Source: a virus | Length of the DNA: 64,000 bases | IMG/VR virus record: IMGVR_UViG_3300046542_000227 | Location: 62,001-126,000 of that record | Reading direction: 5' to 3' (one strand) | Shown here: in pieces, positions 1 to 64,000 of the stretch | How positions within the stretch are numbered: the first letter of the stretch is position 1 | How the letters are laid out: the number at the start of each line of letters is the position of its first letter | Notes under the pieces: generated by a model | The model's database searches: none | What the model was told of the DNA's origin: nothing | What the model saw: only the letters and a program-made list of their open reading frames with translations | Made by a program: the position numbers and the translations under genes

Positions 1-2
1 CT

Positions 3-3000
3 GCGGGTAACGCTGGACAAGGTGGCTTGGGGATGCTCCTCAAGACACTCATGCAGAACCCTGAAGACGCCGCTGGTGGTTTGGCCGGTGATCAGATCGC
101 CAGCTTCCTGCATTCTTCTGTTATTCCCTCGATCGCACGTCGTGCACGTCCGGGCATGAAGAAGGTCTCTGACAAACTGACTGGCGGTGGCGATAGCCGC
201 ATTGCCTACCTGCTCGACAACATGGCGTCGATGTCGCAAGACTTCGCTAACGATGCCAAGAACTCGACCGGTATGAAAGGTCAGTTGCAGAAAATGGTGA
301 AGATGTTTGCCCCACAATTCCGGGTCAATGACCTGGCCAAAACGGGTACTTATCAAACCATTAACCAACCTGCGCAGTTTAACCAAATGACGCAGCGTTC
401 TATCGTCGAAGTGATCCCGGGTTATCTGGCCCGAATCCTTCAAGAAACCCGCATGATTCGTACGGGTGATGACTCGATTGGGCGTGAGGTCTTTGACATC
501 ACTCGGGGCAACTTTGTCCAAGAGAAGAAGTCGCAAGACAATCTGGCCAAACGTGTCGTGGGCGGTAACGCACGTCGTTCGGTGAAGTACTCGCTGAACT
601 CTGCGGTCGACGGTTTTACTGAAGACGGTAGCGTGCTGTCGCCTGAAGCTCGCCATGCGCTGGAAGAACGTTTGCTGCGTGATGCGATGGAAGGTAAGCA
701 CTTCGATCCAGTGACCTACGTCAAGCCTGAAGGTTATGCCCCGGGTACCAGTGCTGCGGTACTGGCTGAACTGACTGAGTTCTTTAAGAAGCAGTTCAAG
801 TTCAGTGAAGACGGTCAGCTGGCGAAGTCGACTGCGAACTTTACCAAGCGTCAGGAGTTCTCCACCAAGTTCAACGACCTGCGTGACACAGTACGTAACC
901 CAATGGCTGAGATCGAACGGATCATGGCTTCGGGTAACACGACCCAACTGCGTGACTTGGGTATTGTGCACATTGTTGAAGGTGAAGACCGTATCAACTT
1001 TGCTGTGCTGCGTGAACTCTACCGTGACCTCGGTGATCCGAGTGCTAGTGGTGAGCCACCACCGATGCCATCGCCTACTGGTCCGTTGCTCAGCAAGCTG
1101 CGTAAGCGGTTGCGTGAAGGCAACGAAGAGATCAAGAAACGTAGCGGGCGGGTGCGTGCTCGCGTTCGTGGTTTGGGTGATCGTGCTAAGGGCGCACTGA
1201 GTGACATGGAAGGTCCAGATGTTACGGCCGTCACTGAAGCTTTCAATGCCTCTAAAGCGCAAGCGCTAGTCCATGCTGACGATGTAGCCAAGCGCGCTAC
1301 CGATCTGATGATCGCAGGTAAAGAAGGTGTCGTTATTAAGGCATCGGAAATTCTGAGCGGTGAACTGATCGATGTTACTACCCAGAAAGTCATCGGTCGG
1401 GTTGAGGACATTAAAGGTGAAGTCATTGACATCACTGGACGTGTGCGTCTGACTCGGGCTGACGTGGCTCAAGGGTTGGTCAACGGTGAAGGGCGCGTGC
1501 TGGATCTGCTCAAACATCTGCCGAAGGGTATTCCCCCAAGTGTGATGTCGATGTTGCATGGTCAGCGCCAGCAGATCGGGAACCTGATCACTGCTGAGAA
1601 CGGGGCGATGTCTCGGGTTAAGGACCTTTACCTCGAAGGTGCTAACGATCCGGTCATTAAAGCTTCGGGTCTGCGTGCTGGTGAATACATCGACGTGGCC
1701 ACCAAGAAGGTTTTGGAGACCATCGATGACATCAGTGGCGCGGTAGTCCGTAAGGACCGTCCCGATGAAGTCCTGTTCACCACTGAAGAAGCTGCCGAGA
1801 AGTTGGTTGACAATTCCGGTAAGCGCTTTAAGTCGAGCAAGATTCTCAAGTATCTGGCATGGGCTACAGGCAAGAGCTTCAGCATCACCGCAGGTATGGC
1901 TTCGATCGGTTTGGCGGTTGCTCGCAAGATCGGGATGTTCGTTGCCAAGAAACTGACTGGTCTGGATGCTTACCTGCCTCCGGGTCGTGAGCCAATCCTC
2001 ACAACGTCCAAACTCAAACGTGGCGAGTACTACAACGAAGATGGTTCGGTGATCAAGTCGTTTGACGATCTCCGTGACGGTGTGTACACCGCTGATGGGA
2101 ATCTGCTGGTAGACCCAGACGACATTCCTAACCTGATCAACCGTGACGGCACTAAGCACACTGCGGCTAAACACCGTAGTAAGATTCGTAAGATCGCCAA
2201 GAAGATTGCCGGTCTGCCGATGGCTGCCGCTAAAGGCATTGGTAAGTTCTGGTGGAAACAGACCAAAGCTTACTATAAAGGCATGGGTAACATGGTTGCC
2301 AACAAGTTTGGTAAATCTAAAGCCAATGCTCAAGACTACAACGACAAGTTCATTACCCCTACCGATGGCCTGCTGGGCCAGATGCTCAACCTGCTGGACA
2401 AACGCCTACCTAAGGAAGCTGCGAAGGAAGGTAGCTGGCAAGATAAGCTCCAAGAAGCAGAAGCGGCTGCTAAGGCTAAGAAGGAAGGCACTAAAGCTGA
2501 ACGTGCTAACCGGAAGAAGGAAGCTGGGGGTGGGTTACTCGGTGGACTGGCGAAACTCTTGGGTCGGGGGAAGAAAGACGACGAGGAAGAGGAAGGCGGT
2601 GGTGACACCAACATCGATCTCGGTGGTGGCGAGGGTGGTGAAGGTAACGACCGGAAGAAGAATCGTAAGGTTCGTAAGAAGCCTCGCGGTAAGCTCGGTC
2701 GTGGCTGGGACAAACTGGCAAATACTAAACTCGGTAAGGGTGTAGGTCGCTTCGGTGGCAATGCTCTAATGCGAGGTGGTGGTACTGCAGCACGTTTGGC
2801 TGGGACTGGCGCCCGGGTGGCTGGCAGTGCGTTGCTAGGTGGTCTTGAGTTTGGTGCTTTGGGTCTGGGTGGTCTGGCTTCTGGTGCAGCCTCTATGGCT
2901 GGTACTGGCTTGGCCATGGCGGGTTCTGCTGCTGCGGCAGCGGGTACTGCGATCCTCGGTGTGTTGGCTTCGCCTGTGGTACTGGGTGCATTGGCAGTAG

Positions 3001-5897
3001 GTGCTGTAGCTGCCGGTGGTTATTGGTTGTGGAACCGGTCGAACAAAGTAAGCGGTGATTTCCGTGAACTGCGTTTGATGCAATACGGGATCGACTCCAC
3101 CAGTGACAAGCTGAAGATCCTCGAACTGGAAGCGTACTTGGAAACCTTCTCTCAGAAGGGTGCTGAGCCATCGCTGAACGTATCGGGTACCGATCCGAAG
3201 AAGATCTTTGAGATCATGGACATCGACGAAGACGAACCGGAGTCCATCGTTCGGATGGCTCGTTGGCTCGAACTGCGCTTTAAGCCAGTGTTCTTCGCTT
3301 GGTTGCGTGCCATGCACCAGCTCACCCCAACCGGTGTAGCTATCAACGAACTCGACGACAAACTTCCTGACGAAGCGAAGTATGACTTCTTCAACATCGT
3401 GAAGACGGTGCCGAATACAGTCTACGCTCAGCTGGGCAATCCGTTGGATGAAGATCCAATTGAGATTACCGCTGAGGACATCAACGCTAAAGTCACTGAA
3501 CTGATCGACAAATGGAAAGACAAGGCTAAGGCTAAAGACGAACAGAAGACGGGTGACACTACAGGGGCTACGGCGATTGTACCTCCGGGCGGTTCTAAGC
3601 CGGAAGACAAGGACAAGCCTAAAGCGGACGGCGCTGACAAACCTAAGGATGCTGAGAAGTCTAGTGCGTGGTATAGCATCAAGGCTGGCGCTAAAGGTCT
3701 GATGGGTGCGGTACCGGGTGCTGCTGCTATTGGTGGGCTGATCTCTGCTGTTAAAGAGGATTGGTTCGGCAAGATGTTCAGCGGTGCTTCGACGGCGGCC
3801 AAGATTGTAGCGACACCAGCATTGCTGGGTGGCATGGTCCTGAAGTCTGCGGTGATGATGGTTGGTGCTTTCAAGGCTGACAAACTCACCACGTTGCAAG
3901 CAGTGCGTGTACGTGCCTACGGGCGCATGCAGCTCGATGAGAAAACCATCAGTGCACTGTTTGAGTCTGAAGCCGAACTCTACAAACAAGTTCGTTACGA
4001 TACGGAAGGCCAGGCTTACTACGATGGCAACCTCGATCAGCTGATCGGCACCATGGCTAACATCTTTGGTGTGGACGTGACGGATGCAACCAGTCGCAAG
4101 GCTCAAGAGTTTACTGCTTGGATCCTGCAACGATTCATTCCTACCGGTCTGGCCTACTTTGCTGCGGTTAAGCAGAAGGGCAACGCCATTACCCCGAGCC
4201 GCGTTGAAACGGCTTTGGATGATGACGCTAAACTGTCGGTGGCCAATGCGTTGATGGTTGCTACCTACGAGATGAACGGGGAACAGATCTCTGTCTGGAA
4301 AGCCAACACGTTCTTTAATAACGGAACGTCCAGTCTGGACGCACTCAAGGCTGCGGCTGAGAAAGAGACAGCTGTCCTCAAAGAAGCGGCGGCGAAGGCT
4401 AAGTTAGCTTCTCCGGGTACTTCGGTTAAGGAACAAGAGAACCAAGAGAAGACCCAAGCGCGTACGACTGCTGAAAAGATCATGGATGGGGTTTCTAACC
4501 TCGGTGATAGCCTAAAGGAGAAATTCTCAAGCTTCGCTGACGGGGTGAAAGAATCCATCGGTGGTGCAGTCAACAGCGTTAAAGACTTCTTGGGTATGGG
4601 TCCGGGTGGCAAGAACGCTCAGACACCAGCTCCGTCTGCTTATAACACCGCGTACACCCCAGGTGGCACGTTGGAGCAGAAGGGTTCTACCTACTCGGCG
4701 TTTGCTGAGGGTAATGGTGGTGCTTGGAACAGCATCCCACTGCCTAAGTCGAACAAGTCCCGTGAAGCAGCAATGGAAACCCTGCGGGCCATTCAGGCCA
4801 TGACTGGGGTTGACGCAGAATTGCTGGCTACGTTTGCATCGATGGAGTCGAACTTTGACTACACGGTAAAAGCGGGAACGTCTTCGGCTACAGGTTGGTT
4901 CCAGTTCATCGACAAAACTTGGGACGGCATGCTTAAAGAACATGCTTCCAAATACGGCATCCCACCAGACAACAAGGACCGCTATTTGCGGAAGGACCCA
5001 CGGATCAACGGTCTGATGGGTGCTGAGTTCCTGAAGGGTAACTACAAGATTCTGGCTAAGGCATTGGGGCGTGCACCGACCGATACCGACCTGTACTTTG
5101 CTCACTTCTTGGGCCCACAGACAGCCGCTGGTTTCTTGAAGCGCGATCGGAATGCTATCGCAGCAAGTTTCTATCCAGATCAAGCTGGTGCTAACCGTAG
5201 CATCTTCTACAAGTCTACTGGTCAACCACGCACCATCGGTGAAGTCTACGACATCTTCGATGGCAAGGTACGCAAACACCGTAAGGGTGGGGGTGGTACT
5301 GATGTGGGTACAGCGACCACCGCAGTCGATCCACAGAAGGCGGCGGATGAGCAGGCCAAGGCAGTACAGGCCAGCGCAGACATCAAACCTCCAGCAGATC
5401 CAGTTACAGGTGAAGTAGGGACAAACCCGACAGGTGGTAACCCGAACGATAGCCTGAACATGACTGCAGATAAAGCAGCAGCACCAATGCGGATGGGTGA
5501 TCCATCGCAAGCCGGTCAGGGTGGTGGCGGTACAGCACCTTCTGGCGGTAGCAATCCAACTGTAGGCTCTGGGCAAGATCTGCCAGAGCGTAAGCAGGCT
5601 ATGGATGAAGCGATGCAGAAAGCCGCTGCAGGTGATAAAGCGCGTCAAGCAGCGAATCAAGAGAAGCAAGCGTTGTCGGCTACTTCGATGGATTTGATGC
5701 AAGAACAGTTGACCACTCAGCAACAGATGCGCGATTTGTTGAAGACCATTGCAGACAAACTGGGTTCCCCAGTCCAAGCAGCGCCAGCAGCACCGGCACC
5801 GGCCAGCAGCAAATCGGGTAATGATATGGGTAATCAACAAGCGCAAGCTGGGCGACAAGCGGGCAATGCCCCAACGCCAATCTCCTTCGCGCGATAA
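3..5897 (+). CDS. Giant virion protein with lytic transglycosylase (SLT) domain, 5' end outside window
   Basis: The frame is open to the window edge, so the true start probably lies upstream; residues here count from the first Met at 27 (1956 aa). Near residues 1578-1722 is an SLT/GH23 domain: catalytic Glu in SMESNF (about 1606), then GWFQF and a late YFAHFLG segment. Such domains cut peptidoglycan during DNA injection. N-terminal to this are three degenerate repeats of about 60 aa starting near 435, 542 and 655 (pattern VIKAS..L..GEYIDV.T.KV), a charged Lys/Glu region, a Gly/Ala-rich hydrophobic stretch at about 925-1002 that could cross a membrane, and two related blocks of about 115 aa (near 1012 and 1288). 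The C-terminus is low complexity (Gly, Ala, Gln). It may be a tape-measure or injected inner-virion protein; that role is inferred. A terminator follows at once. Confidence 0.85.
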   Translation, partial: AGNAGQGGLGMLLKTLMQNPEDAAGGLAGDQIASFLHSSVIPSIARRARPGMKKVSDKLTGGGDSRIAYLLDNMASMSQDFANDAKNSTGMKGQLQKMVKMFAPQFRVNDLAKTGTYQTINQPAQFNQMTQRSIVEVIPGYLARILQETRMIRTGDDSIGREVFDITRGNFVQEKKSQDNLAKRVVGGNARRSVKYSLNSAVDGFTEDGSVLSPEARHALEERLLRDAMEGKHFDPVTYVKPEGYAPGTSAAVLAELTEFFKKQFKFSEDGQLAKSTANFTKRQEFSTKFNDLRDTVRNPMAEIERIMASGNTTQLRDLGIVHIVEGEDRINFAVLRELYRDLGDPSASGEPPPMPSPTGPLLSKLRKRLREGNEEIKKRSGRVRARVRGLGDRAKGALSDMEGPDVTAVTEAFNASKAQALVHADDVAKRATDLMIAGKEGVVIKASEILSGELIDVTTQKVIGRVEDIKGEVIDITGRVRLTRADVAQGLVNGEGRVLDLLKHLPKGIPPSVMSMLHGQRQQIGNLITAENGAMSRVKDLYLEGANDPVIKASGLRAGEYIDVATKKVLETIDDISGAVVRKDRPDEVLFTTEEAAEKLVDNSGKRFKSSKILKYLAWATGKSFSITAGMASIGLAVARKIGMFVAKKLTGLDAYLPPGREPILTTSKLKRGEYYNEDGSVIKSFDDLRDGVYTADGNLLVDPDDIPNLINRDGTKHTAAKHRSKIRKIAKKIAGLPMAAAKGIGKFWWKQTKAYYKGMGNMVANKFGKSKANAQDYNDKFITPTDGLLGQMLNLLDKRLPKEAAKEGSWQDKLQEAEAAAKAKKEGTKAERANRKKEAGGGLLGGLAKLLGRGKKDDEEEEGGGDTNIDLGGGEGGEGNDRKKNRKVRKKPRGKLGRGWDKLANTKLGKGVGRFGGNALMRGGGTAARLAGTGARVAGSALLGGLEFGALGLGGLASGAASMAGTGLAMAGSAAAAAGTAILGVLASPVVLGALAVGAVAAGGYWLWNRSNKVSGDFRELRLMQYGIDSTSDKLKILELEAYLETFSQKGAEPSLNVSGTDPKKIFEIMDIDEDEPESIVRMARWLELRFKPVFFAWLRAMHQLTPTGVAINELDDKLPDEAKYDFFNIVKTVPNTVYAQLGNPLDEDPIEITAEDINAKVTELIDKWKDKAKAKDEQKTGDTTGATAIVPPGGSKPEDKDKPKADGADKPKDAEKSSAWYSIKAGAKGLMGAVPGAAAIGGLISAVKEDWFGKMFSGASTAAKIVATPALLGGMVLKSAVMMVGAFKADKLTTLQAVRVRAYGRMQLDEKTISALFESEAELYKQVRYDTEGQAYYDGNLDQLIGTMANIFGVDVTDATSRKAQEFTAWILQRFIPTGLAYFAAVKQKGNAITPSRVETALDDDAKLSVANALMVATYEMNGEQISVWKANTFFNNGTSSLDALKAAAEKETAVLKEAAAKAKLASPGTSVKEQENQEKTQARTTAEKIMDGVSNLGDSLKEKFSSFADGVKESIGGAVNSVKDFLGMGPGGKNAQTPAPSAYNTAYTPGGTLEQKGSTYSAFAEGNGGAWNSIPLPKSNKSREAAMETLRAIQAMTGVDAELLATFASMESNFDYTVKAGTSSATGWFQFIDKTWDGMLKEHASKYGIPPDNKDRYLRKDPRINGLMGAEFLKGNYKILAKALGRAPTDTDLYFAHFLGPQTAAGFLKRDRNAIAASFYPDQAGANRSIFYKSTGQPRTIGEVYDIFDGKVRKHRKGGGGTDVGTATTAVDPQKAADEQAKAVQASADIKPPADPVTGEVGTNPTGGNPNDSLNMTADKAAAPMRMGDPSQAGQGGGGTAPSGGSNPTVGSGQDLPERKQAMDEAMQKAAAGDKARQAANQEKQALSATSMDLMQEQLTTQQQMRDLLKTIADKLGSPVQAAPAAPAPASSKSGNDMGNQQAQAGRQAGNAPTPISFAR

Positions 5898-5903
5898 GCA
5901 TAA

Positions 5904-5932
5904 GCCCTCCCCGCTTGGGGAGGGTTCTTTTT
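5904..5932 (+). terminator. Rho-independent terminator
   Basis: Eight-bp GC stem CCCTCCCC/GGGGAGGG with GCTT loop followed by TTCTTTTT, preceded by a GCATAAG arm, directly after the giant virion gene. Confidence 0.85.
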
Positions 5933-5948
5933 CGTCCAGAGGTTTGCT

Positions 5949-7922
5949 ATGGCTGAGATTGATCGTGGTAGCATCTGGCTACGCCACGCGTTTCTTATTC
6001 CGACTGACAGTAGTGCGCTGTCGTATGGTAGTGGCACTAAACGTCGGCATGCCACATCGGCTGCGTTCAAGTTCACTAACACCTCACTGGGTGGCAACTA
6101 CGCCATCAACAACCCACCACAGTTCACTCGCTTCTGCGATATCCGCCATCCTGGTCGGGGTCGTACTAAGGAGCAAGCGAAGTATGGCATGGGGCGTTAC
6201 TACAGTGAGGCGATCGATGACACCAAAGACGTTATTCACGTCACCATGGGTGTTCCCCGTTTCTCCAGCTGGACGTCGTTCTTCACGAACTTCTATGACC
6301 GTCACGCTGCACAGTTAGCCAACACCGGTCGTGGTACCGACGTGTGGTTTGAGTTGGGTAACATCGGCGGGCACTTGGTGACCCTCCCGTTCCAACCGAT
6401 CATCATCGGGGTAACCGGTGTATCGCGGGTTATGAACTTCCTCGCGAAGTCTCAGCCCTCGAAGTGGTATTACTTCAAGCCGACCATGCACACGTATTGG
6501 TCTGCGGTAAACACCATCGCCAACGAATTCGCCATCGGCTTGGGTTTGATCCCCCGTGTCTTTGGTGGTACGCAGAAGGAACTGGAAGATCCGGGCTATG
6601 CGGTAACAGATGCCGACCGTGCTCGTTTCAACCAGATGTTCCCTGACCTGTTCCGTAAGGACGGTTCGATTGACGTAATGGCGTTGTCTCTTCGGACACA
6701 GCGTATCTCGAACGCCTCGCAAGACGCGTTTAAGAAAGTCAACGAATCGGCTACTAGTGTTAAACAGCTACGGGCCGAGGTTGAGAAGTACGTACAGGAA
6801 GTCCCTGCGGATCCAAACCCTGGGGTCGATGCCCGTAAGTTCTTCTTAGACTACATCAAAGAAGAGAAGCCTAAAGGTGGTGACTTAACCTCTAACGAAA
6901 GCTTCTCCTCGTGGGGTGAGCTGTCAGGTGTGTACGGGATGATCCGTGCTTACCAAAACGACGGTAGTCAATTCGTAACGTTCCGGGTTAACCATACTGG
7001 TACGGTATCGGAATCCTTCAGTAACCAAACTGAAGCGGTGGGTGTAGCGTCACAGTTGAACACCAAGGTTAAGGAAGGTCGTGCTGCCAGCTATGACTTC
7101 ATGGGTGGTAACATCACTGACGTAATCGGTACAGCATTCCAAGGTCTGAAGTCTGTGGCTGCGGGTGTACTGAACTCGGTGAACGCCTCGGGTGCTGCGG
7201 TACTGACCGGTGCTGCGTTTGTTGACGTACCTGAGATGTGGTCGGGTTCGACTGCCAACCTGCCTACTGCTGAATTTACGATTCCGTTGCCATGTGCTTA
7301 CGGGAACGTGATGTCACGCTTTATCAACATGTACATTCCAATCGCGATGATCCTACCGATGGGCTTACCCCTCTCGGCTGGTCGTTCTGCGTATACCTCG
7401 CCGTACATCTGTCAGGTCTTCCAGAAAGGCCGTGTGCAGAAACAGCTTTGTATCGTGGACAACATCACCATTACCCGTGGTACCGGTAATGTGGGTTGGA
7501 ACGCTGAAAAACACATGCTCGGTGCTGAAGTGTCTATTTCCTTTAAGGATTTGTCAAGCGTCATGCACATCCCGATCAAAGGTGGCTTTGCCTCGGGGAG
7601 CTGGCTGGATACCGCTGTAAAGGGTACTACTGTATTGGCTGCTGAAACACTGGGTGGTGACAAGTTGGAAGCTGTGGCACACATGGCAACCAACGGTGCC
7701 GTCTGGGATGAACAGAGCCTGTTCCAAGACTACGTCGCCTCTCTGACGTCGCAGTCATTCGCAGATACGTACTTTGTCGGTAACCGGATTAACCTGAATG
7801 TTACGCGGGCTATGCAAGACTTCACCAACTGGCGTAGTCCGTCTAACTTCCTGTCGTGGGCACTCGATGGGGATGTAGCGAGGTCACTCTCTGCGTTTGC
7901 ACAATCTACCGACCGTCTTTAA
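5949..7922 (+). CDS. Probable virion structural protein, 657 aa
   Basis: Long soluble-looking protein placed right after the transglycosylase virion gene, with AGAGG upstream of the ATG. The first 120 residues are Gly/Tyr/Arg rich. A Gly/Ala-rich segment near 391-423 might be amphipathic or membrane-interacting. From about 427 onward the pattern looks like a beta-rich domain ([11 protein letters not shown], then [11 protein letters not shown] and [11 protein letters not shown]), reminiscent of baseplate or tail-spike hub domains of large myophages. I do not recognise the exact family; a baseplate or tail role rests on position and size. Confidence 0.75.
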
Positions 7923-7935
7923 TGGGGATGTAAAA

Positions 7936-8181
7936 ATGAAACAGATGCTTCTGAAGTTCTTCCTGCGTGGTACGCTGGCCATCGTGCTGGCCGATCGTGG
8001 TAAAGTCAAATTGGCCGTTGGCTTGGCTGAAGCCAGCTACGACGAAGGTGACAAGCCATTCACCCGCCGTGGGCGTGTGTATCGCTTCATCAAAGAGCAG
8101 GCGCCTGCCGGTACTGAGAAGTATCTGCTCGATGCTGGCACCGAAGCTGCTCAAGCTTTGGATGCGTTGTCGCGCAAATAA
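7936..8181 (+). CDS. Small basic protein, 81 aa, unknown
   Basis: Begins at the ATG after GGGGATGTAAAA, 13 nt downstream of the 657-aa structural gene, so probably co-transcribed with it. The N-terminus is hydrophobic and basic (MKQMLLKFFLRGTLAIVLAD), the middle is charged (RRGRVYRF) and the end is Ala-rich and helical. No family recognised. A terminator hairpin follows. Confidence 0.7.
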   Translation: MKQMLLKFFLRGTLAIVLADRGKVKLAVGLAEASYDEGDKPFTRRGRVYRFIKEQAPAGTEKYLLDAGTEAAQALDALSRK

Positions 8182-8192
8182 AAACTGACTGA

Positions 8193-8228
8193 GCCGAAGG
8201 TATGGGGAAACCTGTACCTTCAGCTTTT
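8193..8228 (+). terminator. Hairpin terminator with TTATGTCC tail
   Basis: Stem GAAGGTA/TACCTTC followed by AGCTTTTATGTCC, ending just before the SD of the next gene. Confidence 0.6.
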
Positions 8229-8248
8229 ATGTCCTTAGGAGGATTGTC

Positions 8249-8659
8249 ATGAAAGAAGCATTGGAATGGTTAGAACAAAACGGTAAGGGACCAACCCTGG
8301 TTAATCCCAAGAACGTCACGTGGGAACGTGGTCCGATCAATCCTGAGTCGGGTGCACCGAACACTTACGTAGTCTCGGGTTTCGATCTGTCGACTAACCC
8401 TGAAGCCCAAGACGGACTGCAGTCAGAGCTGACCATCTATTTCCAGAACGGTGTGCTGCCTGAAGTTGGGGCTAACGGTGTAACGCCACAGATCCTGCTG
8501 GAACTGATGATCGATCGTTTCGAACATTACCAAGCTGGTGCTTTGGCCTGTGAAGAAAATGACCTCGCATTACAAGGTATGCGTGATGCAGTTGCGGCGA
8601 TTAAACAACGCCAAGCTGGTCGTGCTGAACGTGGTGTCTTGAACACCATGCAGAAATGA
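8249..8659 (+). CDS. Tad1/Acb2-like cyclic-nucleotide sponge (anti-Thoeris/anti-CBASS candidate), 136 aa
   Basis: Strong SD (TTAGGAGG) and ATG. Residues 60-135 match the pattern I know from phage Tad1-type proteins: a beta strand with YFQNG (64-68), PEVGANGVT (71-79), a helix LLELMIDRFEHYQ (83-95), AGALACEENDLAL (96-108), a second helix and an ERGV near the C-terminus. In the family the usual forms are FQNGPIKEVGVNG, IDRL..FQ, ACRENALAL and RGVEGT; the divergence here is Cys-Glu-Glu-Asn for CREN and RGVLNT for RGVEGT. Tad1 and Acb2 proteins bind and sequester signalling cyclic nucleotides made by Thoeris or CBASS. Family assignment is from memory of motifs; ligand specificity is unknown. Confidence 0.72.
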   Translation: MKEALEWLEQNGKGPTLVNPKNVTWERGPINPESGAPNTYVVSGFDLSTNPEAQDGLQSELTIYFQNGVLPEVGANGVTPQILLELMIDRFEHYQAGALACEENDLALQGMRDAVAAIKQRQAGRAERGVLNTMQK

Positions 8660-8733
8660 GTGCCTACGAAGCCGCTGTCATGCACGGCTTTAAAGGTGAC
8701 TACGATGCCTGGTATCGAATCGTTACTCAATGA
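8656..8733 (+). CDS. 25-aa microprotein with GFKG(x)nW motif, translationally coupled
   Basis: The ATG overlaps the previous stop (ATGA). The product is short: AYEAAVMHGFKGDYDAWYR is its core. This matches the small motif [AY]..A...GF.G[TD]...W common in phage tail-fibre and structural proteins and also present in the last gene of this window (AAFKKGFKGTQEEWVEFL). It could be a standalone motif peptide or a remnant of a larger gene. Too short for certainty. Confidence 0.45.
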   Translation: MSAYEAAVMHGFKGDYDAWYRIVTQ

Positions 8734-8760
8734 TAACCTCTGATTCAAAAGAATCTTAGG

Positions 8761-8770
8761 TCTATATCAC
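8761..8770 (+). promoter_or_regulatory. TCTATATCAC promoter-like box
   Basis: Exact copy of the recurring box, in a 207-nt gap before the gene at 8941. The leader between also contains a possible CTCCAGA/TCTGGAG stem. Confidence 0.6.
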
Positions 8771-8940
8771 GGACATGGTAAGCGATAGTGAACCCAGCTG
8801 TGCTGCTGCTTTAGAAACAAACCTAAACTTTATCCGCAAGGCTAAGGTCGGCGATGGACTCCAGAATCAAGGCCTAGTGTCAATCTCTCTGGAGCAGCTA
8901 AGCAGTTGTGTAAACTATCGACCAACACTGAGGTGACACA

Positions 8941-9633
8941 ATGTCCCAGTCTCTCAAAGATCTCATTGCTGCAAACTATCGCAGATTCACTTGGGCCAAC
9001 CATATGGATCCTGCGTTTGGTGAGTATGCACTAGGTGTCGCTCTCGATGTGTTCCAGAATTGGGCACGTGACGAGATCGCATCGCGAGAGCATTTGGTGT
9101 CTGGTAACATTGTGCTATCGCAGTGGTTCGACGAACAATCTGTTCCGATGGTAGCTGAGCTACTAACGGACACCAACTTTCAAACATCCGCTAACGGAAC
9201 CGATGACATGACTGACAAGAACCCTATCGCTAAAACTCTGGCCGTTGTTGAGCGTCACGATCTGGAAGCCAAGATCAAGCTCAACGAGAACAACACCATC
9301 TTCATCCCTGAAGACCTGGTGGAAACCACGGCGGCCATGGACGCTGGTCTGACCATGGACCAAGTGAAGAAGTTCGAGAAGGCTAAGGGCGAACTGCTCC
9401 CGGCCGTAACTTACGTCGCCGGCAAGCTGTCGGTAGACGCCTTCAAGGCTGACCCGAACCTGTCCGAAACCGGCTTCAGCTACAATGTCGGTAAAACGGA
9501 AAAGGTTTCCGGTGTGTTCAGTCGCGACTCCAAAGAGCATGTGGTGGTCGTGGTCGAAACCACGCATCGCAATGCCGAGTTCAATCGTGTCGCCGCTGGC
9601 CTCAACTCGATGTTCGACGACATCAACTCCTGA
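8941..9633 (+). CDS. C-terminal FDDIN-family protein, 230 aa
   Basis: SD GAGGTGA, ATG. Unknown function. The C-terminus reads RVAAGLNSMFDDINS, the clearest example of the C-terminal signature shared by at least ten proteins here. The N-terminal 85 residues (Trp/Phe rich, helical) differ in character from the rest and from other members; the central part is Glu/Lys rich. It has its own promoter box and a terminator after the stop, so it appears to be a single-gene unit. Confidence 0.85.
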   Translation: MSQSLKDLIAANYRRFTWANHMDPAFGEYALGVALDVFQNWARDEIASREHLVSGNIVLSQWFDEQSVPMVAELLTDTNFQTSANGTDDMTDKNPIAKTLAVVERHDLEAKIKLNENNTIFIPEDLVETTAAMDAGLTMDQVKKFEKAKGELLPAVTYVAGKLSVDAFKADPNLSETGFSYNVGKTEKVSGVFSRDSKEHVVVVVETTHRNAEFNRVAAGLNSMFDDINS

Positions 9634-9654
9634 CGTCGTCTGCTGTAACTGAGA

Positions 9655-9687
9655 GGGAGCCTTCGGGCTCCTTCTATTATTCTTTTT
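9655..9687 (+). terminator. Rho-independent terminator
   Basis: GGAGCC-TTCG-GGCTCC stem followed by a T-rich tract ending in CTTTTT. Confidence 0.85.
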
Positions 9688-9714
9688 AAATTCTCAACCA
9701 CGCAATAAGGATCG

Positions 9715-11016
9715 ATGATGTCTGAAGTTAAATTGGGTCACATGGTAGCAATCGAAGGCAACAACGGTGTTGGTAAGTCGACTCAGGTCGAACTGGTCGC
9801 CGCACGTCTGCGTGCTGCTGGTCATGACGTTGTTGTGGTTCGTGAGCCCGGTGGTTCGGCTTTGGGTGAACACCTGCGTAGCGTGCTGAAAGATCAGCGC
9901 GACATCAAACTGAACAACACCACCGAACTGCTGCTGTTCGGCGCTCAGCGTGACGACATGTACCGCACCGTGGTACGTCCTGCTCTGGACGCCGGCAAAG
10001 TGGTCCTGGCTGATCGTAGCTACTTCTCCAGCTTCGCCTTCCAGGTTCACCCGTACATTGCACAGAACAACATTCTGCTGCAAGTATTCAACATGATCAC
10101 CTCCATGAGCATCCATCACCTGGGTGGTACTCCGGTGATCGTGTGCAACCTGGCCATGGACGAAGCACTGCGCCTGGAACGTCTGGCTGCGCTGCCGAAG
10201 CGTGAAGAAGACGCTTTCGAAGAACTGCCTGCCGATATCCAGAAACTGGTTGACGAAGCTTACGGCATGCTGGCACAACAGCCGGGCGTGACCACCTTCG
10301 ACGCTACCCGTGAAGTTGAAGAACTGGCTGACGCAATCTTCGATCAGATCCAGGTCAGCATGAACCAGCGCGTACAAGAAGCGGCCATCGCTGCTGAGCA
10401 GGCTGCTGCTCGTGCTGCACAAGCTGAAGTAGAAGATGTTGTTGATGGTGCTCCAGCAAACCCAGCTGCCGAAGCTGAAGCAGCCGCTGCTGATGCACCG
10501 GTTGACATTGCCGTGATCGAAGCTGAGATCAACGACAACATCACCCACCACATCACCAACCTGGTCGGCATGTTCCCAGGCGACTTCAGCGCTCACCAAG
10601 AGCAGTTCGATACTCACGTAGCTTCGCTGCGTAAGTGGGTTGCAATCCACATGGACGAGCTGCGTCTGCGTGAAGAGCCAATGTTCCCACAAGAAGCTCA
10701 ACACCGCACTCAGCAAATCGTCGGCAACATCGGCACCATGCTGGGCGGCTTCCTGACTCTGATCAACATCGGCGAGATGGTTGCCAATGCTGACAAGCTG
10801 GCTGCTGAACTGAAGGTTCGCCAAGAAGCCGAACTGAACGAAGTGGCACCTGAGCTGGTTGATGCACCTGCGGCAGAAGTGTCCGATGCTGAAGTTGCTG
10901 AGCGTCTGCGTGGTCAAACCCCACATGTAGCTCACGTTGACGAAGCTGGTTTCGTGGGTGACGAGTCCGACTCGGCGTACGCTGTTGAAGGTCGTAACGA
11001 AGCACCAGGTCAGTAA
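9715..11016 (+). CDS. tmk: Thymidylate kinase with long C-terminal extension, 433 aa
   Basis: The N-terminal 200 residues form a dTMP kinase: P-loop EGNNGVGKST (residues 13-22), REPGGSALGE with the dTMP-binding Arg (about 41), and DRSYFSSFAFQ (about 99-110). It phosphorylates dTMP to dTDP for phage DNA synthesis. Typical enzymes are about 210 aa; here another 220 residues follow, beginning with an Ala/Glu-rich linker (about 223-262) and a helical domain with FPGDFSAHQEQF and later an acidic tail. Two ATGs, at 9715 and 9718, share an AAGG SD; either could be used. Sense is supported by dTMP-kinase motifs; the long antisense frame is a shadow. Confidence 0.9.
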   Translation: MMSEVKLGHMVAIEGNNGVGKSTQVELVAARLRAAGHDVVVVREPGGSALGEHLRSVLKDQRDIKLNNTTELLLFGAQRDDMYRTVVRPALDAGKVVLADRSYFSSFAFQVHPYIAQNNILLQVFNMITSMSIHHLGGTPVIVCNLAMDEALRLERLAALPKREEDAFEELPADIQKLVDEAYGMLAQQPGVTTFDATREVEELADAIFDQIQVSMNQRVQEAAIAAEQAAARAAQAEVEDVVDGAPANPAAEAEAAAADAPVDIAVIEAEINDNITHHITNLVGMFPGDFSAHQEQFDTHVASLRKWVAIHMDELRLREEPMFPQEAQHRTQQIVGNIGTMLGGFLTLINIGEMVANADKLAAELKVRQEAELNEVAPELVDAPAAEVSDAEVAERLRGQTPHVAHVDEAGFVGDESDSAYAVEGRNEAPGQ

Positions 11017-11034
11017 AACGAAAAGAAACAGAGA

Positions 11035-11044
11035 TCTATATCAC
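11035..11044 (+). promoter_or_regulatory. TCTATATCAC promoter-like box
   Basis: Exact copy of the recurring box, 85 nt before the start of the membrane-protein gene at 11129. A GGTGG/CCACC-type stem follows it. Confidence 0.6.
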
Positions 11045-11128
11045 CGTACCGGTGGGTTGTACAACATTCGATGCCTGATTGTGTGCAACCACCCGTCGGT
11101 GGTATACCTTAGCCCTTAGGAGCAAAGC

Positions 11129-11701
11129 ATGAAATGGTTTTCCGCTGTTGTATTGACAGCACTCGCGTTGATGGTAAGTCCAGCTTGGGCTGGTTGTGAT
11201 CTGTCGCAGTCCGGTGTACCCATTGCAATACGTGGGCAACTGGAAACTCAATGCCTTCAAGCTGAAGCGAAGGTCAAAGAGCAAGCCCAGATCACTGACA
11301 CACAGAAACTCTCGGCTTATGCTGATGTAGCTACCCAACTGGCTAAGGCCGTGGGTATCGCAGCTAAAGAGCTGGGTGTGGCTGTCAACGAGTTCATCCT
11401 GACTCCAGCGGGTATCCTGACCATCGCTGTGATCCTGGTTAAGGTGTTCGGTAAACTGGCTAGCCTCATTATCGTGGCGTTCCTGCTGAACCTGATCTCG
11501 TTCAAACTGATGAAGTTACTGTGGCGTCGTGATACTGACCGCACTGTCGAAACCACTGGCTGGTTCGGTTTCTTCAAGCGCACCATCCCTGTACGTGAAA
11601 CCGTCACCTACCGTGAAGCATCGGAAGGTCAAGTGTTCTGTACTGGCTTGCTGGTCATCATCTGCTTCGGTTCCCTGATCGCTGTGCCAATCTTCAGCTA
11701 A
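11129..11701 (+). CDS. Exported/inner-membrane protein, 190 aa
   Basis: N-terminal signal peptide (hydrophobic core VVLTALALMV, cleavage likely after AWA), then a short extracytoplasmic helical region containing two Cys. Hydrophobic segments follow around 90-125 (FILTPAGILTIAVILVKVF, LIIVAFLLNLISF), then a basic loop with RRDTDR, and a final segment near 170-188 (GLLVIICFGSLIAVPIF). Probably inserted in the host inner membrane. Own promoter box upstream; no close family recognised. Confidence 0.75.
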   Translation: MKWFSAVVLTALALMVSPAWAGCDLSQSGVPIAIRGQLETQCLQAEAKVKEQAQITDTQKLSAYADVATQLAKAVGIAAKELGVAVNEFILTPAGILTIAVILVKVFGKLASLIIVAFLLNLISFKLMKLLWRRDTDRTVETTGWFGFFKRTIPVRETVTYREASEGQVFCTGLLVIICFGSLIAVPIFS

Positions 11702-11792
11702 GTTCTACTTGGCGGGTATTGGTATGTGAAATCCCCTGTGCCTTGGTTCCCTACCTTAATGGTCGTGAGCAAAAAACGTGCAAGGCACGGAC

Positions 11793-11831
11793 GGACATAA
11801 CCCCCGCCTTCGGGCGGGGTTTTATGCTGTC
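11793..11831 (+). terminator. Terminator with GGACATAA/TTATGCTGTCC arms
   Basis: CCCCGCC-TTCG-GGCGGGG core followed by TTTT, extended by arms GGACATAA and TTATGCTGTCC. Confidence 0.85.
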
Positions 11832-11861
11832 CATCTGAATATCTCCTGTGAGGAATAACCC

Positions 11862-12431
11862 ATGCAAGGTAACATCGAAATCGTAAACCTGAAGCAACCA
11901 GTTCGTGTAGCTACCGATGCAGAGGTCGATGCATTGCTGCGTGATCAGCCTGCACCGGATCTGATCAAACGTCGTGACCACAGCACCGCTGCGATCATGG
12001 CCCACATCGAGGCCAACCGTCTGGCCGATGGTACCTTCGCTGTGTACGACCACCAGGGCATCTACACCAAGTGGTGCCGTCACATCCGTAACACGATCGT
12101 GCCGGATGTCGATTCCAAGGTTTACGACATCCAAGTCAAGGATGCTTTCGTTTACCAAGGTCGCAATGCGGCTGGTCCATACGAGCGTGTGGTATTCCGT
12201 ACTGCATCGCGCTACGGCTTCGGCAAGGTTCTGTTCCTGGAACGCATGGGTTTCGAAGAAGACGCACCAGTCCGTTTGGCCTGTGCTGAAGGTTGGGCGA
12301 ACTTGCCTCCACTGGCTGCTGATGCTGAGGTTCCGGTGGTGATGCCGATGCTCAATGGCGTGCACACGCCAGTCTACACTGAGCCATCGAACATCGCCGC
12401 TATCCATGCTGGCGCTAACTCACTGTTGTAA
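11862..12431 (+). CDS. Unknown protein, 189 aa
   Basis: SD TGTGAGGA and ATG. Soluble, mixed alpha/beta; contains TFAVYDHQGIYTKWCRH and VVFRTASRYGFGKVLFLERM. First gene of a three-gene run (11862, 12442, 12861) with short spacers following a terminator. Function not recognised. Confidence 0.8.
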   Translation: MQGNIEIVNLKQPVRVATDAEVDALLRDQPAPDLIKRRDHSTAAIMAHIEANRLADGTFAVYDHQGIYTKWCRHIRNTIVPDVDSKVYDIQVKDAFVYQGRNAAGPYERVVFRTASRYGFGKVLFLERMGFEEDAPVRLACAEGWANLPPLAADAEVPVVMPMLNGVHTPVYTEPSNIAAIHAGANSLL

Positions 12432-12441
12432 GGACTGAACC

Positions 12442-12852
12442 ATGGATATGCCAACGATCCATCAATGGGATAACCCTGAGTACTACAAGCAAGTCATGCC
12501 GGCTGAACTGGCACAGTCTCATGTGTGGCAATTGGTGTACGGTGAATTCCGTGCACCTAAGTACATGGCCGTGATGCGTGAGTTCATGCGCACCTTCGAC
12601 TGGGACAATGTGAAGGAGTCCGATATTTCGAAGGCGGTGCAGCTGTTGTCGGTTTGGTCAAAGATCCCAAGCACGCGTATGCTCGAATGGCCAACCATGA
12701 ACGAAGCCCTGTACCGCTTCGCCGCACGGCTGACCAATAAGCACTTCGAACTGGTCAAGCAATATATGGCCGTGCACACCATCGACTGGATCGACAACGA
12801 AACCGTCTGGTATGCATTGGTTGAGGAACCATATGCAGCTCTTCAATTATAG
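12442..12852 (+). CDS. Unknown helical protein, 136 aa
   Basis: Lies 10 nt after the previous stop with AAGGACTGAACC before the ATG. Rich in Trp, Tyr and Met; predicted helical throughout with no signal or membrane segment. Contains WDNPEYYKQVMPAEL near the N-terminus and WIDNETVWYALVEEP near the end. No family recognised. Confidence 0.75.
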   Translation: MDMPTIHQWDNPEYYKQVMPAELAQSHVWQLVYGEFRAPKYMAVMREFMRTFDWDNVKESDISKAVQLLSVWSKIPSTRMLEWPTMNEALYRFAARLTNKHFELVKQYMAVHTIDWIDNETVWYALVEEPYAALQL

Positions 12853-12860
12853 AGGTGGTT

Positions 12861-13028
12861 ATGGTTCCGCGTTTTGATCTGTCGAAGCGTCGTCTGGCAA
12901 CACTGGAAGAGAAGATCGATAACCGGGCGAAGAGCCTGGAAATGGTTCGTCGCTTCAATGCGGCTCAGCGTAAGCTGGAACGCATCTGTAAAGAAAAAGG
13001 AATACCGGTGCCAGTAATGGTTTGCTAG
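12861..13028 (+). CDS. Small basic coiled-coil-like protein, 55 aa
   Basis: SD GAGGTGG then ATG 8 nt after the preceding stop. Arg/Lys/Glu-rich sequence with heptad-like spacing (LSKRRLATLEEKIDNRAKSL), ending PVPVMVC. Third gene of the operon, immediately upstream of the tRNA region. Function unknown. Confidence 0.65.
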   Translation: MVPRFDLSKRRLATLEEKIDNRAKSLEMVRRFNAAQRKLERICKEKGIPVPVMVC

Positions 13029-13109
13029 TACCCTGCATCTAACATAATCACCATTCATCATTAGGAAGCCTGTCAGCTAGTGCTCAGTAAGTCGGAAGCT
13101 ACCGACCCT

Positions 13110-13183
13110 TAGCATGTAGCTCAGTTGGATAGAGCATCAGCATTTGACGCTGGATGTCGCGGGTTCGAATCCCGCCATGCTAT
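13110..13183 (+). tRNA. tRNA-Gln (anticodon TTG)
   Basis: Cloverleaf by eye: acceptor TAGCATG/CATGCTA, D stem GCTC/GAGC, anticodon stem TCAGC/GCTGG with 7-nt loop ATTTGAC (anticodon TTG, reads CAA), T arm GCGGG-TTCGAAT-CCCGC. CCA is not encoded, unlike the two tRNAs downstream. Confidence 0.9.
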
Positions 13184-13203
13184 CTACTGACATGGTGAAA
13201 TGA

Positions 13204-13668
13204 ATGTTGAATGAAATTGCTGTACGTACACTGCCTGCTGCTAATCGGGTTATCCGTTCGATAGAACTGAAAGAGGTTTCCGTTAACTCTAAAGAGATAA
13301 CGTGGCGGTCTCCTGATCAGCGGCAAGCGTTGGTGATTGTGTTAGAATCTGGATGGTCTTTGGTGCTGGTGGATGCGTGCGGGCAGTGCTGCTGCGAAGA
13401 ACGCTACATGAGCACTGAAGATGATCTGGAATCCCTGGTGGGTGAAACACTGATGGGCATCCGTCACGGCGGCACTTCTGAAAAGGAGGCTGACTATGGT
13501 GTGGTTGAGGCAGAGTTTGTGCACATCCAAACCGATCGTGACTCCGTTTGTATCGGGACGTACAATGAGAACAATGGCTACTACGGTGGCTTAGACCTTG
13601 TTGTGACGATACTCGATCCAGAGGGTAATGTGGTTGTTTATCAGAAGAGCTTAACCGGGGAGGATTAA
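13204..13668 (+). CDS. Unknown protein, 154 aa
   Basis: Starts 20 nt after tRNA-Gln, without a strong SD, so it may depend on processing of the tRNA transcript. Contains a Cys cluster (CGQCCCEE, about residues 60-67) that could bind metal, in a protein otherwise rich in Val, Glu and Asp with beta character. Followed by a terminator. No family recognised. Confidence 0.7.
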   Translation: MLNEIAVRTLPAANRVIRSIELKEVSVNSKEITWRSPDQRQALVIVLESGWSLVLVDACGQCCCEERYMSTEDDLESLVGETLMGIRHGGTSEKEADYGVVEAEFVHIQTDRDSVCIGTYNENNGYYGGLDLVVTILDPEGNVVVYQKSLTGED

Positions 13669-13671
13669 GTC

Positions 13672-13689
13672 GGGGGACTTCGGTCCCCC
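13672..13689 (+). terminator. Hairpin terminator
   Basis: GGGGGAC-TTCG-GTCCCCC stem just after the stop of the preceding gene; the T-rich run (CCCTTTTATTTTTT) is further downstream. Confidence 0.65.
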
Positions 13690-13729
13690 TGCTATTCCGC
13701 CTATCCCTTTTATTTTTTGTAGGATACTT

Positions 13730-14293
13730 ATGGAAACTGTCAACCGCTTCAAAGAGAAACAAGAGATCGATGAAGCCACTAAAGCCCAAGTCGATCTGGC
13801 TGGGTTCTTCGGTTCACTGGTCGGCGATCCAACAGAGCCACCACTCTGGATGTTGGTTACAGCCCTGCAATCGGAGCTGGCTAAGACCGAGCACCGTAAG
13901 CAGCATCTGGGTTACATCGTCAACGTCTCTAAAGAAGAGAACTCGGTGGCTGTGTTGTGGCAATCCCAAGTACGCGGTGCTCCACAAACCTTCCTGTCGG
14001 TTCAAGCGACCAAGCGCGACATCCCTGTCCTGCATGAGATCATTCCGTCTGAGATCCTTGACGAATACCTCGCGATGATCCAGGACATCAACAGCAACGA
14101 TACGGGTGTTGCTAGTGGTCTGGTGCAGATGGCTATCGATGGTTTCAAAGAACATCTGGTGACTTGCTTGGATGGTGATCCTGAGCAGAACCACTACTTG
14201 CTCCAGGCTTACACCAAAGACCGCAAGTGGCTCTTGGACATCCAAGTCTACTACGACGTAATCCAAGACGACCTTCAGCACCAAAGCCAGTAA
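13730..14293 (+). CDS. Unknown protein, 187 aa
   Basis: TAGGATACTT before the ATG. Soluble protein with a charged N-terminus (RFKEKQEIDEATKAQVD). Residues near 125 read LAMIQDINS, similar to the C-terminal signature of the FDDIN family but here internal. Monocistronic between two terminators. Function not recognised. Confidence 0.75.
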   Translation: METVNRFKEKQEIDEATKAQVDLAGFFGSLVGDPTEPPLWMLVTALQSELAKTEHRKQHLGYIVNVSKEENSVAVLWQSQVRGAPQTFLSVQATKRDIPVLHEIIPSEILDEYLAMIQDINSNDTGVASGLVQMAIDGFKEHLVTCLDGDPEQNHYLLQAYTKDRKWLLDIQVYYDVIQDDLQHQSQ

Positions 14294-14298
14294 ACACT

Positions 14299-14316
14299 GG
14301 GGGTCTTCGGACCTCC
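14299..14316 (+). terminator. Hairpin terminator followed by CTTTTATGCC
   Basis: GGGGGTC-TTCG-GACCTCC stem then ACTTCTTTTATGCC. Confidence 0.75.
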
Positions 14317-14379
14317 ACTTCTTTTATGCCACCCTGGGTATTCAATGGTTTGTGTATGCAATTAATTCAGGGACCGGTT

Positions 14380-15105
14380 ATGTTAGAAGCCATGTTGTTA
14401 ACAAAGAAGGAGGTACCTATACCTCCTACTGGGGCAACCTTTCTATGGGATCCGGTGCTCCAACAGGATCTTTATGGTAGTGGTGCCACGATCGCTTATA
14501 TTGGTGGCGGTACGGCCAACACAGATTATCTCATCGACGGTCAGGGTACTTTTAACCTCCCTACTACATCTTCAGGGTTTACCATTACATTGGCCAGCCC
14601 GTTGGACTTATCCGGTGGCGACTGGACCGTTGAATGGTCAACGCTCAACACGGTCAACAATGGTAACTACGGTACGGATATAGCGATTGATTCGGGATTC
14701 CCAGGGTCGGCTAAAGGCGTCCAAGCACGCTGGAGCGATACAGGTTTTGGTAACCGAGTACAGTTCTCCACCATCTTTCAACAGGTAACAGATTGCTGGA
14801 ATGCCTCCTTGACGAAGGTAACTTCGTTGAACACACTGCAACGTTTCGCAATGGTGTGCAAGAATGGGCAAGTCAGTGTGTTTATAAATGGTGTGAAGCA
14901 AATGTTGGCGAATGGAACCGGTGGTACCTATACGGCGGCATCATTCGCAGCTGCGCCAGCGAACTTGAAAGATCTCAAGTCCATCAAGATTGGTTGGCAG
15001 AATAGTACGGTTCAAGCGATGATCAGTCGTCATGGTCGTATCCGGATTACCCAGAGTGCACTGTATACCACCGACTACACGCCCGGTCCATTAGAGATGG
15101 TGTAA
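14380..15105 (+). CDS. LamG/concanavalin-like virion or fibre protein, 241 aa
   Basis: The frame extends upstream to 14227 but that overlaps another gene and a terminator; the ATG at 14380 has CAGGGA at proper spacing. After a short N-terminus (to about residue 30) the protein has a jelly-roll-like pattern: GTFNLPTTSSGFTITLASP, DWTVEWSTL, RFAMVCKNGQVSVFINGVK and IKIGWQNST, typical of LamG-type lectin folds in phage fibres (RFAMV..GQVSVFINGVK is the usual strand-turn-strand). Likely adsorption or decoration; position between tRNAs is unusual for a fibre gene. A hairpin with AGGAGGTA/TACCTCCT lies inside the coding region near 14408. Confidence 0.65.
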   Translation: MLEAMLLTKKEVPIPPTGATFLWDPVLQQDLYGSGATIAYIGGGTANTDYLIDGQGTFNLPTTSSGFTITLASPLDLSGGDWTVEWSTLNTVNNGNYGTDIAIDSGFPGSAKGVQARWSDTGFGNRVQFSTIFQQVTDCWNASLTKVTSLNTLQRFAMVCKNGQVSVFINGVKQMLANGTGGTYTAASFAAAPANLKDLKSIKIGWQNSTVQAMISRHGRIRITQSALYTTDYTPGPLEMV

Positions 15106-15149
15106 AGTTCTACGCCATGAGTAATACTATACGGACATAGCGCCGTAGT

Positions 15150-15234
15150 GGGTAGGTTCCCGAGCGGCCAAAGGGATCAGACTGTAAATCTGACGTCTAC
15201 GACTTCGAAGGTTCGAATCCTTCTCTGCCCACCA
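15150..15234 (+). tRNA. tRNA-Tyr (anticodon GTA), CCA encoded
   Basis: Acceptor GGGTAGG/TCTGCCC plus A and CCA, anticodon stem CAGA/TCTG with loop CTGTAAA (GTA), long variable arm, T arm GAAGG-TTCGAAT-CCTTC. Class II shape fits tRNA-Tyr. Confidence 0.92.
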
Positions 15235-15235
15235 T

Positions 15236-15311
15236 TCCAGCATAGCTCAGTCGGTAGAGCAGCAGACTGTTAATCTGTTGGTCCCTGGTTCGAATCCAGG
15301 TGCTGGAGCCA
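15236..15311 (+). tRNA. tRNA-Asn (anticodon GTT), CCA encoded
   Basis: Acceptor TCCAGCA/TGCTGGA, discriminator G, CCA encoded; anticodon loop CTGTTAA (GTT); T arm CCTGG-TTCGAAT-CCAGG. Separated from tRNA-Tyr by one base, so both must come from one transcript. Confidence 0.95.
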
Positions 15312-15326
15312 TTTCCATCATTATAG

Positions 15327-15350
15327 ACTGCAGGCTTCGGTCTGCGGTTT
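15327..15350 (+). terminator. Hairpin between tRNA-Asn and tRNA-like element
   Basis: ACTGCAGGC-TTCG-GTCTGCGGT stem with G-T pairs, then TTATTCC. Confidence 0.6.
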
Positions 15351-15359
15351 ATTCCCTAC

Positions 15360-15436
15360 GCCGGCTAACTTGGTAACGTCGCAATGCGCAAGGGGGCGAC
15401 GCCCTAACAGTGGTGTGAACCCACATAGCCGGCACC
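15360..15436 (+). ncRNA. tRNA-like structured RNA candidate
   Basis: A perfect 8-bp end stem GCCGGCTA/TAGCCGGC closes a 74-77 nt element ending ACC, placed directly after real tRNAs. Inside: a possible D arm CTTG/CAAG with a 16-nt loop, an anticodon-like hairpin AGGG-GGCGACG-CCCT, and a T-like arm GTGG-TGTGAAC-CCAC. Alternative internal pairing GTCGC/GCGAC exists. It lacks the U33 and TTC of a normal tRNA, so it is probably not an elongator tRNA. Confidence 0.45.
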
Positions 15437-15446
15437 TATTCGTAAC

Positions 15447-15486
15447 GGCATAAGCATATCGCCAGGGGTAACCCTGGCTTTATGTC
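15447..15486 (+). terminator. Terminator with GGCATAA/TTATGTC arms
   Basis: GCCAGGG-GTAA-CCCTGGC core plus flanking GGCATAA and TTATGTC, ending the tRNA region and preceding the next gene. Confidence 0.75.
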
Positions 15487-15510
15487 ATCTTTCACTATAA
15501 AGGAAACACC

Positions 15511-15849
15511 ATGACGCTTCGTGTTAAGACTGTGGTCCTCATGGCTACGCACAGTAAAGGACATACTCGCTATCGTCGTACTCGTACGCGAATCGTGTCT
15601 GCGGGGATTACAACCAAGCAGGTGCGTAACGATGACTTCTCGATTGACCTGCATGTGGATATCCAGTCCCGTCAGTTCACCGGAAAGATTCAAGGTCGTA
15701 TGGATCGGGCCACAGGTGACGTCAAGTTCGAAATCTTGGAACAGGCTGCCACCAGCTACCTGAAGAAGCATCACTTCAAGATCATCGGCTACACCCTCGA
15801 AGCCCGGATGATCAACACCAACCCGCGTGGCAATGGGAAAGCAGCATGA
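15511..15849 (+). CDS. Unknown basic protein, 112 aa
   Basis: SD AAAGGAAAC and ATG. Arg/Lys rich, with repeated T-R-Y/R motifs near the N-terminus (HTRYRRTRTRIVSAG), possibly nucleic-acid binding, and a beta pattern after it (FSIDLHVDIQSRQFTGKI). Overlaps the next gene by four bases (ATGA). Confidence 0.75.
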   Translation: MTLRVKTVVLMATHSKGHTRYRRTRTRIVSAGITTKQVRNDDFSIDLHVDIQSRQFTGKIQGRMDRATGDVKFEILEQAATSYLKKHHFKIIGYTLEARMINTNPRGNGKAA

Positions 15850-16148
15850 ACGACAATCCATTTAAAACCTACTCGTGCCGGTTTGAGTTCACCCATGACT
15901 TTACGGCATTTATCATCGCTGCCGATAAACAAGGGGTGCAGATCAACACCAGTGAACTCCATCACCGTAAGCATGAGGGTGATAAGTACCCTGCTCCTGA
16001 CGTCTATGTCGAGTTCAAGGCTGAGGTGTCGTTGGAGACACTGCAGGCTGTTTTGAGGCAAGGTACGGATCTGCATGTGGGCCTTCAGACACTCAGGCCT
16101 GTATCCCTCGAAGACAATTCTTTGGAACGTGATTACAGCCTCATTTGA
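15846..16148 (+). CDS. Unknown protein, 100 aa
   Basis: Translationally coupled to the gene before (ATGA overlap). Contains a long central beta-helix-like pattern, FKTYSCRFEFTHDFTAFII and VYVEFKAEVSLETLQAVLRQG, reminiscent of a small ferredoxin-like fold. The pair 15511/15846 has similar strand patterns (15511: DVQSRQFTG..; here VEFKAEVS). Function not recognised. Confidence 0.75.
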   Translation: MNDNPFKTYSCRFEFTHDFTAFIIAADKQGVQINTSELHHRKHEGDKYPAPDVYVEFKAEVSLETLQAVLRQGTDLHVGLQTLRPVSLEDNSLERDYSLI

Positions 16149-16169
16149 GCAACCCAAGGAAGTGTAATA

Positions 16170-16364
16170 ATGTTTGAAGAGTGGATGCGCAAGTACCGGG
16201 AAGAACAAACTGGGGAAGACAAGCTCCGTGAGCTCTGTGGTCCTCAATGGGGTGGTGCCTTTAAAGGTCAGATGAAGTCTGACCATGGCGAACGTACTAA
16301 CCCTAAACTCAACGACCAACCGTTCTACTATCGCGCTAGCAACAAGAAGATGAAGCGCTTCTAA
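16170..16364 (+). CDS. Small charged protein, 64 aa
   Basis: ATG 21 nt after the previous stop with AAGGAAGTG upstream. Rich in Lys, Arg and Glu (WMRKYREEQTGEDKLREL), ending in a basic tail (ASNKKMKRF). No family recognised; member of the 15511-16817 gene run. Confidence 0.7.
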   Translation: MFEEWMRKYREEQTGEDKLRELCGPQWGGAFKGQMKSDHGERTNPKLNDQPFYYRASNKKMKRF

Positions 16365-16385
16365 TATCTACTTAAGGGGAATACC

Positions 16386-16817
16386 ATGGCTAAGACTACA
16401 CCAGTACAGTACAACGTTCAATTCAACAAGCTCCAAGGTGAGGTTGCTCTGGAACTCAAAGCCACCCTGATCGAAATTGATCTGGAAGGTAAGGATGCTC
16501 GTCCTTTCTTCCACATCGAACGTAAGGGTAATCGCTGGTTGCTGATGCATGGTGGTGGCGCCTTGGGTTCGACGTTCCCTAATGCGATCGATCTGGAGAT
16601 CATCCGGATGGCTGACGATCGCTGGCTGCGTAACATGGCAACCAAGAAGGACTATCCAATCAAAGGTCTGACTAAACTCAATGTCAAACCACCCCTGTTC
16701 CACTTCGACGCCATTGGTGAGCCCAGTGAAGACAGTTGGCGCATGACGTTCTCTGATGGCATGTTCGACACTACAGCAGTGCTGACCTCTATTTCTTTCA
16801 GTCGTTGTGCTGGCTAA
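16386..16817 (+). CDS. Unknown protein, 143 aa
   Basis: SD AAGGGGAATACC, ATG. Beta-rich start (VQYNVQFNKLQGEVALELKATLIEIDLEG), central GGGALGSTF and a basic middle, ending SFSRCAG. Last of four closely spaced genes. Function unknown. Confidence 0.75.
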   Translation: MAKTTPVQYNVQFNKLQGEVALELKATLIEIDLEGKDARPFFHIERKGNRWLLMHGGGALGSTFPNAIDLEIIRMADDRWLRNMATKKDYPIKGLTKLNVKPPLFHFDAIGEPSEDSWRMTFSDGMFDTTAVLTSISFSRCAG

Positions 16818-16972
16818 GAAAGAAACTACCGGTGTGTCCCTCATATGCGGGTATAGCCTTTGGGGGCGTCTTCGTCGGTGTCCACACTCTCGGAGGCTGT
16901 ACTCGCTCTCTACTTAAACGGAATTTCAAGAGCCAAGCATCCCGCTTGGATTATGTCCGTCCAGGAGTTTTC
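16818..16972. other. Structured intergenic leader
   Basis: No convincing start in this gap. It holds a CCAAGC-ATCCC-GCTTGG hairpin at 16933-16949 directly followed by TTATGTCC (16951-16958), the terminator-plus-TATG arrangement found elsewhere, and then the SD of the next small gene. Confidence 0.5.
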
Positions 16973-17158
16973 GTGTTAGATCGACTCGACCTTGATGACG
17001 CTGAAATCCAACGCCTTGGGACTATCCAACGGCGATCCATAACGGAACCTACGATCCTCTGGTACACACCGCACCAGACACCTAAAGACAAACAGGGTAA
17101 TAGTCAATTATGCAAAACACCCAAAGCTTCGAACTGCCGAAGAAACAACGGGCATTGA
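16973..17158 (+). CDS. Small protein, 61 aa, GTG start
   Basis: The open frame starts earlier (16805) but the GTG at 16973 has CAGGAG five bases upstream and follows a TTATGTCC element. Product begins VLDRLDLDDAEIQRLGTIQRR, a helical segment, and ends in a basic, Cys-containing tail (CRRNNGH). Unknown function; codon pattern weak, so moderate confidence. Confidence 0.5.
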   Translation: MLDRLDLDDAEIQRLGTIQRRSITEPTILWYTPHQTPKDKQGNSQLCKTPKASNCRRNNGH

Positions 17159-17244
17159 GTTCCTCTGCCCCTCTCCAGTTCAAATATCACTGGCGTAAAG
17201 TCAGACTAATCGTCCCTGGCCCACAGGAGAAGTCTGCCGCCTAA
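17110..17244 (+). CDS. Possible 44-aa basic ORF
   Basis: ATG with no clear SD; overlaps the previous small gene by 49 bases in another frame. Product contains FELPKKQRALSSSAPL and FKYHWRKVRLIVPG. Could be real or a chance ORF; the terminator at 17265 immediately after it is its only support. Confidence 0.3.
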   Translation: MQNTQSFELPKKQRALSSSAPLQFKYHWRKVRLIVPGPQEKSAA

Positions 17245-17264
17245 CCGAGTGCGTACCGAACTTT

Positions 17265-17303
17265 ACGGTGGGGAGCCGTTCCCCCAGCCCCACCGTCTTT
17301 TTT
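17265..17303 (+). terminator. Rho-independent terminator
   Basis: Nine-bp stem ACGGTGGGG/CCCCACCGT followed by CTTTTTT. Confidence 0.88.
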
Positions 17304-17322
17304 GATTGCACATAAACTGAAA

Positions 17323-17332
17323 CCTATATAGC
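17323..17332 (+). promoter_or_regulatory. CCTATATAGC promoter-like box (variant)
   Basis: Variant of the TCTATATCAC box, directly after a terminator and 53 nt before the gene at 17385. Confidence 0.45.
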
Positions 17333-17384
17333 CTTAGTGAATTGAGAGCATAAAGCTCCGAACCCTCCTTTTAAGGAAGAAGCA

Positions 17385-17846
17385 ATGTTTAATACAAAAG
17401 GCAACACTTGGGTAATTCCTGATCTAGGGCTACTGGACATTCCGGATCACTTGATTCGTATGCGTGATGCGTGGGCTATCGAAACCGATGTGGATACTTG
17501 GTGGGCATGGCGTGACGCGGATCACGGTTGGAACTACATGGACTCGCTGAAACAAGCAGCCGTGTTCGCTGTAACTATCGGCAGCCTTGAAACTGAAGAG
17601 GCCCGTGAGTACAACAAGCTCTATCGCAACGATCGCCTAACGCCTACTGGGGTGATCGGTGTGTTCTTCCGTTCGGGTCTGCGTCAAGCATACCACGTCA
17701 TCCTAGACGGTAAGGTTACGATCTTCCCGTATAACGATGGCAAAGGCTTCTGTAAGGCCGCTGCGGCGTCGGTAAAGCTTATGTCCGATAAGACTAAGGC
17801 TTTCATCAAGCGCGTCGAGGCTGACGCTACACTGCGTCTACCATAA
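17385..17846 (+). CDS. Unknown protein, 153 aa
   Basis: Begins after a promoter-like box and SD AAGGAAGAAGC. Acidic/aromatic protein with VDTWWAWRDADHGWNYMD near 45-60 and RQAYHVILDGKVTIFPYNDG near 105-124. Ends in a hairpin terminator. No family recognised. Confidence 0.8.
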   Translation: MFNTKGNTWVIPDLGLLDIPDHLIRMRDAWAIETDVDTWWAWRDADHGWNYMDSLKQAAVFAVTIGSLETEEAREYNKLYRNDRLTPTGVIGVFFRSGLRQAYHVILDGKVTIFPYNDGKGFCKAAAASVKLMSDKTKAFIKRVEADATLRLP

Positions 17847-17855
17847 TGAAATACT

Positions 17856-17882
17856 GTCCCTCCCTATTGGGAGGGACTTATG
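17856..17882 (+). terminator. Hairpin terminator followed by TTATGCCC
   Basis: GTCCCTCCC-TATT-GGGAGGGAC perfect stem then TTATGCCC. Confidence 0.75.
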
Positions 17883-17904
17883 CCCTGACCTTAGGAGAAT
17901 GCTT

Positions 17905-18084
17905 GTGCGGGTAGTGATTGGATTTTTTGAATTGGTTGGGGTGATTGTTGTAGTAGGTGGCCTACTGTGGTGGTGGATTAAGTCGAAGCTTGCTGCACGT
18001 CGTGAGCGTCGTCTTAAAGAACAGTTGGATCTCGCACGACAAGCGCAGGGTCCTACGGGTATGGCGGGTCGGGCAGGTAAATAA
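17905..18084 (+). CDS. Single-pass membrane protein, 59 aa
   Basis: The ATG at 17899 is too close to the TAGGAG SD; the GTG at 17905 has seven-base spacing and is preferred. A hydrophobic N-terminal segment (VIGFFELVGVIVVVGGLLWWWI, about residues 4-25) is followed by a very basic tail (KSKLAARRERRLKEQ), as in small membrane anchors with cytoplasmic positive tail. Function unknown. Confidence 0.65.
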   Translation: MRVVIGFFELVGVIVVVGGLLWWWIKSKLAARRERRLKEQLDLARQAQGPTGMAGRAGK

Positions 18085-18089
18085 GCAAA

Positions 18090-18119
18090 GGGTCCTTCGG
18101 GACCCTTATGCTGTCTTTT
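18090..18119 (+). terminator. Hairpin terminator with TTATGC tail
   Basis: GGGTCC-TTCG-GGACCC stem then TTATGCTGTCTTTTATTTTTT. Confidence 0.8.
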
Positions 18120-18172
18120 ATTTTTTACTTAGAATGTTAAGCTATGTGTAATCTTACATCTAAGGAACCAGC

Positions 18173-18604
18173 ATGAACTGCTTCATCGATTGTGAATTCA
18201 ATGGTGGTCATGGTGAGTTGATCTCCATGGCTATTATCAGCCAAGACGGTCAGCGTGTGTTCTATGAAGTCGTTGAACATACCCAACCTACTGTAGAGTG
18301 GGTTGCTGAGAACGTTATGCCCATCCTGAACAAAGCGCCGGTATCGATGGCAGTGTTCAAGGAACGGCTGAAGAAGTTCTTGGATGCCTTCCCTCGCCTG
18401 ACTCTGATCGCCGACCACATGGCCGATCTGTTCTACTTTGCCCAGAAAGTAATCGGGGCTGAAGGCTGGATGATGATGGACTACCCAGTCGATCTGCGGT
18501 TCGATCCGTTCATCTCTGCGAAAAAATCCACACAGAAACACAATGCTTTAGAAGACGCCAAAGCGGTGCGACTCTCCTGGCTCCAAACTAACGGTTTCAT
18601 TTAA
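18173..18604 (+). CDS. DnaQ-like 3'-5' exonuclease (DEDD family), 143 aa
   Basis: SD AAGGA, ATG. Exo I DCEFNGGHGELISMAI (residues 6-21, the D-x-E pair), Exo II-like region LIADHMADLFYF (about 82-93), Exo III HNALEDAKAVR (about 122-132) with the usual His and Asp. Shorter than proofreading subunits, like small phage 3'-5' exonucleases that trim DNA or RNA ends with divalent metal. Substrate unknown. Confidence 0.75.
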   Translation: MNCFIDCEFNGGHGELISMAIISQDGQRVFYEVVEHTQPTVEWVAENVMPILNKAPVSMAVFKERLKKFLDAFPRLTLIADHMADLFYFAQKVIGAEGWMMMDYPVDLRFDPFISAKKSTQKHNALEDAKAVRLSWLQTNGFI

Positions 18605-18630
18605 CTTTCGAACTCAAGGAATAGATCCTC

Positions 18631-19341
18631 ATGTCTGCTACCAAGAAGAAGCCTAAAAGCGGTAACACCCAACGTGCTGCGGATATCATTCGCGAGAACC
18701 CAACCCGCCGCTCGCGCGCTGAACGGGCCCTGGTTCAACTGACTACCACCAGCTACCCGCACTACCTGATCGGTAACATCGTTGCTGGTCTGCACGCCGG
18801 TGAAGAAAACGTTTCCAAGCAGGCTCTCGACATCGAGAACAAGTTCGGCATCCTCGACTTCGTTCGTGAGCTGACCCTGACTGCTGGCGAGACCACCGTT
18901 GCTTTCGACGTTGGTACCATCCGCATCGACCAGAACACCACCCGCGTTGATAACCAACTGGCCGGTGAACTGATCAAGCACGCTACCTTCACCTCGCCAG
19001 TGGCTGGCGTTGCGAACCTCGCCAAAGACGAGACCTTCGCCCGCAATCTGATCGACGTGTTCCACCGTAACCAGGTCCGCGGCATGACCCGCGTCCACGC
19101 TATCACCAATCCACACTGGAAGCTGGTCGAGAAGCGTCTGACTACTGGCAATGACAATGGCTTCGGTGGCCTGGGTCGTAGCGAGACCGTGTTCGAGATC
19201 ACCAGCGACGACGCTGCTGCACTGATCCGCAAAACGCTCGGTGGTGCATTGTTCAGCCTGATCCTGGGTGCTGACATCATCACCATCGTGGAAGGTGAAG
19301 TCACCAAGGAAATCACCTTCGTGGTACCGCCACGTAAGTGA
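18631..19341 (+). CDS. Unknown basic-N-terminal protein, 236 aa
   Basis: ATG after AAGGAATAGATCCTC. N-terminal 30 residues are Lys/Arg-rich (KKKPKSGNTQRAADIIRENP), suggesting nucleic-acid contact; remainder mixed alpha/beta with VAFDVGTIRIDQNTT and a hydrophobic stretch near the end (IRKTLGGALFSLILGADIITI). GC-rich third positions suggest high expression. Ends at the last + strand gene before a convergent minus-strand gene, separated by a bidirectional-looking terminator. Confidence 0.8.
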   Translation: MSATKKKPKSGNTQRAADIIRENPTRRSRAERALVQLTTTSYPHYLIGNIVAGLHAGEENVSKQALDIENKFGILDFVRELTLTAGETTVAFDVGTIRIDQNTTRVDNQLAGELIKHATFTSPVAGVANLAKDETFARNLIDVFHRNQVRGMTRVHAITNPHWKLVEKRLTTGNDNGFGGLGRSETVFEITSDDAAALIRKTLGGALFSLILGADIITIVEGEVTKEITFVVPPRK

Positions 19342-19346
19342 TAGCC

Positions 19347-19385
19347 GGACATAAGCCCCTGCCCGTAGGCAGGGGTTTTATGCCG
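19347..19385. terminator. Convergent-gene terminator with GGACATAA/TTATGCCG arms
   Basis: CCCCTGCC-CGTA-GGCAGGGG stem followed by TTTT on +; the arms make a longer imperfect palindrome. Lies between a + gene and a - gene. Confidence 0.8.
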
Positions 19386-19386
19386 T

Positions 19387-22380
19387 CTAGATCACACTGA
19401 TGGTTGTGCCATCAGCGTTTAACCGGTAACGTTTGAATCCTTCAATCGCATTGATCACCCGAGGGTAACCAAAGGCCTGATGGATGGTTACGCCAGGCGC
19501 TAACGCCCAAGCGCCATTCATATACCGGTAGACACGGTTGTTGAGGACGTCCAGGATAATGTCCCGACGATAACCGTCTGCGAACACGATGTTGTTGAAC
19601 GTAGCGAGTGGTTGAGACATTGCACCAAACCCGATTGGGGATGGTCCTTTGAACTTCGCCAGCTCTGGTATGTCGTTAAGGTTAAAGCTCATGTTGTAAG
19701 CAGGGTCGTAAGTAGCACCCGACCAAGCCGTAGCTTGAATCGTGAACTGATCACCACGACGCAGAATCTTCACTCGCTTAAAGGCACCCGACCAGCCACC
19801 AACGTCAGGACCTTGTACGACAGAGAGTTCCTTGTAGCGACCGTTTTGAGCCACCCAAGTATTCTTGTACTGGAAGTCTGTGCACAACACTTGGCTAGGC
19901 CAAATCGGACGGTTCTCGTAGTTACGAGCACCACGGGTGAGCACCAGATCCAATGTATGGTTTTGCCCTGCGACATCGTCCCGTACGAAACCTAGGACAA
20001 CCCCAATGAAGTCATCGTCACCGTTGGTAGACTTGAGGGTTACTTCCAAGTCATAGTCGAGTACCGAGTAGTCTGAGATAAAGCCTGTCCAGCCACCCGT
20101 GTTGTTTGGCTGTACTGCCGAACCTAAGACATCGTCCCAATACCAAGCCGCAGCATCCGCCGTTGGTGTGGTCCCTTTAGGGAACCAAGCATCTGCGTTG
20201 AAGCGACTCCAGTTATCGAAGATCTGTTTCGGGGTAGGTGGTACGAGACGTGCCAGTGCATCAATCACGCCGGCGTTAGTATCGTAGGCAAACGCGTTAA
20301 CATCACTGAGGGCAATGTTACCCTCCATGTAGTTACGCAGTTGGTAGATGTTCTTGGCGTGAGCAGGACTGTAGACCATCGGATAGAAAGCACCGACTTC
20401 AGCCATGGCCTTCTCTACCGCACGCACCCGGTAAGTTCCCGGAGCACTCGGAGCGATCAGACCAACCACGTTAGCCAAAGCGTTCAGGTCGTTGATGTCA
20501 GGTTGAATCCGGTTGACGTTGAGTGTACGACTGTAGGTGAACGGAGATTCGATCGCTGCTCGGATGGTGTCACCGTGGTTAACCCGCACAGCTTCACCCG
20601 AGTACCACAGTTCATTCGACCCGTTGGTTTCATCGTAGGATACTTCACCCACTTTTATCCCATTGCGGTAGATAGAGCCTGCCAGTGACCCTAGACCGGC
20701 ACCAATCAATTTCACCACAGGCTTAGCCCGGAAGTTCCATCCTACATCCACCGACGTCAGGTTGTTGCCCTGAGCGTCTTTGAACTCGATGATCTCACCG
20801 GTAGCGACGTTGTACACGAAGGTATACGTCTGGATGCTCCCGTCAGCCATCTTCAGTAGGAAGTAGATCTTGTTGGCGCCAGTGCCCACCGTAGTGTTAG
20901 GCATGGCCCCTGGTGCAATCAGGGTGGCTGTGGTAACAATCACCTTCGACTCTGAACCACCAGCAATGATAGACTCATCGTTATCCAAACCGTCGTAGAG
21001 CGGATGATCGCCGTAGGTTGACCGGAGGAATCCCACATTGACCGGGAAGCGGTCGTAGTTACCGGTAAAGAAAGCACCGAACTGTACGGCGATACGGTTA
21101 GCCGTACCATAGAAGCCTGCACCCAACGGACCAGTCACCTGAGCGATATCGGTCTGCACGTTGCTACCATGGTCAGTGATCAGTGCGATCCCATTACCCT
21201 GGGCCCGATACGTGGCAAAGTCAGTTACCGAACCCGGGGTGATCCGGGCGACGTTGCTTATATCGTACGCTGTGGAGAACACCACCACCGCACAGTACTG
21301 ATTCAGTTCTGCAAGGTTAGTGGCGATCGTACCGCCGTAGTCAGTGTGGTCTTTGATCGTTGGGATAAACCCAGCTGCCGCACAGATGCGATTGATACTG
21401 ACAGCGAACCCGTACATGTCCGTGTTCTTGATGCTGTAGTTGATCCCTTCACCGGCTTGGTCACCGATGAACAGGATCTTCTTGTTACCCGCTGCTACCT
21501 TAGCCGGGTTAGCAATAAACCGCAGGCAGTTGAACAAGTACTTAAACGAACCGGTCAAACGCGAACGTGGGTCGTAGATGTACTTGGACGTACCACTGTA
21601 ACCAGAAGCACCGGCTTCAGTGGATGTCGAGTTAGGGAGCTTGATCTTGTCTTTAAACAAGACGGCTTTGATCGAGCCAGCCGAGTCCAGGATGTAGACT
21701 TCCTTAAAGCGGGTGTAGAACACACCCGGAATCTCACCCTCGTAAGCCAGGCTCCACTTAATGAACGTATAACCAGCAGCCGGCGACAAGTCAATGACAC
21801 GGTGATACCATTGACCAACGGCTAAGGTACCGAGATCAGACGCTGGATGTGCCGCGAGACCGTTCTGGTCTTTCATTACACCCGGACCTGCACCGCCCCA
21901 ATCACGAATGGAGTAATGTGTCGCATCAATAGCAGGGTTTGCTGCAGTGATCGCATCAATACCCACACGCGCATCGATACTGTTGGTCAACATGTCGTAC
22001 ACTAACTTGTCACCGGGGGCGATAGTTACTTGCACGTCGGTGAAGGCGTCGTAGTAATACGTGTTGCCAGTGGCCCCAGCATCACGGGTACCTTTGTACT
22101 CCATACTGAACAGGGAATCGATCCCGGCTTCTGGAGCATAGGTGTTGTAGAACTTAGGGAAGCCGCCGTCGTACACCACATTCCCCGTACCATCCTGCGT
22201 TACCGCAATAAATGGGTTTGGTGGGGTCAGTGTGTCGTAGGCGATGTATTGCGACAAAGAAGGTGGTAGTCCATTCACCGAGTAGGCTACTTGTACCACA
22301 GCCGGGTCAAACGTCCAATGGACCGTTTGCGCACTAGGGAGACCCCCCGGTGGAATGCTAGGCGTGACTGAGTTAGCCAT
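19387..22380 (-). CDS. Large virion/fibre protein with lectin-like C-terminus, 997 aa
   Basis: Minus strand, 8 nt after the 123-aa gene. N-terminal 130 residues Pro/Thr rich. Residues about 298-465 resemble a flavodoxin-like ThuA/GATase1 fold: ILFIGDQAGEG, CAVVVFSTAYDIS, YRAQGNGIALITDHG and HPLYDGLD. Residues about 765-925 have a concanavalin-like beta-sandwich pattern (YDLEVTLKSTNGDDDFIGVVLGF, FGAMSQPLATFNNIVFADG), typical of carbohydrate-binding phage fibre domains. C-terminus ends RYRLNADGTTISVI. Likely a tail fibre or spike. The ThuA-like assignment is weak; fibre role inferred from size and composition. Confidence 0.7.
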   Translation of the reverse strand: MANSVTPSIPPGGLPSAQTVHWTFDPAVVQVAYSVNGLPPSLSQYIAYDTLTPPNPFIAVTQDGTGNVVYDGGFPKFYNTYAPEAGIDSLFSMEYKGTRDAGATGNTYYYDAFTDVQVTIAPGDKLVYDMLTNSIDARVGIDAITAANPAIDATHYSIRDWGGAGPGVMKDQNGLAAHPASDLGTLAVGQWYHRVIDLSPAAGYTFIKWSLAYEGEIPGVFYTRFKEVYILDSAGSIKAVLFKDKIKLPNSTSTEAGASGYSGTSKYIYDPRSRLTGSFKYLFNCLRFIANPAKVAAGNKKILFIGDQAGEGINYSIKNTDMYGFAVSINRICAAAGFIPTIKDHTDYGGTIATNLAELNQYCAVVVFSTAYDISNVARITPGSVTDFATYRAQGNGIALITDHGSNVQTDIAQVTGPLGAGFYGTANRIAVQFGAFFTGNYDRFPVNVGFLRSTYGDHPLYDGLDNDESIIAGGSESKVIVTTATLIAPGAMPNTTVGTGANKIYFLLKMADGSIQTYTFVYNVATGEIIEFKDAQGNNLTSVDVGWNFRAKPVVKLIGAGLGSLAGSIYRNGIKVGEVSYDETNGSNELWYSGEAVRVNHGDTIRAAIESPFTYSRTLNVNRIQPDINDLNALANVVGLIAPSAPGTYRVRAVEKAMAEVGAFYPMVYSPAHAKNIYQLRNYMEGNIALSDVNAFAYDTNAGVIDALARLVPPTPKQIFDNWSRFNADAWFPKGTTPTADAAAWYWDDVLGSAVQPNNTGGWTGFISDYSVLDYDLEVTLKSTNGDDDFIGVVLGFVRDDVAGQNHTLDLVLTRGARNYENRPIWPSQVLCTDFQYKNTWVAQNGRYKELSVVQGPDVGGWSGAFKRVKILRRGDQFTIQATAWSGATYDPAYNMSFNLNDIPELAKFKGPSPIGFGAMSQPLATFNNIVFADGYRRDIILDVLNNRVYRYMNGAWALAPGVTIHQAFGYPRVINAIEGFKRYRLNADGTTISVI

Positions 22381-22388
22381 GGGTCACC

Positions 22389-22760
22389 TTATGGCAGGCG
22401 TTTGAACGGGCGGTCGATACGCACCAGTACAGTAGCGGCAGTACCGCGGTACAAACGGATACGGATAGCACCGTTGGTTTTGATACCACCGGACACAGTC
22501 GATTCAGCGTCGATGAAATAACCGTTGGTGTCAGAACCCACTTGGTCATCGAGCAGCTTGACCGAGATACGCGCCGACGACAAATCGAACTGGGCGTTAT
22601 CAGTTGGCATCAACGTAACCAGGCTGTAGTCCTTGGTGCCGTTAGCGGGGATAGTGACCTGTTCGAAGACCAACGGCTTACCACCTGCCTTGGCGAAGTG
22701 CAGCAGCTTCTGGACCATGGCGGTGAACTTTGTAACGAAGGCAGCGGATTTCGTAGTCAT
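22389..22760 (-). CDS. Small partner of the large minus-strand virion gene, 123 aa
   Basis: SD AAAGAGGTATATT before ATG (reverse strand). Helical N-terminus (KSAAFVTKFTAMVQKLLHFAKAGG) followed by a beta-rich region ending IRIRLYRGTAATVLVRIDRPF, the type of fold seen in small head/tail decoration or adaptor proteins. Cotranscribed with and upstream of the 997-aa gene, so may be its partner. Confidence 0.65.
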   Translation of the reverse strand: MTTKSAAFVTKFTAMVQKLLHFAKAGGKPLVFEQVTIPANGTKDYSLVTLMPTDNAQFDLSSARISVKLLDDQVGSDTNGYFIDAESTVSGGIKTNGAIRIRLYRGTAATVLVRIDRPFKRLP

Positions 22761-22791
22761 GAATATACCTCTTTGCTTGAATTTACTTGGG

Positions 22792-22801
22792 GTCTATATC
22801 A
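22792..22801 (+). promoter_or_regulatory. GTCTATATCA promoter-like box
   Basis: Copy of the recurring box just before the GIY-YIG gene; it lies in the intergenic space and would drive the + strand. Confidence 0.5.
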
Positions 22802-22829
22802 TTTCGCTGAAGGAACACTGGAGATAGCC

Positions 22830-23621
22830 GTGAACCCAAGAACCAATATCGCTGGGACCTATCCAGCCGACATCGCAACATACATACTGACCAATAAAGC
22901 GACTGGTCAATTCTACATGGGTTCGACGAATAATCTAGCCCGCCGTCTCAATCGTCACCGTAACGATCTTGAGAAAGGCACCCATCATTCCGACAAGTTA
23001 CAGTCTCAATTCTTCGGTTGGGAACACATCGAAATTGAATACACGATACATGCAGATCACGAGGCTGCTCTGCAAGCGGAACAGTGTCAGATCGATGAGC
23101 TCTATCTAGACCCGCTTTGCTGTAATGTTTCAACATGGTCACATGGTTTCTGGGGCGGTGCTTACGGTAAGCCTCAGGAGGTTAGGGATCGTGCTGCAAA
23201 TAAACTGAGAGGTTATAAACACACGGACGAGTTCAAGGAGAAGTGTCGGCAACGTATGCTCGGTTCGGTAATGTCCGCCGATCAAAAGGAGAAGATATCT
23301 GAGGCACTGTTAGGTCGTGTTGTCAGTGATCAGACACGCCAGCGGATTAGTGCTGCGCAAAAGGGTCGTGTCGACCCCAGTAAGTTTGGTCCGACTAGGG
23401 CATTAAAGGCAGTTGAAACGAAACGACTTAATGGAACGATGGGACACACAGAGGCATCTAAAGCCAAGATCGCTGCGGCTAACTTTAAATCCGTCGTGAT
23501 TGAGGGGGTAACCTATCCTTCACTTCAAGATGCCGGAGAGATACTCGGTTATGGTCGTCAGACGGTGGCCTATCGACTTAATTCTCCTAGTCGCAAATTT
23601 AAGGATTGGAATTGGGCTTAA
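22830..23621 (+). CDS. GIY-YIG homing endonuclease, 263 aa
   Basis: GTG start after GGAGATAGCC. N-terminal GIY-YIG nuclease: YILTNKATGQFYMGSTNNLARRLNRH (Tyr-Ile-Leu variant of GIY, Phe-Tyr-Met-Gly for YIG) with the catalytic Arg region, followed by a Glu/Gln helix. Repeated basic segments in the middle (NUMOD-like, HTDEFKEKCRQRMLG, ALLGRVVSDQTRQRI, HTEASKAKIAAANF) and a C-terminal SLQDAGEILGYGRQTVAYRL helix-turn-helix typical of DNA-binding NUMOD1. It sits on the + strand in a minus-strand region, between the helicase and virion genes, consistent with a mobile insertion. Catalytic Glu not checked. Confidence 0.82.
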   Translation: MNPRTNIAGTYPADIATYILTNKATGQFYMGSTNNLARRLNRHRNDLEKGTHHSDKLQSQFFGWEHIEIEYTIHADHEAALQAEQCQIDELYLDPLCCNVSTWSHGFWGGAYGKPQEVRDRAANKLRGYKHTDEFKEKCRQRMLGSVMSADQKEKISEALLGRVVSDQTRQRISAAQKGRVDPSKFGPTRALKAVETKRLNGTMGHTEASKAKIAAANFKSVVIEGVTYPSLQDAGEILGYGRQTVAYRLNSPSRKFKDWNWA

Positions 23622-23628
23622 CGGCATA

Positions 23629-23665
23629 GAGGGTGGCATTGCCACCCTCAGCCTTTTTCTTTTTA
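23629..23665 (+). terminator. Terminator after GIY-YIG gene
   Basis: GAGGGTGGC-ATT-GCCACCCTC stem with GCCTTTTTCTTTTT, convergent with the helicase gene. Confidence 0.8.
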
Positions 23666-25849
23666 CCAGCCAACAAACCCAGAGGATTGTGTTGAGTGTT
23701 TCGGAAGATCCCCTGCGAGATCGATACCGTAGTTGTTGAAGTGGGAACCCAATACTGCGTTGAATGCACCAGTATCGTCGTAGCCTGTTTGGTTGGCTAT
23801 TTCAACATCAAAATCCTCTAGTGATTCAGTAATGGCAAAGGGTGATTTGATTCCCATGATCTGCTCCACTTGCGACATGCTCCACTGGAGTATGTCCGAA
23901 GAGCGGGTAGAGATGTTAGCCTCTTCACCGGTATCCAAGTGGCACTGGTAAACAGTGGTCTGGGTGTCAGCACCGATACGGTGGATACGCGAGATTGCCT
24001 GTTCCTGAATGTAAGCACGGAACGGGGCATTGATCATGATCATGGTATCCGCCATCACCAGCGGTACAGCAGTCGACAACGAGTTGTACGTAGCGATCAA
24101 CGGATTGAGGGCTTCGTCTTGTTCGAACTTCTTGACGATCAGAGCGAGTTCATTGTTAGTCTTGCCGTATACTACCAGCGGACTCAGGTCAACGGACTTA
24201 CACTGTTCAGAAGCAGCTACCAGCGCTTCAACGAACGAGGTGAATACCAGCGTCTTCTTCATGGTAGTGTCAGCGATAGCCACGAAGTCGATGTGTTTAA
24301 CCATCTCAACGTGACACTCGATACGCTTACGTCCAAGCACACGGCCCAGACATTCACCCTGGATCTTCAGCTTGGTGTACTTGATCACCGACTTGATATC
24401 ACGGAACTCCTTCACCATCTCCTTAGGCAGGGATGGCTCGAAGTAGCGTTTCTCGTAAAGGTTAGTATACGCAATCTCTTCGCCGATGTAACGCGGGTCA
24501 GGGTTAGCGATTACCGTCTTCAACGTTTCACGGTACTTCTTGTATTCCATCTTCTGCGCTGCTGCACGCAACGTGTCTTCATGGAGTACCAAGCAGCGTT
24601 CCCAGAAACGTTCGTCATCCTTACGTCGTTTCTTGTAATACTCAACCCGTTCTTGGATAAATGCATCCATCACAGTACGGATCGCCGACAGGGTGTACAA
24701 CTTAGCCGTAGGCATCTTGACAGCAATGGTCTTCATGATCGGCTTGTCGAGCTTCAACGCCGACTTCTCGATCTTGTACGAGATCAGACCCATGCGGTTC
24801 TTCAGGATGTCCAGACCTTTGTTGCCGTCCTTACCGAAGATCTTACGGAAGCGCTCTTGCACTTGATCCGTGAACAATGGATCGAGGGTGATCAGCAACG
24901 GGATCAGTTCAGCACCCATGGCTTTAACCGGCGTACCCGAAGCTGGGATGATGTTCTTGCACTCAAGCTTCTTGCAGACTTCAATGAACTGCTGAGTCCG
25001 CATCGATTTGATCTCGTTGAGGTTGTGCGACTCATCGAGGATAATCACCGAGTTGTTAGCAGCCAATGCGCCATTGTTGATCAGGGTCAACAGCTTATCG
25101 AGGGCCTCGTAATGAACGATAACAATCCGCTCATTGTTGTAAGGCTTACCGAACTCAGCAACCCAGTAGGACTGCTGCTCTTTGTATTCCTCAACGACGG
25201 TCTTTTGCCATACGCGCTGGGTGGCGTTCTTCGGACAGATCACAATGATCTTGTCAGCATCTACACCTTCGGCTACGTACAGGGCGCCCATGGTCTTACC
25301 GGAACCTGCTGCACCGGCTAGCAGATAACCATTGAGACCGTACTGATCGACGACAGTATCGTAAGTATCGAGGAACCCATATTGGTGATCGAGTGGGGTC
25401 TTGTAGAAGCGCTTGTAGTTCGCCTTGTTCAAACGACCTACTGGATCGACAGTCGGCAGGGTCTTACCGATCCACGTCTTCTCGAACAGTTCCTTACGGA
25501 TGTTGTTGAGGACACGAACCGAAGTACCAGTTCGAGACTGGATCAACAAGTCGAGCATATAGACAACGTCAGTCGCAAAGAACTTATAGAAGCTGAAGCT
25601 ACTACGACCGAAGGTGTTGAACATGTGCATGGCGATCTTGGACGTTTTCCAGACCTTGGCCATGTCACGTTGCATGACGTCAGCAGGAACCCCTTCCACG
25701 ATAATCTCAGTGGCGGTTTCCTTTACGTTGATAGCACCGAAGGCTCGACGAAAACCTGCGAACATTTCCATGCTGGGTTGTTCGATCATAAATGCCGGAT
25801 TGAAGTGTGGCTGCCGGCCTAGCTGTGGCTCAGATAGTTGATGCTGCAT
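23663..25849 (-). CDS. SNF2-like superfamily 2 helicase/ATPase, 728 aa
   Basis: Helicase domain: Walker A GAAGSGKT (about residues 178-185), Walker B LDESHN (about 273, a DESH variant of DExH), motif III ASGTPV (about 303), C-terminal lobe with VFTSFVEALVAASEQ, motif V-like region and motif VI QAISRIHRIGAD (about 615-626). N-terminal 150 residues carry a family-specific extension. In SF2/SNF2 phage proteins this translocates on DNA; likely role in phage replication, recombination or transcription. The antisense 483-aa frame is a shadow. Confidence 0.85.
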   Translation of the reverse strand: MQHQLSEPQLGRQPHFNPAFMIEQPSMEMFAGFRRAFGAINVKETATEIIVEGVPADVMQRDMAKVWKTSKIAMHMFNTFGRSSFSFYKFFATDVVYMLDLLIQSRTGTSVRVLNNIRKELFEKTWIGKTLPTVDPVGRLNKANYKRFYKTPLDHQYGFLDTYDTVVDQYGLNGYLLAGAAGSGKTMGALYVAEGVDADKIIVICPKNATQRVWQKTVVEEYKEQQSYWVAEFGKPYNNERIVIVHYEALDKLLTLINNGALAANNSVIILDESHNLNEIKSMRTQQFIEVCKKLECKNIIPASGTPVKAMGAELIPLLITLDPLFTDQVQERFRKIFGKDGNKGLDILKNRMGLISYKIEKSALKLDKPIMKTIAVKMPTAKLYTLSAIRTVMDAFIQERVEYYKKRRKDDERFWERCLVLHEDTLRAAAQKMEYKKYRETLKTVIANPDPRYIGEEIAYTNLYEKRYFEPSLPKEMVKEFRDIKSVIKYTKLKIQGECLGRVLGRKRIECHVEMVKHIDFVAIADTTMKKTLVFTSFVEALVAASEQCKSVDLSPLVVYGKTNNELALIVKKFEQDEALNPLIATYNSLSTAVPLVMADTMIMINAPFRAYIQEQAISRIHRIGADTQTTVYQCHLDTGEEANISTRSSDILQWSMSQVEQIMGIKSPFAITESLEDFDVEIANQTGYDDTGAFNAVLGSHFNNYGIDLAGDLPKHSTQSSGFVGW

Positions 25850-25914
25850 GGGGTGCCCTATGTTCTAAGGTAGTTAGACTATAAAATTAGCTTCTTTTGC
25901 CTAGCATGTATTGT

Positions 25915-26073
25915 ATGTACGAGGTTTCGACAGAAACCTGAGTAGGAGGTGATCCAGCTCTCGCGGTAATCGTATCCCCCGAATCACTGATGGCATTGCT
26001 GTGAAGCTGACGCCGGGCGATTCACAGGCACCTTGTACGGTATAGAGCCAGCCCGGGCCCTGGGCTGGTTTTA
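25915..26073 (+). ncRNA. Candidate small RNA with 16S rRNA 3'-end complementarity
   Basis: Order: TATG element at 25913, hairpin (25922-25939), single-stranded GGAGGTGATCCAGC (25945-25958) that is exactly complementary to GCTGGATCACCTCC near the 3' end of pseudomonad-type 16S rRNA, stem (25999-26027), then a terminator hairpin with TTTTATGCC. No start codon follows the SD-like stretch at normal spacing except a seven-codon GTG mini-ORF, so it does not look like a normal ribosome-binding site. RNA existence is inferred. Confidence 0.45.
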
Positions 26074-26078
26074 TGCCG
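26048..26078 (+). terminator. Terminator with CGGTATA/TATGCCG arms
   Basis: CCAGCCC/GGGCTGG stem with TTTTATGCCG, ending the candidate small RNA. Confidence 0.7.
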
Positions 26079-26085
26079 TTTAAAG

Positions 26086-26095
26086 CCTATATCAC
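26086..26095 (+). promoter_or_regulatory. CCTATATCAC promoter-like box
   Basis: Recurring box 65 nt upstream of the gene at 26161. Confidence 0.55.
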
Positions 26096-26123
26096 GAAAG
26101 GGAACATCTACTCAGCACCCTAA

Positions 26124-26133
26124 GTCTATATGG
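26124..26133 (+). promoter_or_regulatory. GTCTATATGG box (variant)
   Basis: Second CTATAT element 28 nt before the gene at 26161; could be a second start or an overlapping operator. Confidence 0.4.
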
Positions 26134-26160
26134 GGTCTGTCTCCTGTAATAGAGGCTTTT

Positions 26161-26562
26161 ATGTTAATCGATCAAATTCTAATGCACATGGCTTTAGTAC
26201 GTGGTTTACGTCTGTGCCGTGTGAGTACGCAACGCTTCGATTTGAAGACTGCTTTAGATAGCGACAAGCCAGTGATCTTCTGGCACACCAGTAATGGTAT
26301 CGACTATCTGGGCTATGAACTGCTCACCACCGATCGGTTCAATAGTCATGTGCCATTCGGTCACTTGCACAGTAAGATCGAATGCTACCACGGTGGCTAT
26401 CGTGTCCACGGTATCTGTGGTAGCTTCTTTCTGGAATATGGAGGGGTGTTGGTAAAGGCTACCGAGATATGGCCAGTTGACTTAATCGCGTATCTCGGTG
26501 ATGGCTTGGTGGATCGTTACCGAGTTGGTATATCGATGGAGCACAAACAGGTGCCGCAATGA
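26161..26562 (+). CDS. Unknown protein, 133 aa
   Basis: First gene after the divergent promoter region. Contains VIFWHTSNGIDYLGYELL and CYHGGYRVHGICGSFFLEYGG; a His/Cys-rich centre may bind metal. ATGA overlap with the next gene. Function not recognised. Confidence 0.7.
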   Translation: MLIDQILMHMALVRGLRLCRVSTQRFDLKTALDSDKPVIFWHTSNGIDYLGYELLTTDRFNSHVPFGHLHSKIECYHGGYRVHGICGSFFLEYGGVLVKATEIWPVDLIAYLGDGLVDRYRVGISMEHKQVPQ

Positions 26563-27227
26563 ATGGGAAAGACTTCTTCGATCTAGCAGGACCATGGGCT
26601 GGCATTGGTAGCCGTGAGGCACCGATGCCGGTACAGGTTCTTATGACCCGTTACGCTCGTACCGTCTACGACTTAAAGATGGGTCCATTGCACAGTGGCG
26701 ACGCTATCGCTTCTGACTTTGCGTTCTGGGTAGGCGCACGGCTGTCCAAGAACTTCTTTGAGCTCGGCGCCAAGATCTTCCTTTATAAGAACGGCTATCA
26801 AAACCGTTGGCATGATGATCAACTGGGTTTCATTAACGTCAAGACCTTTGACCCTGAGATCCGTGCAGAAGCAGAAGAACTCGCCCGGGTAGCTCGTAAT
26901 GGTTTCTGGGGTTTGGGTGCTGGCGGTATTGGTTTGGTCTCACGTAACCCATTTCAGTTGCTGGATGTGGATCTAAAACACCCGGTGGCTAAATGTTTGT
27001 ATTGGGGTATCCCACAGGGCAAGACAGAGAAAGTCCGGGGTGGTACTAACGTCGGTCTGCAGATCGCCATTCGCTTTAACATTCCTCGGATGAATTTGTA
27101 CTATGAAGAAAACCAAGCGCTCCTTCAAACGTGGCTCGAAGAAAAAGAAACCGCAGAAGGATACCCGGCCGATCTTACTCGAATTATCGATTCCCGCCGA
27201 GACGACTATCCATACCCAGGCTTCTAA
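26559..27227 (+). CDS. DprA/SLOG-like Rossmann protein, 222 aa
   Basis: ATGA overlap with previous gene. N-terminal GIGSREAPMPV (residues 15-25), LHSGDAIASDFAFWVGA, a Phe-rich region and late GGTNVGLQIA, the pattern of the DprA/SLOG nucleotide-binding family (GSR...P, SGgA.G.D, GGT..A). Phage SLOG proteins may bind nucleotides or DNA; the exact role is unknown. Its 3' end overlaps the next gene. Confidence 0.65.
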   Translation: MNGKDFFDLAGPWAGIGSREAPMPVQVLMTRYARTVYDLKMGPLHSGDAIASDFAFWVGARLSKNFFELGAKIFLYKNGYQNRWHDDQLGFINVKTFDPEIRAEAEELARVARNGFWGLGAGGIGLVSRNPFQLLDVDLKHPVAKCLYWGIPQGKTEKVRGGTNVGLQIAIRFNIPRMNLYYEENQALLQTWLEEKETAEGYPADLTRIIDSRRDDYPYPGF

Positions 27228-27456
27228 GATCGAGCTGATCAAAACCCATGCCGACCAGATCGCTGGCGACATGTTGTTCACTCGGGACAATCTGGTTAAC
27301 TCGATTGATCCTGAACAAGTCTATACCGCCGAACAAGTCACTGACTATATTGACGAAGGCATTCAAGGCGTACTCGGGGTTCTGCACAAACAAGTAGAAC
27401 CTTGGAGCATGACCATTGACATCTGCCAATCCTATTTCGACAAGATCAATAACTGA
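27103..27456 (+). CDS. C-terminal FDDIN-family protein, 117 aa
   Basis: C-terminus SYFDKINN, a member of the shared C-terminal signature. The N-terminus (KKTKRSFKRGSKKKKPQKD) is strongly basic and comes from a 125-nt overlap with the SLOG gene in another frame. SD upstream of 27103 is weak, so a later start (for example MLFTRDNL near 27271) is possible. TAEQVTDYIDEGIQGVLGVL precedes the terminal motif, matching the Gly-x-Leu helix of other members. Confidence 0.6.
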   Translation: MKKTKRSFKRGSKKKKPQKDTRPILLELSIPAETTIHTQASKIELIKTHADQIAGDMLFTRDNLVNSIDPEQVYTAEQVTDYIDEGIQGVLGVLHKQVEPWSMTIDICQSYFDKINN

Positions 27457-27464
27457 GTGCGGAT

Positions 27465-27935
27465 ATGCAAAAGATCCCTAATCTCTCGGCGAGTCTATTT
27501 GCCAAGAGCTTCAGCAGCGGTATTGAAAAGAGCGTGTGTGAGTCGCTGAAGCGTTGCTACTCGATGTACGAAGTGCTGGACTTGGAAGCCCTCGTGCACA
27601 AGTCCACCACCCCACGCGAACATAAACCATTGCCCAACGGCATGGCTCCAGTGTTGGTAGTATTATCTATCCGTGATACCCTGGTACCGACGGTGCGTAA
27701 GTTCATCGATCGAGTGCTGCAGCTGCACGGGTTGGCTAAACAAGGTCCTTTGGATATGGCCACCGCAGAGCCAATGGTAACTGAGCTCTGCAAAGAGGCT
27801 GGTTACGAGGTGCGCTTCGTGGATATCCCGATCCACTTCCACATGCATGAAGTGATCTGTGAGATCCAAAAGACCAGGGTGATTGCCGGGGTGACGGTAA
27901 GCGAGGTGGATAATGTTGCCAGTGCAGCACTTTAA
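27465..27935 (+). CDS. Unknown protein, 156 aa
   Basis: ATG 8 nt after the previous stop. Alpha/beta protein with APVLVVLSIRDTLVPTVRKFIDRVL and IPIHFHMHEVI; three Cys. Overlaps the next gene by 23 nt. Function unknown. Confidence 0.65.
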   Translation: MQKIPNLSASLFAKSFSSGIEKSVCESLKRCYSMYEVLDLEALVHKSTTPREHKPLPNGMAPVLVVLSIRDTLVPTVRKFIDRVLQLHGLAKQGPLDMATAEPMVTELCKEAGYEVRFVDIPIHFHMHEVICEIQKTRVIAGVTVSEVDNVASAAL

Positions 27936-28410
27936 AGCAATGCAAGGACAAAAGCGAGAGCAGCGGCTGGCGCAGTTGGCTTCATATTGCCCTAGTGCAA
28001 CGATCATGAAACTGGCTGATCTCGTACGACGGGGAACCACCGGTACTCGGGTGTGCCAATATCCTGACCGTACTCGGCCTGCGTTGTTCTACTTCACTGA
28101 AGACCTCGAACCCGGTGAAGCACTGTTGCATCTGCTACGTGAGTTCAACGTACAGAACGGACACGGGGCAATCAGCGAATCCAACTACGAGGAGCACGTT
28201 ACTCGCTTCTTTGAAACCTTTACGTCATTGGGTTGGGAAATCTACTATGGCGGGTGCTATGAGGCACAGAGTATTTACGAGCAGGTTTTAAAACACGAAC
28301 TGGACCGTGGCCGCGTCGTTGGCATTGCATGGTCAGCATTAGAGGATGATGGTGATGTCCACAGTAGCTATCGAACACCGCTTGAAAGAAACAGTAGCGA
28401 CACCAACTGA
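27913..28410 (+). CDS. Unknown protein, 165 aa
   Basis: GAGGTGG SD within the preceding gene. Contains a charged N-terminus (GQKREQRLAQLASYCPSATIMKLADLVRRG), PGEALLHLLREFNVQNG and GWEIYYGGCYEAQSIYEQVLKHEL. Overlaps the next gene by about 55 nt. Function not recognised. Confidence 0.6.
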   Translation: MLPVQHFKAMQGQKREQRLAQLASYCPSATIMKLADLVRRGTTGTRVCQYPDRTRPALFYFTEDLEPGEALLHLLREFNVQNGHGAISESNYEEHVTRFFETFTSLGWEIYYGGCYEAQSIYEQVLKHELDRGRVVGIAWSALEDDGDVHSSYRTPLERNSSDTN

Positions 28411-29053
28411 TCTGCTGAAGGCGTTGCATGTTGATCATCCGTACTACATGTGGGATGACGAGATGACCCGTTACGATGGTATCGGTGCATTCCTCGAATA
28501 CTGGCGCGCCTACGACATCGATCTCAACCGGGTTATCCGTTGGGATATTCATGCGGTATCGGAGAACTACCCCGATGCCAGTGAGATGACTGAGGAGGAC
28601 ATCAAGTACTACGGTCCACATGGTTCGCAGTATGCCGATATCTACTTCTTGGCTCCGCGTAAGGGTAACTTGTTTACTCACCGGATTCAGAACCTTAAGC
28701 CCGGCGACACCCCACGGTTGTTTACGTTCCTTAAGCGTCACTGGGAACACACCAAGCTGTTGTGGGAACCACTACCCAACCTAGAGTACTGTCCGCCTAC
28801 CACGCCGCGCAGTCGCTTCTTGGATGAGGTCCAAGCGATTACCGATCGTCGTCTGGAGATGGAGCCTAATGTCGCACGGCATATCACTGACTACGTACAT
28901 GAACGGGTCAAGGGCGCCGTGGGCGATGTACTGAGTCTGGTGGACCGTGGGTACCTGTTGTTCGAGAAACCCAAGTCGGAAGATCAACCACTCGACATTA
29001 ATCTCAGCATCGCTGGTGAGCTGGGCAACCTATTCAACGAGATCAACTCATGA
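28355..29053 (+). CDS. C-terminal FDDIN-family protein, 232 aa
   Basis: ATGs at 28346, 28349 and 28355 are all possible; SD TAGAGG fits 28355 best. N-terminus acidic/aromatic (PYYMWDDEMTRYDGIGAFLEYWRAYD). C-terminus reads SIAGELGNLFNEINS after VKGAVGDVLSLVDRGYLLFEKP, closely matching the GYxLLx...AG[DE]L...[IV]N pattern of the family. ATGA overlap with the next gene. Confidence 0.75.
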   Translation: MSTVAIEHRLKETVATPTDLLKALHVDHPYYMWDDEMTRYDGIGAFLEYWRAYDIDLNRVIRWDIHAVSENYPDASEMTEEDIKYYGPHGSQYADIYFLAPRKGNLFTHRIQNLKPGDTPRLFTFLKRHWEHTKLLWEPLPNLEYCPPTTPRSRFLDEVQAITDRRLEMEPNVARHITDYVHERVKGAVGDVLSLVDRGYLLFEKPKSEDQPLDINLSIAGELGNLFNEINS

Positions 29054-29655
29054 ACCCACCCATCAAACTCCCGCAACTTGAACACGTCGTGGCTATGATC
29101 CATGCGTTGGTTGAGTACGACGCTGTCATACGCGACCTCGGTTGGGTTGATCCCAACCAAGAGTTCGATGGTCGTGATCTGTTGACGATCTACATGCGTC
29201 GTATGGGTGGGTTGTTCGGTGGTGTCACCGTAGTCCCCGCACTGGTCGCCCTGGATGGACTGCATACCGATCCACTGTTGACCACCGTAGCTGACACCTT
29301 TGTCTTAACGCGTATTGGGGAAGACATTGATCAGGTACTGATCGATACGTACGCTATTCTTCGCGCTGGGTTTCTGGAGCGGTCTATTACTCAAGAGACC
29401 GACGAGAGTCGGCTGTCGTACTGGCTACAGGTAGACCGAAAGCTTAACCAGCACATCCGCAAATACATGAACCGTCGTGCATTCCTCGGTCAGAATGATG
29501 AGTGGCTGCACACTAAGCTGCGGGAACAAGCCGCTAGCGTCGATCACCGTCGTGATTTCTTTAACCAATGGACCGCCAGTGACGAAGGCCGGGTATTCAA
29601 ACCCGAAGACCTACCTAACCTGTGTCCTGAACTCCCTTACAAGGAAAGACCTTAA
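29050..29655 (+). CDS. Unknown protein, 201 aa
   Basis: Starts at the ATGA overlap. Helical throughout with IHALVEYDAVIRDLGWVDPNQ, a hydrophobic GGLFGGVTVVPALVALDGL region and basic RKLNQHIRKYMNRRAFLG. Directly upstream of and possibly coupled to dCTP deaminase. No family recognised. Confidence 0.7.
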   Translation: MNPPIKLPQLEHVVAMIHALVEYDAVIRDLGWVDPNQEFDGRDLLTIYMRRMGGLFGGVTVVPALVALDGLHTDPLLTTVADTFVLTRIGEDIDQVLIDTYAILRAGFLERSITQETDESRLSYWLQVDRKLNQHIRKYMNRRAFLGQNDEWLHTKLREQAASVDHRRDFFNQWTASDEGRVFKPEDLPNLCPELPYKERP

Positions 29656-30399
29656 ATGTCGATTATGAATGACGAGTGGATCATCACTCAATCTACACCA
29701 CCTACCCACCTGGTCTTCCACGCAGAACCAGGTCGTCAGAACGCACCGGCTTGGCTGGGTATTACCCACTCCGAAGATCAGCTCAAGGGTTGGGTTGCTC
29801 GTAACCATGCGATGGTCATGACTGACCGTGTACTTAAAGAAGAACTCGAATGGGAACCGATGATCACCCCATTCGAAGCTAAGCTGGTTCGTCAGGTCGA
29901 GGAGAAGAAAGTTATCTCCTACGGCGTGTCGAGCTATGGCTACGACGTAACGCTGGCTGAAGAGTTCAAGATCTTCACCAACGCTAATGGTGGCATCATC
30001 GATCCTAAGCGTTTCGATGAAGACCTGCTGTTAATCGACGGTACTGTACGTACTGACGAATGGGGTGATCGCTATGTGATCCTGCCCCCGAACAGCTACC
30101 TGCTCGGTCGTACCAACGAGTACTTCATCATCCCTCGTGATGTGATGGTGGTGTGTTTGGGCAAATCGACCTATGCCCGTACTGGCGCCATCGTTAACGT
30201 AACGCCAATCGAAGCGGACTTCCGCGGTAACGTGGTGATCGAGATTTCTAACTCGACTACCCTGCCGATGAAGATCTACGCCAACGAAGGTATCTCGCAG
30301 TTCCTGTTCTTCAAAGGTAACGCCCCGTGCCGCGTCTCTTACGCTGACCGTGGTGGCAAGTACCAAAACCAAACGGGTATCACTCACGCTAAGGTGTAA
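29656..30399 (+). CDS. dcd: dCTP deaminase, 247 aa
   Basis: Core domain from residue 66: [11 protein letters not shown] (88-98), [15 protein letters not shown] and [10 protein letters not shown] (169-189), [12 protein letters not shown] (194-205), then [11 protein letters not shown] (234-244), which are the conserved blocks of the Dcd/DUT trimer family. Converts dCTP to dUTP (and, in bifunctional forms, to dUMP), feeding thymidylate synthase encoded at 35562 and thymidylate kinase at 9715. N-terminal 60 residues form an unusual extension. SD is weak but the stop-start junction is tight. Confidence 0.85.
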
Positions 30400-30400
30400 C

Positions 30401-30751
30401 ATGAGCGAAGAAACCGTAAGGCTTGAAAACCTTAAAGAGATCCTCGAATACGTCATCGTGCGTAACGTCGGGATGGGTCAGGATCTTACCGAGCGTATCT
30501 TGCGTCGTTGTGACGAACTACGGGCTAAGTATCCTGAAGATACCAAGTTCGGTTTTGTGTTGTCCAATGACCACTCGCTGGTTAACCTGCCAGAAAGTGG
30601 TGCGCGTCCGGCTAGCGAACAACTGTACTTCCACTGCTTCACACTGGGGCCTGATGGTCGTACCAGTACTGAAGTCAACACGTTCTATCTGGTCAGCTTT
30701 AAGCTGGGTATGATCGACGATCAAACTAACAACATCTATACGGTGCATTAA
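30401..30751 (+). CDS. Unknown protein, 116 aa
   Basis: AAGGTG SD and ATG right after the dcd stop. Helical N-terminal half (LENLKEILEYVIVRNVGMGQDLTERILRRCDELR), then a beta-rich part (LYFHCFTLGPDGRTSTEVNTFYLVSFKL). Part of the dcd operon. Function unknown. Confidence 0.7.
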   Translation: MSEETVRLENLKEILEYVIVRNVGMGQDLTERILRRCDELRAKYPEDTKFGFVLSNDHSLVNLPESGARPASEQLYFHCFTLGPDGRTSTEVNTFYLVSFKLGMIDDQTNNIYTVH

Positions 30752-30759
30752 GGAATACC

Positions 30760-31743
30760 ATGACTGAATATGTAGTGCTGTATCACCGTGGTTGTAATGA
30801 TGGGATTGCAGCAGCATGGGCTACCCGCAATGCACTGGGTGACGAAGCGATTTATATCTCTCACCAATACGGTGACCCACTGCCGGCTGCTGTAGATGGT
30901 CGTCACTTGATCTTGGTAGACCTGAGCCTGACCAAGGCACAGATCGCTGAGGTCTGGCCTGACCGGGTTAAGTCGGTGATGATCATCGACCACCACAAGT
31001 CGGCACTGGAGGAACTGGTTGACGTTCCTTCGATCCACACCTTTGCTGTTTATAAGGAAGCGCTGAAGAGTGATCGTCCTGGGGTGTACAAGTCGTTCGA
31101 CATGGGTCGTGCTGGAGCTGTGTTGGCGTGGGCGTTCTTCAACAACATCAACGTTGAGACCGAGCCGTACGAAGAATGGCAAGATCGCATGCCTGAGGTT
31201 CTGGTCTTCATTGAGGACTATGATCTCTGGCGTCATCGCTACCCGGAGTCCAAGGCGGTTAATGCTTGGTTGATCAACGGTGGTTTGTTGATGGACCGTG
31301 TTGGTCAGATGATCGATTCACATGGGCAGATCCATGAAGACGTGTTGTCGATCGGCAATGCCATGCTGGCGTATGACGAGAACATCGCCAAATCGGTGAT
31401 CGCTAACTACGTGGAAGAATATCCGTACGGCACTGGCAAGATCGCTATGGTCAATGCCCCGCATCACCTGCGCAACATTATCGGTGATCTGCTGTCGTCG
31501 AAGTATGTCTTCGTGGTTTGCTACACCCGTCGTAAAAAGAAGACGGTGTTCAGCCTGCGTTCCAATGGCTTCGACACTTCGGCAATCTCTACGCGTCATG
31601 GTGGTGGTGGTCATGCGAAGTCTTCTTCGTTCACCATCCCTAACGGCCCTAATCAGAACCTGCTGGCGCTGATGGTCAAACCAACATTCATGGCTCGTCT
31701 GCGCATGGCGTGGATGGTCCTGTTCCCGAAGAAGGTGAAATGA
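30760..31743 (+). CDS. DHH-family phosphoesterase (nanoRNase-like), 327 aa
   Basis: DHH motifs: HRGCNDGIAAAW (9-20; CxDG motif), VDLSL (about 51-55), IDHHKS (about 76-81) and the C-terminal DHHA1 loop GGGGHAKSSSF (about 281-291). A metal-dependent phosphoesterase related to NrnA/RecJ; likely hydrolyses short oligonucleotides or nucleotide messengers. Degradation of cyclic dinucleotides or oligonucleotide signals by DHH enzymes is a possible counter-defence role, which I only infer. Confidence 0.8.
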   Translation: MTEYVVLYHRGCNDGIAAAWATRNALGDEAIYISHQYGDPLPAAVDGRHLILVDLSLTKAQIAEVWPDRVKSVMIIDHHKSALEELVDVPSIHTFAVYKEALKSDRPGVYKSFDMGRAGAVLAWAFFNNINVETEPYEEWQDRMPEVLVFIEDYDLWRHRYPESKAVNAWLINGGLLMDRVGQMIDSHGQIHEDVLSIGNAMLAYDENIAKSVIANYVEEYPYGTGKIAMVNAPHHLRNIIGDLLSSKYVFVVCYTRRKKKTVFSLRSNGFDTSAISTRHGGGGHAKSSSFTIPNGPNQNLLALMVKPTFMARLRMAWMVLFPKKVK

Positions 31744-31943
31744 TGCGACAAGCACCTGGTCAATTCAATGCTACCCAGTTGATCCGTAATGGCTGGCCTG
31801 CCAGTCGTGAGATTGACGTCGAAGGACAGAAGGTTGTAGTGCCCGGTCGTCCACTGGGGCTGGATACCATCCCTAACCGCTTCAAGCAAGCCTGGGCGGT
31901 GTTTACCGGTAAAGCTGACGCTCTGTACTGGGACGGTCAGTAA
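31740..31943 (+). CDS. Small phage protein with FTGKADAL motif, 67 aa
   Basis: Two ATGs (31740, 31743) overlap the stop of the DHH gene. Sequence RFKQAWAVFTGKADALYWDGQ at the C-terminus resembles a short motif common in many phage small proteins, of unknown role. Terminator follows. Confidence 0.6.
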   Translation: MMRQAPGQFNATQLIRNGWPASREIDVEGQKVVVPGRPLGLDTIPNRFKQAWAVFTGKADALYWDGQ

Positions 31944-31945
31944 AC

Positions 31946-31978
31946 GGCATAAGGGGCTCCTGCGGGAGCCCTGACTTT
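31946..31978 (+). terminator. Terminator with GGCATAA arm
   Basis: GGCATAAG then GGGCTCC-TGCG-GGAGCCC stem and TTTATTCCC. Confidence 0.75.
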
Positions 31979-31997
31979 ATTCCCAGTTGTGTAGAGG

Positions 31998-32007
31998 CCT
32001 ATATCAC
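31998..32007 (+). promoter_or_regulatory. CCTATATCAC promoter-like box
   Basis: Recurring box 85 nt before the gene at 32092, right after a terminator. Confidence 0.6.
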
Positions 32008-32091
32008 CAGAGTGTATTAATAGAAACACCTACAGTCACACGCGGCGTAGTCGCAAACACCCTCCTATCTACAGCAATAAGGATTTACCCA

Positions 32092-32478
32092 ATGATCGCA
32101 CGTTACGAAAACGACAGTGTCTTCTTCAAACTGAACGGTGAAAAGGAAGACCTGCGTCTTGACCTGCACCCACGTAAGGCTGCACTGGATCTTGACTTGG
32201 TTATTACCGCGGTGGTGATCTCCAACCTCGAAGATGAAACCAGTGACATCCAGCATGGCCACTTCCGTGCCAACCTGTTGCAAGACGACGGCACCTGGAA
32301 AGAAATGCATGGCAACGATTTCACCTACGAATTTCAGCGTAAGCTGCAGCCGCTGTTGGAACAGGCCGGGCGTGAAACCTCGGGTGATATGCCCTGCATG
32401 ATGCACAGTGAGTTCAAGTACGCTCACATCCCACTACATCACTCGCGCATGTTGCACGCTGACCTGTTCAAAGACTGA
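32092..32478 (+). CDS. Unknown protein, 128 aa
   Basis: The frame is open further upstream but the ATG at 32092 has AAGGA nine bases before it and follows the promoter box. Protein of mixed charge with several His and Met (CMMHSEFKYAHIPLHHSRM) near the C-terminus, a possible metal site. Monocistronic between promoter box and terminator. Confidence 0.7.
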   Translation: MIARYENDSVFFKLNGEKEDLRLDLHPRKAALDLDLVITAVVISNLEDETSDIQHGHFRANLLQDDGTWKEMHGNDFTYEFQRKLQPLLEQAGRETSGDMPCMMHSEFKYAHIPLHHSRMLHADLFKD

Positions 32479-32487
32479 TCATCAACC

Positions 32488-32512
32488 GGTACGGGGTTCG
32501 CCCCGTACCACT
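32488..32512 (+). terminator. Hairpin terminator
   Basis: GGTACGGGG-TTCG-CCCCGTACC perfect 9-bp stem then ACTTTAGG. Confidence 0.7.
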
Positions 32513-32525
32513 TTAGGAGTAGGAC

Positions 32526-33281
32526 ATGAAAGGCACTCTCTTTGGCTGGTTACGTACATCGCCACCACTTGTTGCAGCTACATCGATCCGTACCCGCATC
32601 CGTGAGCTGGTCGAACGCCAAGGCTTTGCCCGTGTCGAGATTCGCCACACCACTGGGGCGAAGTTGAACGAATTGGTTTATGTATTGGCGATCGATGATA
32701 CCTCGATCAATGGCCACAGTATCCCAGCCATGATCAGTCCAGAAGTGGGCCGTCGTGTATGGCGCTTTGAACACATCGAATTGAACAGTGCGTTAGATCC
32801 AGGTGGTTTCCCGTTGGTTAACGATACGCTACCGGGTCCATTAGAACAGCACATGCAGTATCTAGCACGTGAGCTCCAGTACGACGAGCGTTACTGCATC
32901 TACGAATCCAGGTTCGGTGAACGCTTCTATGTTAATGGTGGCTTTAATAACCACAAGGCTGGCTTCACCGCACTTAAGCTTTACCCAACAGAATACAATC
33001 CGAACGGTAACTGCGCCTCCTTCTTTGACTACGTGCTAACGCCGTTCTATGAAGGTAAGTTCATTCTGGATGGGGTCTCTGAACCTATCCCTAACTTCAT
33101 CTACTACGACTGGATGGGTAACCGGGTCCGTGATAAGTCCCACATCAAAGCGAAGCAGATGCTAGCGCGTGGTACCGCTGTCGAAACCCTCGAAAGCATG
33201 CTTGAAGTACAGCGGACACAAACCCGCAATATGGAACACCTCCTCAACAAACTGAAACAGGCGCAGATCGATGTACACTGA
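32526..33281 (+). CDS. Unknown protein, 251 aa
   Basis: TTTAGGAGTAGGAC then ATG. Soluble; contains RIRELVERQGFARVEIRH, DDTSINGHSIPAMISP and a C-terminal coiled-coil-like region ETLESMLEVQRTQTRNMEH. Overlaps the next gene by 11 nt. No family recognised. Confidence 0.7.
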   Translation: MKGTLFGWLRTSPPLVAATSIRTRIRELVERQGFARVEIRHTTGAKLNELVYVLAIDDTSINGHSIPAMISPEVGRRVWRFEHIELNSALDPGGFPLVNDTLPGPLEQHMQYLARELQYDERYCIYESRFGERFYVNGGFNNHKAGFTALKLYPTEYNPNGNCASFFDYVLTPFYEGKFILDGVSEPIPNFIYYDWMGNRVRDKSHIKAKQMLARGTAVETLESMLEVQRTQTRNMEHLLNKLKQAQIDVH

Positions 33282-33750
33282 TAACATCACCATTTGGCTC
33301 GGTCTTCTACTTGTAGCTAATCAACCGAACAAAGTTGTCAAAGAGCAAGTCAAGCACCTGATGCGTAATGCCCACCCCGGTGCTCGGGATGGTGTCCTTA
33401 GCCGTATTCTTAAATCACGGCTGATGGGCAAAGAGATCGTCAAGGCCGTACAAGAACTTGATGGTCCTGATCAAGAGATCAAAAGCTACCTGCGTGACGG
33501 TAAGGATGGTTTCGTCCAGATCGTCTACGGTGGTATGCCAGTGTTGTTCCCGATTGATGTTGCTTACGGGGATGACAAAGATAAGGCGTGGATGCTGAAG
33601 AACGAGAGCGCTGTTATGTTGGCGGTGGCTCAGGTATTGCGGGAGCGTTTGGAAGTACCGCAAATGACTGCACGTGTGTTCTTGTTCTCTGAAGCCGGGT
33701 GGTCTGGTAACAGTGAAATCGTTACTGTAATGAAGCCACCCAAGGCGTAG
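33271..33750 (+). CDS. Unknown protein, 159 aa
   Basis: Overlaps the previous gene. Hydrophobic N-terminus (NITIWLGLLLVANQP) that could be an N-terminal amphipathic or weak signal segment, then basic helices (VKEQVKHLMRNAHPGARDGVLSRILKSRL) and YGGMPVLFPIDVAYG. Function unknown. Confidence 0.65.
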   Translation: MYTDNITIWLGLLLVANQPNKVVKEQVKHLMRNAHPGARDGVLSRILKSRLMGKEIVKAVQELDGPDQEIKSYLRDGKDGFVQIVYGGMPVLFPIDVAYGDDKDKAWMLKNESAVMLAVAQVLRERLEVPQMTARVFLFSEAGWSGNSEIVTVMKPPKA

Positions 33751-33803
33751 AGTTTTACTAGGTTTGGGTATTATTTGTTATTACCCAACCAAAGGAAGAC
33801 TTC

Positions 33804-34529
33804 ATGTCTCACAAAGAACACATTCTGGCGTTCATCGGTTCTGAACTCACCGTGATCCGCTCTAACGGTGAGGGCACGCCAGAAGCTTTCCGTCACAATG
33901 CTTTTACCCCACGTAGCGATTACGTCGACAACGTTCTGTTCAACCACATGCAGTACGCGACCGAGATCACTTGGCGCGATACCGCTGAGTTCTGGCCAGA
34001 AACCGCTAACCCACTGGTCGACAGCCCAGCACGTCACCGTCAGATCCTGCCGTATGCCCCACTGACCCAGATCGCTGAAGGCATCAAGCGTTACGCTGTA
34101 TACCAGCGCGTTAAAGGCATCGGTGAATCGCGTCTGCTGCGTGGTCACTCCATCGGCTTCGGCGGTCACCTGACCGGCAAGTATGCACAGTACGACGACC
34201 ACGGCGGTATCGTGTTCCAGACCAGTGTACATGCTGGCCTGAAAGCTGAGATGGGTGAAGAGTGCCACGTCGATATCGACGCGCCAGGTGTTCAGGTAAT
34301 CCCGTGGGGTTATATCAACTCGGTCATGTCGCCAGTTGATGCCCTGCACTTCTCTTACGTCATCGAAGTTCAAGTTCCCGCTGACTACCCTGTACTGGTT
34401 AACGAGAAAGGCCTGAACTTCAAAGGTTTCTTCACCAAAGAAGAGATCATCCAGATGCATGAAGAACTGCCAAAAGAGATCGGCTTCGAAAGCTGGTCGC
34501 GCATGCTGATCGAACACGGCCTGCAGTAA
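33804..34529 (+). CDS. Nudix-like hydrolase candidate, 241 aa
   Basis: SD AAAGGAAGACTTC. Middle region shows GHSIGFGGHLTGK (115-127) followed by GLKAEMGEEC (145-154), similar to the Nudix signature G.GG....E.......REU.EE but with the first Glu and the Arg apparently replaced. If real, it would hydrolyse nucleoside diphosphate-linked substrates; degenerate motif may mean lost activity. The codon pattern indicates strong expression. Confidence 0.5.
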   Translation: MSHKEHILAFIGSELTVIRSNGEGTPEAFRHNAFTPRSDYVDNVLFNHMQYATEITWRDTAEFWPETANPLVDSPARHRQILPYAPLTQIAEGIKRYAVYQRVKGIGESRLLRGHSIGFGGHLTGKYAQYDDHGGIVFQTSVHAGLKAEMGEECHVDIDAPGVQVIPWGYINSVMSPVDALHFSYVIEVQVPADYPVLVNEKGLNFKGFFTKEEIIQMHEELPKEIGFESWSRMLIEHGLQ

Positions 34530-34603
34530 TACCCCAAAGATCAGAGCTGGGGCAACTCAGCTCTCTTCTGCCCTCTATCTCGAATGCTAGGAGTACCTGT
34601 AAC

Positions 34604-35068
34604 ATGGATTTTAAGCAATACAACCGTAAAGTCATGGATCACTTGATGGGCCTGCTCGAAGCATCCGAGATGGACCATTGGAACATGATCTTCGATCCGG
34701 CACACCTCGACCCGCAACAAGGCTTGCACAAGTACGCACAGCCCGATGGCATGCTGGTGTTGAACTTCAATCCGATGGCCTGCCGTGAGTTTCATTTGGG
34801 TGAAGAACACATCACATGCAACATGTCTCTGCGGGGGCATAAGACTCACCTCGTACTGCCGTTCTATGCGGTGCGTGGTATTCAACTCGAAATCCAAGGC
34901 GTGCCAATTGTAGTCCCGGCGGACATGGCTGTCCTTATTATCGACCAAGGCGTTGCTCCTGATCAGGAGCGTCGTGCTGAACCAGAGCCGATGCCATTGA
35001 CTGGCGTCGCTGGTAAAGTAGTTCCCCTGTTTGGCAACCGTAACCCATCCTCAACGAAAGAGTCCTAG
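34604..35068 (+). CDS. SspB-like ClpXP adaptor, 154 aa
   Basis: AGGAGTACC then ATG. Residues 46-105 match the SspB core by eye: DGMLVLNFNPMA (48-59), FHLGEEHITCNMSLRG (63-78), LVLPFYAVRGIQLE (83-96), which line up with the E. coli order DG-IVLN-APRA, LANDEVRFNARFGG and SVPLAAVLAI. A linker rich in Pro/Glu/Arg follows and the C-terminus GKVVPLFGNR resembles the ClpX-contact tail. SspB delivers ssrA-tagged and some other proteins to ClpXP. Placed between a Nudix-like gene and an HNH/thyA pair. Fit is by motif; structure would settle it. Confidence 0.72.
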   Translation: MDFKQYNRKVMDHLMGLLEASEMDHWNMIFDPAHLDPQQGLHKYAQPDGMLVLNFNPMACREFHLGEEHITCNMSLRGHKTHLVLPFYAVRGIQLEIQGVPIVVPADMAVLIIDQGVAPDQERRAEPEPMPLTGVAGKVVPLFGNRNPSSTKES

Positions 35069-35074
35069 TCGTTT

Positions 35075-35578
35075 ATGTCTGCCTTTATAAGTCTAGCGGG
35101 ACAACGCTTCGGTAAATGGACCGTACTTGGCCGCTGCGCTAATAAAGGCACGTGTGTTAAATGGTCCTGTCGATGCGACTGTGGTAATGAGGTATCGGTG
35201 CACGGTACCAGCCTCCGAAGAGGGATATCGACGCAATGTCAACGGTGTGCTTCTACCATTCACGGCATGGCCGGTCAGAACACGATGAATAACACCAGTC
35301 CTGAATACACGGCATGGTGGAATGCTAAACGTCGATGTACTAGTCCAAGGGACCCCAAATGGAAAGACTATGGTGGTCGTGGTATTACCATGGACACCCT
35401 ATGGCTTATCTCGTTTGATGCCTTCTATAAACACATTGGTCCCCGTCCGGATGGGCATATTCTGGACAGGGAAGATAACGATAAAGGCTATATTCCTGGG
35501 AATGTCCGCTGGGTAACTTATGCTGTATCTAACCTCAATCGAAGAAACAAAAGGAAATTAAATGCGTCAGTATCTTGA
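35075..35578 (+). CDS. HNH homing endonuclease, 167 aa
   Basis: Zinc-binding Cys pattern CRCDCG and CQRC in the first 70 residues, then a helix TAWWNAKRRC and the HNH-like block PRPDGHILDREDNDKGYIPGNVRW with SNLNRRN after it, as in phage HNH endonucleases with AP2/NUMOD4-type DNA-binding parts. It ends 17 nt inside the thymidylate synthase gene, whose SD lies in its coding sequence. Its location beside thyA, a favourite target of homing endonucleases in phages, supports a mobile origin. SD for its own ATG is weak. Confidence 0.78.
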   Translation: MSAFISLAGQRFGKWTVLGRCANKGTCVKWSCRCDCGNEVSVHGTSLRRGISTQCQRCASTIHGMAGQNTMNNTSPEYTAWWNAKRRCTSPRDPKWKDYGGRGITMDTLWLISFDAFYKHIGPRPDGHILDREDNDKGYIPGNVRWVTYAVSNLNRRNKRKLNASVS

Positions 35579-36965
35579 CTTTCTGCAACACATTCTTGAT
35601 CACGGTGAGCAGAAAGATGATCGTACACAGACAGGAACTCTTTCTGTTTTCGGATTCCAAATGCGTTTCAGCATCGAGGGTTATGACTGCCCTTGGATCA
35701 CCACCAAGCTGAGCCACCCGAAGAGCATCATTCGTGAACTGAAGATGTTCACCATGGGCACTGGTGAGATTGACTACCTCGCCGAGCATGACGTGACCAT
35801 CTGGGACGAATGGGTTAAGGCCGGTACTCGTGTCTACAACACCCTGACCGTGGGTGAGCGCATGGAGCGTGTGCGCAAGAATAAAGAAGAGGTCAATGCG
35901 GCGTTCGATGTGTATCGCGAAAGCCTCTACTCGGTTGATGAAGTTGAAGGCTGGGAGTTCATGCCGCTGTCTGGCAAGTACCGTGCTCCGGACATCAACG
36001 AACTGTTGCATGCGTGGATCGATGCTAACACCAAGATCGGTCGTCAGAAACTGACCAAGGGCGACTTGGGTCCGATCTACGGTGTGCAATGGCGTAAGTG
36101 GCCACTGTCCAAAGAAACCCGTCCGTTGTCGCGCCGTAGCGCTGCTCGTGCGGTGGAAGCGATTGGTAAGTTCGATGAACTGAAAGCCAAGTTCGCTGAC
36201 GAGTTCGCTCTGGACCTGTGGCTGATGAAAGCCGGCGGTACTGAACCGTTCTCCACTGAGAACGCGGATGACTCGGTTGTGTCGGCATGGTTGGCTGATC
36301 ATGGCCATGCATTGACTGAAGAAGTCACTGTGCGCTCCATCGACCAGATCGCTCGGGCTATTCACAAGCTGAAGACTGATCCGAACAGCCGTAGCATCAT
36401 CGTCTCGGCCTGGAACCCTGCTGAGCTGGCTGACATGGCCTTGGAGCCATGCCACACCATGTTCCAGTTCTACAGTCGCTACCTGAATCACCGTCAACTG
36501 GTCGGCGTAATCAAACGCAGTCCTCTGCTGCGTGTGGCTATGCAAACACTGGTGCCTGCTGATGCTGAAGAGTCGGCGTTGTATGATGTAGACCGTGATG
36601 AGCTGTACGCATTCTGCGTCAAGTACGAACTGCCAACCCGTGGTCTGAGCTGCCAACTGTATCAAAGATCAGCTGACGCACTTTTGGGCGTTCCCTTCAA
36701 TATCTCCAGCTATGCACTGCTGACCAAGATGTTTGCTCAGGTTGTGGGTATGGAGCCGATCGAGTTCATCTGGACCGGCGGCGACTGTCACATCTACAAC
36801 AACCACATGGACCAGGTCAAAGAGCAGCTTTCCCGTGAGCCGTTCGAAGGCCCTAAGGTTGTGCTCAATGCGGAAGTCACTGACATCGACCAGTTCGAGT
36901 TCAAGGACATCCAGTTGATCGATTACAAGCATCACCCGGCCATCCCTGCACCTAAAGCGGTGTAA
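35562..36965 (+). CDS. thyA: Thymidylate synthase with three large insertions, 467 aa
   Basis: ThyA motifs: DRTQTGTLSVFG (20-31), ITTKLSHPKSIIREL (46-60), TIWDEW (79-84), GDLGPIYGVQWRKW (167-180), SRSIIVSAWNP (276-286), ALEPCHTMFQFY (293-304; catalytic Cys297), SCQLYQRSADALLGVPFNISSYALL (363-387), WTGGDCHIYNNHMDQ (404-418). E. coli ThyA is 264 aa; insertions of about 80 (85-166), 75 (182-256) and 55 aa (305-360) account for the difference. The reaction is dUMP to dTMP with methylenetetrahydrofolate. SD AAGGAAATT lies in the HNH ORF. Confidence 0.93.
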   Translation: MRQYLDFLQHILDHGEQKDDRTQTGTLSVFGFQMRFSIEGYDCPWITTKLSHPKSIIRELKMFTMGTGEIDYLAEHDVTIWDEWVKAGTRVYNTLTVGERMERVRKNKEEVNAAFDVYRESLYSVDEVEGWEFMPLSGKYRAPDINELLHAWIDANTKIGRQKLTKGDLGPIYGVQWRKWPLSKETRPLSRRSAARAVEAIGKFDELKAKFADEFALDLWLMKAGGTEPFSTENADDSVVSAWLADHGHALTEEVTVRSIDQIARAIHKLKTDPNSRSIIVSAWNPAELADMALEPCHTMFQFYSRYLNHRQLVGVIKRSPLLRVAMQTLVPADAEESALYDVDRDELYAFCVKYELPTRGLSCQLYQRSADALLGVPFNISSYALLTKMFAQVVGMEPIEFIWTGGDCHIYNNHMDQVKEQLSREPFEGPKVVLNAEVTDIDQFEFKDIQLIDYKHHPAIPAPKAV

Positions 36966-36967
36966 GG

Positions 36968-37013
36968 CGGCATAAGCGTCGGGCCTTCGGGCCTGACGTT
37001 TTTCTTTTATGTC
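36968..37013 (+). terminator. Terminator with GGCATAA/TTATGTCC arms
   Basis: CGTCGGGCC-TTCG-GGCCTGACG stem then TTTTTCTTTTATGTCC; GGCATAA arm upstream. Confidence 0.88.
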
Positions 37014-37029
37014 CCTGAGGTGAACTACA

Positions 37030-37350
37030 ATGGATATTTCTATTAAGTTGCCTGACCCTCTGCAGATTGCCAAAGAAGGGTTGTTGGAAGAGGTCATGGC
37101 TTCCGCTCGTTACAATGCTGATTGGACCATGGAGAAGCGGGATCTGACCGATGAAGTCCGTGAGTTGGTGCACTACGCTGCTCGTAACGTGGCTTGCGGC
37201 ATCATGGACATCCTCGATGGCAATACCGATCAGGGTCAGTATGTTCTGCTGCCACTGTCTGTAGTCACAGGTTTTACCGATGAACTCCCGACTATGGCTG
37301 GGGATCTGTCGGAACAACTCCAAGACCTTTACGAAACGATCAACGACTGA
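37030..37350 (+). CDS. C-terminal FDDIN-family protein, 106 aa (tandem copy 1)
   Basis: SD GAGGTGAAC. Begins MDISIKLPDPLQIAKEG; ends TMAGDLSEQLQDLYETIND, with GQYVLLPLS before. First of three adjacent paralogues (37030, 37359, 37726) that share the N-terminal I.LPDP...AK motif (copies 1 and 3) and the C-terminal AGDL...N block. Confidence 0.85.
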   Translation: MDISIKLPDPLQIAKEGLLEEVMASARYNADWTMEKRDLTDEVRELVHYAARNVACGIMDILDGNTDQGQYVLLPLSVVTGFTDELPTMAGDLSEQLQDLYETIND

Positions 37351-37358
37351 GGTGTGGC

Positions 37359-37718
37359 ATGAACGCTGACAAAGATTCACCGCTGGGTAAGGCTATTAAT
37401 AGCGCAGTGGCCCGAGCTACCGCCGGTAAGCCTGATGAACCACGGTTGGTTCACCACATGCTACACCAACCCCGCGTTGACTTCATTGAGAAGGTACTGG
37501 ATGCGCGTGACGACGCCTATGAAGACGTCATGGTGCAACTTCCGCCTGAGTTCCACGAACCGGTCCATAAGGCCATTACAGCAGCCGTGGTGAAAACATT
37601 GGGTGCTCTCGATGAGGGCTATGTATTATTGCCTAATCCCGACCCCGATGATGCCTTCAACCTAGCTGGTGATCTGGCTGTTATCTTCAGTACCATCTAC
37701 GACGATGTCAATACCTGA
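37359..37718 (+). CDS. C-terminal FDDIN-family protein, 119 aa (tandem copy 2)
   Basis: GAGGTGTGGC then ATG. Central EGYVLLPNPDPDDAFNLAGDLAVIFSTIYDDVNT-type end (GYVLLP, AGDL, IYDDVNT). N-terminus differs from copies 1 and 3 (DKDSPLGKAINSAVARATAGKP), so the conserved part is C-terminal. Eight nt after copy 1. Confidence 0.85.
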   Translation: MNADKDSPLGKAINSAVARATAGKPDEPRLVHHMLHQPRVDFIEKVLDARDDAYEDVMVQLPPEFHEPVHKAITAAVVKTLGALDEGYVLLPNPDPDDAFNLAGDLAVIFSTIYDDVNT

Positions 37719-37725
37719 GGTGGCT

Positions 37726-38046
37726 ATGAATCTGGAATTGATTTTGCCGGATCCCATGAAGGAAGCCAAGCAAATCTTCCTGAGTGACGTGGTGAATATG
37801 CGTGAAGCCGCTATCTTGCTACATGCCACCAATCGTGAAGACCCCTTCGAAGGTCCTGTGGCTAATGCCGTTAATTACCTAACTGGTAATTTCTTGGAAT
37901 ACCTCGACGGTGGGGAGAAATGCAACGCGGGCTATACGGTGCTACCCAACCGGATGCTGCGCGGTGGTACTGAAGGTACGTTACCCAATATCGCGGGTGA
38001 GCTGTACTTGGACTACGCTGCTTTGTTCGAAGATATCAACGACTGA
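37726..38046 (+). CDS. C-terminal FDDIN-family protein, 106 aa (tandem copy 3)
   Basis: SD GAGGTGG seven nt after copy 2. Starts NLELILPDPMKEAKQIF, matching copy 1; ends GYTVLPNR, then NIAGELYLDYAALFEDIND. The best pair with copy 1, indicating a recent duplication around copy 2. Confidence 0.85.
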   Translation: MNLELILPDPMKEAKQIFLSDVVNMREAAILLHATNREDPFEGPVANAVNYLTGNFLEYLDGGEKCNAGYTVLPNRMLRGGTEGTLPNIAGELYLDYAALFEDIND

Positions 38047-38081
38047 GCATAAGCCTACCCTTCGGGGTAGGTCATATGTCC
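38045..38081 (+). terminator. Terminator with GCATAA/TATGTCC arms
   Basis: CCTACCC-TTCG-GGGTAGG stem with GCATAAG before and CATATGTCC after. Confidence 0.75.
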
Positions 38082-38110
38082 TTTTTCTTTTCTGCACTTG
38101 CTTTAACATT

Positions 38111-38118
38111 TATATTAC
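38111..38118 (+). promoter_or_regulatory. TATATTAC promoter-like box
   Basis: The only TATATTAC noticed between genes; this is the motif known for phiKZ-type early promoters, 28 nt before the ATG of the HD gene at 38146. Confidence 0.5.
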
Positions 38119-38145
38119 CCTTACGATAATCACTGGAGTATCAAC

Positions 38146-38736
38146 ATGTCTTCTGTTTCTGAAATGCGTGAACACCTGATCGGTAAGATGGGTGCTGTGT
38201 ATCGCTGTAATGATCTTGCTCATCAGATCGGTCACTTCAATGCTGTTGAGGTGTGTGGTAATGAAATCAACAATCGATTGAAATTGGGTTATGATCCAAA
38301 AATGATCATGTTGGTTGCCTATCTTCACGACATGTTTGCGTGGAGTCGAGTGAATCACCACATCTTGAGTTGGCAGTTTGTGCTGGGTTCAGACATGGAT
38401 CTACTGAACTCGCTGGATGAAACACAGCGGGAAATGGTAGCATTGGCCTGTAAGGAACATCGCGCTTCCTTTAAAGGTGATTTCAGCTGTATGTTCTCTG
38501 AGTTGATGAACGCTGCTGATCGTGAATTACCGGGGAATGTGCCCGCCATGTTGGAACGTGCGATTCAGTATCGTATCGATAACGAATACATGACACGGGA
38601 AGAAGCTACCCCGGGCGCCATCGCACACATCAAAGAAAAGTTTGGCGATGGTGGGTATGCTCGCTACCCTGGAATGTACCTGCGTTGCTTTGCCCCAGAG
38701 CTGGAACAACAGCGTATCGATATCGCCAACCTGTAA
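38146..38736 (+). CDS. HD-domain hydrolase, 196 aa
   Basis: HD-type residues: HQIGHFNAV (about 26-34), AYLHDMFAW (about 58-66, with the His-Asp pair), KEHRASF (about 104-110) and AADRE (about 125-129). HD proteins are metal-dependent phosphohydrolases, often dNTP or nucleotide hydrolases in phages. Followed at 38747 by a small gene. Substrate unknown. Confidence 0.72.
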   Translation: MSSVSEMREHLIGKMGAVYRCNDLAHQIGHFNAVEVCGNEINNRLKLGYDPKMIMLVAYLHDMFAWSRVNHHILSWQFVLGSDMDLLNSLDETQREMVALACKEHRASFKGDFSCMFSELMNAADRELPGNVPAMLERAIQYRIDNEYMTREEATPGAIAHIKEKFGDGGYARYPGMYLRCFAPELEQQRIDIANL

Positions 38737-38746
38737 AGAGGGATCC

Positions 38747-39112
38747 ATGGGTACTATTACTTTCTCGACATTGCAAGTAACCGCCCCTATGGGCGAACGT
38801 GACAGCATGAAGATGGTGGCCGCTCGTGCTACTGAGCTGGGTCTGGTACACACCGGTGTTCATACGCTGCCACACAACAGCTGGCTTTACTTGAGTGTGC
38901 TGCCTTCGGGTAGCAAGGCTGACTGGCCTGAGGAGCAGCAACATCTGGATGCCCTGCATGTGTTGTTCCGGACCATCGAGGCGTACAACCGGGATCAAGG
39001 CGGTATCTTCCTCACAGCAGTACAGTTGCGTGTCCAAGACAATCCCTGCACTGGTGATCCTGTTGCCAACATCACCTATCAATCAACTCGTACTGTGGAG
39101 ATGGATCAATGA
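38747..39112 (+). CDS. Unknown protein, 121 aa
   Basis: The ATG at 38747 has AGAGGGATCC before it. Beta/alpha protein with ITFSTLQVTAPMG, a pattern SWLYLSVLPSGSKADWPEEQQH and IFLTAVQLRVQDNPC. Overlaps the next gene by four bases (ATGA). Function unknown. Confidence 0.7.
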   Translation: MGTITFSTLQVTAPMGERDSMKMVAARATELGLVHTGVHTLPHNSWLYLSVLPSGSKADWPEEQQHLDALHVLFRTIEAYNRDQGGIFLTAVQLRVQDNPCTGDPVANITYQSTRTVEMDQ

Positions 39113-40056
39113 CTCGCCCTAATCCTGAGCTGAACAAGCTGCATCGTGAAAACCCACAGCCAGGGGACTGGTGGCAAGAGCACATGTGTTTTTACCATGT
39201 CGTGCTCAAGGTCTTCGAAGATGGTAGCGTTGTGATCGCCAAGCGTGACCGTAAGGTTACTGATGGTCAGCGTCCTGATCTGGCTGAAGCACATGTGGTG
39301 ACCAAGGTCCAGCATATGCAGAGCACCCAGGGTGCTGACGTGGTAACCGATAACGAGATGGGTCGTTACTGGTTGTCGGAGTGGGTTGACTGCTATGGCT
39401 CCAAGTACAAAGAGCTGCCGGTACCGATCATCCCACCGTTTATTTACAACGATGACGTACACATCGTGGGTTCGGCTGAGTTTGAGCTAGCTAAGTTGGG
39501 GCGTGATCGTCGGGCTGCCTACCAGAAGGTCCACGAGACGCTTGACGCCTACTTAAGCAATACGACCATTGAGACGTACAACGAACTAGCGGTTGTCCTC
39601 CACCACGCTCTGGGGCAGTTCCTCGCTCAATGCAAGCCGGTGAACTTTGCTGGCCTGCAGCTTGAAGTGGACTCTAACCAAGATCTGGATCTCGTGGTGT
39701 TCAGCACGTTCCAGTTCGGTAAGGAGCCTCGTGCCTTCTTCACCATGATCCGCGAGAAGGGTGTGGTGCCGTCGGCTGTCCCTGCAGATGTACATGGCTC
39801 GTTGGAGACCTACCTCAAGGACTTCGCTAACGATATCTCCCGTATGGCTTACCTGCCACTATCAGCGGTTCGGGTGATGTCGGAGCTAGGTATCGAGCTT
39901 GTGGGTATCACTGGTACCGATGGTACAGACATTACCGAGTTCCAGCTGACTTACCAATGGGCTGGTAGCACAATCCTCCTGCAGGTTAATCTCAAGCCGT
40001 TGATGGAAGACTGTGAGGCCATGAAAGAAATCCTCGCTGGACTGCATGACGTCTGA
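39109..40056 (+). CDS. Unknown protein with NPQxGDxWQEH domain, 315 aa
   Basis: N-terminal 65 residues (ENPQPGDWWQEHMCFYHVVLKVFEDGSVVIAKR) are related to those of the protein at 57783 (DNPQIGDGWQEHFCYHFIIVDVKENGNVVI). The rest is helical/mixed and unrelated: DAYLSNTTIETYNELAVVLHHALGQFL, FTMIREKGVVPSAVPADVHGSLETYLK and STILLQVNLKPLMED. Function unknown; the shared module suggests a common domain with variable partners. Confidence 0.8.
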   Translation: MTRPNPELNKLHRENPQPGDWWQEHMCFYHVVLKVFEDGSVVIAKRDRKVTDGQRPDLAEAHVVTKVQHMQSTQGADVVTDNEMGRYWLSEWVDCYGSKYKELPVPIIPPFIYNDDVHIVGSAEFELAKLGRDRRAAYQKVHETLDAYLSNTTIETYNELAVVLHHALGQFLAQCKPVNFAGLQLEVDSNQDLDLVVFSTFQFGKEPRAFFTMIREKGVVPSAVPADVHGSLETYLKDFANDISRMAYLPLSAVRVMSELGIELVGITGTDGTDITEFQLTYQWAGSTILLQVNLKPLMEDCEAMKEILAGLHDV

Positions 40057-40081
40057 ATAAGCCTACTTGGGTGCTTTATAC

Positions 40082-40120
40082 GGTGTTGGACCTTCGGGTC
40101 TGACACCTATTTCTTTTTTG
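40082..40120 (+). terminator. Rho-independent terminator
   Basis: GGTGTTGGACC-TTCG-GGTCTGACACC stem followed by TATTTCTTTTTT. Confidence 0.88.
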
Positions 40121-40142
40121 CTGGATTCTAGACTAACTAAGA

Positions 40143-40152
40143 CCTATATAAC
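40143..40152 (+). promoter_or_regulatory. CCTATATAAC promoter-like box
   Basis: Variant of the recurring box after a terminator, 44 nt before the gene at 40196. Confidence 0.5.
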
Positions 40153-40195
40153 GGGGTTGATGTAGCTTATTCAATCTCGTCGTAAGGAGTCTCAA

Positions 40196-40462
40196 ATGCG
40201 TCAACCTCCAGAGCCGTCCCGTTGGTATCTCGTGATCTCCACGCTGACCATCGCTTTGATCATTGGACTGGCCTACTACAAACGCCCGTTGGGTATGACT
40301 GAGGTAGAACGTTGGAAAGCTTCCCCAGCTGCTGAGAAGCGTCAAGCTTGGGCCGCCAACTGCATTATCGAAAGTCAAGACAATGAGCCTGCCAGTTTAG
40401 TGGTAGACCAGTGCATGAGTGATGCACAAAAACTTTATCCAGACGTAATCGAACAGGAGTAA
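40196..40462 (+). CDS. Single-pass membrane protein, 88 aa
   Basis: AAGGAGTCTCAA then ATG. Short N-terminal region, TM segment WYLVISTLTIALIIGLAYY (about 9-27), then extracytoplasmic-type soluble part with two or three Cys (AANCIIESQDNEPASLVVDQCMSD). Signal-anchor topology likely; partner of the following 410-aa gene. Function unknown. Confidence 0.7.
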   Translation: MRQPPEPSRWYLVISTLTIALIIGLAYYKRPLGMTEVERWKASPAAEKRQAWAANCIIESQDNEPASLVVDQCMSDAQKLYPDVIEQE

Positions 40463-40466
40463 CCCC

Positions 40467-41699
40467 ATGGAAGTAGAACACGGAGATTACTCCACCACCC
40501 CTAAAGCTGAACACTTGGGTAGCTTGGCGCTCAACCCATTCACTACGGTCGAGCGTCAATCGCCTGTTCGTAGTGCGGGAGAATCGGAAACCCGGCATAG
40601 TGGTGTTACCTTTCGCAATGCCCTCGGTGAGTTGATTAAACCAGAGCAGATGAATCAGGTATTGATGCCACGTGGTTTGATCAGTGACATCGATTCAGAC
40701 ATCTTCGCCGCTCCGACCATCAATCGGACGAACTATGGTAGTTTGCTGGAGCAGTATGTAGCCAGTACCCTGGGTCCGGATCAACAGGCTATGATCAAAC
40801 CTAACGAAGACGGTAGTTACGAAGTCATCAAAGTCGGTGACGAACCGACCAGTGCACAGAAAGCCCTGCTTTACAACCGGCAACAGTTGCGTGAAGGCAA
40901 CGCAGAGCACAACCGCCAGTTGAGCGATTCAGAGTACTTCAATCGTAAGCTGTTGTTGAATGCCAGCAATGCTGACTTTGATGGTAATGCACTGCAAGGT
41001 GCGGCGCCACGTCCTCTGGTTAAGTTCATCTTCGAACCTAACACCGTAATGCGTTTGACCATGGCCAAGGCTAAGCAAGAAGTTCGTATTCCATTCGGGG
41101 AATGCCTGTTCATCTTCAACAGTCTGGTGCCTGGTGGTGAGATGCAGGTCTTGGCTAAAGAGATCTCTACCACCAAGTTCTTCTTCTGGATGACCATCGC
41201 TCGGATGGAAGTCATGGTTCAGGTCAATCAGTTCCGTGACAAGAAGAAAGGCAAGGTCTACTACAAAGCGTTCTTGGCTGAAGGTATCGGCAAGGTGCTG
41301 AGTCCGGATCATCCTGCGAATGAGTACAAGGATGAAGCCGAGTGTCTGCTCGATCCGATCTTTGGTTTCTTGGATGCACGGGCTCGTGGTGTTTATGCTG
41401 TCGAGTGCAATGGTGACTACTATCCATCGAACCAGATTCCAGGGGAAGCAAAAGAGGGCGACGTCTACAAGATCCTCAAGATGATTCCGAAACGTGATCC
41501 GAAAGCACGGGTATGGAAAGGTGGTACTCACGCCTCACCGCGTGAACATGAACGTCAGGATCACTGGCGTACATTGCGTAACGGGGAACGTCGTCACTTC
41601 CCTGCTGTAACTGTCAACAAGGGCAAGACGAAAGGCAAAGTCATCAAAGACTACCAGATCGTCGAACACAATAACCATGGGGAAACTGCTTTATCATGA
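40467..41699 (+). CDS. Unknown protein with phage SPREH motif, 410 aa
   Basis: SD AGGAGTAACCC. Central region VKFIFEPNTVMRLTMAKAKQEVRIPFGECLFIFNSL and a C-terminal basic block (THASPREHERQDHWRTLRNGERRHF, about 355-380, then a second basic motif VKGKVIKDYQI) resembling a motif seen in several phage proteins (HASPREH.RR.HWR..). Role unknown. Overlaps the next gene by four bases. Confidence 0.75.
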   Translation: MEVEHGDYSTTPKAEHLGSLALNPFTTVERQSPVRSAGESETRHSGVTFRNALGELIKPEQMNQVLMPRGLISDIDSDIFAAPTINRTNYGSLLEQYVASTLGPDQQAMIKPNEDGSYEVIKVGDEPTSAQKALLYNRQQLREGNAEHNRQLSDSEYFNRKLLLNASNADFDGNALQGAAPRPLVKFIFEPNTVMRLTMAKAKQEVRIPFGECLFIFNSLVPGGEMQVLAKEISTTKFFFWMTIARMEVMVQVNQFRDKKKGKVYYKAFLAEGIGKVLSPDHPANEYKDEAECLLDPIFGFLDARARGVYAVECNGDYYPSNQIPGEAKEGDVYKILKMIPKRDPKARVWKGGTHASPREHERQDHWRTLRNGERRHFPAVTVNKGKTKGKVIKDYQIVEHNNHGETALS

Positions 41700-42196
41700 A
41701 GTCAGCGTTGATGTTGTTTGGTGGTGTGGCACTGGCGGCAGTTGCTACATTCGGTATGTTGGGTAGTGCCCATGCTCGGGGTGGGGGTCACTCTAGCGGG
41801 CATAGCAGTGGCCACTCCAGTGGCCACAGTTCTGGGCATAGCTCAGGGCATTCGGTAGGGGCGCATTCGACGGCTACGTCGCACAGCTCTTCTAACAACC
41901 TACCACTGTACTTGATGATGGCGTCACACCCACATCACGCTCATGCCGGTAGTTCGTCGATCGTAACGGCAGAAGGTACTGTTGAAGTAGCAACCCCATT
42001 GTTGACCATCTGTAACCAAGAGCAACTGCAACAAGCTCAGGTTTGGCAACAGGACTGTAAGGAGCTGAGTGACATCAGCTACCACATGTGCCCGATCATG
42101 TCGTACTTTCGTTACTGTACGGCGGCTACGCCAGAACAAGTCGCTGGACTGTCACCAGTCAAGCCACTGTATCACAACGTCTATCTACAGCCGTAA
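41696..42196 (+). CDS. Exported His-rich repeat protein, 166 aa
   Basis: Signal peptide (LMLFGGVALAAVATFGMLG, cleavage after SAHA). After it come six GHSS/GHSV repeats (about 31-54), then a Ser-rich linker and more His (SHPHHAHAG). The C-terminal half has several Cys and Tyr (MCPIMSYFRYCTAA). Metal binding (Zn, Cu or Ni) by the His repeats is inferred. Own terminator follows. Confidence 0.75.
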   Translation: MKSALMLFGGVALAAVATFGMLGSAHARGGGHSSGHSSGHSSGHSSGHSSGHSVGAHSTATSHSSSNNLPLYLMMASHPHHAHAGSSSIVTAEGTVEVATPLLTICNQEQLQQAQVWQQDCKELSDISYHMCPIMSYFRYCTAATPEQVAGLSPVKPLYHNVYLQP

Positions 42197-42201
42197 CACA
42201 C

Positions 42202-42225
42202 GGGGCTTCGGCCCCTTTCTCTTTT
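42202..42225 (+). terminator. Hairpin terminator
   Basis: GGGGC-TTCG-GCCCC stem then TTTCTCTTTT. Confidence 0.8.
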
Positions 42226-42236
42226 GGGGAATAACA

Positions 42237-42629
42237 ATGACATTGGAAGAGTTGTTGGCTCGGGGCATCCATAGTAGCACCGACGGTTGCTTCTTGCGTT
42301 CTGCCCCTAAACCACTGGACGCGGATACCTTCGATATACTGCGGACGTTCGTGGCAAACCCCCTCTCGACGCACATCGCTTGGGTGGTGGGCCGTGAGGT
42401 CCGTCAACGTTTGCTTAACCGTAAGGTCTTGGGTTCTCCTAAAGAGTTCAAGCTCAATGGTCACGTTGATCACACGGGCGTTATCGGTCAGTTGCGCTAT
42501 GGCAATGTCTATGGCTTTACTGATGATACCTTGGTTGCTGCAGATAGCTTGATCGCAATCGCAGTTGATAAGAACAACAACGTTTTGGAATATACTGGTG
42601 TCCGTATTGACACCGACCGGGAGTATTGA
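42237..42629 (+). CDS. Unknown protein, 130 aa
   Basis: The ATG at 42237 has GGGGAATAAC upstream. Helical N-terminus (TLEELLARGI), basic middle (VGREVRQRLLNRKVLGSPKEFKLNGH) and a beta region VDKNNNVLEYTGVRIDTDREY. The next gene starts at the base after its stop. Function unknown. Confidence 0.7.
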   Translation: MTLEELLARGIHSSTDGCFLRSAPKPLDADTFDILRTFVANPLSTHIAWVVGREVRQRLLNRKVLGSPKEFKLNGHVDHTGVIGQLRYGNVYGFTDDTLVAADSLIAIAVDKNNNVLEYTGVRIDTDREY

Positions 42630-43022
42630 ATGGGTACCCAAGCTTTAATAGAACAACTCACCTTCGTTCGTTACGCTGAGGATAAAGAGATCCCTCCTCG
42701 CTTTGACCTGCTGGAACGGATGTGGGTTTGCATGGACACTGACCAGTACCCGATTGAGCCGAGTCTGGCTGACGGGTATGTCTGCCTGATGGCGGATGAT
42801 CGTCAAGTCGGTGTGTGGTACTACAAACTGATCGATGGGTTGTTCGGTCCGAAGCGTACGTATCTGCTCGACATGCCTCAGCTGTTTCGTGAACTGCGTG
42901 ACACGCTGCAACCTTACGCTGCAGAACACTTTACCCTGGGTGCTGTACGGATGCGGGCACAGTACGTACCGCATTTGTCAATGACACCAGAAACCCCTAA
43001 CGATGTAGTCACCCTCTGCTGA
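42630..43022 (+). CDS. Unknown protein, 130 aa
   Basis: Begins one base after the previous gene. ADGYVCLMADDRQVGVWYYKLIDGLFG is the longest beta-like run; predicted soluble. Second of a run of small genes (42237-46842) transcribed together. No family recognised. Confidence 0.7.
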   Translation: MGTQALIEQLTFVRYAEDKEIPPRFDLLERMWVCMDTDQYPIEPSLADGYVCLMADDRQVGVWYYKLIDGLFGPKRTYLLDMPQLFRELRDTLQPYAAEHFTLGAVRMRAQYVPHLSMTPETPNDVVTLC

Positions 43023-43030
43023 GGTGTCCT

Positions 43031-43792
43031 ATGCAAATTGAAAAGGATCCAGTAACCGATGGTCCGTTGATACGGGTGCGTTTTCAAGTGCCGGGTAGTA
43101 CTAGTCCGGTGAATTGGCCGATTCCGTATCCTTCATGGTGTTCTGGTAGCAACAGTCAGGGTAACTATGTTGTTGCCTATGTTAAAGACACCGAGACCCT
43201 GTTGAAGAACTGGCCTGACGCATTCGACATCGATGTCTTTGAAGAAGGGTTACAAGAGGTCACTTATACCGACCGCTTCCCACGGCCAGTACACATGACT
43301 CCTGAAGGGATGGCTAAGGCTCTAGAGGACTACAAGGGGTATCCCGTCTACGGAGAAACTGGTGCCTTTGCGTATACGAAAGATGGCTATGATCAGGCAT
43401 GTCGTGCTATCCGGAAGTTTCCGAAGGTATGGTCACCTGCTGACGATCTTGACCTTGATGCTAATCTCCGGATCCATCAGGCTAATGCCGCGGTATGGGG
43501 TAAGCCGGTTGAACTGCAAGAGGCGATGATCAATGCCCCGGTAGATCCTGCACTGTGGGCAACTCGCCAGCTCTATTGGGAACTGTCTAAGGGTATCCAT
43601 GACACCATCGAACTTACATGTGGTCTAGACTACAAAGAGTCTCAATATGTCACCGGAAAGGTTATGGCACATATCGGCAGGACCCTACAGGGCGATGGCG
43701 TTGATGACGGTTACTTTGTAGCGCATCGTTGTGAGCCAGACGTAGACCTTAGTCTGCACATGGCTTCTTATTTTGATGACATTAATACCTAG
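43031..43792 (+). CDS. C-terminal FDDIN-family protein, 253 aa
   Basis: GAGGTGTCC then ATG. The first 150 residues look like a distinct domain (RVRFQVPGSTSPVNWPIPYPSWCSG, VTYTDRFPRPVHMTPEGMAKAL). C-terminus: DDGYFVAHRCEPDVDLSLHMASYFDDINT, with the DGYF/AH block, the D-x-SLH for AGDL, and FDDINT end. Largest N-terminal fusion in the family. Confidence 0.8.
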   Translation: MQIEKDPVTDGPLIRVRFQVPGSTSPVNWPIPYPSWCSGSNSQGNYVVAYVKDTETLLKNWPDAFDIDVFEEGLQEVTYTDRFPRPVHMTPEGMAKALEDYKGYPVYGETGAFAYTKDGYDQACRAIRKFPKVWSPADDLDLDANLRIHQANAAVWGKPVELQEAMINAPVDPALWATRQLYWELSKGIHDTIELTCGLDYKESQYVTGKVMAHIGRTLQGDGVDDGYFVAHRCEPDVDLSLHMASYFDDINT

Positions 43793-43801
43793 GGAGTAGG
43801 T

Positions 43802-44143
43802 ATGCATACGCGTCGTGTTGGAACAATCGGTCATCTGCCTTATCGTGATCCGGACTATATCAGCAATGCCGAACGTCGTGAGATGATCGCTAAAGCTGAA
43901 GCAGACCCGGTTAAGCATCACACCATCGGGGTTTATAACAACGACAGTTATAAAGAGAACTGTGTACCTTCCAGTGAACTGCAACAGCATGTGGATTACA
44001 ACACGTCGTCTCGCCCAGGACGTGCGTTGTTCGTAGATGGTAAGTGTGTACACCGTGGGTATTTGTCGGAAGAACGGGCAGCCGAATGGGAAGAGAAGAT
44101 CCGTGGTTGGCCAATGCCTGCCATTAACTATCCTCGTCACTGA
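43802..44143 (+). CDS. Unknown protein, 113 aa
   Basis: ATG nine bases after the previous stop with GGGAGTAGGT SD. Hydrophilic; contains ISNAERREMIAKAEADPVKHHTIG and SRPGRALFVDGKCVHRGYLSEER. No family recognised. Confidence 0.7.
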   Translation: MHTRRVGTIGHLPYRDPDYISNAERREMIAKAEADPVKHHTIGVYNNDSYKENCVPSSELQQHVDYNTSSRPGRALFVDGKCVHRGYLSEERAAEWEEKIRGWPMPAINYPRH

Positions 44144-44151
44144 GGTGCATC

Positions 44152-44388
44152 ATGTCTAACGAACTTAAGGCTACCCCAGAGCAACTGGCTGAGGTAGCGA
44201 CACTTATGCCACGAATCGCTACGCGGATTGATCCGGAACATCTCGACGTCATTGCCTGTAACCTTGACTTGGTTTTGTTTCGTGATCACACCGTGCGTGC
44301 TGAGCTACCTTACATGACCCGTGTTGCACGGGCTACCAGATACGATCTAATCGCACTGGTACAACGAATCAACAAACTACGCCCTTGA
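44152..44388 (+). CDS. Small protein, 78 aa (tandem paralogue A)
   Basis: GAGGTGCATC then ATG. Pattern ATPEQLAEVATLMPRI..RI.PEHLDVIACNLDLVL matches residues 7-45 of the next gene (ATAAQLAELKLSVPRI..RL.EDQLDTLATNLDLII). Ends in RINKLRP. A short paralogue of the N-terminal part of the next gene. Confidence 0.75.
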   Translation: MSNELKATPEQLAEVATLMPRIATRIDPEHLDVIACNLDLVLFRDHTVRAELPYMTRVARATRYDLIALVQRINKLRP

Positions 44389-44396
44389 GGTGAATC

Positions 44397-45116
44397 ATGT
44401 CGATGGTCAATACGGCAACCGCAGCACAGTTGGCTGAACTCAAACTTTCTGTTCCTCGTATTGGGGATCGTCTGAATGAAGATCAGCTCGACACACTGGC
44501 TACTAACTTGGACCTAATTATCCGGGTTAGTGTCACCGATACTGAAGTCAAGGAATACGCGCTGCGTGACTTGCTGCGTAAGATGGTTGCCGATGAAGCC
44601 GACAGCTATAACAACCTGATCGACTTGGTGCGCCACATCAACTTCAAGTCGCTCGGTCCCATGATCGATAAGCAGATCGAGATGGCGATTGCATTGGCAG
44701 GTTTTGCTATACAGCCGGTCTTTGCTATGGGTGATGGTACACCGTCGTATGCGTACACCATGGGTCTGAACTTCCGTGCGGGTATTGAGCTATTAGCCGT
44801 GGCTGGTGAAGACGCGCGTCTGTTGCAATACGTGGTTGGTCGCTATGCCAAGTTGGCTTTGGCCAAGGAAGACCTGCTCAAGGAACGCAATGATGTTCTG
44901 AAGATGTCGACGCATGTTGGGTATGGTGTGCGAACTAAATGTGTTCCTGTTGCTGCGAGCTTTGCATTAGAGAACTACATGCATGGCAAGCGCGGCGAGG
45001 TCACTCAGGTTTACCAGATTATCATTGCGGATAAGAACAATCTCTTTCCTGATGAATCTGGATATGACGTGGGTTGGAACCAACCACGATTACCAAGAGT
45101 TAAAGCTGAGGGTTAA
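44397..45116 (+). CDS. Unknown protein, 239 aa (tandem paralogue B)
   Basis: SD GAGGTGAATC. N-terminal 75 residues parallel gene A, followed by a region of about 160 residues absent from A (PMIDKQIEMAIALAGFAIQPVFAMGDGTPSYAYTMG, ELLAVAGEDARLLQYVVGRYAKLA), helical and Ala-rich. The domain GDGTPSYAYTMGLNFRAGIELLAVAG resembles a DUF4262-type module (PSYAYTxGL) often seen in bacteria. Function unknown. Confidence 0.75.
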   Translation: MSMVNTATAAQLAELKLSVPRIGDRLNEDQLDTLATNLDLIIRVSVTDTEVKEYALRDLLRKMVADEADSYNNLIDLVRHINFKSLGPMIDKQIEMAIALAGFAIQPVFAMGDGTPSYAYTMGLNFRAGIELLAVAGEDARLLQYVVGRYAKLALAKEDLLKERNDVLKMSTHVGYGVRTKCVPVAASFALENYMHGKRGEVTQVYQIIIADKNNLFPDESGYDVGWNQPRLPRVKAEG

Positions 45117-45118
45117 AG

Positions 45119-45634
45119 ATGTCAACGCATCGCATTGCTGGGTACGATATCGATGGCTGCACCATTGACGTGCTACATAAGCTGTATTTCCGTGGGGCAC
45201 AGGAGTCGGGTGATCTACCATCCAAAGGCGGTATGTCCAGCCTGATCTCCTTGGGTTGGGCTCAGACCGACTGGGATCAACACCAGCCACACAGTCTCAC
45301 CAGTGCCGGCAAGATCATTGCCCAGCTGTATTACGAAGAGAAGGCTAAGCGTGCAGCCGACGTACTCAGTACTCCTTACCTGTCTCAAGGTGATCTGACT
45401 AAAGCGATTGCCGACGGTAACATCCGTTGGATGGGTCGTGGTAAGCCAGACATCCGTGAATGGGTGCCGGCTGATACCGCGTACAAGCTGGACGATATCA
45501 AACACGATATCGGTTTCTCGACCAAGACCTTCCGTGGTCAGCACCCCGAGTCTGGGGATCACATCTGCCTCACCTTCACCGTCGCGCCATCTGGCACCGA
45601 TTGCAAAGTTATTATCGTTGGGGAATCTGTTTAA
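45119..45634 (+). CDS. Unknown protein, 171 aa
   Basis: Starts two bases after the previous stop. Contains TIDVLHKLYFRGAQESGDLPSKGGMSSLISLGW (helix-turn-helix-like and Gly-rich), SLTSAGKIIAQLYYEEKA and HICLTFTVAPSGTDCKVIIVG. Soluble; may bind DNA but the HTH is not certain. Followed by a signal-peptide gene with no gap. Confidence 0.7.
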   Translation: MSTHRIAGYDIDGCTIDVLHKLYFRGAQESGDLPSKGGMSSLISLGWAQTDWDQHQPHSLTSAGKIIAQLYYEEKAKRAADVLSTPYLSQGDLTKAIADGNIRWMGRGKPDIREWVPADTAYKLDDIKHDIGFSTKTFRGQHPESGDHICLTFTVAPSGTDCKVIIVGESV

Positions 45635-45919
45635 GTGAAGTTGCCACTCTTTATTGCTGCAATGTTGTTGGGTAGTATTGCACAAGCGGCTGAGCCGGTT
45701 GGTGCTGTAAAGGCTGAAGTCATCAGCGCCAACTGTGTCGCCAAGAAAGTCGTTGGTATTAGTGCACTGTTTAGCAGTGGTGCTACTTATCAATGCCGAC
45801 TGTGGATCGAATCCGAACACGGTCAGGAACACATCAATCTCAACATCGACCATGAGGTTAAGCGTGGGGACAAGTTCCTCCTCGTACAAACCAACGATGG
45901 TTCCCACACTCTACTCTAA
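45635..45919 (+). CDS. Exported small protein, 94 aa, GTG start
   Basis: GTG start follows the previous stop without a gap. Signal peptide MKLPLFIAAMLLGSIAQA, cleavage after QAA. Mature part has two Cys (NCVAKK..., YQCRLWIESE) and a beta pattern with VKRGDKFLLVQTND; possible disulfide in the periplasm. Function unknown. Confidence 0.7.
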   Translation: MKLPLFIAAMLLGSIAQAAEPVGAVKAEVISANCVAKKVVGISALFSSGATYQCRLWIESEHGQEHINLNIDHEVKRGDKFLLVQTNDGSHTLL

Positions 45920-45927
45920 GGTGATCT

Positions 45928-46374
45928 ATGAGCCTCCACTTTACCGTTGTTGGTTTCGGCAAGCAACCTACCATTACCAGTGATACGCTGTTGCAGTACA
46001 TGGCGTACGATCCCGAAGTAGCGAACCGGGTTGTTGAAGGTAAGCTTGAGTACTTCGAGGTGCGTACCAAGGTGGAGGGTGTTCAGGTGATGCACATCGC
46101 TGTGCGTGATTCGAACATCAACTCTGAGAACCTGTGTCTGGTGTTCGAGCAGCCGTTCCCGGCTGAGCGTGCTGAAGATGCGGCGTGGATCGATGCCCGT
46201 ACTTACACGATGGGTATCCTCCTCGGCGAAACCATCTCCCGTTGTGGTGGTGAACTCCATGGGGTTGAAGGGTTGCTGGAAGACAAGTTCGGCAATGCCG
46301 GCTATTGCATCTCCGGTGTAGGTGAACGACTCGAAGCCGACCTAGCTAAGGCGCAGGTATTCCTGCAGGGGTGA
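45928..46374 (+). CDS. Unknown protein, 148 aa (tandem paralogue C)
   Basis: AAGGTGATCT SD. Shares spacing and motifs with the next gene: MS..(F/I)TVV.F...P, LEYFEVRTKVEGVQVMHIAVRD, NLCLVFEQPFP and GILLGETISR. Soluble alpha/beta fold. A four-base gap separates it from paralogue D, so the two are cotranscribed. Confidence 0.8.
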   Translation: MSLHFTVVGFGKQPTITSDTLLQYMAYDPEVANRVVEGKLEYFEVRTKVEGVQVMHIAVRDSNINSENLCLVFEQPFPAERAEDAAWIDARTYTMGILLGETISRCGGELHGVEGLLEDKFGNAGYCISGVGERLEADLAKAQVFLQG

Positions 46375-46377
46375 GTC

Positions 46378-46842
46378 ATGAGCTTCAACATTACAGTTGT
46401 TGCTTTTGATCGGGAGCCTAACCTCGACGATGTACTCTTAATGGAGTATCGGGGTTTCGATGGAGATCTGGTTGGCAAGGAGACCCTGTGTACTCTGCAT
46501 TTCTACGAGGTGAAAACTGACGTAGCGGGTGCACGGGTTATCCATGTCCAGTTCCGTGATCAGTTGGTTAGCTCAGACAACATGGTGTTGGTCTTTGAAG
46601 ACATCATCCCTGAAGGCACCACCACAGCCGCCGATATTCCGGTTGAAACAACGGAGCGGGTTCAAGGCGTGCTGGCGGAAACGGTACAACGGTTAGAGTG
46701 CTTTGATCTCAGCCGGGTTCAGCACGGTTATAGCTACGGGCGGTCGATGGTCTTCTGCTTTCTTGGTGTTAAGAAGGTCATTGATGAAGACATCGCCATG
46801 GGTAATCGTAAAACGTTTAAGGTCATAAAAGACGAGGGGTAA
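46378..46842 (+). CDS. Unknown protein, 154 aa (tandem paralogue D)
   Basis: Paralogue of the preceding gene: MSFNITVVAFDREP, LHFYEVKTDVAGARVIHVQFRD, NMVLVFEDIIP and GVLAETVQR line up in the same order. Stop lies inside a hairpin (46830-46853) that may terminate transcription. Function unknown. Confidence 0.8.
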   Translation: MSFNITVVAFDREPNLDDVLLMEYRGFDGDLVGKETLCTLHFYEVKTDVAGARVIHVQFRDQLVSSDNMVLVFEDIIPEGTTTAADIPVETTERVQGVLAETVQRLECFDLSRVQHGYSYGRSMVFCFLGVKKVIDEDIAMGNRKTFKVIKDEG

Positions 46843-46860
46843 TACCCTCGTCTATGTCCA
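46830..46860 (+). terminator. Terminator overlapping the stop
   Basis: AGACGAGGG-GTAATA-CCCTCGTCT stem, then ATGTCC; the hairpin contains the TAA stop of the upstream gene. Confidence 0.65.
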
Positions 46861-46872
46861 GTAGGAGTTATA

Positions 46873-47112
46873 ATGAAATCGATTCTTTTGGTATCGTCTG
46901 TTATTTCAGCAGTGGGTAATGGTGGACATGCCCTGTCTGAAAGCACGGTGGAGTACGCCAGTCAAAAAGCCTGTGCTCAAGCGGTAGAAATCCGCACTGG
47001 TAAAACCATGACTCCAACTAACGGTGGTCTGCGTCTGGAGATCCCGGTCGGGGTAGGTAACGGCAAGACTGTGTTCGTGTGCAGTCCATATGGGTCAGCA
47101 GCTGATGAGTAA
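46873..47112 (+). CDS. Exported small protein, 79 aa
   Basis: GTAGGAGTTATA then ATG. N-terminal hydrophobic stretch (ILLVSSVISAVGNGGHA) acts as a signal peptide; two Cys in the mature part (KACAQA, VFVCSP). Overlaps the next gene by 8 nt. Similar in length and Cys count to the exported protein at 45635. Confidence 0.6.
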   Translation: MKSILLVSSVISAVGNGGHALSESTVEYASQKACAQAVEIRTGKTMTPTNGGLRLEIPVGVGNGKTVFVCSPYGSAADE

Positions 47113-47392
47113 TAATCCTGAATCCTTCGGTCCTTTAACGCCAGCTGAAGACAAGGAACTTATGGCTATTGTCTTCCATGATGATTCCATCTACGAGCTG
47201 GAGAAAGCCAGTAAGTGGTATCAGCGAGTGATCAATGGTTTGCTGGATGGCGATATCGCTAAGCCCCGGTTTGAATCGGAGCTGAAACAGATCACTCGTT
47301 GTCTTGATCTTAAGCGCCGTAAAGATGAGTGGGGTGTCGCTGAAGTTATCACCCTCACTGAAATTCATACCCAAGGAGTAACGCATGCTTGA
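47105..47392 (+). CDS. Unknown protein, 95 aa
   Basis: ATG lies in the end of the previous gene (8-nt overlap). Helical, charged (PAEDKELMAIVFHDDSIYELEKASKWYQRVINGLLDGD). Overlaps the HD gene by 8 nt. Function unknown. Confidence 0.7.
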   Translation: MSNNPESFGPLTPAEDKELMAIVFHDDSIYELEKASKWYQRVINGLLDGDIAKPRFESELKQITRCLDLKRRKDEWGVAEVITLTEIHTQGVTHA

Positions 47393-48071
47393 TGCACTGT
47401 TAAAAGAGATCATTTCGTATCTCAAGCAATACAACCCCAACCCAATGGCGCCGTACCACTGCAACGAACACATGGAAGGCGTGTGGCATATCGCCAAAGA
47501 GATCTGGGACGTTGAGAAACTTGACCCTCAGTATGCTCTGCCGGATGCTGAAGAGGTCATGGCTATTCAGCTGATGCTGGCGTGCATGTTCCACGACTTC
47601 GGCCACACTGGCGGTATGATGAATGATCGTGAGAACATTCGTCGTGCGGTTAAGGCACTCAAGCGTTTCGTGTTGGTTGACTCCAAGGTCATCAACAAGA
47701 AGGTTGCCAAGAAGTACAAGGACAGCCTAGGGTTCATGCTCTGGGGTGCCATTGCACTGATCGACGTGACCGAGTATCCATTCGTGAAGACTCCGGTTAA
47801 TAAGCTGGAATTCATTATCCGTGACGCCGACCTGCTCTACACGACTGTTCGTGGTGAGCCAGAGATCGTGATGGATAAGCTGCGTATGGAGATCGAACGT
47901 AGCCAAGGCCGCACTATCACCCACGCCGAAATGGCTGAAGGTCAGCAAGCATTCATGTCCAGCGCACAGCTCTTCACCCCAACCGGGAAGAAGATCTGGG
48001 ACGAGAAGGCTACTGCGTTCTTCACCAAACTCAACGACTTCGCTGCTGAGCAAGCGGCAGCCACAGCCTAA
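47385..48071 (+). CDS. HD-domain hydrolase, 228 aa
   Basis: HD motifs: YHCNEHMEGVWHIA (residues 25-38), CMFHDFGHTGGMM (about 67-79, His-Asp pair), the second His cluster IRRAVKALKRF and IIRDADLLY (about 145-153) carrying the last metal Asp. Resembles PDEase-type HD hydrolases (H..HD..H..D). Substrate not shown by sequence; candidates are nucleotides or cyclic messengers. Confidence 0.78.
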   Translation: MLDALLKEIISYLKQYNPNPMAPYHCNEHMEGVWHIAKEIWDVEKLDPQYALPDAEEVMAIQLMLACMFHDFGHTGGMMNDRENIRRAVKALKRFVLVDSKVINKKVAKKYKDSLGFMLWGAIALIDVTEYPFVKTPVNKLEFIIRDADLLYTTVRGEPEIVMDKLRMEIERSQGRTITHAEMAEGQQAFMSSAQLFTPTGKKIWDEKATAFFTKLNDFAAEQAAATA

Positions 48072-48086
48072 CTGAGGATACTACCC

Positions 48087-48770
48087 ATGGCCACCAACAT
48101 TCTGTCGCTGGATGCGTTCATCAAGAACCGGTCTGAGCAAGGTGCACAAGAGTTTCGTACGTGGTTGCTGGAATTCGCTAAACGCATAGCGACGGCCTCG
48201 TACGATCCGCTCTGTCCGTACCCATTGTCCTTTCAGGTAATCTGTGCCGGTTGGGCACTCTACCTTGAGAACGACAAGATAACAGATTGGTGGGTGGCTG
48301 GGGTAGTGCCTATTGTAGAGAAGTGTGCTGACACCGTGAAGATACGGTTCGTCAGTGGGCTTGCTGATAAAGTAGAGGGCGAGTACCAAACGGTTGCTGA
48401 GATCGATTTGGCTCGCCATCTACGCACCGAGCGTCAGGACACCGATTTGGTGATGGCCTTCGGTCAGGCTTTGAACAGTTACGAAGGGCCGTCTGTATTA
48501 ATGCAGGCGTTGCCCTTTGTCAATATGCTCAAATTCGCTGTACGCGACATGGACTTCAGCTACCACTCGTTAACACAAGAGGGTGACTTGATCACACTGG
48601 TCATGGTTGGTTTAACCGAACAGTTCACCCTGCGGTTTCATTTCGAGCACGCTCGGCTGAGCCTAGAACGGTTGAAAGAAGACATGGCGCGACAAGAGCG
48701 ACGTACTGGAGAGCCATTGAACGTCGATTGGAATATCTTTAACAGGGCTGTGGATTGGGATAAGGAGTAA
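48087..48770 (+). CDS. Unknown protein, 227 aa
   Basis: GAGGATACTACCC before ATG. Soluble helical protein; VICAGWALYLENDKITDWWVAGVVPIVEK and basic end (ARQERRTGEPLNVDWNIFN). No family recognised. Four nt from the next gene. Confidence 0.7.
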   Translation: MATNILSLDAFIKNRSEQGAQEFRTWLLEFAKRIATASYDPLCPYPLSFQVICAGWALYLENDKITDWWVAGVVPIVEKCADTVKIRFVSGLADKVEGEYQTVAEIDLARHLRTERQDTDLVMAFGQALNSYEGPSVLMQALPFVNMLKFAVRDMDFSYHSLTQEGDLITLVMVGLTEQFTLRFHFEHARLSLERLKEDMARQERRTGEPLNVDWNIFNRAVDWDKE

Positions 48771-48774
48771 TACA

Positions 48775-49302
48775 ATGCTTAACCGGTTTCTCTACTGGTT
48801 ATTCCATCGCCGACTAACGTTTCTGTTAATCGGTCGAGCGTTAGATGCACAGTACCCTAGTGTACTGGTAAAGCTTAAGGGCATGACTGAGGACTATCAC
48901 ATCGTGGCCCTCACAAAAGGCAGTGTCCTGTTTCTACTGAACGACCATCGACTGGCTAGTGAACCACGGTCTAAGTTGGTTGCTTTCACGTTTCAAGAAT
49001 ACCTGCAACTGCAAGAACGTATCGAGAACTGGAAGACCAGTGAACCCTACCAGAAGATTCTACGGGGTATCTCTAAGATACGGGATATGTCTGCTCAACG
49101 TGAGTCGGTCCATGTCCATCTGAACATACCCGGTAAGGACAGCGCATATAGCTGCACTGCCTATTTCCTCAACTGTCAGTCGTTTATGCGAGGAGTAATG
49201 CAATGCACCCACACACTGTGGTTGGTTGTATTCGCTGAACTGACAACAACCGAAGCATACCTGCCTCACGAAGTAAAGATACGTTTACCGAGTAAGGCAT
49301 AA
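48775..49302 (+). CDS. Basic protein, 175 aa
   Basis: SD AAGGAGTAATACA. N-terminus Arg/Phe/Leu-rich (RFLYWLFHRRLTFLLIGRAL) that may associate with membrane or RNA; middle QEYLQLQERIENWKTSEPYQK helix; C-terminal beta region with Cys (YSCTAYFLNCQSF). Function unknown. Confidence 0.65.
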   Translation: MLNRFLYWLFHRRLTFLLIGRALDAQYPSVLVKLKGMTEDYHIVALTKGSVLFLLNDHRLASEPRSKLVAFTFQEYLQLQERIENWKTSEPYQKILRGISKIRDMSAQRESVHVHLNIPGKDSAYSCTAYFLNCQSFMRGVMQCTHTLWLVVFAELTTTEAYLPHEVKIRLPSKA

Positions 49303-49362
49303 CGCCGAAAGGCACAAAGGTCACCAACCATCGACGGTGACATTAATGAAGGAGCCCACACT

Positions 49363-49992
49363 GTGGCTGAGCAATACCTACAATACGCACCTCAAATTCT
49401 GGCCATCCTGACACGTCAGGCTTGCGCCAAACAACCGATCACTTATGGCGATATCGCTGAGGAGATCGGTATTGCCCGTAAGGGTAATCACATGGTCAAC
49501 GTGATGAACTCGGCGTTGTCGCGTCTGTTCTTCTGGTGTCAGCACAACGGCTTGCCACACTTGACCTCACTGGCCGTACGTACTACTGAACAAGTACCCG
49601 GTGTTGGCTTCTGGGGTTTGATCGGTCAGCGTAGTTTGTCGCTTGCTGACAAACGGGCATTCCTGCGGATCATCCAGGAAGAAGTTTATCGTTACTATGA
49701 TCCAGTGTCTCGGATTGGGACACAGGCTATTCTACCATTCCTCGATTCCATCGAGTACACGTTCGGTAAAGAGCCTGGCGTCAACCATTGCGATTGTCGG
49801 GTGCATTTCCCCGGTGGTAGTGCCACACGTCGGGTGCACCATATACACACCGATCGTCATAAAGCCATGGCTGATGCTCTGGAAAGTACTCTGGAGTTCG
49901 TGGTCAAATCCATTTCACACAGTACGGCAACCACGCTGGAAGCCGCCAGCTTCAACAAACTTCGTACGCTGGTCATGGGAGAAGCACAATGA
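49363..49992 (+). CDS. Winged-helix-like small protein, 209 aa, GTG start
   Basis: GTG with AAGGAG nine bases upstream. N-terminal 75 residues (ILTRQACAKQPITYGDIAEEIGIARKG, MNSALSRLFFWCQHNGLPHLTSLAVR) resemble a winged-helix fold seen in several phage/bacterial proteins of unknown function (ITYGELAE..). C-terminal half contains a Cys-rich stretch (NHCDCRVHF) and many His. ATGA overlap with the next gene. Confidence 0.65.
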   Translation: MAEQYLQYAPQILAILTRQACAKQPITYGDIAEEIGIARKGNHMVNVMNSALSRLFFWCQHNGLPHLTSLAVRTTEQVPGVGFWGLIGQRSLSLADKRAFLRIIQEEVYRYYDPVSRIGTQAILPFLDSIEYTFGKEPGVNHCDCRVHFPGGSATRRVHHIHTDRHKAMADALESTLEFVVKSISHSTATTLEAASFNKLRTLVMGEAQ

Positions 49993-50657
49993 GTAATCGT
50001 TACGGTATCTACGACGTAAAGTGCAACAGCAATGTTTTCAGTAACGCATTGCTGGAGCAGTCGGGCATGGCCACTGGGGTGGCTGGTGACAATGACATTA
50101 CTTACATGGCGGGTGGTTTCCACACCTACGCCAAAACCGACATGGGTGTCTGGATGGATGCGGTGCGCCATCACGTAGATGCGCTGCAAGAGATCCGCGA
50201 CTCGATGGCGGGTGACGATCCATGGAGTGGTGGTCATGGCACTCAGAAGGAGTATTACATCACCTCCTGTGTTGGCTTCGAACCACGTGATGACGAAGAA
50301 CGTGACGCTCTTCTCCACGATGCAACAATGATTCTGCGTGAAGAGAAGGCCATTCTCAATTCGATCGTAAATGGCCTCGTGATCACACCCATCGAAATCC
50401 TCAGTGAAGCAGACGGTGCTGTGGTCGATGAAGCACTTGAATTGCTGAGTACGGCTCAAGTGGTTCAAGCGGCGTTGATTCAGAAGAATGGTCGTGAAGG
50501 CGATGCTTTGTACATGTCGAAGATCAAGCGTCTGCGTCGTGTACTGCCTGCACGTATGAAGAAAGGTATTCCAGGTGAAACGGGTTCCTATGTACAGGAT
50601 GAACTCGCGGCACTGGTAAAAGAAATCAAGCCTTTCTTGGCTAACCCACCAGCATAA
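49989..50657 (+). CDS. Unknown protein, 222 aa
   Basis: Starts in the ATGA overlap. Soluble; GGFHTYAKTDMGVWMDAVRHHVDALQE near residue 40-65 and a basic C-terminus (SKIKRLRRVLPARMKKGIPGE). Terminator follows. No family recognised. Confidence 0.7.
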   Translation: MSNRYGIYDVKCNSNVFSNALLEQSGMATGVAGDNDITYMAGGFHTYAKTDMGVWMDAVRHHVDALQEIRDSMAGDDPWSGGHGTQKEYYITSCVGFEPRDDEERDALLHDATMILREEKAILNSIVNGLVITPIEILSEADGAVVDEALELLSTAQVVQAALIQKNGREGDALYMSKIKRLRRVLPARMKKGIPGETGSYVQDELAALVKEIKPFLANPPA

Positions 50658-50696
50658 CGGCATATGGTCCACGGGCTACCCGTGGACCTTTATAAG
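50657..50696 (+). terminator. Terminator with GGCATA arm
   Basis: Stem GGTCCACGGG-CTA-CCCGTGGACC, 10 bp, flanked by ACGGCATAT upstream and TTTATAAGG downstream. Confidence 0.7.
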
Positions 50697-50706
50697 GAGT
50701 ATGACT

Positions 50707-51231
50707 ATGACCATTTCTCGTGAGTTCCATCATGACTTCGGTATGTGGGAATCGTGGTTTGCCGGTCTGAAGGATCACCCGTTGTATGACGCTGACATCG
50801 TAGCCAAGGGGCTCGCCCTTTATGCCTTCTACTACTGTGATCATGCTGGTCACCGTACCTTGTCGGCTAGCGAATATGCTGCGGCTATCGAAGCAGTAAT
50901 CCCCAACTCGTCGGTGAACTTCAACATCCTGCTGCTGGAAGGCGAGTGGGTTCGTTGGTCGGCTACGTGGGCTGGGTTGTTCATCAAGCATGCTATCGGT
51001 CGTCACCGCGGTATCAACCGGATGATGTCAATCATCGAACATCGGCGGATTGACCCGATTACTCCTCGGGCTTTTATGATCGCACTTATTGGTGGCTGTC
51101 GTGTCTTCGATGCTTTGCAAGACGGTAGCGTCGAAGCAGAAGACATTCCAAAGCTATCTGATGAGATCATGGCTAACATCGAACTGGCCCACCATGAGGC
51201 TGACGTTACATGGTCTCCCACTAAACGATAA
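50707..51231 (+). CDS. Unknown protein, 174 aa
   Basis: Two ATGs (50701, 50707); 50707 has better SD spacing to AAGGAG. Sequence rich in Trp, His and aromatic residues (FHHDFGMWESWFAGLKDHPLYD). Ends with PTKR. A promoter box lies downstream at 51256, so this is the end of a unit. No family recognised. Confidence 0.7.
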   Translation: MTISREFHHDFGMWESWFAGLKDHPLYDADIVAKGLALYAFYYCDHAGHRTLSASEYAAAIEAVIPNSSVNFNILLLEGEWVRWSATWAGLFIKHAIGRHRGINRMMSIIEHRRIDPITPRAFMIALIGGCRVFDALQDGSVEAEDIPKLSDEIMANIELAHHEADVTWSPTKR

Positions 51232-51255
51232 TCACTGAGTGAACCGATACTGAGG

Positions 51256-51265
51256 TCTATATCAC
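51256..51265 (+). promoter_or_regulatory. TCTATATCAC promoter-like box
   Basis: Exact copy of the recurring box, 46 nt before the exported-protein gene at 51311. Confidence 0.6.
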
Positions 51266-51310
51266 AGACTTGTATAGAGGCCTCAGTTTACCGCAAAAGG
51301 AAACTTGTTT

Positions 51311-52000
51311 ATGAAGCGCATTAACCTACTGTTGTGGGTGGCTGCATCGCTAATCAGTCTAACGGCGCATGCCAAGGAGTATGCGTTCTATGAACGTCCC
51401 TCGTTCATGGCTGAAAGTATGCCCAAGAAGATCAACTGCATACTGAAGTCTGAGTACTACGGTACCTGCTTAGGTGACTACACATCCACCGCCGATGTGC
51501 CGGTCAAGATCAGTACCGGGGAAGGAACCCCTGTCCAAGTTAAGTATGTCAATCCGCTGGTTTCGGTTAGTTGTCAACAAGGTGTTTGTGTTAACGACTT
51601 CAACGATACTCCGGTGGGCGACCTGCACATGGAGCATCTGCCGGCGAGCTACACGATCAACTGGACTATCATTGATGGCTACTACATCTACCATGATACC
51701 CAGAAAGGCGTGTTCGCTTACAAACGTGGCTTCGGTCCGTTAGCGGATAAATACCCGCCGTACCAGATCATCACTGAACCCGTACAGCGGATGTCGACTC
51801 TGGTCGATACCACTGGAACTTATGACGTGGTGTGTTTACCACAGTCTGATGATTGCCGCTTTGGTGATCGTCGTATTCCACGCTCTGATCTTTCGAAGTA
51901 CATTCCAAAGAAGTCCAGTGAGTGGTGTGACCAGGTCTTCTGCTACAGCAACGAATTTGCCGAAGGGGTAGTTGGTTTAAATCCTGAAGGCATGTATTAA
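51311..52000 (+). CDS. Exported Cys-rich protein, 229 aa
   Basis: The ATG at 51311 has AAAAGGAAAC upstream. Signal peptide RINLLLWVAASLISLTAHA. Mature part has several Cys (KINCILKSEYYGTCLG, VSCQQGVCVND, VVCLPQSDDCRFG, EWCDQVFCYSN), suggesting disulfides in the periplasm; no membrane segment. Function unknown; first gene after a promoter box. Confidence 0.75.
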   Translation: MKRINLLLWVAASLISLTAHAKEYAFYERPSFMAESMPKKINCILKSEYYGTCLGDYTSTADVPVKISTGEGTPVQVKYVNPLVSVSCQQGVCVNDFNDTPVGDLHMEHLPASYTINWTIIDGYYIYHDTQKGVFAYKRGFGPLADKYPPYQIITEPVQRMSTLVDTTGTYDVVCLPQSDDCRFGDRRIPRSDLSKYIPKKSSEWCDQVFCYSNEFAEGVVGLNPEGMY

Positions 52001-52040
52001 ACCCAACGGGTACTTCGATGCCCTTGCCCTAGAGGTATAA

Positions 52041-52343
52041 ATGGAAACCTTTCTCTTTCTACTAGGTATTGTGATCTGGTGGCGTAGCGGTGGTTTGATC
52101 GCTCGTCTACTTGGTGATAAAGCCGACGCCTTAATTAAAGCCATGCATGCACATTACTTCTTAGGACCACGTTCCGGTATCATCTGTTTGTTTGATGGTG
52201 CTATTCGTGGTTGCTTAATTGGTTTTGCTGTAGTGCACGGCGAGTTCTTCATTGCTAAGGCAATCATCATTCAAACATGCATCATACTGGCTGGTGTTAC
52301 AACCGGTATGCAGCGTATGCGTAAAGAATTACGTCAGGAATAA
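52041..52343 (+). CDS. Small membrane protein, 100 aa
   Basis: AGAGGTATAA SD before ATG. Hydrophobic N-terminus (METFLFLLGIVIWW) and two further hydrophobic stretches (GCLIGFAVVHGEFFIAKAIIIQTCIILAGV). Basic C-terminus (RMRKELRQE). Likely inner-membrane; holin-like size but no clear holin features. Confidence 0.6.
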   Translation: METFLFLLGIVIWWRSGGLIARLLGDKADALIKAMHAHYFLGPRSGIICLFDGAIRGCLIGFAVVHGEFFIAKAIIIQTCIILAGVTTGMQRMRKELRQE

Positions 52344-52392
52344 ATAGTTTGCGATGATGGCGTGGTGCCATCTAGTGATAAAGGAATTCCTG

Positions 52393-52689
52393 ATGCTGCT
52401 CAGCCCGATGCTCGCGCTTCTGGTTCAGCTGTCAGCTCAGTGCCTTTGCGAAGAGCCTAGGTTCGATGGGGTCACTTACGCATACGCAGACGGGGTGGAT
52501 CGGCATGTTGCCCGTTCGCCTTACGTACCCCCGCCCTCTAGTGCCCTGGCCATAGTAGCCCGGGCCCGTCTATGGGTGGGTCTTTCTGTGTATGCGAGTG
52601 CTACGCCTCACGAACTGCCGATAGGACTGAGACACACGCTTAAGGTGCGTGTAAGTCAAATGTTCCCTGTCGGCATTTCAGAGGAGTGA
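52393..52689 (+). CDS. Possible exported small protein, 98 aa
   Basis: Begins at the ATG after AAAGGAATTCC. N-terminus MLLSPMLALLVQLSAQCLC is signal-like. Rest is Ser/Val/Pro rich with low Lys. Composition differs from neighbours. Function unknown; the coding assignment is moderate. Confidence 0.45.
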   Translation: MLLSPMLALLVQLSAQCLCEEPRFDGVTYAYADGVDRHVARSPYVPPPSSALAIVARARLWVGLSVYASATPHELPIGLRHTLKVRVSQMFPVGISEE

Positions 52690-52692
52690 CGT

Positions 52693-52938
52693 ATGTTCTC
52701 CATTGGGCTTCTTTCGCATTGGGCGTTGTCTGATCGTTGTTTTGCTGCTCTCCGGCTTGCGTTCCGGATAAGCCGCTCCATTAGCCATATACGACGACTG
52801 CTCCATCGCACTGCAATCCCCTTCCGCAGGGAAGAGACTATTAATGTATCCAGGCCGATAAACCAAAACCGCGCACCTGTGCTGCACTCGGCTAAGGGCC
52901 GGGCTCGCACCCATAGAGGCGCTGCCTGGGAGCAATAG
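52693..52938 (+). CDS. Arg-rich small protein, 81 aa
   Basis: Strong SD GAGGAGTGACGT before ATG. Very Arg-rich (FRISRSISHIRRLLHRTAIPFRREETINV, KGRARTHRGAAWEQ) with hydrophobic start MFSIGLLSHWALS; could contact RNA. Composition is unusual for this genome. Terminator follows. Confidence 0.5.
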   Translation: MFSIGLLSHWALSDRCFAALRLAFRISRSISHIRRLLHRTAIPFRREETINVSRPINQNRAPVLHSAKGRARTHRGAAWEQ

Positions 52939-52959
52939 ATCTCCCCTGATGGAAATAGT

Positions 52960-52990
52960 AAAGCGCCCGCCTACTGAGGTTGGGCGCTTT
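52960..52990 (+). terminator. Terminator, stem AAAGCGCCC/GGGCGCTTT
   Basis: Nine-bp stem with a 13-nt loop, followed by ATGCCCCTTTTATGCCG. Confidence 0.75.
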
Positions 52991-53032
52991 ATGCCCCTTT
53001 TATGCCGTCGGCCTCTTTAGGAGTTTATTTAC

Positions 53033-53893
53033 ATGGTCACTAAGTTAATGAGAATGGTCGCTCGGTTTCGTAATCGGCACAGCGTCGAATTACAGATCCG
53101 TTTGAAGTCAAGTGAATCGCAACCACCAGCTGTGGATCAACACATGCATGCCATCCCGTACGCCATTCGCATGGGTGAACTGTTTCCTAACTACAAACCA
53201 ACTGACACGGATCTTGAGATCCTCGCCAACTATCCAATGAACCATAGTGAAGCAGACCTTCCGGTATTGGTCCGCACGATCTATAGTTTCGACAAACACT
53301 ACACCTACTCCGATGTCGCTAGTACCTTGCGTTTCGGTGATCAGGTGGTCGCTACGATCAAAGCCGGTTTGGCCAAGATCGATGATCTCCAAGCGCGCCA
53401 GCTGTTGTCGCGTAACTGGTATGCTGATGACCGCAGTGAAATGGTAGATGCCTATCCATGGCTCGCTACCCACGGTCGTGCTACGGCCTTCACGTCACTG
53501 GTCACCAGCGGTGTACTGCCTGAGAAAGCGTCGACCTACGTCGGGGTAATCAATGGCCTGCGTGACTTGATCGCGACGATCTACCTGCGTACTAATACCT
53601 GTGGGCAACTGCTGGTATGGGGCAGCGATTACGACCGGGCTCGGTATTATGCCCGCTATCGTAATAACAAGATGTTCCACGGTGTAGCTTTACCTTCCGA
53701 TCTTTATACACGGGTGGATCAGCTCGCCGATTACATCGGTGGTCGGGAACTTAAAGAAGCCCTAGTCTTGGGTAAGTCCGAGTACTCGATTGTGCGTCAA
53801 CCGCTGATGCGGGACGACTGCCTTTACACCATCCATCGTTTCGACACCCCAATGATCAGCTTCTTCGTAGCCGGTCAACCTGTATCTAACTAA
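53033..53893 (+). CDS. Unknown protein, 286 aa
   Basis: AGGAGTTTATTTAC then ATG. Basic N-terminus (TKLMRMVARFRNRHSVELQIRLKSS), then a helical/mixed domain with GRATAFTSLVTSGVLPEKAS and a C-terminal MISFFVAGQPVSN. Function unknown. Twelve nt before the next gene. Confidence 0.75.
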   Translation: MVTKLMRMVARFRNRHSVELQIRLKSSESQPPAVDQHMHAIPYAIRMGELFPNYKPTDTDLEILANYPMNHSEADLPVLVRTIYSFDKHYTYSDVASTLRFGDQVVATIKAGLAKIDDLQARQLLSRNWYADDRSEMVDAYPWLATHGRATAFTSLVTSGVLPEKASTYVGVINGLRDLIATIYLRTNTCGQLLVWGSDYDRARYYARYRNNKMFHGVALPSDLYTRVDQLADYIGGRELKEALVLGKSEYSIVRQPLMRDDCLYTIHRFDTPMISFFVAGQPVSN

Positions 53894-53905
53894 GAGGTTC
53901 CACCC

Positions 53906-54406
53906 ATGTACGCACAAAACGCTCTCACTATCGATCAGAACGCACCATCCGTAGTGCAAACTGCCAAGGTAGCCATGCACCAACTGATCGGTGGTCAGAT
54001 TATCGACAAGCGTGCCATTGCTGTATCGCCGGAACGTCTGGGTCGTGCGATCGCTACCGTCAACCCGGTAGTGGCTGACTCGATCATCACCAAAGGTGAG
54101 TTCACCATCATGTTCGGCGCAGTCCAGTTGGCTGATGTGGTGGATGCCGAGCGGACCATGAGCCTCAACATCAACGAAAGCAGTTATGGTGGTGGCCGTA
54201 TGATGTCGGGTATGAACCCACACATGCTTTCGCCGCAATACAGCTATGTTGTTTTCGGTGACGACCTGAGCAATGGCGTTATGCTGACGGTAAACCAGTG
54301 TCTGATGCAACACGCCAATAGCTACGGCCAAGGTGCGTTGATCAACGTCGTGCTGTCGCACATGCTCAAAGAAGAAGCCAACATCGGCCTCGGCTTTGGC
54401 AACTAA
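53906..54406 (+). CDS. Unknown protein, 166 aa
   Basis: TAAGAGGTTCCACCC then ATG. Soluble; VAMHQLIGGQIIDKRAIAVSPERLGRAIATV helix, GGGRMMSGMNPHMLSPQYSYVVFGDDLS central loop rich in Gly/Met, ending GLGFGN. GC-rich third positions. Terminator follows. No family recognised. Confidence 0.75.
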   Translation: MYAQNALTIDQNAPSVVQTAKVAMHQLIGGQIIDKRAIAVSPERLGRAIATVNPVVADSIITKGEFTIMFGAVQLADVVDAERTMSLNINESSYGGGRMMSGMNPHMLSPQYSYVVFGDDLSNGVMLTVNQCLMQHANSYGQGALINVVLSHMLKEEANIGLGFGN

Positions 54407-54420
54407 GTAACACTGAGAAA

Positions 54421-54459
54421 AGGGGACCTTCGGGTCCCTCTTTCTTTTTTCTTTTATGC
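54421..54459 (+). terminator. Terminator followed by TTATGCCGTC
   Basis: AGGGGACC-TTCG-GGTCCCTC stem then TTCTTTTTTCTTTTATGCCGTC. Confidence 0.85.
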
Positions 54460-54487
54460 CGTCTGCAAGATTCTACCGGTGTGCCCT

Positions 54488-54590
54488 CTATACAGACGTA
54501 TAGCCGTGGTGGAGCATTCCCGCAGTATAGATCCAAATGTCGCTTATGCCATCTTGAGGTTCGCTATACGGAACGCCATTGTACAATGGC
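54488..54590. other. Two palindromes in a 240-nt leader
   Basis: CTATAC-AGAC-GTATAG (54488-54503) and the perfect 16-nt palindrome GCCATTG-TA-CAATGGC (54575-54590), the latter flanked by TATACG and CGTTATA arms. Upstream of the FDDIN-family gene at 54646; possible operator or RNA structure. Confidence 0.5.
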
Positions 54591-54645
54591 ACTCGTTATA
54601 CCCTTTAAGACTGCAACGCGCCCTAGCGCTTTATAGGAGGCTTTA

Positions 54646-54945
54646 ATGGCTAAGAAGACAGCACAGACATCCGTAGAAGAACTCGAAGAAGTCATGACCA
54701 TGATTGCTGATAGTTTCTATACGGTGTTGAGCTTTAATCGAGATAAGGCGGTTAACCTACTGACTGAAGAGGGGATGTCAGAAGCTAGACGAGATCTGGT
54801 GAGTCAAGCGGTGAATGCTGGCGTGCGTGCCACACTGTCTACGGTTGAGGAACTCAATGGTGAAGTACGGTTCAAGACACGTGGTGTCACTGCGATCCTT
54901 TCAGGGGATCTGGTTAGAGGGATGTTTGATGAGATCAACAACTGA
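54646..54945 (+). CDS. C-terminal FDDIN-family protein, 99 aa
   Basis: SD TAGGAGGC. Ends ILSGDLVRGMFDEINN. The preceding AGVRATLSTVEELNGEV is nearly the same as AGVRGTLNAIGELNNANV of the gene at 63189, making these two closest relatives. Starts AKKTAQTSVEELEEVMTM, helical. Coding region AT-richer than neighbours. Confidence 0.8.
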   Translation: MAKKTAQTSVEELEEVMTMIADSFYTVLSFNRDKAVNLLTEEGMSEARRDLVSQAVNAGVRATLSTVEELNGEVRFKTRGVTAILSGDLVRGMFDEINN

Positions 54946-55014
54946 TGTAAATAAATACTGATTGGTTTAATAGAAAGGGGGAACCTAGCCGTTAGGCGAC
55001 GGAGGGGGATAGAT

Positions 55015-55149
55015 ATGTCGTGTGAGGGATTTGTTAAAATCCCGATCCATCCTTTCTCTGTTAAAAGGCCTATTGGGGTTGGGGACCCAATAGGCTTGCT
55101 CTGTCTGGATAGAAAGTCCAAAGCTCTATCTTGGACTTTTGTTAAATAA
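55015..55149 (+). CDS. Possible 44-aa ORF inside hairpin array
   Basis: ATG after GGAGGGGG. Product CEGFVKIPIHPFSVKRPIGV... has no recognised features. The ORF lies across three hairpins of the array, so it may be a false ORF over a structured RNA. Confidence 0.3.
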   Translation: MSCEGFVKIPIHPFSVKRPIGVGDPIGLLCLDRKSKALSWTFVK

Positions 55150-55246
55150 CAGTGAGTGGGTAGGGCCCCCACTCACACGCCTTTTGCTTTTATAGCGATA
55201 GCCTCCAGCTTACGGAGGGCATAAGAGAGACCCACCAAGGTCTCTC
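55026..55246 (+). repeat. Array of six hairpins
   Basis: Stems GGGATTT/AAATCCC (55026-55043), GCCTATTGGG/CCCAATAGGC (55068-55095), AAAGTCCAA/TTGGACTTT (55113-55139), GTGAGTGGG/CCCACTCAC (55152-55176), CCTCC/GGAGG (55202-55218) and GAGAGACC/GGTCTCTC (55225-55246). Spacing 5-25 nt. Sequences differ, so this is a structure array rather than a sequence repeat. The last behaves as a terminator with TTTATGTCG. Confidence 0.6.
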
Positions 55247-55320
55247 CGTTTATGTCGTTTCTATCCATTTAGAGAACTACATCATGCGATTGATCTTACC
55301 CAACCTTTAAGGTACTGAAA

Positions 55321-56196
55321 ATGCAACAATCCCTGTTTAGTCGCGATGATCTGCGTCATGCCCTCAACCACGTACAAGGCTACGAAGTCCTGTACACCTA
55401 TACCCTGGCCGGTATGTTGAACGAACACATCAAGCGCAATACCCTGTCCATCGAGGTGGGTGACCGTGGCCTGTCCCGTGCTGTCTCGATCGTACGTTTC
55501 GATGTAGGTCGTAGTGGTACTGACAGTAAAGTACCTGACCTGCTGTTGGAGATGGTTATCGAAGACCCGAACTTCCACGCCGAACGTGTTACGGTGGAAC
55601 GTCGTGCGGCAGATAACTTCCGCTGTACCGTGCGTAACATCGGCTGGGTTAAACCAGAACCAGTGGAACCCCCTAAAGACGATGATAACAATCGCCGTAA
55701 CAGCTGGGACCGTCACACCAGCGCTGAAGGCGTTGGTCGGGTAGAGCTACCTAGCGATGTATGGCGGGTCATTGTACAGCATCAGATCTACATGATGCGG
55801 ACCTGGATGGAAACGTTTGAAGAACGCGTTAAGGAAACCAAACACCTCAGCAAGAACCAAACTGTGGTGTGGGTACGTGAACTGCAGATCGAACGCTTCC
55901 CGAATATCCCGATGTTCAAAGTTGTGGCCATGGTTGAGCCCCGCATCAACGTAAACAAAAATGGTTACACCGAAGGCCTGGCGGATGTGATCATTGTTCC
56001 TATTGGTTTCAACCATCGGGGTTACACTGAGTTCTACGCCCATAGCAGTGATCTGTTGACGCTCGATGAATACGAACGTCGACTGTTGGATGATGGTCGG
56101 GGTAATAGCGACTGCTACCAACGACATGACTTCAAACTGAGTAGCTTCATGGTTGAAGAAGTCATCAACAAGATCCCTGCTGGCGATCGTCGCTAA
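55321..56196 (+). CDS. Unknown protein, 291 aa (paralogue E)
   Basis: TTTAAGGTACTGAAA before ATG. Contains LFSRDDLRHALNHVQGYEVLYTYTLAGMLNEHIKRNTLSIEV and FYAHSSDLLTLDEYERR, both shared in order with the protein at 56510. Middle has a Pro/Asp linker (PEPVEPPKDDDNN). Soluble; role unknown. Confidence 0.8.
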   Translation: MQQSLFSRDDLRHALNHVQGYEVLYTYTLAGMLNEHIKRNTLSIEVGDRGLSRAVSIVRFDVGRSGTDSKVPDLLLEMVIEDPNFHAERVTVERRAADNFRCTVRNIGWVKPEPVEPPKDDDNNRRNSWDRHTSAEGVGRVELPSDVWRVIVQHQIYMMRTWMETFEERVKETKHLSKNQTVVWVRELQIERFPNIPMFKVVAMVEPRINVNKNGYTEGLADVIIVPIGFNHRGYTEFYAHSSDLLTLDEYERRLLDDGRGNSDCYQRHDFKLSSFMVEEVINKIPAGDRR

Positions 56197-56207
56197 GGAC
56201 AGCTGCT

Positions 56208-56480
56208 ATGTCGTGCCTCAATATCTACCGGATCTACAGTCGCACCCGCCCTCAAGGCTACCGCGATCACGTAGGTCAAGCTGTGGTGATTGCCGCCAGT
56301 GAAGCTGAAGCCCGTATTGCGCTGGCTGAATCCTGCTCGGACAAGGACTATGAGTTCTTGGATGACGGTATCTACGCCTGCGTTGAACTCGGTGCTGCTT
56401 ATAACACCGTGGTTCCTGGTGTGGTCACTGCTGACTATGATGGTGAGACCATCTCGTTCGAATACATCCCACTAAACTAA
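56208..56480 (+). CDS. Unknown protein, 90 aa
   Basis: AAGGACAGCT then ATG, 11 nt after the previous stop. Contains IYRIYSRTRPQGYRDHVGQAVVIAASEAEARIAL; mixed beta/alpha. Sits between paralogues E and F. Function unknown. Confidence 0.75.
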   Translation: MSCLNIYRIYSRTRPQGYRDHVGQAVVIAASEAEARIALAESCSDKDYEFLDDGIYACVELGAAYNTVVPGVVTADYDGETISFEYIPLN

Positions 56481-56509
56481 TCTACTTCGCCTGTTAAGGA
56501 TAATGACCC

Positions 56510-57316
56510 ATGATCAAACTTCTCTTCACCCCTAACGAACTGCGTACTTTCCTGTTCAACACCCCGGACCATCAAGTGGCTAGCTGCTACGTAATGGCAG
56601 CCCTGCTCAACGACCTCGTAAAGAATGACGGTCTGGCCCTGGAAGTATCCACCCGTAAAGGTGCCTTCACTACTCCGGTAACCGGTGTCGTGGCAACGCA
56701 GCTGTCGGATAGCTTCAATGTCCGCAATGTTATTCACAGCCTGCAGTTCGAGTACAACGTCCCTGAACATGAGGCCAAGTACTGCCATATACAGCCGTCT
56801 TCTCGGCAGATGTTGCGTCTTGCCGATGCTCACAACGTGGCCAGACGTGAACCACTCAGCGCTGAAGACGTACACAACGGTCGGGCAATCGAAGGGCGTT
56901 GCAAACTGTCCGATACCAGCTGGGACTTGGTGCGTGAAGTCTACGCCATGTACATGGATATCTTCATCCAGGCGGTTAACCATCCGTTCAGCAAACACAC
57001 GAAGGTGTTCTACCCCCAAGCCATCGTGTTCGATAAGAAAGATGAGACGTTCCCTACGGCGAATCTGCTGCGTGTGGTCTCGCAGTCGGCACCGTTCATT
57101 CATGAACGGGAACTGGTCGATACCATCGTAGAACGTTTGGACCACGGTCATGGGTTCAAGTATGTGCACAGCAGTGATCTACTGACACAATCGGAATACA
57201 ACGACAGCTTCAGCCCATTAACTGCTATTACTGGGCAGTCCTACCACGGCGAGAAGAACGAGTGGTTGTATGCGGTCTACGAGTCAATGCCAGTCGACTA
57301 TCGTCGCGGCGTCTAA
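56510..57316 (+). CDS. Unknown protein, 268 aa (paralogue F)
   Basis: TAAGGATAATGACCC then ATG. LLFTPNELRTFLFNTPDHQVASCYVMAALLNDLVKNDGLALEV and YVHSSDLLTQSEYND match paralogue E. A gap of E-specific loop residues is replaced by VSTRKGAFTTP. Overall a divergent copy; role unknown. Confidence 0.8.
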   Translation: MIKLLFTPNELRTFLFNTPDHQVASCYVMAALLNDLVKNDGLALEVSTRKGAFTTPVTGVVATQLSDSFNVRNVIHSLQFEYNVPEHEAKYCHIQPSSRQMLRLADAHNVARREPLSAEDVHNGRAIEGRCKLSDTSWDLVREVYAMYMDIFIQAVNHPFSKHTKVFYPQAIVFDKKDETFPTANLLRVVSQSAPFIHERELVDTIVERLDHGHGFKYVHSSDLLTQSEYNDSFSPLTAITGQSYHGEKNEWLYAVYESMPVDYRRGV

Positions 57317-57344
57317 CAACAAACAGCAACAGACGGGGTGCGCA

Positions 57345-57626
57345 ATGATCGTAATTAACGGACGTGAGAATCCTCAAAAGCTTACTCGTGATGACATCAT
57401 GGTCATGGTGGCGGAAGAACCCTTCCAGATTGATCCACTGCCGATCATGCAGTTCGAAGCGGATTTCGAACTGGAACTGGTTGAGGTTAAACCAGGTCGT
57501 TTGATTTACGAGGGGGAAGTTGAAGAACGTCAGGTGAAGGTGGATGTTATCCGGATCCCTGACAATCGCTTTACCGTAGATGTCATCGTTGACAATCCGT
57601 CTGGTGTTGACTTCGGTACACTCTAA
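57345..57626 (+). CDS. Unknown protein, 93 aa
   Basis: ATG 28 nt after the previous stop, weak SD GGGGTG. Acidic beta-rich (FELELVEVKPGRLIYEGEVEERQVKVDVIRIPDNRF). Followed by about 155 nt without a gene. Function unknown. Confidence 0.65.
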   Translation: MIVINGRENPQKLTRDDIMVMVAEEPFQIDPLPIMQFEADFELELVEVKPGRLIYEGEVEERQVKVDVIRIPDNRFTVDVIVDNPSGVDFGTL

Positions 57627-57782
57627 CAATAAGAAAGTAATAGTTCCGACGTACAGTGACGTATGTGGATTCGGAACGCTTGACCAGGAGTAAGGCTGTG
57701 CATGCCTTGTAAACACGAGAGGGGCTCTACGGTGTAACCTAGAGCACTCATTGTAGTTAACCTGAAAAAGAAGAGCACTCTA

Positions 57783-58655
57783 ATGCCACATACTCCACGC
57801 TTCGGAACTGTTGCCCTTAACCAAGAGCACGCCGATAACCCGCAAATTGGCGATGGCTGGCAGGAACATTTCTGCTATCACTTTATCATCGTTGACGTAA
57901 AAGAAAATGGTAACGTGGTGATCGTCCCGGTCTTCCGGGTTGATCAAGGCCAAGTCGCGCAATACGAAAAGGCCTATGAGATAACAAAGGCACAGTTGCA
58001 AGACGAGGTGCATTATCGCCATGGTAGCATGCGCGATGCGTTTCTCCTCGACGTAGTACCAGGCCATCACGATATCGTGAACATCTGGAAGCAGCAATTT
58101 AACGGGGCATACCTAGCTAAGGCTACACCGTCCATCAAGACATTGTTCATCTGTGGTTTCCGTGGTATTGGAAAGTCGCAGGTGATAGAGATGTGTCAAG
58201 GTGGTAAACGGGTGATGGAAGTATCACCCGGCGGTGACATGGACTACTACGTGCGATTGGTGACTAAGCCCCCTGCAGGCTTGGACATCATGTTGTTGCC
58301 GTCGGATCCGATCGTACATGCCGCGTTGTCTAGTGCTGGGGTGAAGTACCACATGGTCTATCCCCACCCTAGTTTGTGCAGTGCTTATCTGCGTAGAATC
58401 CATCGCCGTGGTGCGAAGACCGCAGATGTACATCGCTTCAAATCGGAATGGGTGGATGCAATCCATGATTGCCATTTCCAACCCGGTTGTATCCACTGGC
58501 AACTCCACGACAAACAGTACCTGATCGACGTGTTACCCAAGATCATTCACATGGAACATCTCGATGACCACGTGTGGGACGCACTCGAAAAGAAGGCAAT
58601 GGCCATGGCGACATCAGTGGATTTAGAAAAACCACTGGCCACTGCTACGGTATGA
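57783..58655 (+). CDS. P-loop protein with NPQxGDxWQEH module, 290 aa
   Basis: N-terminal module (DNPQIGDGWQEHFCYHFIIVDVKENGNVVIVPV) related to that of 39109. C-terminal part: Walker A TLFICGFRGIGKSQ (about 119-132), with an adenylate-kinase-like style, then IMLLPSDPIVHAAL and basic RRIHRRGAKTADVHRF region. Possible nucleotide kinase or NTPase. Own leader without recognisable promoter box. Confidence 0.7.
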   Translation: MPHTPRFGTVALNQEHADNPQIGDGWQEHFCYHFIIVDVKENGNVVIVPVFRVDQGQVAQYEKAYEITKAQLQDEVHYRHGSMRDAFLLDVVPGHHDIVNIWKQQFNGAYLAKATPSIKTLFICGFRGIGKSQVIEMCQGGKRVMEVSPGGDMDYYVRLVTKPPAGLDIMLLPSDPIVHAALSSAGVKYHMVYPHPSLCSAYLRRIHRRGAKTADVHRFKSEWVDAIHDCHFQPGCIHWQLHDKQYLIDVLPKIIHMEHLDDHVWDALEKKAMAMATSVDLEKPLATATV

Positions 58656-58690
58656 ATAAAACCCCTATCTTACTAAGGATTTAAGGAATC

Positions 58691-58993
58691 ATGACTTCAG
58701 CGAAACGTACCTTCAACGATCTTCAACATCCTCCGCACAGCAACCGCACCGGCCAGCGTGTGTATATTCGTGACCTCGATCCGGAAGCTTTCCCGAAAGC
58801 TCCTGAACCGGTGTTCAATAACACCGAACTGAACGCACGGTATTCCACTACCCGCTTGGGTAAGAAAACATATGTGTGGTTGGTTGATATCAAGAAGGAC
58901 AAGGTGAAGCTGAAACGCTGCCTTGAGGCCAAGGATAGCTTCGGTGAAAGTCGGGCACACTTCGAGCGCTACTACGTGCTCGATAAGGAGTAA
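58691..58993 (+). CDS. Unknown basic protein, 100 aa
   Basis: TAAGGATTTAAGGAATC before ATG. Contains NRTGQRVYIRDLDPEAFPKAPEPVFNN and KKTYVWLVDIKKDKVKLKRCLEAKD, with many Lys. Soluble; no family recognised. Five nt before the next gene. Confidence 0.7.
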   Translation: MTSAKRTFNDLQHPPHSNRTGQRVYIRDLDPEAFPKAPEPVFNNTELNARYSTTRLGKKTYVWLVDIKKDKVKLKRCLEAKDSFGESRAHFERYYVLDKE

Positions 58994-58997
58994 GTGA

Positions 58998-59240
58998 GTG
59001 GGGGTAGTAGGGAAGTACCGCCGTCTTAAGGAACGGATGCTTAACCGCTGGAAATACTGGCGCCTGCTGACTGAGATCGAGAAGGCAGGCTTCAGTGTTA
59101 ACAGAAGTGGTACCGTTACCTGCACTAAGTGTGAACCCGAGGAGGCATGTTGTCCGGGCCATCACTGCGTGCATTCCACCGCCATGCAGCAGTACATGTG
59201 GCGGCTGAGACAGTTGCAGAACGAATACCGGCGGATTTAA
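58998..59240 (+). CDS. Cys-rich zinc-ribbon-like protein, 80 aa, GTG start
   Basis: GTG with AAGGAG seven nt upstream. N-terminal basic (YRRLKERMLNRWKYWRLL), then CTKCEPEEACCPGHHC (about residues 46-61) with Cys and His suitable for zinc binding, ending RQLQNEYRRI. Function unknown. Confidence 0.7.
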   Translation: MGVVGKYRRLKERMLNRWKYWRLLTEIEKAGFSVNRSGTVTCTKCEPEEACCPGHHCVHSTAMQQYMWRLRQLQNEYRRI

Positions 59241-59259
59241 TAACCAGTGGAGCAATCCC

Positions 59260-59655
59260 ATGCAAGACGATGACGATGCAGTAGTTGTAGATCCGGAACT
59301 CGAAATGGAGGACCGTGAGGAAGAGGACGATGAGGAAACCACTGAAGCAGATCGCACGATCGAAGAGCAACAGCGCGAACTGATCGAAGGCATTCAGCAC
59401 ATCATCGAACCTCTGATCGAAGCCAACCCGGAACACCGGCCGTCCATCGAGTCAACTGCTGAGGGTATCCTCGGGTTGATCGAGGGTAATGGTCGTGACG
59501 AGGGCTACATTCTCGTTAAGCGTACCGACGCCGACATGGCCGTAGTGCCGTGTACCCGTGCTGTTTACGAAGAACATTTGCGTGACTTCGTAACCCCGGA
59601 AGGCCTGGACATCTCGGTAGGTCTGTTGTCGATCTTCGACGACGTCAATAGCTAA
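59260..59655 (+). CDS. C-terminal FDDIN-family protein with acidic head, 131 aa
   Basis: GTGGAGCAATCCC then ATG. N-terminus is extremely acidic (DDDDAVVVDPELEMEDREEEDDEE). C-terminus: EGYILVKRTDADM..., then PEGLDISVGLLSIFDDVNS. The AG[DE]L element is replaced by DISVGLL. Terminator follows. Confidence 0.8.
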   Translation: MQDDDDAVVVDPELEMEDREEEDDEETTEADRTIEEQQRELIEGIQHIIEPLIEANPEHRPSIESTAEGILGLIEGNGRDEGYILVKRTDADMAVVPCTRAVYEEHLRDFVTPEGLDISVGLLSIFDDVNS

Positions 59656-59658
59656 GCC

Positions 59659-59694
59659 GGCATAAGCCCTCCCCTTCGGGGGAGGGACTATGTC
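59659..59694 (+). terminator. Terminator with GGCATAA/TATGTCC arms
   Basis: CCCTCCCC-TTCG-GGGGAGGG stem, GGCATAA upstream, ACTATGTCC downstream. Confidence 0.78.
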
Positions 59695-59710
59695 CTTTTA
59701 AGGAAAAAAG

Positions 59711-60322
59711 ATGAGCACTAGTGTATATCCCGTAGTGGGACGACTCAAGAATCGGTCAATGCGCCTTGAGTATAAACAGGAGGGCGATGTACTTGGCCTG
59801 ACTGGGTTGGCACCAGATGCCTTTGAATTCATGTACCCTGACTCGCATGGCCCTAAAGATGATACTAACATCTTTACCCATGTGTACGACAACTACCCGC
59901 TGTTCGCATGGCTGGCTGATGTTCGTGGTGATAGTCAACCAACCGCTGGTCTGAAAGAACGACATGAGCGTACACTGCAGTTCATTGACTGGATTGGTAA
60001 TGACCCGGGGGTTAGTTACGTTGATCCGACTCAGAACAAGAACCCCAAAGAAAGCATGTACGAGCATTACTTCGAGGGTTGGCGCAATCTGGTCATGTAT
60101 ACCGTCGATGAATTACTTGCCTTCAACTACGACGCCGTGGCATACGTCCAAAAAGGGTATGACGAACAGCACAACCATACCTACGCGCCACACCCGGAAT
60201 TATTAACGTGGCGTGAATGTTTCGAAGGACGTAACGATAACGGCTGTACCAAAGGCTACTTCGAGTTCTTGGCTGAAACAAAGGCTAAGGGTTGGGACTT
60301 CATCATCTTCGCATTTGACTGA
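59711..60322 (+). CDS. Unknown protein, 203 aa
   Basis: AAGGAAAAAAG before ATG. Acidic, aromatic; contains TNIFTHVYDNYPLFAWLADVRGDSQP and YDAVAYVQKGYDEQHNHTYAPHPE. No membrane or signal segment. Ten nt before the next gene. Function unknown. Confidence 0.75.
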   Translation: MSTSVYPVVGRLKNRSMRLEYKQEGDVLGLTGLAPDAFEFMYPDSHGPKDDTNIFTHVYDNYPLFAWLADVRGDSQPTAGLKERHERTLQFIDWIGNDPGVSYVDPTQNKNPKESMYEHYFEGWRNLVMYTVDELLAFNYDAVAYVQKGYDEQHNHTYAPHPELLTWRECFEGRNDNGCTKGYFEFLAETKAKGWDFIIFAFD

Positions 60323-60331
60323 GTAGACAAC

Positions 60332-60901
60332 ATGAACCGCGACACCATTTACATTGTAATCACTACCAACATGTACATTCATCGTAAACTGTTGGCTATG
60401 TTTACCCGAGCACTTAAACCGTTTGAACTGGAAGTCGAGGCCGCCCGTACGCCGCAAATACCGACCTACGCCAGCAGCTACTTCAACCGTGACACGCTGA
60501 AGGTCGTGATCAGCGAACACATGTCGCAATATCCGCTCCGTATGGAACCGGATCACCCACAACCGGCGCATCGGATTATCCCTCCGGTACCTGATACCCC
60601 TTTTACCGACCACGTAAACATTGCCGTAATCGGTAGTGTGCACAGCGGCAAGACCTCGGTACAGGAACTGTTGCAAAATACCCTGCTGGCTAATGGTATC
60701 CCTGTCGACAATATCCTTCTGCATAGCCTGGATCACGGTATCGGGCCACGACTGTTGTCACTGGAAGAACAAGCCGACTGTATTCGCAAGATGCCAGCAC
60801 GCAAGATCATGTTCCTGTTCCAGAGCCCAAAACGGGCTACCGATGCTTCGGCATTGATGGAACGTTGTGGTGTACGTAAGACCGTACCAGAACAAACCTG
60901 A
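60332..60901 (+). CDS. P-loop NTPase-like protein, 189 aa
   Basis: N-terminal 90 residues are mixed; Walker A IAVIGSVHSGKTSVQELLQ (about 97-115) followed by IPVDNILLHSLDHG and KIMFLFQSPKRATDAS. The arrangement matches small P-loop kinases or ATP-binding proteins; no Walker B obvious. Promoter box follows at 60904. Confidence 0.65.
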   Translation: MNRDTIYIVITTNMYIHRKLLAMFTRALKPFELEVEAARTPQIPTYASSYFNRDTLKVVISEHMSQYPLRMEPDHPQPAHRIIPPVPDTPFTDHVNIAVIGSVHSGKTSVQELLQNTLLANGIPVDNILLHSLDHGIGPRLLSLEEQADCIRKMPARKIMFLFQSPKRATDASALMERCGVRKTVPEQT

Positions 60902-60903
60902 CA

Positions 60904-60913
60904 TCTATATCAC
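60904..60913 (+). promoter_or_regulatory. TCTATATCAC promoter-like box
   Basis: Exact copy of the recurring box, directly after the stop of the preceding gene and 30 nt before the gene at 60943. Confidence 0.6.
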
Positions 60914-60942
60914 CCAATTGAATTCTAACGAGTAAAACACAC

Positions 60943-61233
60943 ATGGCACGCCAAACTAACAATGAGCTGGTCCGTATGCCCGGCTTCTTCTACTACCCTT
61001 CTGACAAAGAAGGTCTCGAATTCCTGACCATGGAACAACGTATTGAGATCATGGCTAACCAAGGTAACTACACCATGGTTGGTATGTTGGTCCCACACGA
61101 ATCCAGTCCGTTCTACGTGGACCTCCACTGCAACCTCGACAATGGTCGCATCCCAACTCACCGTCGCCCTGACGCCGTTATCCCGTCTTACGGTAACGTA
61201 CCCTTCGATCTACGTGAGGTTCTCGCTACATGA
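60943..61233 (+). CDS. Unknown protein, 96 aa
   Basis: First gene after the promoter box. Contains LVRMPGFFYYPSDKEGLEFLTMEQRIEIMANQ and YVDLHCNLDNGRIP. Overlaps the next gene by four bases. Operon continues through 62245. Function unknown. Confidence 0.7.
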   Translation: MARQTNNELVRMPGFFYYPSDKEGLEFLTMEQRIEIMANQGNYTMVGMLVPHESSPFYVDLHCNLDNGRIPTHRRPDAVIPSYGNVPFDLREVLAT

Positions 61234-61640
61234 GAAAGCAGAAGTTCTATTTCGGTAAGCGCAAGGTTAATCACATCGATGGCAAGATCGCCAGTCAGTG
61301 GGCGGTGCCTACACTGTTGCGTGAATACTTCATCCTGCGTCAGCGTCTGCGCATGATGTTCTTCAGCATGAAGATCGCCATGAACTCTCGTGTCGGTCTG
61401 GGTACCAACACCAATGCCACGTACGGCATGATGGGTGGTGCTAGAAAGATCCTCACTCCAGCGGAAGCTGAGGTGATTCCGGACGAGTCGAAAGACTACT
61501 ACACCGGTTGCATGCTCCACCGACGTAAGATCGCCAAGGCGTTGGACCGTCGTACTACTTACTCGTTCCAGCGTTTGCGGGCGGTCTTCACTGACGCCAA
61601 ATATTTCATGGATCCTCAAGTTCAGGAAGCAACAGCATGA
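61230..61640 (+). CDS. Unknown basic protein, 136 aa
   Basis: ATGA overlap at both ends. Basic N-terminus RKQKFYFGKRKVNHIDGKI, then LREYFILRQRLRMMFFSMKIAMNSRVGLG. Could bind nucleic acid; no family recognised. Directly upstream of the Ntn-hydrolase gene. Confidence 0.7.
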   Translation: MRKQKFYFGKRKVNHIDGKIASQWAVPTLLREYFILRQRLRMMFFSMKIAMNSRVGLGTNTNATYGMMGGARKILTPAEAEVIPDESKDYYTGCMLHRRKIAKALDRRTTYSFQRLRAVFTDAKYFMDPQVQEATA

Positions 61641-62245
61641 CAACGATTGCATTTGATGGTGTAACCCTGGCAGCAGACAGTCAGTCCACGCGCCAACTCC
61701 CCAGTAAAGACAAATGCATGTCGTGCGATGTTGAACTGACCGGCACCAAGCGTGACGTCACCAAGGTCAACTACTACCCACGGCTGACCATCACCTTTCA
61801 AGGCGAACCTGTTATTGCCTGGGCTGGTGCCGGTAATGCTCCGCTGATCGAGATGTTCAGTGAAGGGTTGCGCCAAGGTGTCGAGATCAAAGCGATCGGC
61901 AAGATGGCCGCTAAGGTCAATGCTGAACGTATGACCCAGCCGACTATGACCATGTTGGTTGTAACTGCATTTACCTGCTACGAAGTCCAGTACCATTTCC
62001 GGATGGGTGCGCAGGTGAAAGAAATCACCAAGTTTCCCTATTCCATAGGGTCAGGTTCGAAGGCAGCACTATTGGCAATGAAGCGCTTGGGCTTTACTGC
62101 CCCAGCCGCTGTTGCTTGTGGCATAGACGTAGACCCGCACTCTGGCGGAGAAGTGTGCTATGTAAACTGCCGCGGTAAGGCGAAGGAACGCGAGCTATTG
62201 CGTTATACCTACAGTCCTGCCGATATAGACGAATTGTTCGAATAA
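61637..62245 (+). CDS. HslV/proteasome-like Ntn-hydrolase, 202 aa
   Basis: Starts MTTIAFDGVTLAADSQSTRQ: after Met removal the first residue is Thr, as in proteasome beta and HslV subunits, followed by the conserved D..LAADS block; the Lys33-like position falls in RDVTKVNY. Later IGSGSKAALLAMKRLGF and a long beta-strand pattern fit the fold. About 25-30 aa longer than HslV (174-176 aa). Catalytic activity inferred; it could be a phage protease or a decoy. Cotranscribed with 60943 and 61230. Confidence 0.75.
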   Translation: MTTIAFDGVTLAADSQSTRQLPSKDKCMSCDVELTGTKRDVTKVNYYPRLTITFQGEPVIAWAGAGNAPLIEMFSEGLRQGVEIKAIGKMAAKVNAERMTQPTMTMLVVTAFTCYEVQYHFRMGAQVKEITKFPYSIGSGSKAALLAMKRLGFTAPAAVACGIDVDPHSGGEVCYVNCRGKAKERELLRYTYSPADIDELFE

Positions 62246-62250
62246 CCCTA

Positions 62251-62280
62251 CCCCTCCCGCCGTTGGGAGGGGTTTATTCC
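62251..62280 (+). terminator. Terminator, CCCCTCCC/GGGAGGGG
   Basis: Eight-bp stem with GCCGTT loop, then TTTATTCCGTC. Confidence 0.8.
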
Positions 62281-62305
62281 GTCATCTCCTTATAAGGAAA
62301 AACCC

Positions 62306-63109
62306 ATGAATACGCAAGCAGCTGCCTTCCTCGGTACCTACGGTTCTTACTATCAATCCGTGTGTGACGACGTGCAGATCGCGTTGGGTAATGTGAACGC
62401 CCAAGCCCTGTTCGATTCCATCGTTGTTAAAGAATGCCTGACCAGTACTGAGCTGGATGCGGCCATCCATAGCCTGCGTGATCTGGTACCGGGTCTGGGT
62501 TATAGCCAGGGTCAGAATCACATCTTCCGTGTCCTGGGCTACCGTAGCTGTGGTCTGGCTTTCGAGATCCGTAAGGTCTGGTCGTCGGTCTGGCAACACA
62601 AGGAGCTGTCCCACCCTAACCTGTGGCATCAGTTCCTTTACGTCAACATGACCGATTCGGTATTCGGTTCCCGTGACTACAGCAAAGACCAGTGGAGCCT
62701 GCACTACATCGAGTTCCTGTTTGAACCGTTGTTGCGTGGGTTGATCCAGTACGAAGACCAAGTCCCTGAGGTATTGGCCAATACGTTCCTGACCATGCTG
62801 AACATCTCGCAACAGAAGACAATGAGCATGCCTATGGTGCGCACTCTGGCCGATCAGATCGAACATGAGATGAACGGTACCGTTCGGCACACCACGGCCA
62901 TGAACCTCGTTGCAGTGGCTCTGGGCTACAAGACCTGGCCTGCGATGTTGGAATGCTGCCATGACTCCACCATCAACAACCGTCGTCACCCAAGTCGCTT
63001 CGGCATTGCCCGCTGGATCGTAGAACCACCACTGAACGGTGACCTCTCTGCGTTGAAAGCAGCTGGCATGATCGACGCTATTGGTAGTTACCCAACTGCC
63101 CGCGAGTGA
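62306..63109 (+). CDS. Unknown protein, 267 aa
   Basis: TTATAAGGAAAAACCC then ATG. Helix-rich; contains DLVPGLGYSQGQNHIFRVLG, GLAFEIRKVWSSVW, YEDQVPEVLANTFLTMLNISQQKT and GYKTWPAMLECCHDS. GC-rich third positions indicate strong expression. Function unknown; monocistronic. Confidence 0.75.
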   Translation: MNTQAAAFLGTYGSYYQSVCDDVQIALGNVNAQALFDSIVVKECLTSTELDAAIHSLRDLVPGLGYSQGQNHIFRVLGYRSCGLAFEIRKVWSSVWQHKELSHPNLWHQFLYVNMTDSVFGSRDYSKDQWSLHYIEFLFEPLLRGLIQYEDQVPEVLANTFLTMLNISQQKTMSMPMVRTLADQIEHEMNGTVRHTTAMNLVAVALGYKTWPAMLECCHDSTINNRRHPSRFGIARWIVEPPLNGDLSALKAAGMIDAIGSYPTARE

Positions 63110-63188
63110 AAGAAATACCCCCCAAGGTATAGTGTGTAGAAATACCACTTCCCAATAAAACCCCAACCAAAAGAAAAAGGATTACCCC

Positions 63189-63458
63189 ATGACCATCTCC
63201 GCCATCGCATCCAGCATCAAAGCCTCCGTAGCCGCAGAACTGGCTAACGTACAACTCCCGGAAGGCGTTGAAGTATCGGCCGAAGTGCAACAGTCCATCG
63301 CCGACGCTGGTGTTCGCGGTACTCTGAACGCCATCGGCGAACTGAACAATGCCAATGTCGTCTACATCAGCGGTTCGGTTGAAGAAGGCAACGACGACGT
63401 CGCCAGCTTCTCCCCATCCGAAATCCTGGGCGAGCTGTTCGGTTCCGTGAACTCGTAA
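63189..63458 (+). CDS. C-terminal FDDIN-family protein, 89 aa
   Basis: AAAGGATTACCCC before ATG. Ends EILGELFGSVNS, a degenerate version of the shared C-terminus. AGVRGTLNAIGELNNANVVYI is very like the gene at 54646. N-terminus ISAIASSIKASVAAELANV helical. GC-rich codons, terminator after. Confidence 0.75.
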   Translation: MTISAIASSIKASVAAELANVQLPEGVEVSAEVQQSIADAGVRGTLNAIGELNNANVVYISGSVEEGNDDVASFSPSEILGELFGSVNS

Positions 63459-63481
63459 TACCTGCTCGGCCTGCGCCAGAC

Positions 63482-63511
63482 TAGAGGAGCCTTCGGGCTC
63501 CTCTATGTCCG
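63482..63511 (+). terminator. Terminator with TAGAGGAGCC/GGCTCCTCTA stem
   Basis: Ten-bp stem with TTCG loop, followed by TGTCCGTC and TTTTATTTTTT further on. Confidence 0.8.
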
Positions 63512-63607
63512 TCTACTGGTTTTATTTTTTACCTGCTGGAATGAGTGTACATGTACAATCCGGTAAACATTACTCGTGATAAACCACAAACCACCGTAGG
63601 TGATCAA

Positions 63608-64000
63608 ATGGATACGACGACTACTGCAGCACAAACCGAAGAACATACCGCCACTCCAGGCGATGTCAATAACAACTGGAACCTGCGTGACGTGTTTGTC
63701 AACATGACCGTTGACGACTATGACGCAGCTTTCAAGAAGGGTTTCAAAGGGACTCAGGAAGAATGGGTTGAGTTCCTCGAAGGGATCACCCATCCGGTAG
63801 ACCCAGAAGCTATCGCAGCCTCGATTCCAGCCATGGAAGAGCTGCCGACACAAGTCAGTGACCGTGCGGTAGAGAAAGCGGCTACAAAGGCCGCTAAGGC
63901 CGCCGTGCAATATCGGACCGGTCCGTTCATCCGACTGATCATGTACATGACTGCAGCTTTCATGTTCCTGGTAACGGCAATGGGTGGGGCTGTGGCTTAC
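63608..64000 (+). CDS. Partial protein with GFKG/W motif and membrane segment
   Basis: The frame runs off the window at 64000. The ATG at 63608 has AGGTGA five bases upstream; an earlier in-frame ATG lies at 63551. N-terminus is Thr/Glu-rich. AAFKKGFKGTQEEWVEFL (near residues 40-60) matches the small GF.G...W motif also in the 25-aa ORF at 8656. Residues at the visible end (FIRLIMYMTAAFMFLVTAMGG) form a membrane segment. Probably a virion or membrane-associated protein. Confidence 0.6.
   Translation, partial: MDTTTTAAQTEEHTATPGDVNNNWNLRDVFVNMTVDDYDAAFKKGFKGTQEEWVEFLEGITHPVDPEAIAASIPAMEELPTQVSDRAVEKAATKAAKAAVQYRTGPFIRLIMYMTAAFMFLVTAMGGAVAY

Follow-up and report, generated by a model that had tools for sequence, protein, structure and literature searches.

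The intergenic locus and its predicted RNA

The window analysed here is a 64,000-nt stretch of DNA, positions 62,001-126,000 of the IMG/VR record IMGVR_UViG_3300046542_000227. This 267-kb virus record is the genome of a phiKZ/Noxifer-like jumbo phage, whose nearest annotated relative is Noxifer. The locus is an intergenic stretch of 311 bases (25850-26160) between a helicase gene on the minus strand and an ORF on the plus strand, and it holds a predicted non-coding RNA; according to the ORF list of the window, the strand opposite the RNA is intergenic too. The features, in order, are the following.

23663-25849, minus strand: SNF2/DEAD helicase, homologue of phiKZ gp203, divergent from the RNA and outside it; syntenic neighbour in most relatives
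25914-25917, plus strand: TATG motif, resembling the late promoter of the phiKZ non-virion RNA polymerase (nvRNAP; G = +1); TATAG in phiKZ-type relatives
25917-26079, plus strand: predicted ncRNA of about 163 nt, from the G of TATG to the terminator; 21 homologues, covarying stems
25917-25924, plus strand: 5' strand of the closing stem P1, GTACGAGG, partner 26031-26038; covariation
25925-25936, plus strand: P2 hairpin, TTTC/GAAA around GACA, extendable to 25923-25938
25944-25959, plus strand: AGGAGGTGATCCAGC(T), complementary to the 16S tail and located in the P2-P3 junction; pairs with 16S 1525-1540, predicted duplex of -31.9 kcal/mol
25981-26023, plus strand: 3' arm, made of P3 (25981-25985/26019-26023), an inner stem (25991-25994/26012-26015) and P4 (25998-26000/26005-26007); covariation
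26001-26004, plus strand: GNRA loop GTGA capping P4; GTGA, GAGA, GCGA or GGGA in nearly all homologues
26031-26038, plus strand: 3' strand of P1, CCTTGTAC; covariation
26037-26079, plus strand: intrinsic terminator, inverted repeat AGCCAGCCC..GGGCTGGTTTTAT and a T-run, overlapping the end of P1
26088-26095, plus strand: TATATCAC, similar to the phiKZ early promoter, 3' of the terminator; TATATYAC is kept in Noxifer, L125, phiKZ and others
26161-26562, plus strand: next ORF, 133 aa, which opens the downstream operon, outside the RNA

From 5' to 3', the RNA is thus composed of P1, P2, a junction with the 16S complement, the P3/P4 arm with its GNRA loop, the second strand of P1 and the terminator hairpin. 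A first-pass annotation of the window had described a small RNA candidate at 25913-26073 followed by a terminator. The terminator stands, as a strong inverted repeat with a T-run (26037-26079), but the RNA runs further, to about 26079. The complement does lie between two hairpins, as that annotation had it, namely the 5' hairpin at 25923-25938 and the 3' arm. Downstream of the RNA, a hairpin followed by a T-run is found in 18 of the 21 homologues by a simple criterion, and in the remaining three by eye.

The start of P1 adjoins TATG (in the Noxifer group and a new group) or TATAG (in the phiKZ type) in every member. In phiKZ the late promoter is TATG, with G as +1, and the middle promoters have AAanTTACc near -24 (PMC4666361). 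An (A)TAC block resembling the middle-promoter motif is also present in most phiKZ-type members, some 20 bases upstream; the window has only TATG. The non-virion RNA polymerase of the phage probably transcribes the RNA from TATG or TATAG, and the transcript would end at its own terminator.

Past the terminator, TATATCAC has the form TATATYAC, similar to the phiKZ early promoter, and it probably serves the next gene, whose product has no family match in Pfam or PHROG. The annotated start of NOXIFER_232 (L001 3199-3729) falls between the terminator hairpin of the RNA and TATATCAC; the alignment to the window suggests that the true start is about 96 bases downstream of the annotation. On the upstream side of the helicase, a conserved minus-strand motif, GCTAAT(C/T)TTAT, is found in the window (25880-25893) and in relatives; its plus-strand form is AAGTCATAAGATTAGC in phiKZ, D6, Psa21 and IMG/VR relatives. 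It is probably the helicase promoter. In L309, a 250-kb contig, the match to the helicase homologue comes in two stretches within one open frame of 1318 aa, as in PhiPA3 and PS119XW, which suggests an insertion in the helicase, possibly an intein. The ORF at 22542-23621 on the plus strand has a GIY-YIG catalytic domain, a NUMOD3 motif and a sub-threshold match to an I-TevI-type DNA-binding domain; it is homing endonuclease-like, and the surrounding structural genes are on the other strand.

Homologues and covariation

The same RNA is present in 20 other phages or contigs, which makes 21 members with the window. The corresponding region of Noxifer aligns to the window at 73%, and AGGAGGTGATCCAG is identical there and in a third relative, L125. 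In phiKZ, the syntenic site between PHIKZ203 and PHIKZ204 reads AAGGGGGTGATCCAG. Scans of IMG/VR added L171, L174 and L179, then L302, L305, L309, L312, L314 and L316.

Two covariance models, R1 and R2, match the window at 25912-26043 and 25910-26043, respectively. The first model, constructed from five phiKZ-type members, gives one site per clade record (L125 excepted) and no site in another eleven jumbo phages. The second is independent and derives from a set of five contigs that includes four without demonstrated adjacency of the RNA to the helicase; it recovers all 21 RNAs, the window with an E-value of 6.5e-4. Neither the complement pattern nor the two models matched jumbo phages of other hosts or groups (Erwinia, Klebsiella, Vibrio, Serratia), nor Goslar, OBP, Aeromonas PS2, pTD1 and phiRU, under strict filters that a diverged complement could escape. 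In Rfam release 15, the window gives only tRNAs at the gathering threshold, and eight relatives give nothing relevant at E-values up to 5. The RNA is a new family with an unusual target.

In the first-model alignment (14 sequences), 95.5% of the pair cells are standard pairs, compared to 75% after shuffling, and both sides have changed in 14 of the 18 pairs. With 21 sequences, 91.5% of the cells are paired versus 63.5% in shuffled alignments (a level reached in 0 of 500 shuffles), and there are 123 double-change cells versus 37; controls in which the strands were slid pair at 28-43%. P1 has double changes in five of its seven pairs and is 99.3% paired across the 21 sequences, while P2 has them in all four pairs and is 95.7% paired. 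These alignments were fitted to the models, which gives some bias favouring structure; despite this, the fold agrees with the slid controls and with RNAalifold, run independently, which predicts 17 pairs, 12 of them with double changes.

The RNA and the helicase are divergent in most members, but they are co-directional in PhiPA3, where the helicase is downstream of the RNA. At least three contigs have the RNA far from the helicase, at 18-45 kb, and other contigs differ in their neighbouring genes. This variable orientation and distance indicate that the RNA is an independent gene.

Complementarity to the 3' end of 16S rRNA

The 14 nt of GGAGGTGATCCAGC at 25945-25958 are complementary to the 3' end of 16S rRNA, as the first-pass annotation had noticed. 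The match to the host is in fact longer: the A at 25944 adds a fifteenth nucleotide, so that AGGAGGTGATCCAGC (25944-25958) is perfectly complementary to the Pseudomonas 16S 3' end (...GGCTGGATCACCTCCTTA, verified in many Pseudomonas genomes), and a G-U pair at 25959 brings the pairing to 16 positions. The 14-mer is unique in the 267-kb phage genome, where its reversed control does not occur, and nowhere else in that genome is there a target for the complement (reverse also zero).

The pattern GGRGGTGATCCA was scanned for in 23 whole jumbo-phage records. It is present at the RNA site in all 12 Pseudomonas phiKZ-clade records, once per genome there; away from this site there is one match each in Viktualia (coding) and in an Erwinia phage, with no match at all for the reversed pattern. 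This contrast excludes a chance match. In the first IMG/VR scan with the 14-mer, its frequency among the matches listed was near chance level, and a scan with the E. coli-type 18-mer TAAGGRGGTGATCCAAYC returned four unrelated contigs, none of which has this RNA.

Position by position, all 21 RNAs can pair with 16S 1528-1540, 19-20 of them with 1525-1527, 18 with 1541 and 13 with 1542. Beyond these limits, 5/21 pair at 1543 and 7/21 at 1524, and the match therefore ends at the mature 3' end on one side and in the middle of the 3' strand of h45 on the other. For six of the 21 members, the search pattern already spanned 1525-1542; when they are subtracted, the counts are 14/15 at 1525, 13/15 at 1526, 14/15 at 1527, 12/15 at 1541 and 7/15 at 1542.

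The complement is also far more conserved than its surroundings: 12 of the 14 core columns are invariant, compared to 7 of the 73 ungapped columns elsewhere, and identity to the window is 13-14/14 in the complement but 31-68% outside it. The one freely variable core base, opposite U1537, is only A or G, both of which pair with U; indeed, GGAGG is replaced by GGGGG in 13 of the 21 members, which keep the pairing with U1537 as G-U. Predicted duplexes with 16S range from -26.6 to -36.8 kcal/mol, versus about -10.7 for a strong 7-nt Shine-Dalgarno (SD) sequence. In single-sequence folding, the complement is not notably more open than the rest (mean unpaired 0.44 versus 0.39 elsewhere), and it can fold on itself into a weak GGR/YCC hairpin.

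A likeness of the window's CGCGGTAAT and the relatives' CTAACTACG to the 16S 530-loop region was also considered. It is short and the two are not conserved together, and it was taken as chance.

Proposed function and alternative readings

Sequence comparison gives good support to the RNA gene, its fold and a 16S target site with sharp limits, and from these we infer transcription, 30S binding and an effect on translation. A conserved folded RNA with a nearly unchanging complement of the 16S tail suggests that the virus grips host ribosomes by means of RNA. We consider it fairly probable that this is a stand-alone, trans-acting phage RNA that would pair with the anti-Shine-Dalgarno tail of the host 30S subunit, occupying or capturing subunits. 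The earlier proposal of a small RNA with an extended 16S complement, candidate for engaging the 30S subunit, is strongly supported by the comparison of 21 phages and contigs, including the covarying stems, the complement in 12 of 12 phiKZ-clade records and the pairing limits at 16S 1525-1542.

In the proposed mechanism, P1, P2 and the P3/P4 arm would frame a junction presenting 14-18 nt complementary to mature 16S 1525-1542, i.e., the whole free tail with the anti-Shine-Dalgarno, plus the outer strand of h45. The RNA would pair with the tail of free 30S subunits; pairing to 1525-1529 would, however, need part of h45 to be opened. By occupying the anti-Shine-Dalgarno, it would capture the subunit without initiation, because no start codon follows. 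The outcome may be that initiation is biased against SD-led host mRNAs, or that 30S subunits are held ready for the phage. Phage mRNAs use SD sequences too, so blocking every 30S subunit would harm the phage, and dose and timing must matter.

The same RNA and target could also be put to positive use, tethering or recruiting 30S subunits (to phage messages, the surface of the phage nucleus or a phage protein) or sensing free ones. This would fit a complement that lacks a start codon and a conserved fold that might serve as a protein-binding body; in phiKZ, mRNAs and tRNAs sediment together with the ribosomal subunits (PMC8545117). There is, however, no known protein partner, and the sequence favours neither capture nor delivery; this use is possible, if clearly less probable than capture. 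It is unlikely that the RNA acts in cis on the downstream operon, as a leader or attenuator whose terminator is controlled by 30S binding. Many relatives do have an operon downstream of the RNA, and in the window the terminator hairpin touches P1. However, in most relatives the fold is not an alternative to the terminator, and the neighbours vary, with the helicase downstream in PhiPA3 and different genes in other contigs. Nor does the segment look like part of a longer mRNA that it would lead, the outcome which the first-pass annotation named as refuting its proposal: what follows the RNA is a terminator-like hairpin, then an early-promoter-like TATATYAC belonging to the next gene. A structured cis-regulator of the adjacent gene was rejected on similar grounds, the neighbour and orientation being variable and a terminator-like hairpin lying downstream.

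An extended SD for a short peptide had been suggested as well, in the form of a super-SD for a seven-codon leader. The AGGAGG-like core is indeed followed by a short frame (VIQLSR), and a 90-bp ORF is annotated over the RNA in Viktualia. However, the window has no ATG, GTG or TTG at a usable distance from the complement, as the first-pass annotation had itself stated, and its frame (GTG-ATC-CAG-CTC-TCG-CGG-stop) has six codons and begins within the SD itself. Among 15 members compared, no start codon 4-14 nt downstream and no frame is conserved: 10 lack a start at usable spacing, the few TTG or GTG are not conserved, and the GTG frame, which overlaps the SD, has anything between 4 and 65 codons. 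Outside Viktualia itself, the 90-bp ORF is open in 201phi2-1 alone. With no conserved start or frame, the leader-peptide idea fails and we regard it as very improbable; together with the covarying fold, the same data characterise the predicted RNA as non-coding, as a candidate ribosome-associated ncRNA (rancRNA) should be. A DNA-level element (origin or packaging site), or a chance or rRNA-derived fragment, is equally hard to credit. The invariant block is short and intergenic, as such an element could be, but selection at the RNA level is shown by compensatory changes (G-U pairs among them), by the GNRA loops and by terminators on the same strand; besides, there is no likeness to 16S antisense beyond 18 nt, and pairing ends at the mature end. 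Least probable of all is a decoy for RsmA/CsrA acting through a GGA motif. AGGAGG adjoins a hairpin in the window, but the A/G variation opposite U1537, which removes GGA in 13 of 21 members and keeps the 16S pairing, contradicts it.

RsmY/RsmZ-type sponges, of phages or bacteria, carry GGA between hairpins and titrate a factor; the phage RNA differs in that GGA is not kept, and it does not qualify as a CsrA/RsmA sponge, in which GGA motifs are conserved, mostly in several copies and in loops. A normal Shine-Dalgarno sequence pairs over 4-9 nt and is followed by a start codon. The phage RNA has the same anti-Shine-Dalgarno partner, but a complement of 14-18 nt, a surrounding fold and no start codon. 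The closest functional precedent is SprF1 from Staphylococcus aureus, a ribosome-associated ncRNA with a purine-rich stretch by which it binds ribosomes; it decreases initiation (PMC8938821). This RNA is a type I antitoxin, for which that paper describes no complementarity of 14-18 nt to the 16S tail; it lacks the junction fold of the phage RNA, and the two sequences are unrelated. Grad-seq of phiKZ revealed ncRNAs from the 3' UTR of PHIKZ298 and the 5' UTR of p40, the latter partly in 30S fractions (PMC8545117). These come from the same phage group, but from other loci, and they derive from mRNA UTRs; the paper makes no mention of the PHIKZ203/PHIKZ204 locus or of 16S complementarity. No statement of 16S complementarity for the RNA was found in the literature covered, and its transcript may have been seen earlier in full phiKZ transcript maps.

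We give even chances to the broader claim that this is a viral RNA family seizing host small subunits via the entire 16S 3' tail, a translation-takeover device not described before. To our knowledge, the known translation-takeover factors of nucleus-forming jumbo phages are proteins. If the claim is true, jumbo phages, which co-opt ribosomes through protein factors, would have an RNA counterpart to these that reaches the ribosome directly, and the laboratory phage phiKZ carries it. As a phage RNA, it would treat the anti-Shine-Dalgarno as a substrate and not as a start signal, and it could serve as a tool for tuning translation or capturing 30S subunits.

Small annotated ORFs lie over the RNA gene in Viktualia (CDS0006, L136 1778-1867) and HPP-Temi (CDS0187-0189, L138 2089-2507); they are not conserved and are probably spurious. 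Four contigs of small phages (L308, L310, L315 and L317), unrelated to the phage RNA, have an 18-nt complement of the 16S tail which overlaps the stop codon of a gene and has a GC hairpin after it; about 57 nt downstream lies the start of the next ORF. The complement there may be a site for ribosome standby or coupling.
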